From Ignavibacteriales bacterium (GTDB lineage: Bacteria > Bacteroidota > Ignavibacteria > UBA10030), in NCBI GenBank assembly GCA_026390585.1, contig JAPLFP010000357.1:1-37628 (forward strand): a DNA stretch of 37,628 bases, given 5' to 3'. The notes beneath the pieces are model-generated. The model was not told the DNA's origin. It worked only from the letters and a program-made list of their open reading frames with translations, and made no database searches. The translations under genes and the position numbers were made by a program. Shown here piece after piece: positions 1 through 37,628 of the stretch. Positions within the stretch are counted from its first letter, which is position 1, and every line of letters begins with the position of its first letter.

Positions 1-28
1 GTTGGGGCGAGGCATGCCTCGCCCCAAC
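1..28. repeat. Perfect 28-bp palindrome, REP-like, inside the RAYT frame
   Basis: Bases 1-28 are identical to their own reverse complement. The left arm is GTTGGGGCGAGGCA and the right arm TGCCTCGCCCCAAC. On the minus strand it is translated as 'VGARHASPQ', right after 'IRIVDNP' of the transposase. Palindromes of this kind are the typical substrates or companions of RAYT proteins. A diverged, shorter relative lies at 2842-2865. Confidence 0.85.
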
Positions 29-301
29 AGGGTTATCCACAATTCGTATTATCCCGTGTATATGATTCGGCATCACGACAAATTCATCCAATTCGACGTT
101 TGGATAATGCGTCGGTAATTCGTTCCAGCATCCGACAGCTATTGCACCGATCGAATTCAAAACGATCCCATCGTCCGCAATTTTCCCAAACAAATCCTCA
201 CGCCCTTTTGTGCAAATCGTAACAAAGTATTCACCCGGAGATGAATAATCAAACCCTTTAAGGCGTATTTCCTTCCGATTGTGAAAACGCGGTGATGACA
301 T
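1..301 (-). CDS. REP-associated tyrosine transposase (RAYT, Y1_Tnp/IS200-like), partial
   Basis: Reading the minus strand from an ATG at 301 gives about 100 codons that run off the window start. The protein begins MSSPRFHNRKEIRLKGFDYS, continues with 'GEYFVTICTKGREDLFG' and carries 'MPNHIHGII', the HUH metal-binding motif of Y1 transposases. Proteins of this family nick and join single-stranded DNA and are usually single-copy domesticated genes linked to REP palindromes rather than selfish IS. The catalytic Tyr and C-terminus lie outside the window. An in-frame ATG at 319 is an alternative start; neither start has a clear ribosome-binding site. The last codons seen come from a perfect palindrome (1-28), so the gene carries a REP-like sequence inside its own frame. 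Confidence 0.85.
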   Translation of the reverse strand, partial: MSSPRFHNRKEIRLKGFDYSSPGEYFVTICTKGREDLFGKIADDGIVLNSIGAIAVGCWNELPTHYPNVELDEFVVMPNHIHGIIRIVDNPVGARHASPQ

Positions 302-340
302 GATTCTTTTTAGATTCATCACAAGCAAGTCGTCGCTGAG

Positions 341-1966
341 TTACCCTACCACTGCCTTTTTCTTCTTCCTGCTGTATATCATTGAAATCCCAAGCAGCGC
401 ACTTCCTACGGCTAGAAACGAGACAATCCGCACCACGGGATCAACGGTAGTCAAATCTACAATAAAGACGTAGAGAATTGTCAGGGACATCGTCAGCAGT
501 GCCATCCAACGATACTTCCGGCTCTTCAAAATCCGACTGGCACTATAATAGAGTGCAGCGAGAATAAGCCAGGAAACGCTGACAAGATGCGGTGGCACTG
601 AATTGTAGAGAGCACACGGAAGGAAGAGGAGCGCGCTGGCAAGATATGCATTGCGCATGAGTTCGGTTCTCAATGCGAGCTTGTCTCTTTGCCAATTCAG
701 GACACGGGCACTGAGTAATGCAACAATACCAAAGCTCAGACTCACCGAGCTTACCGTCGAGGAAGAAACGAGGTACGCAACGAAGATGATCAGATAAATG
801 ATGAAATTCGCGACGACAATGAAACGCGAGCGAAACCATACAGCGGTGGAAACAACCAAAAGACTTTGCCAACAGAGCCAAACAAAGAAGTCAGGCATCG
901 GAAATTGCGCGACGATGGCGGCACTCAACGCAGCGTATCCAATCATCGCATACGCAAATGTTGAATAGACGCTCTTTTCACGTATCCAAAAGATGATAGC
1001 GAGACCGAGAAACAAAACAGAAGCGCCTGACTGCCAGACAACAACGTGGATGCCCGGGCTGGCAAGCGTCGAGAGAGAAAACACGCCGAATCCTATGAAT
1101 GCGTTGAGCGCACTGTTGAGGATATCGCCAGCGCTTTCCTGCGTGCGGTCTTTCCGCATTGTTATCGTGGCGGCAAACAGTGCGGCATAGATCAGAATGA
1201 ATCCAAGATGAATCTCCGGAGCCAAGCCGAATTGAAGCTCGCCACTGAAGAACGGATTGTTGGCCGACCAGAGAAAATGTGTCACGTACGTCAGAATCGC
1301 TCCGAACGCCAGGAGAGCATTCAACTGGAATTTCCAGGCAAGGTACGAAATACTCGCGGAGAGGAGCGTCAGGACAGCAAACACGAACAAGGGCTGCCCG
1401 CCGATGAGCGCAGTGAGAAAACCAAGTGTCAGGCTGAAACCGGCGAGGTAGATGGATTGCCGCCGGTACGCGACGACTAGATTTCCCGAAACGACAAGAA
1501 GAAGGAGGGCGAGTTCAATACTCTTGTTGGTGAGCGCCGGTGCCGGGGTGAAATAGAAGAGACGCAACGTTGTGAAATAGAGTAACAGGAGTCCGCCCCC
1601 CAGCAGATAGCGTGAAACCTGCTGAAAGGACTCTTTCCAATAATAAGAAAGGAAGAATATGCCGCTAACGAGGACGTATCCAAGCAAACTCGGAACGAAC
1701 GAGGGGAGGTTTGTGTATGGCAACGTCAACAGAAACGCAATCCCAAGAGCCAGGCCGACGATGCCGGCTTTCGCGAACCAGTTCTGGCCAAGTTCAAGTT
1801 CGAGCTCTTCATCATCTTCCGCGGCAATGGCCGGCGCTGATTCGGGTTCCGGAACTTTGGGTGATTCAAGCTCGAGCCGCGATTCAATGAGCGCAATGCG
1901 GTTCTCGAGTGTCCGAAGTAACTCGAGGATTTGCTCGTGAGACGAATCCTGGGGGGAATCACCCAT
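341..1966 (-). CDS. DUF2339 family polytopic membrane protein
   Basis: A 541-residue protein. The N-terminus is a short predicted coiled coil (about residues 9-35, 'LLRTLENRIALIESRLELE') followed by an acidic linker. The phrase 'LELGQNWFAKAGIVGLALG' opens a long series of hydrophobic helices, roughly 14 or more, to the C-terminus, which ends in a lysine-rich tail. This order (coiled coil, then '(I/L)GQNW' and many TM helices) is characteristic of DUF2339 'predicted membrane protein' families, whose function is unknown. It is shorter than many DUF2339 members, which often reach 800-900 residues. The ATG at 1966 is preceded by 'AGGAAC'. The RAYT gene lies downstream on the same strand, 40 bp beyond the stop. 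Confidence 0.75.
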   Translation of the reverse strand: MGDSPQDSSHEQILELLRTLENRIALIESRLELESPKVPEPESAPAIAAEDDEELELELGQNWFAKAGIVGLALGIAFLLTLPYTNLPSFVPSLLGYVLVSGIFFLSYYWKESFQQVSRYLLGGGLLLLYFTTLRLFYFTPAPALTNKSIELALLLLVVSGNLVVAYRRQSIYLAGFSLTLGFLTALIGGQPLFVFAVLTLLSASISYLAWKFQLNALLAFGAILTYVTHFLWSANNPFFSGELQFGLAPEIHLGFILIYAALFAATITMRKDRTQESAGDILNSALNAFIGFGVFSLSTLASPGIHVVVWQSGASVLFLGLAIIFWIREKSVYSTFAYAMIGYAALSAAIVAQFPMPDFFVWLCWQSLLVVSTAVWFRSRFIVVANFIIYLIIFVAYLVSSSTVSSVSLSFGIVALLSARVLNWQRDKLALRTELMRNAYLASALLFLPCALYNSVPPHLVSVSWLILAALYYSASRILKSRKYRWMALLTMSLTILYVFIVDLTTVDPVVRIVSFLAVGSALLGISMIYSRKKKKAVVG

Positions 1967-2202
1967 GCAGAGGTTCCTTTCCTGTCAATCGGGAGAGACG
2001 GTGCGTACGGTGACGGCCAGTTTTGGAACTACTGATGCGCTATCAGTTTCTTATTGGCAGGTGTTTGGAAAGCCTGAAACTAGTTTGGGGTATTTCAATC
2101 GCCTCGTCTCGGTATTTCTCAGAAACCCCATGGGTAAATGAGAGGAACAAGAGTGTATTTAATCAAAAGTCTTGCCACTCACAACAGGGTATCCCCTCAC
2201 GT

Positions 2203-2703
2203 TCAGGTCTTCCGCGGTCGTGACCTGCACGCTGGAGCGCCGCTCGGCTTCGCGAGACCGAAGTCCATGGTCTGCACAATGCCATCCTTGCGGATCATGA
2301 TGTTGTTGGGCTTGATGTCGCGGTGGACAATGCCCTTCTCGTGCGCTGCCGCTAACCATTCGGCGTCCTGAATGCCGATATCGATCGCCTGCTTCAATGA
2401 AAACGAGTTCTTTCGCTCCTGCAGCGTCCGTCCCACAACAAGTTCCATCGCGATCAAAATTTTACCGGAATATTCGTCGATGGAATAGATTGTGCAAATA
2501 TTGGCATGGTTGATCGCAGATGCGGCTTTCGCTTCCTGAATGAAGCGGGCCTTGTCCTGTTCTGAGGTGCTGAGATGCAGTGGGAGGAACTTCAGCGCGA
2601 CGAAGCGGTCGAGTTTCGTGTCCTGGGCTTTGTAGACAACGCCCATTCCGCCTTCGCCCAATTTCTCCAAGATCTTGTAGTGCGAAATTAGTTGGCCGAT
2701 TAT
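2203..2703 (-). pseudogene. Serine/threonine protein kinase remnant (Hanks type), start lost and C-lobe truncated
   Basis: The frame reads 'IIGQLISHYKILEKLGEGG' then MGVVYKAQD, the glycine loop. It continues with 'VALKFLPLH' (the VAIK lysine), 'HRDIKPNN' (catalytic loop) and 'DFGLAK' (Mg-binding), then stops about 15 residues later, so the activation segment and the rest of the C-lobe are missing. Close relatives normally begin M-I-G-Q-x-I-S-H-Y; here the codon at the Met position is ATA (2701-2703) and a stop lies two codons before it (TAA at 2710-2712), so the normal start appears lost. Only a TTG at 2670 inside the domain could start translation. In this kinase type the C-terminus usually carries sensor or TPR modules. 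I read it as a decayed gene; a neighbouring GAF-SpoIIE phosphatase lies upstream. Confidence 0.75.
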
Positions 2704-2800
2704 GTGAATTGGTTAACTGGTTAATTGATTCAATGGCCCGATGATTCGATGACCCGATGGCCAGATGGCTTGATAACCCCATCACCCGACTCCATCCATC
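2704..2800. repeat. Low-complexity degenerate tandem repeat upstream of the kinase remnant
   Basis: On the minus strand the sequence is made of short variants of 'CATCGGGTCATCGAATCATC' followed by 'AATTAACCAGTTAACCAATT'. The unit is about 9-10 bases and imperfect. It abuts the point where the kinase start codon has been lost, so it may have expanded or inserted there. No coding or regulatory role can be assigned. Confidence 0.6.
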
Positions 2801-2845
2801 TTCATTCAATCTAATTTCGCTTTGTCGAAAACGAGAATGTTGTTA

Positions 2846-2861
2846 GGGCAAGACATTGCCC
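2846..2861. repeat. Short inverted repeat resembling the RAYT-linked palindrome
   Basis: GGGCAA-GACA-TTGCCC is a 6-bp stem with a 4-base loop, preceded by GTTA. The whole resembles a shortened copy of the GTTGGGGCGAGGCATGCC... palindrome at 1-28. It lies about 40 bp beyond the stop codon of the phosphatase gene, where it could also act as a weak hairpin. No T-run follows on the minus strand. Confidence 0.45.
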
Positions 2862-2902
2862 ACGCGTATCGCTATCGTTCGTGAAATTCTTGGAGTGAAA
2901 CG

Positions 2903-4198
2903 TTAGTTCTTTGTGCGCCGCATGACGACAACGGTGATGTCGTCAGATTGGGGGTGGCCGGCCGCAAAGGTTTTGACAGCCGAGACAAGATGATCGATAA
3001 TTTCGGATGCGGGCGCGTGCTTGTGCTGGTCGATCACAGCTGCGATGCGCTCCTCCCCGAACATCTCCTCCTGCACGTTCATCGCCTCAGTGACACCATC
3101 GGAATATGCGACGAGAATGCTGTCGTCTTCGAGTGGAACGGACTCCTGTTCAAACGAGAAGTCGGGCAACATCCCGAGTGGGATGCCGCCGACCTTCAGA
3201 CGCTTTGTCGGGACATGGCCAGAACAGAGATAAGGATTGTCGTGACCGGCATTTGAATAATGGATCTGATGATTCTGAAGATCAAGGATGGCATAGAAAA
3301 GGGTGGCGAACTTTTCCGGGCTGGTGCTTTGATACAACAGCTGATTCGAACGTTCCAGACATGTCTTCGGTGATCCCGTCGTGAGAGTCTGCCCTCGCAA
3401 CGTCGCCTGAAGATTTGCCATGAGAAGCGAAGCTGGGAGCCCTTTGCCAGTGACATCGCCGAGACAAAACGCTAATCGATGTTCGTCGATCGGAATAAAA
3501 TCAAAATAGTCTCCTCCAACCTCCTGTGCAGGGATCGTCTTGCCGACAATGTCGTATCCTGCGATGCTTGGAGCTGACTTTGGCAGCAGCTCGGTCTGGA
3601 TGCGTGCAGCAAGCCGAACTTCTTCCTGCATCTTGACAAGCGTTTTCTCTTTTTCGTAGAGTCGTGCGTTCTCGACAACCTGTCCGGATTGTCCGGCGAT
3701 GATCGCAAGCAATCGCTGGTCGTCTTCAGAGAAAGGTTTGCCATCCTTCTTGTTGTAGACCGTCAGGACGCCGCGCAATTCCGATTTCGCCATCATTGGG
3801 ACTGCAATGAGCGAACAAATGGAGTCGTCCCAGGGTATGCCTCGGAAACGTTCATCGTTTTTTGGATCGTTGATGACCAACGGCTTCTTGTTGAGATGCA
3901 TCCATCCAAGAAGCGCCTGGCTGAAATGGAAGTGCTCCTGTTCCTTCGAACTCACCATGGTTCGCACGAGCGTCTTCATCGACTGGTTGGATTGTTCTTC
4001 CACGAGCGTGATGACGCCTTGTTCGGCGCTGGTGGCACGCAGTGAACGGCGGACGATCGTTTGAATAATCTCCTGGGTATTGAGCGACGCACCGATTGCA
4101 CGGGCGAGGTCATTGAGAATGGATAATTCGTCGACAGCTCGCTTAAGTCGTTTGTTCTCTTCTTCTAGAAGGCGAAACGCTTGATCTTGGGGTGGCAT
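2903..4198 (-). CDS. GAF domain - SpoIIE/PP2C-type protein phosphatase (RsbU-like)
   Basis: A 431-residue cytosolic signalling protein. It has an N-terminal coiled coil (about 5-30), a GAF sensor domain (about 25-180), a linker helix ending in 'RLAARIQTELLPK', and a SpoIIE phosphatase domain. The metal-binding acidic motifs are visible: 'EVGGDYFDF', 'LGDVTGKGLPA', 'YSDGVTEA' and 'SDDITVVVMR'. The family dephosphorylates anti-sigma-factor antagonists in partner-switching pathways. No STAS or RsbW-like gene is visible in the window, so the partner is unknown. I chose ATG 4198 (MPPQDQAF); an upstream TTG at 4252 would add 18 residues of unlikely sequence. The adjacent kinase remnant suggests a former kinase-phosphatase signalling cluster. 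Confidence 0.88.
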   Translation of the reverse strand: MPPQDQAFRLLEEENKRLKRAVDELSILNDLARAIGASLNTQEIIQTIVRRSLRATSAEQGVITLVEEQSNQSMKTLVRTMVSSKEQEHFHFSQALLGWMHLNKKPLVINDPKNDERFRGIPWDDSICSLIAVPMMAKSELRGVLTVYNKKDGKPFSEDDQRLLAIIAGQSGQVVENARLYEKEKTLVKMQEEVRLAARIQTELLPKSAPSIAGYDIVGKTIPAQEVGGDYFDFIPIDEHRLAFCLGDVTGKGLPASLLMANLQATLRGQTLTTGSPKTCLERSNQLLYQSTSPEKFATLFYAILDLQNHQIHYSNAGHDNPYLCSGHVPTKRLKVGGIPLGMLPDFSFEQESVPLEDDSILVAYSDGVTEAMNVQEEMFGEERIAAVIDQHKHAPASEIIDHLVSAVKTFAAGHPQSDDITVVVMRRTKN

Positions 4199-4366
4199 AG
4201 TGTGTTTGTGTGTTATCCACTGAGGGAGAAAAAATCCCTTAGATAACAACAACTTAGGGGGGAATTGATTCCATAGTACGGAAAGGGGGGAGGAGAATCA
4301 AACGCCGAGGAAAAAGCAGGAAAACTCTAATGGAAATCGAAGTTTCTGAATCTTGTTGACGGTCCT

Positions 4367-4732
4367 TCAAACTGCCTTCTGATCTCCCAGAGCGCGTTCG
4401 TAGGTCTTGTTTTCCCGTAAAGAGCGGAGCCCAAGGAAGAACAGCGTCATGCCTGTCGCCAACATGACCGCACAGAGTTCCCATTGTCCGTTAGGTACCT
4501 CCATCACTTGCATCACAGCAATATTTGCTGCCAGAGCTAAGGAGCCAAGCATCACCAACAACGTTCCGACCACAATATGAACCCAAGATTCACCTTTGTG
4601 AAGTTTTGGTCTGTGGGATGGCATGGACATGTCGAGCCGCTCGTATAGTAAGGCGAGTTCTGTCTGATGACGGCGTTCTTGATGTCGGAGGACAATCGCC
4701 ACAACCACCGCCGATAAATAGATTACCAGCAT
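4367..4732 (-). CDS. Small membrane protein, three hydrophobic segments, function unknown
   Basis: A 121-residue protein I do not recognise. One hydrophobic segment lies at the extreme N-terminus ('MLVIYLSAVVVAIVL'), a charged basic stretch follows ('RHQERRHQTELALLYERLD'), and two further TM helices lie at about 50-70 and 83-102. The C-terminal tail is charged. The ATG at 4732 has 'AAGGG' about 9 bases upstream. It lies 21 bp downstream of the next small membrane gene, so the two are probably one transcript. They are divergent from the ECF sigma gene, and a link with that regulatory pair is inferred from position only. Confidence 0.65.
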   Translation of the reverse strand: MLVIYLSAVVVAIVLRHQERRHQTELALLYERLDMSMPSHRPKLHKGESWVHIVVGTLLVMLGSLALAANIAVMQVMEVPNGQWELCAVMLATGMTLFFLGLRSLRENKTYERALGDQKAV

Positions 4733-4753
4733 AAGAAAGATCCCTTCGAATTC

Positions 4754-5281
4754 TCATTTGTTGCGGTAAGCTCTAATATCTCTCACCACCATAGGCAAGA
4801 GCACAAGGAACAGGACAACAAAAAAGAAGGCGATGAAGTATGTAACCTCGCCAGCATAGATGATCTTTGATCTGATGTAAATCAACCAGATAATCGCAGC
4901 AACAAGCACCGCTTCAATGAAACACAATGTCATCAAATGCCACAGCGCTCGCTTCAGCACCCCAAGCACTCCCGGTAAAGCCAGCATCAAGTAAGTGGTG
5001 ACCACGAAGCCCATTAATTTTCCCACTCCCGCCGGGTCCGGGATCGTAGAAACCCGCCAGATTAAATGAGCAATCAGCAGCACCTCACCGAGAGCGAGTG
5101 CAATCAGCCGCCAAGACGCATGCTTGATCATATCTACGGCAGCATAAGAGTTTGGAGTGACACTTTTACTGATTGTCTGCAAGAGAGCACGATGTTCCTT
5201 CTCCCGTTTAACGTATTGATAGACGCCGTACGCTGCGAGCGACAAGCTCATGACGAGAATTGAATAATCTGCCGGGTTCAT
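4754..5281 (-). CDS. Small polytopic membrane protein (four to five TM), function unknown
   Basis: A 175-residue protein I cannot assign. There is a TM segment at about 5-25, a basic loop ('VKREKEHRALLQ'), TM segments at about 60-78, 88-110, 113-135 and 143-165, and a positively charged tail ('RDIRAYRNK'). Its layout (N-terminal TM, then a basic loop with REKEHRALLQ) echoes the next gene's RHQERRHQTELALL, so the two may be distant relatives. The start ATG at 5281 is only about 27 bp from the inverted repeat at 5308-5371. Its promoter therefore probably overlaps or lies next to that element, which suggests co-regulation with the sigma factor. Confidence 0.65.
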   Translation of the reverse strand: MNPADYSILVMSLSLAAYGVYQYVKREKEHRALLQTISKSVTPNSYAAVDMIKHASWRLIALALGEVLLIAHLIWRVSTIPDPAGVGKLMGFVVTTYLMLALPGVLGVLKRALWHLMTLCFIEAVLVAAIIWLIYIRSKIIYAGEVTYFIAFFFVVLFLVLLPMVVRDIRAYRNK

Positions 5282-5307
5282 TCACTATATCCTTTTGCTG
5301 TCATACC

Positions 5308-5371
5308 GTTAGACCAAGGTGTGTCGAATTTTCTTTCAACTGAAAGAAAATTGTCAAAGATTCGGTCTAAC
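5308..5371 (+). promoter_or_regulatory. Nested, fully symmetric inverted repeat before the ECF sigma gene
   Basis: The outer arms are GTTAGACC (5308-5315) and GGTCTAAC (5364-5371), both perfect. The inner arms are AATTTTCTTTCA (5327-5338) and TGAAAGAAAATT (5341-5352), also perfect, around a 2-base centre (AC). Both spacers between outer and inner arms are exactly 11 bases and do not pair. The element ends 3 bases before the chosen ATG (5375) and fills the space between two divergent genes. It could be a double operator for a dimeric regulator acting on both directions, or an RNA hairpin that hides the sigma start. The arm geometry is seen directly; the function is inference. Confidence 0.65.
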
Positions 5372-5374
5372 AAG

Positions 5375-5956
5375 ATGAACCTCAGCCGCATGGCAAACAC
5401 AAACGATCCCCGACAGAGGGCAACTAGTGTCTTGCCCATCAGACCGCAGTTCAACGCTTTGGTCCAGGATTACACCGAGCGCGTGTACAACCATGCATAT
5501 CGCATGCTTGGAAATCGTGAGGATTCCGAAGAAGCGACGATGGATGTGTTCCTGAAAATTCATCATGGCTTGGCTGACTTTCGCGGTGATGCTCAGCTGT
5601 CAACATGGATCTGGAGAATCACGACAAATGTCTGTCTTTCACGGCGAGCCCAAAAAAGAGAGAAAACAGTTTCCATAGAGGTGGACAAAGTTGAGGAGGT
5701 CATAGCCGATCTTGATACGGCTTCGAATCCCGTGGATGTCTTCCTGAAAGAAGAAGTGCGGGAAGAACTTGCCCGATCTATTGCTAAACTACCGGAGCAG
5801 GAGGCCGCGGCGATTACACTCTTCTATCTTGAAGGGATGAAGTACGAAGAGATTGCGACCATCCTTGGCGTGCCGATGGGAACAGTGGCCACAGCACTTC
5901 ATCGCGCCTGGGAACGACTGCGGAAGAAAATGTATGCAGAAAGGGTAAGGACATGA
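5375..5956 (+). CDS. RNA polymerase sigma factor, ECF (sigma-70 family)
   Basis: A 193-residue protein. Region 2 is 'YTERVYNHAYRMLGNREDSE' through 'DVFLKIHHGLADFRG' and 'LSTWIWRITTNVCLSRRA'. Region 4 is 'LPEQEAAAITLFYLEGMKYE' followed by 'EIATILGVPMGTVATALHRA', the helix-turn-helix that reads the -35 element. There are no extra domains. Several starts are possible: GTG 5321, ATG 5375 and ATG 5390. The GTG would put the inverted repeat inside the frame, so I chose 5375, although no strong ribosome-binding site is visible. The stop overlaps the start of the next gene by 4 bases (ATGA), the usual translational coupling of an ECF sigma and its anti-sigma. Confidence 0.92.
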   Translation: MNLSRMANTNDPRQRATSVLPIRPQFNALVQDYTERVYNHAYRMLGNREDSEEATMDVFLKIHHGLADFRGDAQLSTWIWRITTNVCLSRRAQKREKTVSIEVDKVEEVIADLDTASNPVDVFLKEEVREELARSIAKLPEQEAAAITLFYLEGMKYEEIATILGVPMGTVATALHRAWERLRKKMYAERVRT

Positions 5957-6396
5957 AATGCGAGGATTTCAGGGTGTCAGTACAGAGCGCACTCGATGTG
6001 GCGGTCGACGTTGCCTTGTCAAAAGAACTCCTTGATCACGCCGAAGTGTGCGTGTTGTGCAAGTCGTATTATGAATCTTCGCTCGCACTTCATCAGGCGT
6101 TGCATCGACTTCCGCGCGTGAGCCCACCTGCGGATCTCATTGGATCGTTGAATCGGATCAATCAGTTGGATTTTGTTCCTGTGAAGCTGAGCTGGGGACC
6201 GGAGATTCGTCTGGCGGCTGAAATGCTTATTCCAGTTGCGTTGCCATATGTCGCCCAGGCGTTTTCGTTAGACCTTCTTCAGCACATCCTCGAAATGTTG
6301 ATGCTTCCCCTGGGTTTATCGCTTTTCGGCATTGCAGTACTGAAACCATGGTTTCTTGGCGGACCTGAGTACCGGATTGTCCTGGACAAACCCTGA
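5953..6396 (+). CDS. Putative anti-sigma factor, zinc-binding (ZAS-like) with membrane hairpin
   Basis: A 147-residue protein. It starts MKCEDF and carries 'HAEVCVLCKSY', an HxxxCxxC motif with an upstream Cys, as in ZAS anti-sigma domains that clamp their ECF partner. Residues about 80-98 ('EMLIPVALPYVAQAF') and 112-133 ('LMLPLGLSLFGIAVL') form one or two hydrophobic segments. The protein would be membrane-anchored with a very short extracytoplasmic end and no sensor domain. The ATGA overlap with the sigma gene supports the pairing. Proteins of this form hold the sigma at the membrane until a signal releases it; the signal here is unknown. The stop is only 4 bp from the convergent hydrolase gene. 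Confidence 0.72.
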   Translation: MKCEDFRVSVQSALDVAVDVALSKELLDHAEVCVLCKSYYESSLALHQALHRLPRVSPPADLIGSLNRINQLDFVPVKLSWGPEIRLAAEMLIPVALPYVAQAFSLDLLQHILEMLMLPLGLSLFGIAVLKPWFLGGPEYRIVLDKP

Positions 6397-6400
6397 TGGA

Positions 6401-7357
6401 CTACCAATCTGGTTTTGCCCACTTCCTGGCACTAGGCTGAGGCCGCCATTTCGAGTCAGGTTCAAAATGTTGCCAGAGTGCGCGCGACACCTCGCGAATC
6501 AACACGTATCCATCATTGTCATATTCCGCCCCTTTATTCTGCTGATTCTTGACGATGACGCAGAAGACATAGTCTCCGGAAGGTCCGTTGACGAGAACAA
6601 CTTCCGACTTCGATGCGTTTACAGATCCGCTCTTGGAAGCGGCATGAATCGTAGGGGGAAACTGGGAGAGTGCTTCGCCATCCCAATATGGCTTCGTCAG
6701 GACCCGGTACATCTCCTCGCTCGCGTCGGGACTCACTGCACGACCCTGGTATATCATCAACAGAAGATCAGCCATTTCCCGCGGCGTCGTTTGCCCCCAA
6801 CCATGCACTTCCCAATTCAGCCTCCGTCCCGGCGTACGTGAATTGACACGCGTGTTGTGAAAACCATTCTGCTCCAACCACGCATTGATCGTTGCACCCA
6901 TTCCTGCCAGTTGCTGCAACCAAAGCGACGCCGTATTGTCGCTCAGAGTGATCATAAGCATCACCAGCTCTGAAAGAGGAATCTTTGTGCTATCGCGGAA
7001 TGAACCGGAGACACCATCATCGTACTTTAAAGAGTCGCGATTCAGAAGGATTTGATCGTACCCCAATTCTCCCTTATTGATCTTGCTAAAGATTGTGCAT
7101 AGGATCGGTACCTTGATCATACTTGCCGTGGGGAAGAGGGTATCTGCTTGGATGGTTGCCATCTGTCCGGTACGCAAGTGTCGCACGAAGATGCCGATGT
7201 CACCCTTGAAATCGTGAACGATGCTCTCGAGTTTCTGCTGAAGGACAGGGTCCGGCCGTTCGCGCACCATCGTTTGCGATGAAGTGCAGGACATGAGAAG
7301 GAACGCCAGGAAGGTAAGAGTGAAGATCTGAATTCTGGTGCAAACATGTGTAGTCAT
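6401..7357 (-). CDS. Class A beta-lactamase-fold serine hydrolase lipoprotein, Glu166 position is Thr
   Basis: A 318-residue protein. The N-terminus 'FLAFLLMSC' is a lipobox signal, so it is a lipoprotein. Catalytic motifs are 'TASMIK' (SxxK), 'LSDNTAS' (SDN) and 'SKSGS' (KSG in place of KTG). Counting from the catalytic Ser as 70 puts SDN exactly at 130-132, so class A numbering holds. On that count residue 166 is Thr in 'NSRTPGRRLN', where true class A enzymes have the deacylating Glu166. The protein should be able to acylate but probably deacylates beta-lactams poorly, which points to a peptidoglycan-related or other hydrolase role rather than resistance. It lies 12 bp downstream of the MBL-fold gene and is probably in the same operon. 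Confidence 0.82.
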   Translation of the reverse strand: MTTHVCTRIQIFTLTFLAFLLMSCTSSQTMVRERPDPVLQQKLESIVHDFKGDIGIFVRHLRTGQMATIQADTLFPTASMIKVPILCTIFSKINKGELGYDQILLNRDSLKYDDGVSGSFRDSTKIPLSELVMLMITLSDNTASLWLQQLAGMGATINAWLEQNGFHNTRVNSRTPGRRLNWEVHGWGQTTPREMADLLLMIYQGRAVSPDASEEMYRVLTKPYWDGEALSQFPPTIHAASKSGSVNASKSEVVLVNGPSGDYVFCVIVKNQQNKGAEYDNDGYVLIREVSRALWQHFEPDSKWRPQPSARKWAKPDW

Positions 7358-7369
7358 TGCGTCAATTCC

Positions 7370-8329
7370 CTATTCGTTTTTCATCACAAGCTGCTCTCCG
7401 ATGGAGAGCAGCTTGACGCGATCCTGCAGTCCTCGCTCTTCGATGAGCGCCGACATTAGTTTTTTTGCATACCCCACTTCGGGCTCAAGTCCCTGGAAGT
7501 AAGTATCATGGTGTATGGGGATCATGATCTTCGCACCCAGGTCGTCAAACGCCTGGAGAGCTTCCGCCGGGTCAGTATGGACTCGCTTCATGAATTCACG
7601 TGGCTCGACAGGAGCGATAGGAAGAAGAGCGACGTCGATGTGAAACCGCTGGCCGATCTCCTTGAAGAGCTCCGGATTGTATCCTGTGTCTCCCGAGAAA
7701 AAAACCGTCGTGCCTTTGTACTCAATCACATATCCGGTATAGGGACGAACGGGACTCCAGAGAACATCAAAACCATATCTGCCACCGAAATGTTGAACGG
7801 GAACCGGTGTGATTCTGAGTCCGTCTTCCTCAATTGCCTCCCACGTTTTTGCTTCGCGGGTGCTGGCGAAACCGAATTCCGGGCTATACTCTACTCCCCC
7901 AAGAGGTAGAATCAGAGCGGCCTGCTTCGGGAGCATGTCAAGGCTGCTGTAGCTGAAATGGTCGAAATGAAGATGTGAAATCAGAACGATATTCAAGCGC
8001 GTGATCGCTGAGGGATCGATGCCTGGCTCGACAGATCGCTTTGCCAGCAGCCCAACCGTCTTGGTGAACACCGGATCTGTGATAATAACCTTATCGTGAA
8101 TTTGTATCAGAACGGTTGCATGGCCCACCCAAAGGATGGAAAGGCCGACATCAGCACGTAGAGGTGCTTCGATCTTGTGGGGTACAGGCCGAATGGGTTC
8201 GCTCAATTGGTCCACCGCCCGAGCAGTGAATCGCGAAACGAGCGGGCTGCACCCTGAGAAGAATCCAATGGACGCAAGTACGAAAGACATGAAAAGAATG
8301 TGTTGAGCTGTTGAACGAATCGTTGTCAC
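7370..8329 (-). CDS. MBL-fold metallo-hydrolase lipoprotein (UlaG/NAPE-PLD-like)
   Basis: About 319 residues. The signal peptide ends in 'ASIGFFSGC', a lipobox. The domain starts 'LSILWVGHATVLIQIHDK' and 'IITDPVF', then 'SHLHFDHFS' (the HxHxDH zinc motif), 'VPVQHFGGR', 'FFSGDTGY' (bridging Asp) and 'IPIHHDTYF' (last His). The 'GHATVLI...TDPVF' beginning is typical of the UlaG/NAPE-phospholipase D-like branch, which hydrolyses phosphodiester or lactone substrates; the substrate here is unknown. I chose GTG 8329. The TTG just before it and ATG 8290 are alternatives; the ATG would leave a signal peptide without a basic end. It precedes the serine hydrolase on the same strand. Confidence 0.82.
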   Translation of the reverse strand: MTTIRSTAQHILFMSFVLASIGFFSGCSPLVSRFTARAVDQLSEPIRPVPHKIEAPLRADVGLSILWVGHATVLIQIHDKVIITDPVFTKTVGLLAKRSVEPGIDPSAITRLNIVLISHLHFDHFSYSSLDMLPKQAALILPLGGVEYSPEFGFASTREAKTWEAIEEDGLRITPVPVQHFGGRYGFDVLWSPVRPYTGYVIEYKGTTVFFSGDTGYNPELFKEIGQRFHIDVALLPIAPVEPREFMKRVHTDPAEALQAFDDLGAKIMIPIHHDTYFQGLEPEVGYAKKLMSALIEERGLQDRVKLLSIGEQLVMKNE

Positions 8330-8353
8330 CAATCATGAACTCGGATGATTGAT

Positions 8354-8917
8354 TTAGAAGAAACGGAATTCGATCGTACCCATCCACATCAGCGGATCAG
8401 AGCTGTGCTTGAAGTTGAACTCGAGGAACCCGAACAGGGTTGAAACGCCGACGACTTTGAACCAGGGTGAGGAACCCGCGAAAGCGTATTTTGCCACGCC
8501 GACATTCAGTCCGAGGTATTCACCCCTCTCTATCAACGGTATATGGCCGATGAGTTGGGCCGAACTGCCAAAATAGGAACTCCCCATCTTCCGTGTGGAA
8601 ATCTGACCCGTCGCCTTGAGCTCAATGGAGCCCGTAAATCGCGCCGCTTGCGAGATTTTGAAAGAGTACCATGGGGACACGAGCCGGGTCATGCCGAATG
8701 AATAGAGGAGAGGAGTCGCTTCCCACTCGAATGCAAACGGACTGTCGCCGGGATGAGAGATCACCATCATGCTGGGAATTGCCTGGAATGTAAGCCATGA
8801 ATCAAACCCGGATGTTGAATCCCGCCGTTCAACCTGAGCACGCACGGAATAGGAAAAAACAATTGTGATGAGGACACACCACAGGAGTATGTGTCGGGAT
8901 TGAGACCGGAGATGCAT
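8354..8917 (-). CDS. Exported hypothetical protein, possible outer-membrane beta-barrel
   Basis: About 187 residues from ATG 8917 (MHLRSQSRHILLWCVLITIV), which gives a clean signal peptide ending 'YSVRAQ'. ATG 8944 and ATG 8986 are longer alternatives. The mature part alternates polar and aromatic residues and has many Gly/Ser turns ('GSSYFGSSAQLIGHIP', 'GEYLGLNVGVAKYAFAG'). It ends in '...GTIEFRFF', a C-terminal Phe as in outer-membrane barrels. I do not recognise a family. It is 24 bp upstream of the MBL-fold gene and probably opens that operon. Confidence 0.6.
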   Translation of the reverse strand: MHLRSQSRHILLWCVLITIVFSYSVRAQVERRDSTSGFDSWLTFQAIPSMMVISHPGDSPFAFEWEATPLLYSFGMTRLVSPWYSFKISQAARFTGSIELKATGQISTRKMGSSYFGSSAQLIGHIPLIERGEYLGLNVGVAKYAFAGSSPWFKVVGVSTLFGFLEFNFKHSSDPLMWMGTIEFRFF

Positions 8918-9010
8918 CGACGGCGTGTTCACAGACTTGTCCATGTCATGAAAACGGCTAAAGCGGGCGATCGGTTCCTGCGTCAAGGTGACAAGCGCGC
9001 AGAAAACAGT

Positions 9011-9036
9011 AAGGGGCAGCTTGTCGGCCGCCCCTT
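9011..9036 (-). terminator. Probable terminator hairpin after the S46 peptidase gene
   Basis: AAGGGGC (9011-9017) pairs with GCCCCTT (9030-9036) around a 12-base loop, 17 bp past the peptidase stop codon. In the minus direction it is followed by 'ACTGTTTTC', a weak T-run. A second small inverted repeat (ACTGTT-AACG-AACAGT) overlaps the stop codon. Confidence 0.5.
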
Positions 9037-9053
9037 GGACTGTTAACGAACAG

Positions 9054-11198
9054 TTAGTTTACGATCTTGCCGAAACGCATCTCTTTCGCAATTCTGTCCA
9101 TTCTGTAGATCTTCTCCATTCCTTCAATCAAACCGGAGGAATGAACGGAGACGCAGCGGTTCTTTGTATCATCGAAGATGAATTGACCCGGGAGACTCTC
9201 GATGTTGCCATCGAACACGAGTCCTACCACCTGAAGGTCTTTGTTAATGACGGGGCTGCCGGAATTGCCACCGATGATGTCATTGGTCGAAACGAAATCC
9301 AGAGGTGTGCTCATCTTGAAATCGGCAGGCGGATTTGCCCAGCGTGCCGGAAGCTTCCAGGGGTCCTTCATACCGAACGAGTAGTAACGATCGTACATCC
9401 CGTAGAATGTTGTGAAGATGGGAGCGATCGTGCCGTTGTACTCGTAACCCTTCACGACCCCATCTGCGATACGCAGGGAGAAGGATGCATCGGGCGGAAT
9501 GCTCGTGCCGAACACATCGTACATCGCCTTCCCCAGCAGCTGCAGCAGGGGTTGTTCCATTGTGTTCAGCGTGCGGATCTGGGCCTGCAGTTCACCGAAA
9601 CGGGTGCTTGCGAATTTCGCGAACTCAATAGTCGGATCGGTCGATTTCAGGATGTCATCCAGCTTGCCGCCGGCCAGTGCTTCCAGCTTCTCTTTCGAGC
9701 CCGTAACAGCACTGCTCATGAGTGCCCCCGCTGCCTGTTCGGGTGTGCGTCCTGCCATCAGCTTGTTGAAAGCTTCGTTGTTGTCACCGAGGTACTTTTT
9801 CATATACGCAAGCTGGTCGATCAGCGTGGACTTCTCGACTTCCGCCGCGTAATTTTTCGGGAACGATGGCTTGCTAGCCGGGCGGCCGCGGAAATCTGGT
9901 TGACCCGTTGCAAAGTCAACGAGGCCTGCTGCTAGCGACAGTGTGGCCGACCAGTTCCGGATGTTCAGGGGAAGAGCTTCTCCCTGAAGCGCCTGGATCT
10001 GTTTTTCATATATTGCGATCTCGCCCCACGGGTCGCCGTATTTTGCCTTAAGCTGCGGGTTGTTGACGACGGAAGAGCGGAAGTTCTTCTCGAAATCCAT
10101 CTTCTTCGCCATCAAGACAGGATCTTTCAAACCGCTGAGAACTCCGGTGATGTTTTTCAAGGAGTTGGAGATACCGAAAATCATGTTCATGTTTTCGTAC
10201 AGCTTGTCAGGGTTTTTCTCCACGTACTCGTTGAGAGCCTTCAGGCGGCTGCCAAGCGTTGCGACATTGTACGGGTAGGTGAAGTCACGTCCGGTCTCGA
10301 GTTGCGAAACCGTGTTGAGACGGCTTGTCCGGCCGGGGTTTCCGATGACGAACACTGGTTCGTTCTCAGCAGCACCGTTCTTGCTGAAGGGGAAGAAGTT
10401 CGGGGTCTTCAGCGGCTTGCCGTTCTCATAAACGCGGAAGAGCGACAGATCATAATCGTACCGGGGATAGGTGAAGTTGTCCGGGTCGCCGCCGTAGAAC
10501 GCGACTTCTTCTTCCGGTGCAAACACGATACGGACATCCGTATAGCGCTTGAATCCGTACAGCGAATACCGGCCTCCGTTATAGAAGCTATAGACCTGAA
10601 AGAACATCGAATCTGCAGAGTTGGATTTCTTGAACTTCGATGCGGAGCGACGCATGAGTTCAGTTTGTTTTGCCGTTCGATTGGCGGTCTTTGCACTGTC
10701 TGTTGTGCCGCTGTCAAACGCTGCCTGGACTTCCGCTGTCACATCTTCAATGGTAATCAGCTGATCGACGTACGTCGGGGCTTTGCGCTCTTCTTCCAGT
10801 GTCTTTGCATAGAATCCATCCGTCGAGAGCTTTTCACCTTCTTTGGCAACTGCTGCCAGCGGACCCCGTGCACAATGATGATTTGTCATCACCAATCCGT
10901 CTTCGGAGATGAAAGAAGCAGTGCAATTGGGAAGTCTCAAGGTCGCCATGCGTGCCTTGTCGAACCATGTTTTGTCCGGAGTGAAACCGTAGGTCTTCTT
11001 GAAATAGTCAACCGGGGGGAAATCAAACGTCCACATCTTGCCCGTGTCGAACTGACCGGCTTTCACCGTTTCAACACTCTGGGCGCTCTCGTGGCTTGCG
11101 GAGTCTACCATCGTTCTGAGAGCGAGGGAGCAACCGCCGAAGACAAACACCGTCGCCACAAGAAGGATGAAGGACGATTTCGTAAATGCTTTGAACAT
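9054..11198 (-). CDS. S46 family dipeptidyl-peptidase lipoprotein, DPP7-like
   Basis: 714 residues from ATG 11198, which has 'GAGGTG' just upstream. The signal peptide has a lipobox ('VFVFGGCS'). The chymotrypsin-fold protease motifs are 'GLVMTNHHCARG' (His), 'YDYDLSLFRVYENGK' (Asp) and 'IIGGNSGSPVI' (Ser). S46 enzymes remove dipeptides from peptide N-termini in the periplasm or cell envelope, typically in asaccharolytic or proteolytic Bacteroidota. Setting the nucleophile as Ser655 of P. gingivalis DPP11, the residue at 673 is Gly ('VFDGNIES'). DPP11 has Arg there for acidic P1 residues and DPP7 has Gly for hydrophobic ones, so DPP7-like specificity is expected. The length matches the family (about 700-720). 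Confidence 0.93.
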   Translation of the reverse strand: MFKAFTKSSFILLVATVFVFGGCSLALRTMVDSASHESAQSVETVKAGQFDTGKMWTFDFPPVDYFKKTYGFTPDKTWFDKARMATLRLPNCTASFISEDGLVMTNHHCARGPLAAVAKEGEKLSTDGFYAKTLEEERKAPTYVDQLITIEDVTAEVQAAFDSGTTDSAKTANRTAKQTELMRRSASKFKKSNSADSMFFQVYSFYNGGRYSLYGFKRYTDVRIVFAPEEEVAFYGGDPDNFTYPRYDYDLSLFRVYENGKPLKTPNFFPFSKNGAAENEPVFVIGNPGRTSRLNTVSQLETGRDFTYPYNVATLGSRLKALNEYVEKNPDKLYENMNMIFGISNSLKNITGVLSGLKDPVLMAKKMDFEKNFRSSVVNNPQLKAKYGDPWGEIAIYEKQIQALQGEALPLNIRNWSATLSLAAGLVDFATGQPDFRGRPASKPSFPKNYAAEVEKSTLIDQLAYMKKYLGDNNEAFNKLMAGRTPEQAAGALMSSAVTGSKEKLEALAGGKLDDILKSTDPTIEFAKFASTRFGELQAQIRTLNTMEQPLLQLLGKAMYDVFGTSIPPDASFSLRIADGVVKGYEYNGTIAPIFTTFYGMYDRYYSFGMKDPWKLPARWANPPADFKMSTPLDFVSTNDIIGGNSGSPVINKDLQVVGLVFDGNIESLPGQFIFDDTKNRCVSVHSSGLIEGMEKIYRMDRIAKEMRFGKIVN

Positions 11199-11351
11199 GG
11201 AAACACCTCGTGGAAAGTGATGAATGGTTGGAATTACGAGCGTCAAGAATGTAACAAGAACTCTCCGTTCACGCAACGAAAACCAGCGCCGAAAAAAAAC
11301 GAATCAGGGAATATGAGGATTTGTCAACAATTCCGAGAACCGACAATCCTT

Positions 11352-11726
11352 TCAGGTGGAAGTTGAGCTGTTTCCCGACAGCTGAAACGCTGCCGACAGA
11401 AGAGCTCCCGCAATGACGTATTCCAATGTTCCGGAGAGGAACCATTGCAGCGCGATGGAATAAGGAATTTGAAGTGTTGCGTAGGAATTGTACGCGTGTG
11501 GGAGAACGATCATGAGTGCGGCATATGTTCCGTAGCGTACACCCTCGAGCAATCCCCTTCCTTCATATCCTTTTGAAAAAATGAACACGAAGAAGAATGA
11601 AAAGAAAACGCCCGTGACAGGCAGCATCCACAATTTGATCTCCGCGATTGGTCGCCAAGGATCGTGGACATCGATCACAGTATGAAACAAGGCAGTGCAG
11701 ATGTGAGAAACAGTGAAGATATGCAA
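11352..11726 (-). CDS. Small membrane protein, probably 5'-truncated or with an uncertain start
   Basis: The frame contains 'WRPIAEIKLWMLPVTGVFF', 'FIFSKGYEGRGLLEGVRYG' and 'IPYSIALQWFLSGTLEYVIA', a pattern I associate with small four-helix membrane proteins of unknown function in several phyla. Such proteins usually have one more TM helix at the N-terminus. Here the upstream frame closes at a TGA about 8 codons before a TTG (11726), and no ATG precedes residue 34 (MLPVTG). Either the gene has lost its first helix or it starts at the TTG. Three hydrophobic stretches remain. It sits alone between the S46 gene and the divergent TPR-receiver gene. Confidence 0.5.
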   Translation of the reverse strand: MHIFTVSHICTALFHTVIDVHDPWRPIAEIKLWMLPVTGVFFSFFFVFIFSKGYEGRGLLEGVRYGTYAALMIVLPHAYNSYATLQIPYSIALQWFLSGTLEYVIAGALLSAAFQLSGNSSTST

Positions 11727-11864
11727 CTCTGTGCGGACAATATATCAAAAAACGTACAAGAATCAATTCGCAGATTCTTGCCCTGAGGCTCATCATCAAT
11801 TGATTTTCAAGGCAGAAATTGATAGGTTTGTTTAGAGCACATCATCATCAATCTGGAGACAGTT

Positions 11865-13052
11865 ATGATCAGCAAAAAGGAAGCACTGCCCGGTACGACC
11901 AAAGAGCGGATTGCCCGATATCTCCGCGTCGCTGATTATATGGTCAAAGAAGGAAAGCTTGAGGAGGCGGTCATCCAGATCGAGAAAGCTCTTCAACTTG
12001 ATCCGAAGAACTACTATGCGCGTTCATTTCTCGAGCGCTTGCGTTCCCAGATGGAGAAAATTCAGCAGCGGAGAATGGAAAACGGGGAAGCGAAGACGAT
12101 CAGCGATGAGCAAAGGCTGGAACAAATCAGTCTACTGCTGAGAGCTGCAGACCAGTTCATTGCGGCGAAAAACTACAAGCTTGCTCTGCAGCAAGTCGCC
12201 AAAGTATACGCCATCGATCCGCAGAACTACTATGCCCAGGCATACTCCGATCGTATCGACCAACTCATCGCACAAGAAAAGAGAACCATTAGTCTTCCTC
12301 CATCAATGAAGGCGCCTCCTTCTCCGACCGCCGCCGCTCTTTCCCGGTTTGAGTGGAAAGCGGGGGAGCGAGCCAGCATAGCGATGTACCGGGAGCTGCT
12401 GAAAGAGGTATGGTTCGATGGAAAGGTCACCGACGACGAAGCCAAGGAATTGAAGAAAGTCCGCGATATCTTCAAAATCACTGATGAGGACCACAAAGAG
12501 CTGGAAAAGCAGGTCCACATTGATGCTTACATTGAGGCGTTACGCATCGCGTGGAGAGATGGCGTCATCTCGCAAAATGAAAATGATGTGTTGCAGATGA
12601 TGCGGCAGAAGTTCAACATCAGCATGGAAGAGCACATGAGCGCGGAGGCGAAGATCCTTTGGGCGAAGAGCACTCCACACGCGAAAGCAGCAGTGATGCT
12701 TGTCGACGATGAGCGCACATTCCTGCTTTCTCTGGCTGCGAAGCTCCGGAAGCACGGCTACGATGTGCTGACCGCGGAGAGTGTCGAGCTCGCTCTCGAG
12801 CTGTTGCAGCGCTCGCTTCCGGCGATCATTGTAGCGGACCTGCTCTATGGGGAGGGGAAGATGACGGGGCTGGAGTTCTATCAGAAGGTCCGTGAGAATT
12901 CCCGGCTCAAAAGCATACCTTTTTTGTTGATGAGTGGCATCAGCGATGAGTTCGTCGTGCGCGCTGGAATGCGGTTGGGGGTTGATAACTTTATTCAGAA
13001 ACCGTTCGATCTCGAATTGCTGCTTGCGACGATCGAAGGAAAACTGAAGTGA
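11865..13052 (+). CDS. TPR - tandem TerB-like - receiver (REC) domain protein
   Basis: 395 residues. Residues about 17-52 and 88-125 are two TPR-like helical pairs ('KLEEAVIQIEKALQLDPKNY', 'NYKLALQQVAKVYAIDPQNY'). After a Pro-rich linker, two related helical units follow, 'YRELLKEVWFDGKVTDDEAK' and 'YIEALRIAWRDGVISQNEND', each with an acidic 'DG.(V/I)' turn as in TerB-like domains. The C-terminal part (about 278-395) is a complete response-regulator receiver: 'VMLVDDER', phospho-acceptor Asp in 'IIVADLLYG', Ser in 'LLMSG' and Lys in 'QKPFD'. There is no output or DNA-binding domain, so it probably works by protein contacts. No histidine kinase is adjacent. The ATG is preceded by 'CTGGAGACAGTT'. 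Confidence 0.82.
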   Translation: MISKKEALPGTTKERIARYLRVADYMVKEGKLEEAVIQIEKALQLDPKNYYARSFLERLRSQMEKIQQRRMENGEAKTISDEQRLEQISLLLRAADQFIAAKNYKLALQQVAKVYAIDPQNYYAQAYSDRIDQLIAQEKRTISLPPSMKAPPSPTAAALSRFEWKAGERASIAMYRELLKEVWFDGKVTDDEAKELKKVRDIFKITDEDHKELEKQVHIDAYIEALRIAWRDGVISQNENDVLQMMRQKFNISMEEHMSAEAKILWAKSTPHAKAAVMLVDDERTFLLSLAAKLRKHGYDVLTAESVELALELLQRSLPAIIVADLLYGEGKMTGLEFYQKVRENSRLKSIPFLLMSGISDEFVVRAGMRLGVDNFIQKPFDLELLLATIEGKLK

Positions 13053-13060
13053 CTTCTTTT

Positions 13061-13166
13061 GTCATCCCCGCAAGTTTAAAGCGGGGATCCAGAACGTGGA
13101 CTGCATCGGCCATATGCAAGTGTGAGGCTCAGTCCTGGATTCCCGACAAAAGCATTCGGGAATGAC
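13061..13166. repeat. MITE-like intergenic element with 34-bp terminal inverted repeats
   Basis: The left end (13061-13094) starts GTCATCCCCG and contains GCGGGGATCCAGA. The right end (13133-13166) contains TCCTGGATTCCCG and finishes CGGGAATGAC. Each end is also a small hairpin (CCCCGC/GCGGGG on the left). The whole 106 bp is an imperfect palindrome without coding capacity. Sequences of the type 'GTCATCCCCGC...GGATCCAG' are widespread non-autonomous intergenic repeats. It lies 9 bp after the receiver-protein stop and may end transcription there. Confidence 0.7.
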
Positions 13167-13181
13167 ATCATTCTGTTCTGT

Positions 13182-13218
13182 GTCCCGTCAAAATCAAGCG
13201 GGACTCCTCGCATTGACT
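13182..13218. repeat. Right-end fragment of the repeat found at 14721-14858
   Basis: The stretch 'GTCCCGTCAAAATCAAGCGG' followed by 'GACTCCTCGCATTGACT' closely matches 14822-14858. It ends with the same CTCGCA(A/T)TGACT terminus. Only the right end is present, so it is a broken copy next to a different repeat family. The following 13219-13291 shows weaker similarity to 14859-14909 ('TGTGAGAC', 'TTGAGAT'). Confidence 0.65.
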
Positions 13219-13291
13219 CCATTGCTTGTCCTTCTGTGAGACGCTTTTCTTTTCCGAGTGTCTTTGAGATCGGTTCTAGTGGTTCGGAGCG

Positions 13292-13891
13292 TCAGGTTCC
13301 TGTGAGATAGCGCCGGAGGACACCTTTCATCGCTGCCAGCGCTTTTGCCCGGTGGCTGATTGTGTTCTTCTCCGCTGCCGTCAGTTCTGCATACGTCCGG
13401 GAAAACCCGTTGGGAAGAAATATCGGGTCATAGCCGAAACCATTTGTTCCTCGGGGGGATTCGGCGAGCATTCCTGAACAGATTCCTTCCGTTGTCTCAA
13501 CGGTCCCATCACCCAGAAGAGTTAACACAGCACGGAATTGTGCGTGTCGCCTCCGCGGGGCAACGCCCATCATCTGGCTCAACAGCTTCTGGTTGTTTGC
13601 TTCATCTGTGGCTCCCTCGCCTGCGTAGCGTGCAGAGACAACCCCCGGCCTCCCATTCAGATAGAATACCTCCAAACCCGAATCATCTGCAAGCGCCAGG
13701 ATCTTCGTGTGTTCGTAAACCGTCTGAGCTTTTTGAAGCGAATTTTCCTGAAATGATGTTCCCTCTTCCTTGAGAGGCGGCACGTCCAGGAAGTCGTTGA
13801 GGGTCAGGACCTGAAACGGTAGATCGCTGAGGATGGTTTCAATCTCTTCAATCTTGTGCTTGTTGCGGGTGGCGAGGAGGATCCTGGTCAT
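13292..13891 (-). CDS. rdgB: XTP/dITP diphosphatase (non-canonical purine NTP pyrophosphatase, RdgB/HAM1)
   Basis: 199 residues, the normal family length. It hydrolyses ITP, dITP and XTP to the monophosphates and so keeps deaminated purines out of nucleic acids. Family motifs are 'RILLATRNKHKIEEI' at the N-terminus, 'TSFQENSLQKAQ', 'ALADDSGLEVFYLNGRPGV' (substrate pocket and catalytic Asp pair), 'SARYAG', 'GFGYDPIFLP' and 'KNTISHRAKAL'. Its start codon overlaps the stop of the SemiSWEET-like gene by 4 bases (ATGA). Together with the deaminase-family gene upstream it forms a small purine-related minus-strand cluster. Confidence 0.96.
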   Translation of the reverse strand: MTRILLATRNKHKIEEIETILSDLPFQVLTLNDFLDVPPLKEEGTSFQENSLQKAQTVYEHTKILALADDSGLEVFYLNGRPGVVSARYAGEGATDEANNQKLLSQMMGVAPRRRHAQFRAVLTLLGDGTVETTEGICSGMLAESPRGTNGFGYDPIFLPNGFSRTYAELTAAEKNTISHRAKALAAMKGVLRRYLTGT

Positions 13892-14151
13892 GCGGCCTCT
13901 TTGAGTGGCTCTCGCGGAAAAATCTTATAGAAGATATTAAGAGCCGCACTCAATGTCGTCAATGTGTTCAGGATCGTGAACACCGGATCGCCGAGACTCC
14001 AGGCATAGAGAGCAAGAATAAAACTCCCGACAGAGGAAAGAACCAGAAACATCAGATTCACTGGACAGCGTCCCTGCTTGATCGTATCAATCGATTGGGG
14101 GATCCAACAAACCGTCAACGCCGTAAGGCCAACATATCCAACCCACTGCAT
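13888..14151 (-). CDS. SemiSWEET / LAB_N-type small membrane protein (PQ-loop)
   Basis: 87 residues with three TM helices, about 3-22, 33-52 and 56-78. 'CWIPQSIDTIKQGRCPVN' holds the PQ motif of SemiSWEET and PQ-loop proteins. 'SVGSFILALYAW' and 'TILNTLTTLSAALNIFYKIF' complete the bundle. Such single bundles dimerise and transport small sugars; the related LAB_N domain is found at the N-terminus of some lipid-A-disaccharide synthases. No glycosyltransferase is fused here. Its stop overlaps the rdgB start by 4 bases, and the guanine-deaminase-type gene ends 12 bp before its start. 'AGGACCTCT' precedes the ATG. Confidence 0.8.
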   Translation of the reverse strand: MQWVGYVGLTALTVCWIPQSIDTIKQGRCPVNLMFLVLSSVGSFILALYAWSLGDPVFTILNTLTTLSAALNIFYKIFPREPLKEAA

Positions 14152-14163
14152 AGAGGTCCTGTT

Positions 14164-14643
14164 CTAGTATGGAACCTTGTCGTTCTTTTCTTGCCATTCG
14201 CGAAAGACGACCAGTGCTTCATCCCGCAACACCTGAATCATTGGGATCTTGCGGCCACTGCGCGGGCGGGTGAATTCATCATAGATTGCGCGATCGTCAA
14301 ACCCTATCACGGCTGCATCGTCTCTGGTGTTGGCAAAGTAGATGGCCTTTGGTCGGGCCCAGTAAATGGCTCCGAGGCACATCGGACACGGTTCGCATGA
14401 TGAATAGATATCGCATCCGTCAAGCTGGTACGATCCGAGGGTTCGGCACGCCTCGCGAATGGCAACGATCTCAGCATGAGCCGTCGGATCATTCGTTGAG
14501 GTCACGAGGTTTGTCCCGCGGGCGATGATCGTTCCATCCTTTGCAATCACCGTAGCAAACGGGCCACCTTTGCCTTGTTGAATGTTTTCACGCGAGAGTA
14601 TGATTGCCTCCCGCATGAAGCGATCATGAAGTGCCGCGCCCAT
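14164..14643 (-). CDS. guaD: Nucleoside/guanine deaminase family protein (CMP/dCMP-deaminase fold)
   Basis: 159 residues from ATG 14643 (MGAALHDRFMREAI). The zinc deaminase motif is complete: 'TAHAEIVAIREA' (His ligand and catalytic Glu) and 'SSCEPCPMCLGAIYWA' (two Cys ligands). Flanking phrases 'ARGTNLVTSTNDPTAHAE' and 'IYFANTRDDAAVIGFDD' are those of the GuaD-like guanine deaminases rather than of TadA, so guanine to xanthine is the likely reaction. A longer frame reaching 14718 would only add an unconserved N-terminus. The gene is first in the deaminase, SemiSWEET, rdgB series; a repeat element (14721-14858) lies in its upstream region. Confidence 0.87.
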   Translation of the reverse strand: MGAALHDRFMREAIILSRENIQQGKGGPFATVIAKDGTIIARGTNLVTSTNDPTAHAEIVAIREACRTLGSYQLDGCDIYSSCEPCPMCLGAIYWARPKAIYFANTRDDAAVIGFDDRAIYDEFTRPRSGRKIPMIQVLRDEALVVFREWQEKNDKVPY

Positions 14644-14720
14644 CGTTCTAGAACCTATTTGAAAAAGAGATAAGAAAATCTTACGCCAAGTCCCGGTGCC
14701 TGCAATGAACCAAAGCAATG

Positions 14721-14858
14721 AGTCATTGCGAGCGTTCTTTGCGAAGCAATCTATACATGGACAGATTGTCCCGCTCTTGGATTCCGCCTACGAGCGGGAT
14801 TCATATGAGCGGAACTTCGTCGTCCCGTCAGAAAGCAACGGGACTTCTCGCAATGACT
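14721..14858. repeat. MITE-like element with 12-bp perfect terminal inverted repeats
   Basis: The left end AGTCATTGCGAG (14721-14732) is the exact reverse complement of the right end CTCGCAATGACT (14847-14858). The 138 bp contain further hairpins ('CCCGCTCTTGGATTCCGCC...GAGCGGG') and no ORF. The 'GTCATTGCGAG...CTCGCAATGAC' type is common as a non-autonomous intergenic repeat. A partial copy is at 13182-13218. It separates radA's 3' end from the deaminase gene. Confidence 0.75.
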
Positions 14859-14909
14859 GGGTTGTATGTGTTGCTCTGCGTCTTTGTGAGACCGTCCTTG
14901 AGATTTCTT

Positions 14910-16271
14910 CTAGCCAATCAGTTGCTCCATTGCTTCATTGACCGTGTGAACACCGATGATCTCGATGCCGTTCTGTCCCTTGACGCTTTTGAGGTTGTTG
15001 TGGGGAATAATGACCTTCTTGAAACCGAGCTTGGCCGCTTCCTGCACCCGTTTTTCGACGTGACCGACGGTCCGGATCTCTCCGCCGAGGCCGATTTCGC
15101 CGACAGCGACGGAGGATGAGTCGACGGGGATATCGCGCAGGCTCGATGTGATGGATGTTGCAATGCCGAGGTCGACCGCTGGTTCGTCGATTTTCACACC
15201 GCCGGCAATATTGACAAAGACATCCTGACTGCCCAGATGGAGACCAACGCGTTTTTCAAGGACAGCGAGGAGAAGAGAGAGACGACGATAGTCGAACCCC
15301 GTCGTGTTCCGTTGAGGCATGCCGTAGCTGGTCGGCGTAACGAGCGCCTGCACCTCGATGAGGATTGGTCTCGACCCTTCAATGCTGGAGACAACCGTTG
15401 AACCCGATGTTCCGTACCGGCGTTCGGACAGGAAGGCTTCCGAAGGGTTCTTGACTTCGCGGAGACCGCTGTCGTGCATTTCGAAAATCCCGATCTCGTT
15501 CGTTGAACCGTATCGGTTCTTCAAGGCCCGGAGGATGCGGTAAGCGTAGTGAGCCTCTCCCTCAAACTGCAGAACGGTGTCGACCATGTGCTCGATCACT
15601 CGCGGTCCCGCAATCACACCTTCCTTTGTAACATGGCCGATGACGAAGATGGGGATGCCTTGAGTCTTTGCCAGCCGGAGGAGAAGGGCCGTCGATTCAC
15701 GCACCTGGCTCACACTTCCCGGGGCGCTCTCAAGACCGGGACGGTACATCGTTTGGATTGAGTCGACAATGATCAGGTCAGGCGGATTGCGCTCGATGAC
15801 ATCGAGAATCAGATCGAGATTCGTTTCAGCCAGCAGAAGAATGCTCTTGGTATCGTCGGCTTCAAGCCGCTCGGCCCGGAGTTTGATTTGTCTGACAGAT
15901 TCTTCACCGCTGATGTAGAGAATCACCTGGCCCTTGAGCTTCAGCGCCATCTGCATCATCAGGGTCGATTTGCCGATGCCGGGGTCGCCGCCGAGAAGAA
16001 TGAGGGAGCCCGGAACAAGGCCACCGCCGAGCACACGGTCGAATTCATCGATGTTGGTCTTGACGCGTGGGACGTCCTGGCTTTCGAGCTCATCCATCGG
16101 AATGGGTTCGATCTTCGACATAGCGCCCATGGGCTTTTTCGAAAGCCTGAGCGGGGAGGGAGCTTCCTCGACGAATGTATTCCACTCGTTGCAGTTTGGA
16201 CATTTCCCGACCCAGCGGGGGGAATTGTAACCGCATGACTGACAAACATATTTTGTCTGGATCTTCGCCAC
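14910..16271 (-). CDS. radA: DNA repair protein RadA
   Basis: 453 residues, the standard length. RadA is a RecA-like hexameric motor that promotes branch migration during recombination. Visible parts are an N-terminal C4 zinc finger ('CQSCGYNSPRWVGKCPNC'), Walker A 'GGDPGIGKST' (about residue 94-103), Walker B 'LIIVDSIQ', the RadA-specific 'KNRYGS' motif and a C-terminal Lon-like domain ('DVFVNIAGGVKIDEPAVDLG', 'GEIGLGGEIRTV'). The start codon is GTG at 16271. It is divergent from the M28 peptidase gene with about 200 bp between, which must hold both promoters. Confidence 0.97.
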   Translation of the reverse strand: MAKIQTKYVCQSCGYNSPRWVGKCPNCNEWNTFVEEAPSPLRLSKKPMGAMSKIEPIPMDELESQDVPRVKTNIDEFDRVLGGGLVPGSLILLGGDPGIGKSTLMMQMALKLKGQVILYISGEESVRQIKLRAERLEADDTKSILLLAETNLDLILDVIERNPPDLIIVDSIQTMYRPGLESAPGSVSQVRESTALLLRLAKTQGIPIFVIGHVTKEGVIAGPRVIEHMVDTVLQFEGEAHYAYRILRALKNRYGSTNEIGIFEMHDSGLREVKNPSEAFLSERRYGTSGSTVVSSIEGSRPILIEVQALVTPTSYGMPQRNTTGFDYRRLSLLLAVLEKRVGLHLGSQDVFVNIAGGVKIDEPAVDLGIATSITSSLRDIPVDSSSVAVGEIGLGGEIRTVGHVEKRVQEAAKLGFKKVIIPHNNLKSVKGQNGIEIIGVHTVNEAMEQLIG

Positions 16272-16473
16272 GGAAGAAGAGAGAGTGTTAATGTTTCAAG
16301 GGCAGAATGCAAAGGACGCCGTACCACCTGCTCAGTCAATATACAGACGCAGTCTCTGAGATTCAACAAATCGACCAACTCACCGAGGAATTCATTGCAT
16401 AGAGTTGTGACTTTTTCTACTTTCAATGTGCCAATCGAATCTACCCCTCAACTTTGAAGAACGAGAGGCTCGT

Positions 16474-18123
16474 ATGAACCGTCACGTCCTGCTGTTTTCC
16501 GCGGTCGCGTTAGCCTTCACCCTTGGAGCATGTTCCGGAGAAGGAGATCTCTCACTCAAACACATCAATGCTGCAAAGCTCAAAGAGCGGATCGCGGTCC
16601 TCGCAAACGATTCGTTGGAAGGTCGCGGCCCTGGGACTCGTGGTGAAGAACGAACGATCGCCTATCTCATCACGCAATACAAACAGCTTGGCCTCGAACC
16701 TGCTGGCGATCATGGAACGTATGTGCAAAACGTCCCGCTCGTCGGTGTCCGGATTGATCCTTCGGTGACGATGGATATTGTCCGCGGGAAACAATCGATT
16801 CGGCTGAAGTTCCCCGATGAATTTGTCGCGACAACCGGCGTCTATGAGCAAGCAGTTTCTGTGAAAAACGCGGACATGGTGTTTGTAGGATATGGCATCG
16901 TCGCGCCGGAGTTTGGTCGGGATGACTACAAAGGAGTCGATGTTGCAGGAAAGATCCTCTTGATGATGAACGACGATCCGAACACGGGCGACTCGTCGTT
17001 TTTTGTCGGCAAGGGTCGGACGTACTACGGACGATGGACGTACAAATACGAAATCGCGGGACAGAAAGGGGCTCTCGGTGCCATTATCATCCATACCGAT
17101 GAATCGGCAGGTTATCCTTATCAGGTTATCCGCACCTCGCGGTCGCGGGAAAATTTCGACCTGGATACACCGGGTGAACATCGCGATATCAAGCTCAAAG
17201 GGTGGACCACCGAAGAAGCGACACAGCGCTATCTTGCCCTGGTAGGGCTTGACCTTCACAAGCTTATGGCATCGGCGCAGCGCAAAGAATTCAAGCCTGT
17301 TCCGCTGGGTCTCACCGTTTCCACGATGATGAAGTACTCGATCCGGAGGATGGAGACGCACAACATCATCGGAATTCTCCGGGGGAGCGATTCAAAATTG
17401 AAGGAGGAATATATTGCATTCTCGGCCCACCACGATCATCTCGGGATCGGGCCGTCGGTTGACGGCGACTCAATCTACAACGGGGCGTTAGACAACGCCT
17501 CAGGTGTTTCGATGATGATGGCGATTGCCGAAGAGTTCGGCGCGATGAAGGTAAAACCGAAACGCTCGCTCCTCTTCGCTACAGTCGCCGCGGAAGAAAA
17601 GAACTTGCTGGGTTCTCAGTATTTTGCGGAGCACTCCACCGTTCCTCTTGCATCGTTGGCTGCGAACATTAATATCGACGGAATGAACATCTGGGGAAAA
17701 ACAAAAGACGTCATCTGCCTCGGTGCGGAACGGTCGACGCTGGAAAAAGATGTGGAGGACGTTGCAAAGGTCATGGGCCAGGTTGTCCGTCCGGATGCGT
17801 TTCCCGAGCAGGGAAGCTTCTACCGTTCCGATCATTTCAGCTTTGCAAAGATGGGGATCCCTTCGCTTTCGCTTCGGTCGGGTGCAGAGTACATCGGAAA
17901 GCCGGCCACCTACGGGAAAGAAGTGTCGGACGAATTCAACAAGAAACACTATCATCAGCCGAGCGATGAACTCCGTGATGACTGGGACTACGAGGGAGCG
18001 ATTCAGCAGGGAGAATTTGCGGCACGCCTTGCGGAGCGTTTGGCGAATGCGGCATCAATGCCGGTGTGGAACAAAGGGGATGAATTTGAAGCTGCTGGTC
18101 TGAAACTGGGGAAAAGAAAATAG
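16474..18123 (+). CDS. M28 family metallopeptidase (aminopeptidase) lipoprotein
   Basis: 549 residues from ATG 16474, preceded by 'GAGAGG'. The lipobox is 'AFTLGACSG'. Residues about 100-330 include an inserted protease-associated (PA) domain ('VFVGYGIVAPEFGRDDYKGV'). The M28 di-zinc site is complete: 'SAHHDHLG' (His), 'GALDNASGV' (bridging Asp), 'AAEEKNLLGS' (catalytic Glu and ligand), 'NIDGMN' (Asp) and 'HYHQPSDE' (His). Such enzymes trim N-terminal residues from peptides in the periplasm or at the cell surface. With the S46 dipeptidyl-peptidase it supports a peptide-using lifestyle. It converges with the CpoB-like gene at a shared terminator. Confidence 0.93.
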   Translation: MNRHVLLFSAVALAFTLGACSGEGDLSLKHINAAKLKERIAVLANDSLEGRGPGTRGEERTIAYLITQYKQLGLEPAGDHGTYVQNVPLVGVRIDPSVTMDIVRGKQSIRLKFPDEFVATTGVYEQAVSVKNADMVFVGYGIVAPEFGRDDYKGVDVAGKILLMMNDDPNTGDSSFFVGKGRTYYGRWTYKYEIAGQKGALGAIIIHTDESAGYPYQVIRTSRSRENFDLDTPGEHRDIKLKGWTTEEATQRYLALVGLDLHKLMASAQRKEFKPVPLGLTVSTMMKYSIRRMETHNIIGILRGSDSKLKEEYIAFSAHHDHLGIGPSVDGDSIYNGALDNASGVSMMMAIAEEFGAMKVKPKRSLLFATVAAEEKNLLGSQYFAEHSTVPLASLAANINIDGMNIWGKTKDVICLGAERSTLEKDVEDVAKVMGQVVRPDAFPEQGSFYRSDHFSFAKMGIPSLSLRSGAEYIGKPATYGKEVSDEFNKKHYHQPSDELRDDWDYEGAIQQGEFAARLAERLANAASMPVWNKGDEFEAAGLKLGKRK

Positions 18124-18152
18124 CCCGCGGGTGAAAGAACGGCGCAACAAAC

Positions 18153-18184
18153 AAAAAACCCCTGAAGTTCATCAGGGGTTTTTT
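18153..18184. terminator. Bidirectional intrinsic terminator
   Basis: AAAAAACCCCTGA (18153-18165) and TCAGGGGTTTTTT (18172-18184) are perfect complements around a 6-base loop. The run of T on one side and of A on the other gives a U-tract in both directions. It lies between the convergent M28 and CpoB-like genes and should stop both transcripts. Confidence 0.93.
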
Positions 18185-18206
18185 ATTCTCTGGAATATCG
18201 GAAATC

Positions 18207-18869
18207 TTACAGCTTACCCCAGCGCTCCTTGGCTTTCTTTACTTTGTCGCTTGTCGGGTAATCCTTCGTGACTTTTTCGTAGGCTTCCTTTGCTTTTGCT
18301 TTGTCGCCTGTGGCTTCATAGCAGCGCGCCAGCATGTACTGTGCGTCGGCTTTCTTCTCTGAGCCCTTGTACTGGAAGACCATCTCAAAGTGTTTCATCG
18401 CGTCTTTGTATTGCTTCTTTCCGAAGAACGACTCGCCGATCCAGTAGTGGCAGTTGTCCGCCTGATCTTCAGCAATTCCTCCCGTGAGGAGTGTTTCCAA
18501 CATCTGGATCGCATCGTCGTACTTCTTCTCGCCAAATGCCTTCATCGCGCCTTCATACGTTGCTGGAGGCGGTTTCGGCACTGCAGCAGCTTTCTCGAGC
18601 TCTGCCCTGAGTTTTGCCTCGATGTCTGCTAGGCGGGCGTTGAGCGTACCGCCGTCCTGCTCGAGCTTCACAATCTTCTGCTTCAGGTTGATATTGTCCG
18701 CTTCGAGTGAATCGATTTTCTTCTGCTCAGCTGTTGGCCCAGGCGGTGGTGGTGGCACTTCGGGTTTTACGGCTTCTTCACTGCTGCAACCTGCCAAGGC
18801 AAAAAGCAGAACCATCAACGCGGGAAGGGAGAGGCGAAGCATTGTCTCCTTTGTTTGTGCAAAACTCAT
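18207..18869 (-). CDS. CpoB/YbgF-like coiled-coil TPR lipoprotein
   Basis: 220 residues. The signal peptide ends 'LLFALAGC' (lipobox), a Pro-rich stretch follows ('EVPPPPPGP'), then a coiled coil (about 50-90) and three TPR units to the C-terminus ('YEGAMKAFGEKKYDDAIQML', 'CHYWIGESFFGKKQYKDAMK', 'AQYMLARCYEATGDKAKAKE'). This order, trimerising coiled coil then TPRs with 'YWIGE', is that of CpoB/YbgF, which couples cell-wall synthesis with outer-membrane constriction. No tol or pal genes are adjacent. ATG 18869 has GGAGG four bases upstream; ATG 18842 (MLRLSLPALM) also has AGGAG, so two starts are possible. Confidence 0.85.
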   Translation of the reverse strand: MSFAQTKETMLRLSLPALMVLLFALAGCSSEEAVKPEVPPPPPGPTAEQKKIDSLEADNINLKQKIVKLEQDGGTLNARLADIEAKLRAELEKAAAVPKPPPATYEGAMKAFGEKKYDDAIQMLETLLTGGIAEDQADNCHYWIGESFFGKKQYKDAMKHFEMVFQYKGSEKKADAQYMLARCYEATGDKAKAKEAYEKVTKDYPTSDKVKKAKERWGKL

Positions 18870-19025
18870 ACGGCCTCCGAGCTATGGCGGTGACAAGAGT
18901 TGATTAAAAGCACCGGAAATGTATCAAACCCAGCATTGAAAATCAAGTTTTAACAGAGCAATTCTTTCTTCGATTCATTTAAAGGGAAAGATGAGAAGGG
19001 GGCTCCTTAGTCTCTAAATTCTGTT

Positions 19026-19997
19026 TCACCCCGATTTCGCTTCATTTTGCCCAGCTGGGGTATTTTGGGATAGCGTGAACTCCACAAGTGCCCCAGCAAT
19101 CGTATTAACAATCTGATCGGGCACTCCGTCGGGATAGCTCGATTTAAGCCTCATGTCGCACATCTCGTTGACATAGTCGACAACGACAAACTTCTCGTTC
19201 GGAGTCATGGCAATCTCCGTTGAAAAGAAATCGAGCCCACAAATCTGCTGAATGGTGGTTGCGACGGATCGGAGTGGCTGGAGTCCGAACGCTTCTTCCT
19301 CTTTTGGTGTTAATTCTTCATAGACATGTGTGAGATCGTTCCACCAACAAGGCAAAACGGTTCCAAAAGCGTAAAAGACCCGGAACCACCCTCGATGGTG
19401 ATCAAGCTCGATCGGGATCACCTTCTCTTGGAGGAGATACTTGTCGTTTTTGTGATGTTGACGAGTCTCAATGACATCTTTGAGAGACTCGGCGCCGACG
19501 ACAACGCCGACCCCGCCGCCCGTCGTGTTCGCGGGCTTGATGATGAAAGGACGTCCGAGACGCGCCAGTTCTGAAAGCGACAACTCAACTTCCTTTCTCT
19601 GGCTGTATGGGGAAATGATGATCGTGTAGGGAACGTGGATGCCGCGGGACAAGAATTCCAGATGCATCGTGGCCTTGTCAGATGCCCTTCGGAGCAAATC
19701 GTGGGGGTTGATAATATGGAGGGTTTCACGCTCGCCCGAGACGCGAGCGATCCGGCTTATCACCTTTTCCAGCGGGAGGAATTGTTCGTCTTCATCAGAG
19801 GCGCGGTCAAGAAAAACGCGAACAGAAAGAGTCTTATCATGAAGAGCGGAAACTGTTTCCGCGAGATTGCGCTGGTCGATGAAAAACGTCGTGAGTCCGC
19901 GGGCGGTGGCTGCCGAATCAATGCAGTGGAGGAACTCGCGATCGAAATCCCAGTTCCATGCAACAGCGACATCAAAGAGCCGATGGGTTGCTTTCAT
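19026..19997 (-). CDS. ATP-grasp domain protein, function unknown
   Basis: 323 residues from ATG 19997 (MKATHRLFDVAVAWNWDFD). The ATP-grasp core is visible as 'GRPFIIKPANTTGGGVGVVV' (phosphate-binding lysine and glycine loop), 'YLLQEKVIP' (adenine-binding hinge) and 'KFVVVDYVNEMCDMRLKS' (Mg-binding acidic and Asn residues). The N-terminal part is a Rossmann-like half, as in RimK- and glutathione-synthetase-type ligases. It probably joins a carboxylate to an amine or thiol with ATP, but the substrate is unknown and no carrier or peptide-ligase partner is adjacent. It is divergent from the TPR operon with 95 bp between. Confidence 0.8.
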   Translation of the reverse strand: MKATHRLFDVAVAWNWDFDREFLHCIDSAATARGLTTFFIDQRNLAETVSALHDKTLSVRVFLDRASDEDEQFLPLEKVISRIARVSGERETLHIINPHDLLRRASDKATMHLEFLSRGIHVPYTIIISPYSQRKEVELSLSELARLGRPFIIKPANTTGGGVGVVVGAESLKDVIETRQHHKNDKYLLQEKVIPIELDHHRGWFRVFYAFGTVLPCWWNDLTHVYEELTPKEEEAFGLQPLRSVATTIQQICGLDFFSTEIAMTPNEKFVVVDYVNEMCDMRLKSSYPDGVPDQIVNTIAGALVEFTLSQNTPAGQNEAKSG

Positions 19998-20051
19998 CTG
20001 ACAGAAAGATAGCTTCTTTCGGTCCTCTCTGCAAGCTTCCGTCCACAATCC

Positions 20052-20080
20052 TTGTAATTCAAAGGCATAATCGATATATT
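20052..20080 (+). promoter_or_regulatory. Candidate sigma-70-like promoter of the TPR-DUF4292-EnvC operon
   Basis: TTGTAA (20052-20057), a 17-base spacer and TATATT (20075-20080) lie just before the ATG at 20093. The leader would be only about 5-7 bases. Bacteroidota often use a different -33/-7 consensus, and 'TATATTTTC' also partly fits TAnnTTTG. Confidence 0.35.
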
Positions 20081-20092
20081 TTCAATACTACT

Positions 20093-21820
20093 ATGAAAAC
20101 TGCTCTCTCTGCTCTTATTGTCGCCCTTGCCGTCGGTTGGACTGGTTGCAGCTCTGTGAAGCAGGTGGCTCGGACGCGACTGGAGCCCAAAAAAGACACT
20201 CAACTTCTGGAGCGACTGAAAGAATACCAGCGTGATCGCGCACTAGCTCGCCTGGTACAAGGCTCCGTCTATGATGTCACAGGTGATTATGCGAGCGCTA
20301 TCCTCGAGTACCAGGAAGCGATTCAGCTCTATCCTCAGGCAGCTACATACTATGCAATTTCGAAAGACTACTCTGCTTTGGGCAAACACGCGCTCGCGGC
20401 ACAGCACGGAGCGGAAGCAGTTCGGCTAGACTCTCTCAATATTCTCTATCATCAGAACCTTGCCACGATCTATCTGAATGCCTATCAGCCCGACCTTGCG
20501 GTGAAGGAATTTGAGCGGGTTGTTCAAATCGATTCCAACAACGTCGAAGGATTGTATAACCTTGCCCGCCTCTATCAAACGAACCGACCTCTGAAAGCTC
20601 TCGAGATTTACGAGCGTATTCTTGATCGTACAGGCGACGAGTGGGAAATCCTTCTCCAGACGGCGGAAACCTACAATTCCCTCGGTCGCTTTGATGATGC
20701 GGCGGAGAAATACAAACACATGCTGGAGTTAGATCCCAGCAACAAGGTATTGCAGCGGCAGCTCGCGGAGACGTATGGGCGTGCGGGCAAGTTTCCGGAA
20801 GCACAAAAACTGCTGGAGGGGATCCTCGAGACCGACCCCAAGAACGCGGAGGCACTCTCCTCTTTAGCTGATGTCTATATGGAGCAGCATCAGTACGATC
20901 GGGCACTGCCGATCTATCAGAAGCTTCTCCTCCAGGAACGCCAGAATCCGGAGATCAGACTGCGGATCGGAATTGCATATGTTGGGCAGGCCGATCGCGA
21001 TTCGACGTTCGCCGATAAGGCAAAACCGGTTTTCGAGCAACTGAACAAAGACATCCCCAATGATTGGCGTCCATGCTATTACCTCGGAGTCATCGCTGCC
21101 CGCCAGGCGAAAGACTCCCTCGCCCGTGAGTACTTTGAGCGTGTGACGCACCTTGCAGCATGGAATGGTGATGCGTGGTGGTATCTTGGATCGTCGTATT
21201 TCGACAAAGGGGAGTATCAGAAGCTCGTTGACGCGATGCTGACAGCAGAAAAAACCCTTCCCAAAGACAACCGAATGCCGTTTCTCCTTGGTCTTGGCTA
21301 CAGCCGCATGGATCAAAACGAGGCGGCGATTGCAGCATTTCGTCGTTCGTTGGATTTGAAGCCAGACGACATCAACACGCTGAGCACGCTGGCGCTGACG
21401 CTTGACGGGCTTCACCGCTATCAGGAATCCGATTCGTTATACGAGCGCGCACTCAAAGTGGATCCACGGTCGCATCTCGTTATGAACAACTATGGCTACA
21501 GCCTTGCGGAGCGCGGCCTCCAACTCGAGCGAGCTCTGCAAATGTCGCTTCAGGCCATAGAAGCAGAACCGAACAATGACTCGTATCTCGACACTGTCGG
21601 CTGGGTGTACTTCAAACTTGGCCGCTACAATGAAGCGCTGAAGTACATCTCCAAGGCCATAAGCGCAGGGGGAGCGAGTGCAACGGTGTATGAACACATG
21701 GGGGACATCCAGTACAAACTCGGTGAGAAGAAGAAGGCTGAACAATTCTGGAAGCAAGCGTTGGAGATGAATTCCGCCAACCAGAATCTCAAGGACAAAA
21801 TTGCACGAGGTTCACTCTGA
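20093..21820 (+). CDS. TPR-repeat lipoprotein
   Basis: 575 residues from ATG 20093 (MKTALSALIVALAVGWTGC), a lipoprotein signal. A much longer open frame upstream is antisense to the ATP-grasp gene and is not used. The rest is about 14 tetratricopeptide units ('DYASAILEYQEAIQLYP', 'KALEIYERILDRTGDEWEIL', 'YDRALPIYQKLL', 'YNEALKYISKAISAGGASAT'). TPR arrays are scaffolds for protein complexes, here tethered to the cell envelope. It starts an operon in which each stop codon touches the next start (TGATG at 21818-21822), followed by DUF4292 and an EnvC-like protein. This combination recurs in Bacteroidota, and I infer an envelope-assembly role. Confidence 0.88.
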   Translation: MKTALSALIVALAVGWTGCSSVKQVARTRLEPKKDTQLLERLKEYQRDRALARLVQGSVYDVTGDYASAILEYQEAIQLYPQAATYYAISKDYSALGKHALAAQHGAEAVRLDSLNILYHQNLATIYLNAYQPDLAVKEFERVVQIDSNNVEGLYNLARLYQTNRPLKALEIYERILDRTGDEWEILLQTAETYNSLGRFDDAAEKYKHMLELDPSNKVLQRQLAETYGRAGKFPEAQKLLEGILETDPKNAEALSSLADVYMEQHQYDRALPIYQKLLLQERQNPEIRLRIGIAYVGQADRDSTFADKAKPVFEQLNKDIPNDWRPCYYLGVIAARQAKDSLAREYFERVTHLAAWNGDAWWYLGSSYFDKGEYQKLVDAMLTAEKTLPKDNRMPFLLGLGYSRMDQNEAAIAAFRRSLDLKPDDINTLSTLALTLDGLHRYQESDSLYERALKVDPRSHLVMNNYGYSLAERGLQLERALQMSLQAIEAEPNNDSYLDTVGWVYFKLGRYNEALKYISKAISAGGASATVYEHMGDIQYKLGEKKKAEQFWKQALEMNSANQNLKDKIARGSL

Positions 21821-22596
21821 TGAATCGTGTCCACGGCGCATTGCTGTCTCTGGTTGTTGTTCTCCTGGCTGGCTGCGCCTCGGTGCCGAAGCCGGATTTG
21901 ACCGGCAAAACGGTGAACCCGGAAACAGTGCGGCGGATCGTTCGCGGAAACTATGAGAAGGTCCGCACCATGACCGGTTCGGGAACGATCAGCGTTGAGA
22001 CCCCTGAATCAGCGCAATCTGGCTCGTTTGAGCTCTTCCTTCGGAAGCCCGACTCGGTTCTCGTGAAAATCGAGGGTCCGTTTGGTATTTCGGTAGGATC
22101 GGCTCTTATCACGCGGGGAGAATTTGTATTCTATAATAGTCTCCAGAACCAGCTCATTACAGGGCCGGTCACCAGCGCCAATCTCAACCGGATTTTCAGG
22201 GTCAAGCTGACATTTGATGAGTTGCTGACTCTCTTCACGGGGGGAAGTTTTCTTGCATCCGACGATGGATCTCCCGAAACAGTGAGCGTCGAAGAGAACC
22301 AGTACGTCCTCACGTACACAAACGCAGAAGGAAGCAGACGATACTGGCTCGATCCCGAATCCCTCCTTATTACGAGGATTCAACACCTCGATCAGAAGGG
22401 AAAGCTCTTTTTTGAAGAACGGTACGAAAAGTTCCGTACCTATGGCAATGCATCTCTCCCGCGGTTCATACGTGTCACGCAGCATACAAGCCAGAGGATG
22501 ATTGGGGTGACATTTTCTTCGCTTGACATCAACACCGGCGGATCTCCCCTGGTGGTTGACATTCCCAAGAACGCAGAACGGATTCGCTGGCAATAA
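21820..22596 (+). CDS. DUF4292 family lipoprotein (LolB/LolA-like fold)
   Basis: 258 residues. The signal peptide ends 'VVVLLAGCAS' (lipobox). The region 'SGTISVETPESAQSGSFELF' and 'LRKPDSVLVKIEGPFGISVG' matches the start of DUF4292 proteins, whose predicted fold resembles the LolA/LolB lipoprotein carriers: an open beta-barrel with strands around 50-230. 'GSRRYWLDPESLLITRIQHL' fits the later strands. A LolB-like lipid- or lipoprotein-handling role in the outer membrane is inference. Start and stop overlap both neighbours by one base (TGATG and TAATG), so translation is coupled. Confidence 0.83.
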   Translation: MNRVHGALLSLVVVLLAGCASVPKPDLTGKTVNPETVRRIVRGNYEKVRTMTGSGTISVETPESAQSGSFELFLRKPDSVLVKIEGPFGISVGSALITRGEFVFYNSLQNQLITGPVTSANLNRIFRVKLTFDELLTLFTGGSFLASDDGSPETVSVEENQYVLTYTNAEGSRRYWLDPESLLITRIQHLDQKGKLFFEERYEKFRTYGNASLPRFIRVTQHTSQRMIGVTFSSLDINTGGSPLVVDIPKNAERIRWQ

Positions 22597-23915
22597 TGCC
22601 ACTCAGACGATCACTCATCCTAGGGTTGTCAATCCTCGTCGCAATCGCGCTGGGTCTCCCCGCAACGGTTCTGAGCCAGTCCGCCTCCAAGCAGTCTTCC
22701 AAGAAGACAAAAGTCCCCGCCAAATCTCAGCCTGAGAAGAAAAAGCCGCAAACGAGCATCAGCGACATGGAGAAAGAACGAACGCGGCTCAATGCTGAGG
22801 CGGCGGAGTACGAGAAGAAGTTCAAAAAGAGCAAGGAAAAAGAAAGCGTAACACTGACGAATATCAACAAGCTTGAGCAGCAGATCAACATCAAACGAAA
22901 GCTCATCAAAAAGCTCAGCGATCAGGAGCGACGGTTGACCGGAGATATCTCGGATGCGCGCAGTTCTATCGGAGATCTTGAACATCAGCTCGAGTCGCTG
23001 AAGAGCAACTATGCACGGTACGTTCGTTCGGTGTACAAGTACGGCAGAGTCTATGATGTTGAATTGCTTTTCTCATCGAAGTCTGTGAACCAGCTCTACA
23101 TTCGGATCGAGTATCTCAAACGGTTCTCGGAACAGCGGGCCAAAGACCTGGCGAATGTTGTTCACAATAAGACCGAACTAGAGGATGAGAATCGGCAACT
23201 CGAAACCAATCTCCAGCGCCAGCATCGATTGCTCGCTGAGCGTAAAGATGAAGAATCATCCCTGAAAGGCGACGTCACGGAACACCGGAGAATGCTCGAG
23301 TCGATCAAGAAGGACACGAAGTTCTACCGTGATCAGGCAGACGAAAAAAGGCAAGCAGCGGAGAAAGTCAAAAACATCGTTGCCGATCTGATCGAACGGG
23401 AAAAGGAACGGAAAGATCGCGAGGCTGCAGCGGCACGCAGCCGCGAGCGAGTCCCAACAGCGCCCAAAACAAGTCCGACACCGGAGACAGTGACCGGTGC
23501 GTTTGCCTCCAACAAAGGAAAGATTCCCTGGCCGGTTGCACAGGAGAGAAAACCTGTGATTGCTTCAAAGTTTGGGAATCAGATCCACCCGGTGCTCAAG
23601 ACGGTCAGGGAAAATCCGGGAATTGATATCAAGGTGGCAGCCGGATCCAATGTCCTCGCGGTGGCTGACGGCGAAGTCTCTATCCTCATATTCATCCCAG
23701 GATATGGCAACACTCTCATTTTGAACAACTATGATGGTTATCGCACAATCTACGCCCATCTTTCTGAGATCACGGTCGTCGAATCGCAAAAAGTGAAAGC
23801 CGGCGAGAAAATCGCGCAGAGCGGTGATTCAGTAGAAGGACCGATACTACATTTCGAGATCTGGTGGGGACAGGAAAAACAAAACCCTGAGATCTGGCTC
23901 GCAAAACAACGATGA
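22596..23915 (+). CDS. EnvC-like murein hydrolase activator (coiled coil + degenerate M23/LytM domain)
   Basis: 439 residues. A signal sequence at 1-28 is followed by a basic Ser/Lys-rich linker, a long coiled coil (about 55-285, 'TRLNAEAAEYEKKFKKSKEK'), a low-complexity linker and a LytM domain (about 318-439). The usual first zinc motif HxxxD appears as 'NPGIDI', with Asn where active enzymes have His. The later 'YAHLSEI' and 'LHFEIWW' His residues remain. Loss of one ligand fits EnvC, which binds and activates amidases instead of cutting peptidoglycan itself. It is the last gene of the TPR-DUF4292 operon and is followed by a hairpin. Confidence 0.88.
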   Translation: MPLRRSLILGLSILVAIALGLPATVLSQSASKQSSKKTKVPAKSQPEKKKPQTSISDMEKERTRLNAEAAEYEKKFKKSKEKESVTLTNINKLEQQINIKRKLIKKLSDQERRLTGDISDARSSIGDLEHQLESLKSNYARYVRSVYKYGRVYDVELLFSSKSVNQLYIRIEYLKRFSEQRAKDLANVVHNKTELEDENRQLETNLQRQHRLLAERKDEESSLKGDVTEHRRMLESIKKDTKFYRDQADEKRQAAEKVKNIVADLIEREKERKDREAAAARSRERVPTAPKTSPTPETVTGAFASNKGKIPWPVAQERKPVIASKFGNQIHPVLKTVRENPGIDIKVAAGSNVLAVADGEVSILIFIPGYGNTLILNNYDGYRTIYAHLSEITVVESQKVKAGEKIAQSGDSVEGPILHFEIWWGQEKQNPEIWLAKQR

Positions 23916-23925
23916 GACACGTGAG

Positions 23926-23968
23926 CCTTTCGAAAGTATCATAGTCGAACTTCGACACCTTCGAAAGG
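23926..23968 (+). terminator. Nested hairpin after the envC-like gene (terminator or repeat)
   Basis: CCTTTCGAA (23926-23934) pairs with TTCGAAAGG (23960-23968). Inside it GTCGAA (23944-23949) pairs with TTCGAC (23951-23956). It begins 11 bp past the stop codon and is followed by TTTC only. Further 'CGAAGGTTC' and 'GCCCCC' pieces run to 24000, so it may be a dispersed 'ACCTTCGAAAGGT' repeat used as a terminator. Confidence 0.55.
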
Positions 23969-24005
23969 TTTCTGAAGCCCCCGAAGGTTCATAAGCCCCC
24001 AGGAA

Positions 24006-25333
24006 ATGACAAAACCCTCAAGCATCAACGGCCGGGGGTTCCTCCGGCCGCTCCAGCTGACAGCCGTTGTCTTCTTTACCGTTTCAGGCGGACCGTACGG
24101 TCTCGAGCCGGTACTGCAATATGTCGGCGGGGGAGTGGCATTGATGCTCATTATCATCACGCCCATCCTCTGGAGCATTCCGGCAATCTTCATGGTGCTT
24201 GAACTCAACGGCATGATGCCGATCAACGGCGGCTACTATCAGTGGGTAAAAAAAGGCTTGGGGCTGAAGTGGGGGTTTTTCGAAGGGGGGGGGCGTGGCT
24301 CTTCACCTTCACGGATCTGGCAATCTACCCTGTTCTCTTCATCCAGTACCTGAATTTCTTCTATCCTGAAGTGATTCAGTACAAGATCCCAATCTGCCTT
24401 GCGATCATTTGGGTTTCAGCCGCCATGAATCTTCTGGGGATTCTTCCCGTCGGCAGAAGTTCACTCCTTCTGGGCTTTGGCGTGCTTGTTCCCTTTGCCA
24501 TACTGTTCGGCGTGGCCATCAGCAAGGGGTTTTCGTTTTCTTTTTCCGGTGTGTCGATGCAGACGAATGGTCTTGGCTTCACGGTCTTTGGTATGGGACT
24601 CTATACGGTGATGTGGAATTTCCTCGGGTGGGATAATGCATCGTCGTTCGTTGAGGAGGTCCATCGTCCTGTTCGCTCGTATCTGATTTCCATCATTGCC
24701 GCTTTCGTTTTGATCCTTAGTATGTACTTTCTCTCCATCTGGACCGGCACAATCACCGGAATCGATGCCGGAGTTCTCAAAGCGCAGGGATTTCCATCGC
24801 TCGGTCTGCTTGTGGGGGGCTGGTGGCTCGGCGCCGTCCTCTCGTTCGGTGGAATGGCAAGCGCGCTCGGTCTTTTCATTTCGATTCTCCTCGCTATTTC
24901 CCGCGTCCCCAAAGCAATGGCAGATGATGGATTGCTTTCTCCGTCATTGAGCAAAATGCATCCCAAACACAACGTTCCGCACATCTCGATCATCGTCTGT
25001 GCGCTTGTTGTCAGCGGAATGATTTTTTGGGAGTTCGGCGACCTGCTCATCATCGACGTGACACTCTATGGAGCCGCTCTCTTCCTTGAGTTTGTCGCAT
25101 TGATCGTTCTGCGCATCACGAAACCCGACGCCGAGCGCCCTTTCCGTGTACCGCTTAGTGTTCCGGGGCTTGTCGCGATGACAGTTTTGCCTGCGGTGTG
25201 TCTTGTTGTGGCGCTCGCTGCTGCGTTGTCTGAGGTGAGCATCTACACCAACGCGACGCTATTCGCGATTGCTGCTGTTGCGACAGCACCCGTCGCGTGG
25301 AAACTGCTCAACATGAAGCAATCACCACGGTGA
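24006..25333 (+). pseudogene. APC-family amino acid permease, frame broken at a nine-G run
   Basis: The first frame from ATG 24006 (preceded by 'CAGGAA') gives 'PLQLTAVVFFTVSGGPYGLE' and 'ELNGMMPINGGYYQWVKKGL', TM1-TM2 of an APC-superfamily permease. After 'KWGFFEG' the frame changes at the G-run 24285-24293. From there the second frame reads 'AWLFTFTDLAIYPVLFIQYL' and continues through roughly ten more helices to 25333, including 'WNFLGWDNASSFVEEVHRP'. A single extra G (ten) would restore one protein of about 443 residues. The cause may be a sequencing or assembly error in the homopolymer, a real mutation, or slippage-based phase variation. Transport of amino acids would fit the nearby peptidases. 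Confidence 0.82.
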
Positions 25334-25743
25334 GTGAAAGCGCAACCCTTCTCCTCCTCTGTGTTCTCATTTCTGCCAAAGCGTGAACCGGCCGATTCCT
25401 TTTTTCTTTTCTCCCCCGAAGATCGCACGTATTGACTTTCGAACAAAGATTCATGTGATTGCCTTCGAGTAAAAGACTGGTATGCCGTTTCCAGGCAAAC
25501 CACCGTGTGATTGGTTCCAGACTCGCCCCTCTGTTCTTTAGAGCTGTCCTTCATAGGTGCCTCTGTGGTTCGAGGTCCGACACGATCCTCTCGCTCCACG
25601 ATTCTCCTTCGAGCATGTTTTCCCGAGTTGTGCAATCATCTCTGCAAATTTTCATTCCTTCAATCACTTCCTGGCACCGGACACTCTCCGGCCAGAAAAC
25701 TACAAGTGGTCGTCTTCTTCGCCTCCCGAAAGGAGCCAAGCGT
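25334..25743. other. 410-bp intergenic region without a recognisable gene
   Basis: It separates the permease from the first T9SS protein. An in-frame extension of the T9SS gene reaches 25459, but it lacks a signal peptide and looks non-coding; the real start is 25744. A TTGACT (25432-25437) is present without a convincing -10 at 16-18 bases. No strong hairpin or repeat was seen. The ribosome-binding site of the next gene (AAAGGAG) is at its end. Confidence 0.6.
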
Positions 25744-28032
25744 ATGAAAAACCTGTTGCGTGTGATTCCCCTCATCCTTCTTAGCTCGTTCTGCACACAC
25801 TTTCTGCCGGCACAATGGCTGCAAACCAACGGGCCATATGGTGGTAAGGTGAATTGCTTCACCGTCTCCGGCACCAATCTCTTTGCCGGGACTTACGGCG
25901 GCGTCTTTCTATCTACCAACAATGGCACAAGCTGGACTGCGGTCAATACCGGCTTGAACACTTCTGTCTTGTCTCTTGCCGTCTCCGGCACGAATCTCTT
26001 TGCCGGGACTTCTGGCGGGGGTGTCTTTCATTCCACCAACAACGGCACAAGCTGGACTGCAGTCAATACCGGCTTGACGAACACTTATGTCTTTGCTCTT
26101 GCCATCTCCGGCGCGAACCTCTTTGCCGGGACTTCTGGCGGCGGTGTCTTTCTTTCCACCAACAACGGCACAAGCTGGACTCAAGTCAATACCGGCTTGA
26201 CGGACACTTCTGTCGATGCACTTGCCGTCTCCGGCGCGAATCTCTTTGCCGGGACTCTGGGCGGCGTCTTTCTTTCGGCCAATAACGGCACAAACTGGAC
26301 TCGAGTCAATACCGGCTTGACGAACACTTCTGTCTGGTCGCTTGCTGTCTCCGGCACGAATCTCTTTGCCGGGACTTATGGTGGCGGCGTCTTTCTATCT
26401 ACCAACAACGGCACAAGCTGGACTCAAGTCAATACCGACTTGACGGACATTTCTGTCTTTGCTTTTGCCGTCTCCGGCGCGAATCTCTTTGCCGGGACTC
26501 GTTACAGCGGCGTCTGGAGACGGCCTCTTTCGGAAATGATCGGAGGAGGAGCGGGAAGCATCAGCCCCTCGGCTGCTGCGCAAGTGCCGGCCGGCGTGCC
26601 GTTCTGGGTCGACGTGAAGGTGGGCGATCCTAACGCTGTATCCGATTTGTACGGTGTCTCGTTCAAACTCAATAGCAACCAGAGCACCTGTACGTACGTG
26701 AGTGGGAGCGCTGAGGCGGGAAGTTTTCTGGGGACGAGTCCGATGGCGATATTCCAGGCCGTCGATGCACAAACAGTAGACATGGCAGTAACAAAGACAT
26801 CCAGCCCGGGAGCAAATGGAAATGGAGTTGTAGCCCGGGCGCAATTTACAACTCCATCATCTCAGGGTACGAATACGAATGTGTTGTTTTCGTTGACAGA
26901 CGTTACGGCGATTAACTCAAGCGGTGCGTCAATTTCGTTGTCAACCGGCACAGTAACCGTCACATTCGTCTCGGCAGCGCAAGTCTTCCCTGGAGACTGT
27001 GACAATAACGGGACGGTCAGTGCGGCTGATCTCTTGCCAATAGGATTGTACTACGGCCAACAAAACGGTACCCAGCCGACCCCAAACAATGCCGGGATTC
27101 AATGGCAAGCCTTTACCAGGGGCTACTGGGCCAACGAGCCTCCCGGGAAAAAAGTGTACGCTGATGCGGATGGCACCGGGATCATCAATACCGCGGATCT
27201 GCTTCCCATCGGTCTCAACTATGGCAAGACGCATCAGGTGACGACGAACAGCGTCAAAGAGCCGGTCGTTGCTGCCGGGACCATGCAGAAGGAAGCTGCT
27301 ACAGAACTCCAGATTGCCTCGGTGACGCGAGAACAATCGGGTGATGGCCAAATGCACATGCGCGTTGTGTTACGTGCAGAGACTCCAGTATACGGCATTG
27401 CGTTTACCTTGAAGTACAATGTCGGAGGATCATCGGAGAACCTTGTGCACCACGCAGCATTGGACACGACAAGAAGTGTGTTTGGTGGAGGGTTGATGTT
27501 CAACCGGGCATCGGATGAGGTTGGCATATGGGACCTCGCGATAACAAGAACGGATGGCATAGACTACAACGGTACGGGTCTCCTGCTGGATCTGGCGCTT
27601 GACGTCCCGACCGGCAGGGAATCGGCGTTGCAGCTTGAAATCTGCAACGTCACAGCAAACGATGCAGCCGGAAATATCGTGAGCATCGCTGGGCTGCTCT
27701 ATCCGGCGGTGGCGACAGGAGTGGATGCCCAGGTGCCTGCATCATTTGGGTTGCAGCAGAACTATCCGAATCCATTTAATCCGAGTACGACAATTGAAGT
27801 GAGTGTTCCGGAGCAAGCTCACCTCGTCATGAGAGTATATGATGTTTTGGGGAGAGGGATTGTGACGCTGTTGGAAGGGGAGAGAGCACCGGGCATTTGC
27901 CGTGTTTCCTGGGATGGGAAAGACGCTGGAGGTGTTCCGGTAAGGAGTGGAGTGTACTATTGCCGTTTGACGGCGCAGGGAACATCGGGAAAGATCTTCA
28001 CGCAGACACGACAGATGGTTGTGGTGAAGTAG
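25744..28032 (+). CDS. T9SS-secreted protein: beta-propeller repeats, cohesin-like and dockerin-like domains
   Basis: 762 residues from ATG 25744 (MKNLLRVIPLILLSSF, ending 'FLPAQW'), preceded by AAAGGAG. Residues about 30-258 are near-identical 40-41-residue blades ('LFAGTSGGGVF', 'STNNGTSWT'), with six LFAGT cores ending 'SGVWRRPLSEM'. Residues about 266-415 resemble a cohesin domain ('VPFWVDVKVGDPNAVSDLYG', 'GNGVVARAQFTTP', 'LTDVTAINSSG'). Residues about 416-498 hold two dockerin-like calcium loops, 'GDCDNNGTVSAADLLPIGL' and 'ADADGTGIINTADLLPIGLN'. A second cohesin-like sandwich lies at about 515-665 ('VYGIAFTLKY', 'ICNVTANDAAG'). The last ~90 residues are a type A T9SS sorting domain ('LQQNYPNPFNPSTTIEVS'). 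Likely surface-attached or secreted; ligand unknown. The next gene is a relative, 22 bp away. Confidence 0.87.
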   Translation: MKNLLRVIPLILLSSFCTHFLPAQWLQTNGPYGGKVNCFTVSGTNLFAGTYGGVFLSTNNGTSWTAVNTGLNTSVLSLAVSGTNLFAGTSGGGVFHSTNNGTSWTAVNTGLTNTYVFALAISGANLFAGTSGGGVFLSTNNGTSWTQVNTGLTDTSVDALAVSGANLFAGTLGGVFLSANNGTNWTRVNTGLTNTSVWSLAVSGTNLFAGTYGGGVFLSTNNGTSWTQVNTDLTDISVFAFAVSGANLFAGTRYSGVWRRPLSEMIGGGAGSISPSAAAQVPAGVPFWVDVKVGDPNAVSDLYGVSFKLNSNQSTCTYVSGSAEAGSFLGTSPMAIFQAVDAQTVDMAVTKTSSPGANGNGVVARAQFTTPSSQGTNTNVLFSLTDVTAINSSGASISLSTGTVTVTFVSAAQVFPGDCDNNGTVSAADLLPIGLYYGQQNGTQPTPNNAGIQWQAFTRGYWANEPPGKKVYADADGTGIINTADLLPIGLNYGKTHQVTTNSVKEPVVAAGTMQKEAATELQIASVTREQSGDGQMHMRVVLRAETPVYGIAFTLKYNVGGSSENLVHHAALDTTRSVFGGGLMFNRASDEVGIWDLAITRTDGIDYNGTGLLLDLALDVPTGRESALQLEICNVTANDAAGNIVSIAGLLYPAVATGVDAQVPASFGLQQNYPNPFNPSTTIEVSVPEQAHLVMRVYDVLGRGIVTLLEGERAPGICRVSWDGKDAGGVPVRSGVYYCRLTAQGTSGKIFTQTRQMVVVK
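25861..26516 (+). repeat. Coding tandem repeat, about 120-123 bp per unit
   Basis: Successive units share long identical stretches such as 'AATCTCTTTGCCGGGACT' and 'AACAACGGCACAAGCTGGAC'. Units differ mostly by GGC additions (GG/GGG in the protein) and single substitutions. Five full units and one terminal half-unit encode propeller blades. The high DNA identity suggests recent duplication and possible change in copy number by recombination. Confidence 0.85.
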
Positions 28033-28054
28033 ATTGAATCGGAAAGGAAGTGCT

Positions 28055-31000
28055 ATGAAAGCACACATACAGCGAGCCGTGTTCCTCATGATTGTCGTGA
28101 TGCCATGGAGTCGGCTTTGTGCGCAATGGACACAGACGAATGGACCGTTTGGCGCGCCTGTTCGGGCACTCGTGGTCAGTGGAACAAATCTGTTTGCAGG
28201 CACTGATGGCAGCGGAGTGTATTCTTCCTCGGACAATGGAGCGCACTGGCGTGCGGCCAATGCGGGCTTGACGGTCGATGATATCCGCTCATTTGCTGTT
28301 GGACCAATGACAGGTGATACCACCCGCTCGAATCTCTTCGCAGGAACTTATAGTGGCGGCATCTTTCTCTCGACGAACAACGGAGACACCTGGAAAGATG
28401 TTCATAGTAACCTGTCGAGCAACAGTGTTACCGCGTTGGCCATCAGCGCTGATGGTGGGGGAGGTGTCAGCCTCTACGCCGGAACTGACGGTGACGGTGT
28501 GTACCGTTCGACCAACAACGGCACAAACTGGGTCGCGGTGAATACCGGTATTCCATTGCCTCTCGCAATCAATGCGCTCATTGTCACCCAGAACCCGTCC
28601 GGCGGAGTCAACATCTTTGCTGGGACGAATGGTGCCGACGGCGGCGTTTACCTCTCAACAAATCGCGGGGCGAGCTGGGCGACCTCGAACCAGGGGATCG
28701 CAGGCGACTATGTCAATTCCTTGGTTGCTAACGGAACAAACTTGTTCGCCGGGACCAATGAGGATGGCGTCTATCGTTCATCAGACAACGGCAAGACATG
28801 GGTTGCGGCACAAGCTGGACTGCCTGCGAATACCACGGTCAATGCCTTCTGTGTCAATGGCACAGTGCTCTTCGCAGCGACGTTTGGAGATGGTGTCTAC
28901 CGTTCCTCGGACAACGGTGCGAGCTGGACGGCAGCAATAGCAGGGCTCACAGACAGCTATGCAAGCGCCCTCGTTTCGAGCGGCACAAACGTCTTCGCCG
29001 GTACCATCAGCGGCGTGTTTCACTCAACCAACAATGGTACCAACTGGACGGCGGTGAACACCGGACTATCATATCGCACCGTCAACACGCTGGTCACCGG
29101 CGGAGACGGTACGAGGCTCTTCGCCGGCACCGTGGATGGAGGCGTCTATCGGTCGACGGACAACGGCGCAACCTGGGATGCACCAAACACGGGTCTTAAG
29201 AAATATGATGGCAACACTGCTAATGTCTACGCACTTGCGGTGATGGGGTCAACCGTGTTCGCTGGAACGGACGCGGATAACGGTGTGTATCGGTCGTCGG
29301 ATAACGGCGCAACTTGGATCGGAGCGCAATCGGGTTTGCCAAACAGGAACACAGCATCGTTGTTCGTCAGCGGCACCTCTCTGTCCGCCGGAGCTTATGG
29401 CGGTGGCGTCTATCGGTCAACAGACAACGGTGTGACCTGGAAGGAATCAGACACAGGAATCCCGTCGATTGCCACTGTGAATGCACTCGTTCTGAACGGC
29501 CAGTATCTCTTTGCCGGGACCTTTGGCAGTGGAGTCTATCGGTCGACAAACAATGGCACAACGTGGGTTGCGGTCAATGCGGGACTCCCAACGCCGGCTT
29601 GGATCAAAAGCCTTATCGTGAGCCAGTCGACGGCGGGTGGTGTGAATTTGTTTGCCGCGACTGAAGGCGATGGCCTCTATCGTTCGACGAACAACGGAAC
29701 AAGCTGGACGGATATCAGTACAGGGCTGCCGATGCATACAACCGGCAACGCTCTGGCTGTCGTTGGGAATGCACTGTATCTGGGGACGGAAGGTGATGGA
29801 GTTTTTGTTTCCGCGGATAGCGGAGCAAGCTGGGTTTCGGTCAATACGGGGTTGACAGATTTGAATGTGAACGCGTTCGCGATGAACGTCAGCGGATCAG
29901 GAACAGCGAACCTCTTCGCAGGCACAGGCTCGAGCGGTGTATTTCGCTTCGTCTCAAACGTGGCATCCATTGCCAGCATTGCTCCCTCAGGCCCATCGCA
30001 GGCTTCCCTTGGCACACCGTTTTGGGTTGACGTGCGTGTGGGAGACTCGAAACCAGTTGCGGGGCTGTACGGCGTTGCGTTTAAATTGAGGAGCAATCAG
30101 GCTACATGCACTTATGTCGACGGGAGTGCGGTGGCGGGCAATCTTCTTGGGGTAAATCCTCTGACGTTTTTTCACGTACTGGATCCTCAGGGTATAGATG
30201 TAGGGGTGTCGATGTCCGCGGGCTCAGGCGTGAGTGGCAACGGCATTGTTGCGAGGGCACAGTTTGTCAGTCTCTCCCCCGGGCCTGTGCGCTTTTCGAT
30301 CGAGAATGTGACCGCTGTGAACCAGGCCGGGGTTGCGATTCCGTTCGACACCACGAGCACAACAGTTCGGGTGACATCATCAAAAGCTTCGTTGAAGCCA
30401 ATAGCAGTATTGCCTGTTGAAGCCGGCAAAGCGTTTCGCGTTCAGATACAAGTGGGAGATCCAAACACGATCTCGGCACTCTATGGAATATCCTGCAAGC
30501 TGCGGAGCAATCAACCGACGTGCACATATGTGAATAGAAGTGCAGCGGCAGGGGACTTCCTAGGCGAGGATTGCCTGACGGTTTTCCATGCGGCTGATTC
30601 TCAAACGGTAGACTTGGGCGTCACCAAGATGGCAAGGCCGGGTGTTGATGGAAGTGGAGTTGTGGCGAGCGCACAGTTCATTTCCTCAGTATCGGGGACG
30701 GTGCAATTCTCCCTGCTTGACGTCATAGCAGTCGACACAAGTGGCAAAGCGATTGATCTTGAAACATCTGGTGCGACAATCACCATCGCGTCCACGATTG
30801 CAGTTCTCAGACCACTTGCTGTTCCACCGTACACGTCCGGAAAGCCATTTTGGATTGAAGTCCGTGTGGGCGACCCGGTCGCCACCGGCCTCTATGGTCT
30901 GTCATTCAAGTTGAGAAGTGATCGGTCGACCTGCACGTATGTGAAAGGGAGTGTTGCGTCAGAAGCGTTCTTTGGAGCGAATCCACTCGTACTTGCCGCT

Positions 31001-31825
31001 GCAGTTGATTCACAAACGGTGGATATTGGCATCACAAAGACAGCACACCCGGGTATTGATGGCAGTGGCTTTGTCGTGAAGGCGCAGTTTGTCTGTCCGC
31101 CGAGCGGTGACGTCCATTTCTCCTTCCTTGACGTCTCCGCGGTCGACCAAAACGGTTCAAAGATTTCTCTCAATCTGGCTGGAGGAGCCATTACGGTGAC
31201 GTCGAGTACTCGTACTCCGGTCCTCACTGGTAAGGTGCCGGCACGATTGCCGTCACTCACACCGAACACTGCGGTCACATTTTCGGTGAATGTCACTGAT
31301 CCGAACAACCTTCCACTATTATACATCTGGAAAGTTGACGGGGATGTGAAGAAAGTGGGGGACAGCACTTTCACATGGACCTTCACGCAAACGTCCGGAT
31401 CAGCATATGGTATCGCGCAACAATCAGCGTCATCTCCGACTGTCACGTGTGTCTTCCAGGATCAAGGCGGACTCCAGGATTCGACCGTCTGGTCTCTCGC
31501 TACAGATGTCATTGTTGAACATCCGGTCCCGACGCAATTCATGCTGAGCCAGAATTATCCCAACCCGTTTAATCCAACAACGAATTTCGAGTTTCGGATT
31601 GGGAATTTCTCCGCCAAAGGCGGATCCGCCTCCGGCGGAGAATTTGTGATGTTGAAGATATTTGATGTTCTTGGGAGAGAGGTCAGCACGCTCGTGAACG
31701 AGGTGCGTCCGGCTGGCGTGTATACGGTTCGATGGGATGGATCGATGATGCCGAGTGGAGTCTATTTGTACCGTCTCCGTGCCGGGAGTTTTGTTTCAAC
31801 GAAGCAGATGGTGCTTCTGAAGTAA
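28055..31825 (+). CDS. T9SS-secreted protein: 14 propeller blades and three cohesin-like domains
   Basis: 1256 residues from ATG 28055, preceded by GGAAAGGAAG; a TTG at 28034 is less likely. The signal peptide ends 'SRLCAQW' and is followed by 'TQTNGPFG', as in the previous protein. Residues about 30-635 hold 13 full blades plus a terminal one ('LFAGT.G.GVYRS(S/T)DNG..W'), enough for two seven-bladed propellers of the sialidase/BNR type. Three cohesin-like domains follow at about 640-775, 776-905 and 906-1045 ('FWVDVRVGDSKPVAGLYGVA', 'STCTYVKGSV', 'GSGVVASAQF'). An Ig-like domain (about 1050-1150, 'PNNLPLLYIWKVDGD') precedes the T9SS type A sorting domain ('LSQNYPNPFNPTTNFEF'). That domain carries an in-frame palindromic insert at 31607-31642. 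No dockerin-like loops were seen here. Confidence 0.87.
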   Translation: MKAHIQRAVFLMIVVMPWSRLCAQWTQTNGPFGAPVRALVVSGTNLFAGTDGSGVYSSSDNGAHWRAANAGLTVDDIRSFAVGPMTGDTTRSNLFAGTYSGGIFLSTNNGDTWKDVHSNLSSNSVTALAISADGGGGVSLYAGTDGDGVYRSTNNGTNWVAVNTGIPLPLAINALIVTQNPSGGVNIFAGTNGADGGVYLSTNRGASWATSNQGIAGDYVNSLVANGTNLFAGTNEDGVYRSSDNGKTWVAAQAGLPANTTVNAFCVNGTVLFAATFGDGVYRSSDNGASWTAAIAGLTDSYASALVSSGTNVFAGTISGVFHSTNNGTNWTAVNTGLSYRTVNTLVTGGDGTRLFAGTVDGGVYRSTDNGATWDAPNTGLKKYDGNTANVYALAVMGSTVFAGTDADNGVYRSSDNGATWIGAQSGLPNRNTASLFVSGTSLSAGAYGGGVYRSTDNGVTWKESDTGIPSIATVNALVLNGQYLFAGTFGSGVYRSTNNGTTWVAVNAGLPTPAWIKSLIVSQSTAGGVNLFAATEGDGLYRSTNNGTSWTDISTGLPMHTTGNALAVVGNALYLGTEGDGVFVSADSGASWVSVNTGLTDLNVNAFAMNVSGSGTANLFAGTGSSGVFRFVSNVASIASIAPSGPSQASLGTPFWVDVRVGDSKPVAGLYGVAFKLRSNQATCTYVDGSAVAGNLLGVNPLTFFHVLDPQGIDVGVSMSAGSGVSGNGIVARAQFVSLSPGPVRFSIENVTAVNQAGVAIPFDTTSTTVRVTSSKASLKPIAVLPVEAGKAFRVQIQVGDPNTISALYGISCKLRSNQPTCTYVNRSAAAGDFLGEDCLTVFHAADSQTVDLGVTKMARPGVDGSGVVASAQFISSVSGTVQFSLLDVIAVDTSGKAIDLETSGATITIASTIAVLRPLAVPPYTSGKPFWIEVRVGDPVATGLYGLSFKLRSDRSTCTYVKGSVASEAFFGANPLVLAAAVDSQTVDIGITKTAHPGIDGSGFVVKAQFVCPPSGDVHFSFLDVSAVDQNGSKISLNLAGGAITVTSSTRTPVLTGKVPARLPSLTPNTAVTFSVNVTDPNNLPLLYIWKVDGDVKKVGDSTFTWTFTQTSGSAYGIAQQSASSPTVTCVFQDQGGLQDSTVWSLATDVIVEHPVPTQFMLSQNYPNPFNPTTNFEFRIGNFSAKGGSASGGEFVMLKIFDVLGREVSTLVNEVRPAGVYTVRWDGSMMPSGVYLYRLRAGSFVSTKQMVLLK
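28163..29950 (+). repeat. Coding blade repeats of the second T9SS protein, diverged
   Basis: Fourteen units of about 40-50 codons with the core (L/V)FAGT followed by a GV(Y/F)RS-type strand and a (D/N)NG..W turn. They are less alike at DNA level than those at 25861-26516, so this array is older or under diversification. Unit spacing is irregular because some loops carry extra Gly/Asp or 'SGGVNIF' insertions. Confidence 0.75.
31607..31642. repeat. 36-bp near-perfect palindrome inserted in frame in the T9SS sorting domain
   Basis: The arms are TTCTCCGCC (31607-31615) and GGCGGAGAA (31634-31642). The centre is GGCGGATCCGCC (31619-31630), itself a perfect palindrome; only the two 3-base spacers (AAA, TCC) break the symmetry. 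It adds exactly 12 codons, read as 'FSAKGGSASGGE', between the sorting-domain strands 'FEFRIGN' and 'FVMLKIFDVLGRE', where relatives, as I recall them, have none. It resembles a small mobile palindromic element tolerated in a coding loop. Confidence 0.8.
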
Positions 31826-31927
31826 GAGCGTCATCCCAATTCATCTAGCCCCATCAATTTTTAGTGCACAGAAAGAAATCGCAATCTGAAGTTTCTTGTT
31901 GTAGTCTTCTGACACCAGGAGCCGTCT

Positions 31928-33037
31928 ATGCGCATCGATCGAATCGAACTCCGCCATACAAAAATGGAACTTGTCTCTCCGTTCGAAACATCCCTCGGAG
32001 TTGAACTCTACGAAGAACACATTATTGTCCGGGTCGATGGAGACGGTGTGAGCGGTTGGGGTGAGTGCGTCGTGGAGCCAACGCCATCGTACTCCTATGA
32101 AACACTGCAGACGGCATGGCATGTGCTGCGCGATTTTCTGATCCCGGCTCTCCTGAGGAAAGACATCTCGAGCATGGAAGATGCGCTGGCGAAGACCGCC
32201 TGGGTTCGCGGCCATCGAATGGCTCGGGCAGGAGTGGAGGCGGCGCTGTCGGACGCATTGGCGAAAGCGAAAGGGATTTCACTCTCTCAGTTCCTGGGAG
32301 GGACACGCAAACGCATCAACGTTGGTGTGAGTGTGGGATTGCAATCATCGCCTGCCCGATTGGTGGAGGTTATTGCAGAGTACTTGCAGGATGGTTACAA
32401 GCGTATCAAAATCAAGATTGCGCCCGGACGGGATCTCGATCTAGTCATAGCGGTCCGAAAAGCGTACCCGAGTATCCAGTTGCAGGTCGATGCCAACTCC
32501 GCGTATACACTGAAAGACATCGACATGCTTCGAGCGCTGGATGAATACAACCTTCAGCTTATTGAGCAGCCGCTTGGATATGATGACATCTATGACCATT
32601 CGATCCTGGCGAGGGAATTGAAAACACCCATCTGCCTCGATGAGAGTATTTACAATGTGTCCGACACCAAAGCCGCACTGGAATTGGGCAGCTGCCGAAT
32701 CATCAACATCAAACCGGGACGCGTTGGCGGGTACACCGAGTCGAAGAGAATCCACGATTTCTGTGCCTCGAAGAATGTTCCGGTATGGCACGGCGGGATG
32801 GACGAATCCGGTATTGGGCGGGCAGGAAATGTCGCCCTCGCTTCGCTTCCGAACTTTGTTCTTCCCGGAGACATCTCCGCAAGCAAGCGATACTATAAAG
32901 AAGATACTGTCGATCCCGCCTTTGAGGTCGATTCAGACGGCACGATGGCAGTTCCTACGAAACCGGGAATTGGAGTTGAGGTGCTGATGGATCGCTTGGA
33001 GCGGGTGACCGCACGCCGCGAAGAATTCAAAGCGTAA
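31928..33037 (+). CDS. menC: o-Succinylbenzoate synthase / N-acylamino acid racemase family (enolase superfamily)
   Basis: 369 residues, the usual length. The ATG is preceded by CAGGAG. The capping domain starts 'MELVSPFETSLGVELYEEHI'. Catalytic features of the MenC/NSAR subgroup are seen: KxK in 'RIKIKIAPG', metal ligands in 'LQVDANSAYT', 'LIEQPLGYDD' and 'CLDESIYN', and the second lysine in 'IINIKPGRVGG', followed by 'WHGGMDESGIGRA'. The family either dehydrates SHCHC to o-succinylbenzoate in menaquinone synthesis or racemises N-succinyl amino acids; sequence cannot separate these. No other men gene is nearby, so a racemase role in amino-acid conversion is at least as likely. It precedes the GntR-LacI regulator by about 240 bp. 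Confidence 0.85.
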   Translation: MRIDRIELRHTKMELVSPFETSLGVELYEEHIIVRVDGDGVSGWGECVVEPTPSYSYETLQTAWHVLRDFLIPALLRKDISSMEDALAKTAWVRGHRMARAGVEAALSDALAKAKGISLSQFLGGTRKRINVGVSVGLQSSPARLVEVIAEYLQDGYKRIKIKIAPGRDLDLVIAVRKAYPSIQLQVDANSAYTLKDIDMLRALDEYNLQLIEQPLGYDDIYDHSILARELKTPICLDESIYNVSDTKAALELGSCRIINIKPGRVGGYTESKRIHDFCASKNVPVWHGGMDESGIGRAGNVALASLPNFVLPGDISASKRYYKEDTVDPAFEVDSDGTMAVPTKPGIGVEVLMDRLERVTARREEFKA

Positions 33038-33218
33038 TCAGTGAGCCCAGATTCTTGCAGTCGATTCTCTTGAGAAACTCTCTTCTCCGCGAAACAAAAA
33101 AATCTATTCACTCCTACTGATTTCTAAATGCCGCTGACCGCTGTCCACCGGCGCACGTTTCTTTCTCCTCACTTTGCCACAATTCGGAATGGTTGCCATC
33201 CGGCAGAGAAAAATTAAC

Positions 33219-33247
33219 TTGACAACACGGGACTTATCTTGTAATCT
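33219..33247 (+). promoter_or_regulatory. Promoter of the GntR-LacI-type regulator gene
   Basis: TTGACA (33219-33224) is a perfect -35 hexamer. After 17 bases comes TAATCT (33242-33247), a moderate -10. The predicted transcription start falls at about 33253-33256, inside the palindrome at 33253-33270, so repressor binding there would block initiation. Confidence 0.55.
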
Positions 33248-33252
33248 TGGCA

Positions 33253-33270
33253 TACCTAGTATACCAGGTA
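33253..33270. promoter_or_regulatory. 18-bp near-perfect palindromic operator, probably for the adjacent regulator
   Basis: TACCTAGTATACCAGGTA reads the same on both strands except for one base pair (A at 33258 against C at 33265). The centre is GTATAC. GntR-type winged helices bind short palindromes of this size, and AraR-type regulators bind sites with a similar central TAC/GTA symmetry. It lies 10 bp before the regulator's start codon and overlaps its predicted transcription start, as expected for autorepression. Confidence 0.65.
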
Positions 33271-33280
33271 ACACCCCTCC

Positions 33281-34405
33281 ATGCCGATTGATGTTCAGGA
33301 TTCCACCCCGCTCTACCTTCAAATCGTCGATGATATCAAATCGAAGATTGCTTCGAAGGAGCTAAAAGCCGGCGACCAGCTTGGCTCGCATGCTGCGTTA
33401 TCTTCCGCCTATAGAGTAAGCCTCATCACGGTAAAGAAAGCGCTCGCCACACTCAACAACGACGGCGTCGTTTTCAGCCGTGTCGGCAAAGGTACGTACG
33501 TTGCCCAGCATACCATTGACGCACGACAGAACGGACATCCAACCATCGGACTCGTCATTCGGGATGTTCGCAGTCCATTCTTTTCACGCGTCATGCACAG
33601 CGTGGAAGATGCTGCGTATGAGCTTGGGTATCATGTTCTTGTCTCCAATTCGTCCGGCAAGGCGGAAAAGGAAGAAGCACAGATTGCCCGATTCCGGGAA
33701 TTCGGCGTCAACGGAATGATCATTGCGTCCATGACTCACAAATACCACCCTACACCGACGGTCCGCAAGATGCTTCATCAGGGATTTCCATTCGTGATGG
33801 TTTCCTTCATCGCTGATGAGGACGTTCCATTTGTGGGCAGCGACCACGAGCAGGGAGGATACCTGGCAACAGAGTATCTCATGAGACAGGGATACCAGAA
33901 AATCGGATACATCAATGGTGAGCGCGGAAATATGGTTGGAGAGCTCCGTCGGCGTGGATACGAACACGCACTGAAAGACCATGGACGACGTGTCGATAAG
34001 AACCTTCTGTTTCATCTGCGAATGAGAGGGGAGCACCACGATTATCAATCGGGCTACGAGATAGGAAAGAAAATTGCGACGCTGCGCCTGCGGCCGGACG
34101 CTGTGTTTGTGTACAACGATCTTTCGGCTTTGGGATTTGAAGACGCAATCCTCGAGCACGGGCTACGTATTCCTGACGACATTGCCATCGTCGGATTTGA
34201 CGACATCGAGCGGGGCGAGTATGCGCCCGTTTCCCTCTCTACCGTTCGTCAGCCCACCAGCATGATCGGAAAAGAAGCCGTGAGCCTTCTCCTGAAACTG
34301 ATGCAGGGGAAAAACGTGAGCATTCGCCGTGTCCTGAAGACCAAGCTTGTGATCAGGGGATCTTCCGGAAGAAAGAAGGTCACTCGGGTCGGCGAACGTT
34401 CGTGA
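33281..34405 (+). CDS. Transcriptional regulator, GntR-type DNA-binding domain + LacI-type sensor (AraR-like)
   Basis: 374 residues. Residues about 8-75 form a GntR winged helix-turn-helix ('PLYLQIVDDIKSKIASKELK', 'SLITVKKALATLNNDGVVFS', 'GKGTYVA'). Residues about 88-355 form a LacI/periplasmic-binding-protein sensor ('TIGLVIRDVRSPFFSRVMHS', 'QKIGYINGERGN', 'DDIAIVGFDDIE', 'LSTVRQP'). Regulators of this hybrid type, such as AraR, release DNA on binding a sugar. It probably controls itself through the palindrome at 33253-33270. The TonB-dependent receptor starts 89 bp after its stop and is the natural candidate target, although I saw no second copy of the operator there. The ligand is unknown. 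Confidence 0.92.
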   Translation: MPIDVQDSTPLYLQIVDDIKSKIASKELKAGDQLGSHAALSSAYRVSLITVKKALATLNNDGVVFSRVGKGTYVAQHTIDARQNGHPTIGLVIRDVRSPFFSRVMHSVEDAAYELGYHVLVSNSSGKAEKEEAQIARFREFGVNGMIIASMTHKYHPTPTVRKMLHQGFPFVMVSFIADEDVPFVGSDHEQGGYLATEYLMRQGYQKIGYINGERGNMVGELRRRGYEHALKDHGRRVDKNLLFHLRMRGEHHDYQSGYEIGKKIATLRLRPDAVFVYNDLSALGFEDAILEHGLRIPDDIAIVGFDDIERGEYAPVSLSTVRQPTSMIGKEAVSLLLKLMQGKNVSIRRVLKTKLVIRGSSGRKKVTRVGERS

Positions 34406-34494
34406 AAAACATACACGCACGAAATATAAACACATACTCAGCCATCTCCTCGGGTTTCAATCAGCAATTACACTGCAGTTGAGGAATTCACTCT

Positions 34495-37224
34495 ATGAAA
34501 AACGCCATACTCCTCCTCCTGGTTTCTCTAACTCCCGTGATCGCACAGAACAGCGGGAAAATCTCTGGAATCGTGAGGGATGCGAAGACAAAAGAACCGA
34601 TCCCCGGTGTCAATGTCGTCATCAAGGGCACGATGCTGGGTGCGGCGACGGATGTCGATGGTGCGTACTTCATTCTGAAGGTCCCGCCAGGCACATTTGA
34701 GGTCACGGCCTCCATTGTTGGCTATCAGCGGGTGACACAGAACGCTGTCCAAGTTCACGTCAACCGGACGACAACGCTCGATTTCGCCTTGCAGCAAGTC
34801 ACCATTGACCTCGGTCAGGAGGTCGTGATCACTGCCATGCGGCCTGATGTGGAGAAGGAAAAGACCTCAACCAGTGAGATTCGACGCGGGGAAGAGGTGT
34901 TGAATGTCCCTGGGATTCAGGACATCTCCGACGTGTTGACGTTGTCATCCGATATCAGCGACGGACATTTCCGCGGCGGCCGCGACAATGAGGAGCTGTA
35001 TAATCTCCAGGGTATGGGGATCATGAATCCCCTGAATAGTGCAACCGCGTTCAATCCTATCATGAGCGCGGTAGAAGAAGTCGAAATCATTACAAGCGGT
35101 TTCGGTGCGCAGTATGGAAATGCCCAGTCGGGCATCGTGAACATCACGATGAAAGAAGGCTCTTCGAGCAAATGGGTGGCACGCGCAGAAAGCCGCATGC
35201 GAGCGCCCGGACTGAAACACTTTGGTCCCAGCGTGTGGGATCCCAATGCCAACCCATATCTGGCGCTTCTCGATTCGCCTCAGAAATGGCTGGGGGGTGA
35301 TCCGAACTATCCAAACGGATACTGGGGCGGAATCGGATCCGGATATGCGAACCGTTACGGGAAAGATACGACGACGCTTGCCACAATGTTGTACACACTC
35401 TGGCTCTTGCAGGGACACCGCGAGTATGGCAAAAACTACGACAATCTCCTCGACTATTCTCTCGACGCCAACGTTGGAGGTCCGCTGGCGAACAATGTTC
35501 GCCTCTTCCTGGCATTCCACACGGATAACACTTGGCCCATTCTTCCAACGCCGGAACCCAACCTCAGTCGGCAGTTGATGGGCAATATCGTCTATGATTT
35601 CCGAAGCGGGATGAGTCTCCGGTTCAGCGGGGCGTATTCGAAAGCGGACGGCCATACGCTGAGCGGAACAACCTCGACGGGATGGTATAACTGGATATGG
35701 GATCGTGTGTTCAGCGTGAAACGCACGATTGACGAGAATATTCAACTTGGTCTCCGATGGACGCACGCAATCAGCCCAAGCACCTTCTACGAGATCAAGC
35801 TGAATTCACTTCGGACGACTTCTCTCGATGGTTCTCCGGTCACCAATCCTGGTAGACTCGATGGAGTCTCCTCTCTTCTTGTTTGGGAAGGATGGACCAA
35901 CCTGCCCGATGGATTCAATTATGGTCAGCTTGACAATGACTTTTCTTCTGAAAAAACACGAACGATCAGCCACGATGGATCTATCACGACACAGTATTCT
36001 GCCAAGCCATACGAGGTCGGTCTCTATGTTCAGGACAAGATGGAATTCGAAGGGATGATCGCCAACGTTGGGCTGCGGTTGGATGTGTACAATGCAAATG
36101 TGATGTACTACACGGATACATTCGCCCCCTATCGCTACACGGATAGCCTTGGACTTCAAAGAGTTGATGAGCGGTATGCGAGCAAAGCCAAGACGCCGGT
36201 TATTGCTCGCTTGCAGCCACGTGCGGGATTCTCTTTCCCCGTCTCGACGCAGACGGTTTTTCATGTGAACTACGGTACCTTTTTGCAGCGCCCCCCCTTT
36301 GTTCGCATTATCTCTCAGACAGTAAACAGGAAGGAGCTCTACAGCTATGGCGGGGCTTTGTCAGTGGTTGGAACGCTGGGGAATCCGACACTACGACCAG
36401 AAATAACGAGCAGCTATGACATTGGCGTGACACAAGCATTGGGAGAAGGTTTCACATTGGACATGAGTGGATACTACAAAGACGTGAGAGACCTGCTCCA
36501 GCAAGCTATCTATAGCTCGAAACAAGGAAACTACGTGACATATATCAATCGGGACTATGCAGACATACGCGGGTTCCGGGTGGGGATTGCAAAACGCAGC
36601 GGAATGCTGACGGGCACCCTCAATTATACTTATGGAGTGGCAACAGGGAAAAATAGTTCATCGGATGGTAATCAAATTCCTACCATCTATGAAAGCGGAC
36701 CTTCCAAAGACCCGGTACCTCAGGACATCTTAATGGATTTCGACAGAACACACAATCTCGTAGCCAACGTGGGCTTTAACACACCTCAGGGGTGGGGACC
36801 AGTATTGTTTGATGTGTTTCCGTTGGAGCGAGTCACCATCGCCGCCACATCCTTTGCACGCAGCGGCCGCCCGTACACTTCACGCCTCAACCCGGGAATT
36901 CTCATGAACAAGCGCGCACCAAATGAATTCAACACCAATCTGAAAATTACGAAGCAGATATCCCGGTTCTTTGGCGCCAGCGCATCGTTCTATCTTGAGA
37001 TCTCCAATCTGTTCAATACCAGAATCTATAACTACACCACCGTCTTCAATCCCGACATTAACAACACAAGTAATCTCTCGAAATGGACGATCAAGTACGA
37101 AAAGGGCGAAGACATCACGTACTATGAAGATGACCTGCGCCCGGGTTTCCTGATCAACCAGGAATTCAGAATCTACTCCAATCAACCGAGGTCGGCACAG
37201 TTCGGAATGATCATCAACTTCTAA
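34495..37224 (+). CDS. TonB-dependent receptor with N-terminal carboxypeptidase-regulatory-like domain
   Basis: 909 residues. The signal peptide 'MKNAILLLLVSLTPVIAQ' is followed by a CarboxypepD_reg-like beta-sandwich (about 22-105, 'GKISGIVRDAKTKEPIPGVN', 'GAATDVDGAYFILKVPPGTF'). A plug domain follows (about 125-235, 'DVLTLSSDISDGHFRGGRDN', 'EIITSGFGAQYGNAQSGIVN'), then a 22-strand-type barrel ending 'FGMIINF' with the C-terminal Phe of outer-membrane proteins. Such receptors import oligosaccharides, peptides or metal chelates with TonB energy. The SusD-like partner seen beside SusC proteins is not present in the window. It is preceded by the GntR-LacI regulator and followed by a secreted protein. 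'GAGGAATTCACTCT' precedes the ATG. Confidence 0.93.
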   Translation: MKNAILLLLVSLTPVIAQNSGKISGIVRDAKTKEPIPGVNVVIKGTMLGAATDVDGAYFILKVPPGTFEVTASIVGYQRVTQNAVQVHVNRTTTLDFALQQVTIDLGQEVVITAMRPDVEKEKTSTSEIRRGEEVLNVPGIQDISDVLTLSSDISDGHFRGGRDNEELYNLQGMGIMNPLNSATAFNPIMSAVEEVEIITSGFGAQYGNAQSGIVNITMKEGSSSKWVARAESRMRAPGLKHFGPSVWDPNANPYLALLDSPQKWLGGDPNYPNGYWGGIGSGYANRYGKDTTTLATMLYTLWLLQGHREYGKNYDNLLDYSLDANVGGPLANNVRLFLAFHTDNTWPILPTPEPNLSRQLMGNIVYDFRSGMSLRFSGAYSKADGHTLSGTTSTGWYNWIWDRVFSVKRTIDENIQLGLRWTHAISPSTFYEIKLNSLRTTSLDGSPVTNPGRLDGVSSLLVWEGWTNLPDGFNYGQLDNDFSSEKTRTISHDGSITTQYSAKPYEVGLYVQDKMEFEGMIANVGLRLDVYNANVMYYTDTFAPYRYTDSLGLQRVDERYASKAKTPVIARLQPRAGFSFPVSTQTVFHVNYGTFLQRPPFVRIISQTVNRKELYSYGGALSVVGTLGNPTLRPEITSSYDIGVTQALGEGFTLDMSGYYKDVRDLLQQAIYSSKQGNYVTYINRDYADIRGFRVGIAKRSGMLTGTLNYTYGVATGKNSSSDGNQIPTIYESGPSKDPVPQDILMDFDRTHNLVANVGFNTPQGWGPVLFDVFPLERVTIAATSFARSGRPYTSRLNPGILMNKRAPNEFNTNLKITKQISRFFGASASFYLEISNLFNTRIYNYTTVFNPDINNTSNLSKWTIKYEKGEDITYYEDDLRPGFLINQEFRIYSNQPRSAQFGMIINF

Positions 37225-37236
37225 GTGGTTCGACTT

Positions 37237-37268
37237 CCTGCCCGCCGTGAGGATTCCCTCGGGGCAGG
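37237..37268. repeat. Nested hairpin of the CCTGCCC...GGGCAGG type
   Basis: CCTGCCC (37237-37243) pairs with GGGCAGG (37262-37268), and inside it GAGG (37249-37252) pairs with CCTC (37257-37260). An alternative stem is GCCCGCC (37240-37246) with GGCGGGC (37267-37273). It fills the 77-bp gap between the receptor and the next gene. It may set relative expression of the two genes, or be a member of a dispersed palindromic repeat family; no T-run follows. Confidence 0.55.
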
Positions 37269-37301
37269 CGGGCGCTCACCACAGGTTTTGAGGAGCAACA
37301 C

Positions 37302-37628
37302 ATGAGCCCTTTTACGAAACTTGCATGCCTTCTCTGTCTGCTTGGAAGTATCGTGTCTGCACAGATGCAGAAGGATTATCTCATTCACAAACGCGGGATG
37401 CTTCATCAGACCGTCTATAATACGGGCGAGCTCGGGCGGAAATACGTTACGTCAAACGCCAACACCGAGCCCGGCATTCCTTCGTTCGAATGGCCCGGGA
37501 ATTCCGCTACCGTCGTCGACGGGAAACAGTACACCGGACAGCATAACTCGTATGGCGGCGGGATTCAAATCGGCGTCGACCGGGTTGATTCCACCCAACG
37601 CCTGTACGCGTTCTGCGGAGGAATGATC
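37302..37628 (+). CDS. Secreted protein of unknown function, partial (C-terminus outside the window)
   Basis: 109 codons from ATG 37302, with 'GAGGAGCAACAC' upstream. The start 'MSPFTKLACLLCLLGSIVSA' is a signal peptide followed by 'QMQKDYLIHKRGMLHQTVYN'. The mature part continues with 'TGELGRKYVTSNANTEPGIP', 'SFEWPGNSATVVDGKQYTGQ' and 'HNSYGGGIQIGVD', and is still open at the window end. I associate this opening with large T9SS-exported proteins encoded after TonB receptors in Ignavibacteria-like genomes, but no domain can be named from the part seen. Spacing to the receptor (77 bp) suggests one operon. Confidence 0.8.
   Translation, partial: MSPFTKLACLLCLLGSIVSAQMQKDYLIHKRGMLHQTVYNTGELGRKYVTSNANTEPGIPSFEWPGNSATVVDGKQYTGQHNSYGGGIQIGVDRVDSTQRLYAFCGGMI

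Follow-up and report, generated by a model that had tools for sequence, protein, structure and literature searches.

Two adjacent genes on the forward strand, whose products are here called P1 and P2, occupy positions 25744 to 31825 of the analysed stretch of DNA (the window, 37,628 nucleotides from an Ignavibacteriales bacterium). Their extent, from the P1 start codon to the end of P2, had been read correctly in an earlier inspection of the letters (the sequence-only reading), and their features are collected in Table 1. The earliest in-frame start for P2 is a TTG at 28034, while the ATG at 28055 begins a signal-peptide-like N-terminus. The repeats of both proteins fall in the Pfam families Sortilin-Vps10 and BNR; the Asp-box count makes a beta-propeller plausible for P1, and the 14 blades earlier proposed for P2 come close to its count.

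Table 1. Features of the P1 and P2 genes, in window coordinates
Feature	Position	Strand	Basis
P1, dockerin-bearing T9SS cargo, 762 aa	25744..28032	+	ORF and ATG at 25744; T9SS tail model 27.6 bits, cut-off 23
P1 Asp-box repeats (propeller-like)	25816..26523	+	5 strict Asp-boxes; Sortilin-Vps10 33.4 bits, cut-off 33
P1 cohesin module, 5' of dockerin	26554..26970	+	Alignment to P2 modules; predicted structure
P1 variant dockerin: two Ca-loop/F-helix repeats, lengthened middle with two highly conserved Trp	26983..27240	+	Profile, model, alignment
P1 dockerin Ca loop 1	26995..27030	+	Lenient loop rule met in 67/68 sequences, P1 included
P1 dockerin Ca loop 2	27163..27198	+	Lenient loop rule met in 62/68 sequences
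P1 second cohesin-like sandwich	27289..27702	+	Predicted strands; family profile match 27385-27684, E 4e-6
P1 T9SS C-terminal sorting domain	27763..28032	+	TIGR04183 27.6 bits, above cut-off 23
P2, three-cohesin T9SS cargo, 1256 aa from ATG 28055	28055..31825	+	ORF, T9SS tail model, start inspection
P2 Asp-box repeats (propeller-like)	28145..29960	+	13 strict Asp-boxes; Sortilin-Vps10 100 bits
P2 cohesin 1	29972..30373	+	Similarity to P1 module and family profile
P2 cohesin 2	30386..30793	+	Similarity to P1 module and family profile
P2 cohesin 3	30803..31207	+	Similarity to P1 module and family profile
P2 PKD-like domain	31274..31540	+	Common to the genome's second cohesin protein; BLASTP E 8e-13, two-sequence comparison
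P2 T9SS C-terminal sorting domain	31556..31825	+	TIGR04183 28.8 bits, above cut-off 23

Both proteins pass the cut-off of TIGR04183, the T9SS type A tail model, as the tails assigned to them earlier would require; on Pfam Por_Secre_tail they remain below the cut-off of 27 (17.3 bits for P1, 21.4 for P2). The source genome encodes T9SS machinery, including SprA (108 bits; 0/14 control genomes) and PorU (985 bits; 0/14 control genomes above cut-off). With a C-terminal sorting domain on each protein and a T9SS in the genome, P1 and P2 are T9SS type A cargo. The PKD-like domain that precedes the P2 tail holds the same position in the genome's second cohesin protein (37% identity over 92 columns). 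Propeller-type repeats aside, neither protein has a catalytic or carbohydrate-binding Pfam family at E<=1, and P1 and P2 are not a cellulosome in the sense of dockerin-bearing enzymes assembled on a scaffoldin that includes a carbohydrate-binding module.

Cohesin modules and a variant dockerin

The three P2 modules are 47-52% identical to the P1 module upstream of the dockerin (E 3e-35 to 5e-37), and this module as query found no copy elsewhere in the source genome beyond those three. Pfam PF00963 (cut-off 24.1 bits) does not list P1 or P2 at E<=1. When a family profile of 26 cohesin modules was compared with the PDB, the top 21 of 29 matches were cohesins, with 1g1k (E 6e-8) and 2vn5 (E 7.6e-8) among them, and 5 of the 29 were non-cohesin; to limit drift, profiles were built from listed alignments in place of an iterated profile. 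The predicted structure of the P1 module (pLDDT 88.7) is closest to the cohesin 5nrm_A (Z 17.9, 1.9 A over 135 residues), and cohesin is present in each of the 50 entries that the structural aligner listed. The fold test covers this upstream module, and the P2 modules are tied to the fold through their identity to it. Fold and profile together make a strong case that the window's modules are cohesins, though not PF00963 members, and the possibility raised earlier that they are only generic Ig-like folds fails. The three cohesin-like domains first seen in P2 are thereby upheld, as is the first of the two sandwiches in P1; the second was recognised by the family profile only, its fold having been barely probed. 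Integrin ectodomains, which made up 21/50 Foldseek rows for the whole P1 block, had TM scores of 0.20-0.24 by query length and were set aside as a sandwich-plus-loop resemblance. In relatives with the same cassette, two partner cohesins, those of L132 and L151, stand above the PF00963 line (46.8 and 100.4 bits), and the partners in L104, L139, L114 and L136 had no PF00963 match at E<=0.1 or 0.01. Two of these loci come from named strains, L151 from Salinivenus lutea and L114 from Roseithermus sacchariphilus.

The P1 calcium-loop pair scores 14.4 bits on Pfam Dockerin_1 (PF00404), under the cut-off of 22.9, so that neither HMM search proposed with the sequence-only reading recovers its domain at Pfam grade. 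Two of six dockerin proteins scanned in cassette relatives pass (24.3 and 23.9 bits), and the model also has matches, mostly below cut-off, in 9/14 control genomes. A dockerin sequence profile matched 2y3n_B at E 6e-8, followed by calmodulins. The P1 dockerin model (pLDDT 90.8) has helices after both loops; 17 of its 18 Foldseek matches are dockerin chains, weak taken singly (best E 0.068), and it superposes on 2y3n_B with a Z of 6.2, weak by itself, and 2.7 A over 59 residues. The window's dockerin was aligned with 67 of the 89 sequences found. Of these 68, 62 satisfy a lenient rule on the 1,3,5,6,8,12 pattern at both loops, P1 among them, and all 68 have two Trp in the middle of the domain; in the relative L101 a Phe stands in place of one of the two. 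The two repeats resemble each other (59% identity in P1, mean 48% over the 68). Profile, loops and fold agree, and together they support the earlier assignment of the P1 pair as a dockerin. Close copies of it elsewhere in the source genome were not found above noise (one match, E 0.6).

Neighbouring genes and anchors in relatives

When loci were retrieved with the dockerin as the only query, a cohesin was encoded by 10/36 same-strand genes lying no more than 300 bp downstream, compared with 1/20 upstream neighbours and 0/356 other genes; the remaining 26/36 downstream neighbours carry none. Each of five Cloacimonadota genomes has one dockerin and one cohesin profile match, in adjacent genes (5/5); these were chosen since the pair had already been seen there, cover 5/6 Cloacimonadota loci (L143 omitted), and the loci represent about three lineages rather than six. 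In one genome the counts were 19 dockerin matches, three of them partial, and 35 cohesin matches. A sample of 395 genomes from the phylum of the window had the variant in 49; window-only queries recovered the cohesin in 14, the dockerin in 47 and both in 12 (hypergeometric 1e-9, own genome excluded and kinship not corrected for). The 54 cohesin frames of this survey comprise 24 in cis with a dockerin, 9 in trans within 8 kb, 7 unlinked in a dockerin genome and 14 in genomes that gave no match to this dockerin.

The source genome itself holds a second pair, on contig C138, in which a T9SS dockerin protein (34.0 bits) is followed by a T9SS cohesin protein (42.7 bits) whose frame opens one base past the dockerin gene's stop. 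This pair is Pfam-grade, and supplies the further dockerin-bearing T9SS protein that the sequence-only reading had suggested looking for; only two dockerin loci in the genome lie above the Pfam line, P1 not being one of them. The adjacent order is seen again in several bacterial groups far removed from one another, so that the conserved co-occurrence asked of related genomes is found both as adjacency and as joint presence. This genomic context supports a cohesin-dockerin pairing, which we infer from it.

Where relatives have the pair, the putative receptor gene lies directly after the dockerin gene and encodes either a T9SS-tailed protein or a small one-cohesin lipoprotein. Among cohesin-without-dockerin genes, 38/45 are T9SS-tailed or predicted lipoproteins: a T9SS tail was found by pattern in 23/45, compared with 106/129 dockerin genes, and a strict lipobox in 11/45 (a further four by eye), compared with 0/129 dockerin genes and 35/941 other genes. 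For 14 of 15 lipoprotein cohesins the nearest relative is another lipoprotein cohesin, to which host kinship contributes. A single-clade origin for them is unsupported, as their common ancestor spans all 155 tree sequences (branch support not examined). Two genes count against a receptor rule: L005, in the source genome, is a small secreted Pfam cohesin that lacks both a T9SS tail and a lipobox cysteine, and L080, one of the 45, has no visible anchor. In the literature searched, which included the accessible portions of PMC8542988, PMC10266427, PMC5831590 and PMC6851124, no mention of lipoprotein cohesins from T9SS bacteria turned up.

A proposed surface assembly and its alternatives

The probable reading is a cohesin-dockerin assembly at the cell surface, exported by the T9SS, of which P1 supplies one side and P2 the other. 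Signal peptides would take both proteins into the periplasm and the C-terminal tails would carry them across the outer membrane; outside the cell, the P1 dockerin, presumably loaded with calcium, would clip onto one of the three P2 cohesins, making P2 a trivalent surface receptor for P1, while P1's own cohesin may take another P1 and lengthen the array. The analysis shows the domain families, the tails and export machinery, the gene order and the co-occurrence; from these it infers binding, the choice of partners, the role of calcium, the stoichiometry and the surface exposure of the lipoproteins. As a general rule, the dockerin would mark T9SS cargo and the cohesin would be the receptor held at the surface. 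With a T9SS tail on both P1 and P2, neither is obviously in need of an anchor, which counts against this explanation, as do the many family cohesins that share a polypeptide with the dockerin and the downstream neighbours that carry no cohesin.

Within P1 itself a cohesin stands immediately ahead of the dockerin, the two profile matches being 13 residues apart; the sequence-only reading did not weigh this arrangement, which makes self-assembly or a cis clamp possible. Were the dockerin of one P1 to bind the cohesin of the next, a homopolymer fibre would form, with P2 as a branched end or cap. The arrangement recurs in relatives, where the gap is 9-17 residues in 38/47 proteins, 31 and 33 in two and above 200 in seven, and the upstream cohesins form a class of their own (for 44/47, the closest relative outside their own locus is another upstream cohesin); the alike dockerin repeats are likewise as expected of a symmetric dual-mode binder. 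Clostridial dockerins are symmetric and bind in dual mode. Such a fibre leaves unexplained the adjacent trans cohesins in loci where the dockerin protein had no cohesin found (Cloacimonadota, L092, L101), and is considered unlikely.

Slightly more doubtful again is a reading, also foreseen earlier, in which the cohesin-dockerin-cohesin block is a rigid, calcium-stabilised, partnerless stalk before the T9SS tail and the cohesin genes next to it are surface genes copied in tandem. The fixed order and spacing of the cassette would suit a stalk, a pTM of 0.76 for the 400-residue P1 block hints at defined packing, and both the cohesin frames in genomes without a match to this dockerin and the majority of downstream neighbours that carry no cohesin are in its favour; against it are the downstream bias, the one-dockerin, one-cohesin neighbours of the five Cloacimonadota genomes, which are unlike tandem copies, and the small partner lipoproteins with their mutual relatedness (to which, again, host kinship adds). 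A cellulosome-like complex of polymer-degrading enzymes, of the kind that the available text of PMC8542988 proposes for the cloacimonadotal Ca. Stygibacter, is very improbable here: some dockerin proteins of the family do bear enzymes (a gingipain-type C25 in L141, an M23 peptidase in L136) and the genome rich in both modules would fit, yet P1 and P2 lack catalytic and carbohydrate-binding families and the source genome has few Pfam-grade dockerin loci.

The proposed surface assembly shares with clostridial cellulosome pairs (1ohz, 2vn5, and the type II 2y3n of B. cellulosolvens) the cohesin fold, the paired Ca-loop/F-helix dockerin and a multi-cohesin partner; it differs in its T9SS tails, in having no catalytic or cellulose-binding domain found, in a longer dockerin with two Trp, and in placing cohesin and dockerin in one chain. 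The NagJ/NagH pair of Clostridium perfringens (2ozn), both modules of which are among the matches here, is alike as a non-cellulosomal pairing of secreted proteins. It differs in joining Gram-positive secreted glycosidases through a FIVAR-dockerin. The autonomous and anchoring cohesins ScaG and ScaE of Ruminococcus (4wkz and 2zf9, among the P1 cohesin fold matches) are single-cohesin surface receptors, as the relatives' lipoprotein cohesins may be. Their anchoring is to the wall, in contrast to the lipobox of the relatives.

The sequence-only reading held that such pairs are not established for T9SS cargo, which stands for experiments in the literature searched; a sequence-based proposal does exist, in that PMC8542988, in its accessible part, puts forward for Cloacimonadota a scaffoldin at the cell surface that bears a C-terminal sorting domain, together with enzymes carrying dockerins. 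That complex resembles the present one in its dockerin proteins and multi-cohesin protein with a sorting domain, and both are known from sequence only; it is built on enzymes and one 3,755-aa scaffoldin, whereas the present case offers a recurrent gene pair, a mostly sub-Pfam variant dockerin and lipoprotein cohesins, none of which was found in that part of the source. In the available text of PMC5831590 (2018), no cohesins or dockerins were identified in a T9SS-using bacterium, in line with other Bacteroidetes genomes, and that of PMC10266427 (2023) gives Pfam-grade dockerins, with no cohesins, in a few Bacteroidota single-cell genomes. A variant that is mostly sub-Pfam, present in the 49 genomes found here, would explain why such systems were overlooked.

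More tentatively, the pair may exemplify a general way to hold secreted proteins on diderm surfaces, in which T9SS cargo bears a Trp-insert dockerin as its tag and the cohesin encoded next to it does the catching, being itself attached to the outer membrane through lipid (the small lipoproteins, which would have to be surface-exposed) or through a T9SS tail (P2). This would apply to Bacteroidota, Cloacimonadota and Latescibacterota, among other phyla. If true, cohesin-dockerin assembly would be joined to type IX secretion, with testable partners and, judging from the five Cloacimonadota genomes, a simple stoichiometry; such systems are also a possible source of new binding pairs for protein engineering. 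The side-by-side genes in distant groups suggest that these bacteria may clip exported proteins onto their own surface via cohesin and dockerin.

Dockerin and cohesin in two adjoining surface proteins

The two T9SS proteins P1 and P2 adjoin on one strand, with 22 bases between the stop of P1 and the ATG of P2. Both N-termini resemble signal peptides by eye, strict Asp-box motifs number 5 in P1 and 13 in P2, and the type A tails at both C-termini exceed the NCBI model cut-off and fall under that of the Pfam tail model. The same genome encodes the SprA translocon (108 bits) and the PorU sortase (985 bits), each over cut-off in none of 14 control genomes. An amino acid permease is encoded upstream of P1.

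Coordinates of the dockerin and cohesin genes discussed, with neighbouring genes
Feature	Position	Strand	Content
P1	25744-28032	+	cohesin, dockerin, second cohesin-like sandwich, T9SS tail
P2	28055-31825	+	three cohesins, PKD-like domain, T9SS tail
Genes after P2	31928-34405		enolase-superfamily (MR/MLE) enzyme; GntR-LacI type regulator
Counterparts of P1 and P2 in L104	L104:7646-14053		aligned with window 25744-31825
Own-genome contig C138	L084:1-4141		T9SS protein with dockerin (34.0 bits), then T9SS protein with cohesin (42.7 bits)
Own-genome contig C309	L085:7592-9139		T9SS dockerin protein with carboxypeptidase-regulatory domain
Own-genome contig C309, downstream	L085:10175-11617		T9SS-tailed GH18 glycosidase
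Own-genome contig C318	L006:1297-2802		Pfam-grade cohesin protein with fn3 domains and tail
Own-genome contig C190	L005:569-1078		Pfam-grade cohesin, 169 aa
Lipoprotein cohesins	L185:7164-8120; L186:6557-7513; L187:7239-8189; L188:7059-8009		about 318 aa, C-terminal cohesin
Large protein pair	L196:6031-14999		large T9SS protein with EF-loop pair missed by the dockerin profile, then T9SS cohesin protein

The sequence-only reading, in which the dockerin of P1 could dock onto the cohesins of P2, called for a check with Pfam models: PF00963 (cut-off 24.1 bits) was unlisted for P1 and P2 at E<=1 and Dockerin_1 (PF00404) gave P1 14.4 bits against a cut-off of 22.9, while some relatives of the cassette exceed one or the other line. 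Pfam alone would thus have missed both domains in P1 and P2. A profile from 26 relatives, searched against the PDB, returned cohesins as its first 21 matches and as 24 of 29 up to E 10, the others being Hz136 and four ARNT entries. An AlphaFold model of P1 residues 268-667 (41 sequences, pLDDT 88.7, pTM 0.76) gave 50 listed structural matches, all cohesins (best 5nrm_A, Z 17.9, 1.9 A over 135), a list that really tests the first 148 residues only.

The dockerin profile found dockerin 2y3n_B first (6e-8), followed by many calmodulins, which the calcium loops would draw. For the structure model (68 sequences, pLDDT 90.8), 17 of 18 Foldseek matches were dockerin chains (best E 0.068), and comparison with 2y3n_B gave Z 6.2. 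Both loops satisfy a lenient calcium-loop rule in 62 of the 68 sequences. Unlike textbook dockerins, this variant has a longer middle part carrying two Trp, present in 68/68 aligned dockerins (67 of 89 found, plus the window); L101, outside that alignment, has Phe at one of the two positions. Cassette dockerins from Stygiobacter (L136) and Roseithermus (L114) score over the Dockerin_1 line, and four others scanned (L104, L132, L139, L141) fall under it; partner cohesins from a Latescibacterota genome (L132) and Salinivenus lutea (L151) score over the Pfam line, and those of L104, L139, L114 and L136 have no Pfam cohesin listing. Since members fall on both sides, the cassette dockerins and cohesins form a continuum straddling the Pfam lines.

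Recurrence of the pair within and across genomes

As a query against its own genome, the P1 cohesin found its own copy and the three of P2 and no others, and the P1 dockerin found nothing above noise besides itself. Two further loci carry Pfam-grade dockerins, and dockerin-bearing T9SS proteins besides P1 lie on C138 and C309. In the C138 pair both domains exceed the Pfam cut-offs, a single base separates the dockerin stop from the opening of the cohesin frame (not a fixed start codon), and the cohesin protein has a PKD-like domain resembling that of P2; the genome therefore repeats the dockerin-then-cohesin arrangement with another sequence type.

Among the best 80 of 338 dockerin matches in named genomes (78 loci) were, by record title, Ignavibacteria, other Bacteroidota, KSB1, Latescibacterota, Cloacimonadota, Zixibacteria, Eisenbacteria and one Actinomycetota. 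The closest match among these 80 is L104 (Ignavibacteriae fen_1268), which is syntenic with the window: of seven neighbouring proteins checked, six are present at 79-90% identity, and its P2 has two cohesins to the window's three. In the main alignments with the L104 counterparts, identity is about 60% for P1 and 53% for P2, diverging far faster than these neighbours, and L104 shares the gene order of permease, P1, P2, MR/MLE enzyme and regulator. Queries from the window alone found cohesin in 14, dockerin in 47 and both in 12 of 395 genomes of the phylum; family profiles found 35, 49 and 25, against 4.3 expected for both. Neither set of figures allows for kinship, and one profile (A3) was in part constructed from loci around dockerins. 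In the 14 control genomes weak PF00404 matches were common (9, over cut-off in 2), and PF00963 matches fewer (2, over cut-off in 1).

The order of the genes recurs as well. Considering 66 loci outside the profile-building set (76 dockerin genes) and same-strand non-dockerin neighbours within 300 bp, a cohesin was found in 10 of 36 downstream neighbours, in 1 of 20 upstream neighbours (a broken one in L105) and in 0 of 356 remaining genes; the ten pairs represent fewer than ten events, since L139, L143 and L154 lie close together and L141 lies close to L171. The profile-building set, for illustration only, gave 8/22, 0/18 and 5/228. Neighbours recognized by eye were kept out of these counts (L088/L114, E 3e-5; L152, gap >300; L198; and L076, supported solely by a drifted profile). 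All six loci with Cloacimonadota titles have the pair, and by the two family profiles five of the genomes behind these loci (G395-G399, 2.2-3.0 Mb), scanned in full, each hold one dockerin and one cohesin match, in neighbouring genes. The other five genomes searched gave dockerin/cohesin matches of 1/2 (G400), 19/35 (G401), 5/16 (G402), 1/6 (G403) and 3/7 (G404). The expanded system of G401 (bacterium Yes70-08, 4.3 Mb, locus L152) includes three partial dockerins, and several matches sit in proteins >2,600 aa. L196 is possibly another pair, of textbook type.

Anchors, cohesin classes and a cargo-receptor reading

Domain families, export signals, gene order and co-occurrence are direct observations, and the signals are distributed unevenly. 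Dockerin genes have a T9SS tail in 106 of 129 cases and a strict lipobox in none (duplicates included; background 35/941 other genes), whereas 38 of 45 genes with cohesin and no dockerin encode a tail or lipid signal: a tail by pattern in 23, a strict lipobox in 11 and a by-eye lipobox in four (L092, L141, L171, L184), a set that includes three duplicates of other loci (L112, L136, L151) and the near-identical L187 and L188 from one genome. Of the other seven, six sit at the end of a contig, next to a run of Ns or in a disrupted frame, leaving L080 alone unexplained. The Cloacimonadota partners are lipobox proteins of 166-191 residues. The simplest reading of this asymmetry is that the dockerin protein is cargo and the cohesin-only protein its receptor. 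Two observations count against such a rule: the fetched stretches around the L185-L188 lipoproteins hold no dockerin gene, and the L005 cohesin, outside the 45, has neither tail nor lipobox cysteine.

Among the rivals, P1 might assemble with itself; in cis, a cohesin stands ahead of the dockerin in 47 proteins, with a gap of 9-17 residues in 38 of them. A tree of 155 cohesin modules allowed the position class of each module to be compared with that of its nearest relative from a different locus; the two classes agreed for 44/47 upstream cis, 35/45 downstream cis, 13/17 distant cis, 14/15 lipoprotein and 10/26 T9SS trans modules, an agreement that partly reflects host kinship. The proteins might also be a stalk without a partner, or belong to an enzyme complex.

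Cohesin-dockerin systems are classic in Clostridia, and the PDB titles among the cohesin structural matches agree with clostridial systems. Williams et al. (2021; PMC8542988) propose a cellulosome-like complex for Ca. Stygibacter (Cloacimonadota), with dockerin enzymes and a scaffoldin whose C-terminal domain would attach to the surface. PMC5831590 declares such components absent from its genome and other Bacteroidetes, and PMC10266427 reports Pfam dockerins from a small number of single-cell genomes of Bacteroidota. The kind of system is thus already known; the variant dockerin, the gene order recurring across phyla and the lipoprotein cohesins were absent from the results of searches covering open-licence papers.

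The P1 cohesin is nearest to that of P1 in L104, and the P2 cohesins to each other or to P2-like proteins of L104 and L105, with one L105 trans module nearest to the P1 cohesin. The cis and trans roles are therefore probably older than the split of these genomes. Under the cargo-receptor reading, in which the binding, its stoichiometry and its dependence on calcium as well as exposure at the surface are inferred, P2 would be a trivalent receptor for P1, and the cohesin of P1 itself may offer a point of extension.
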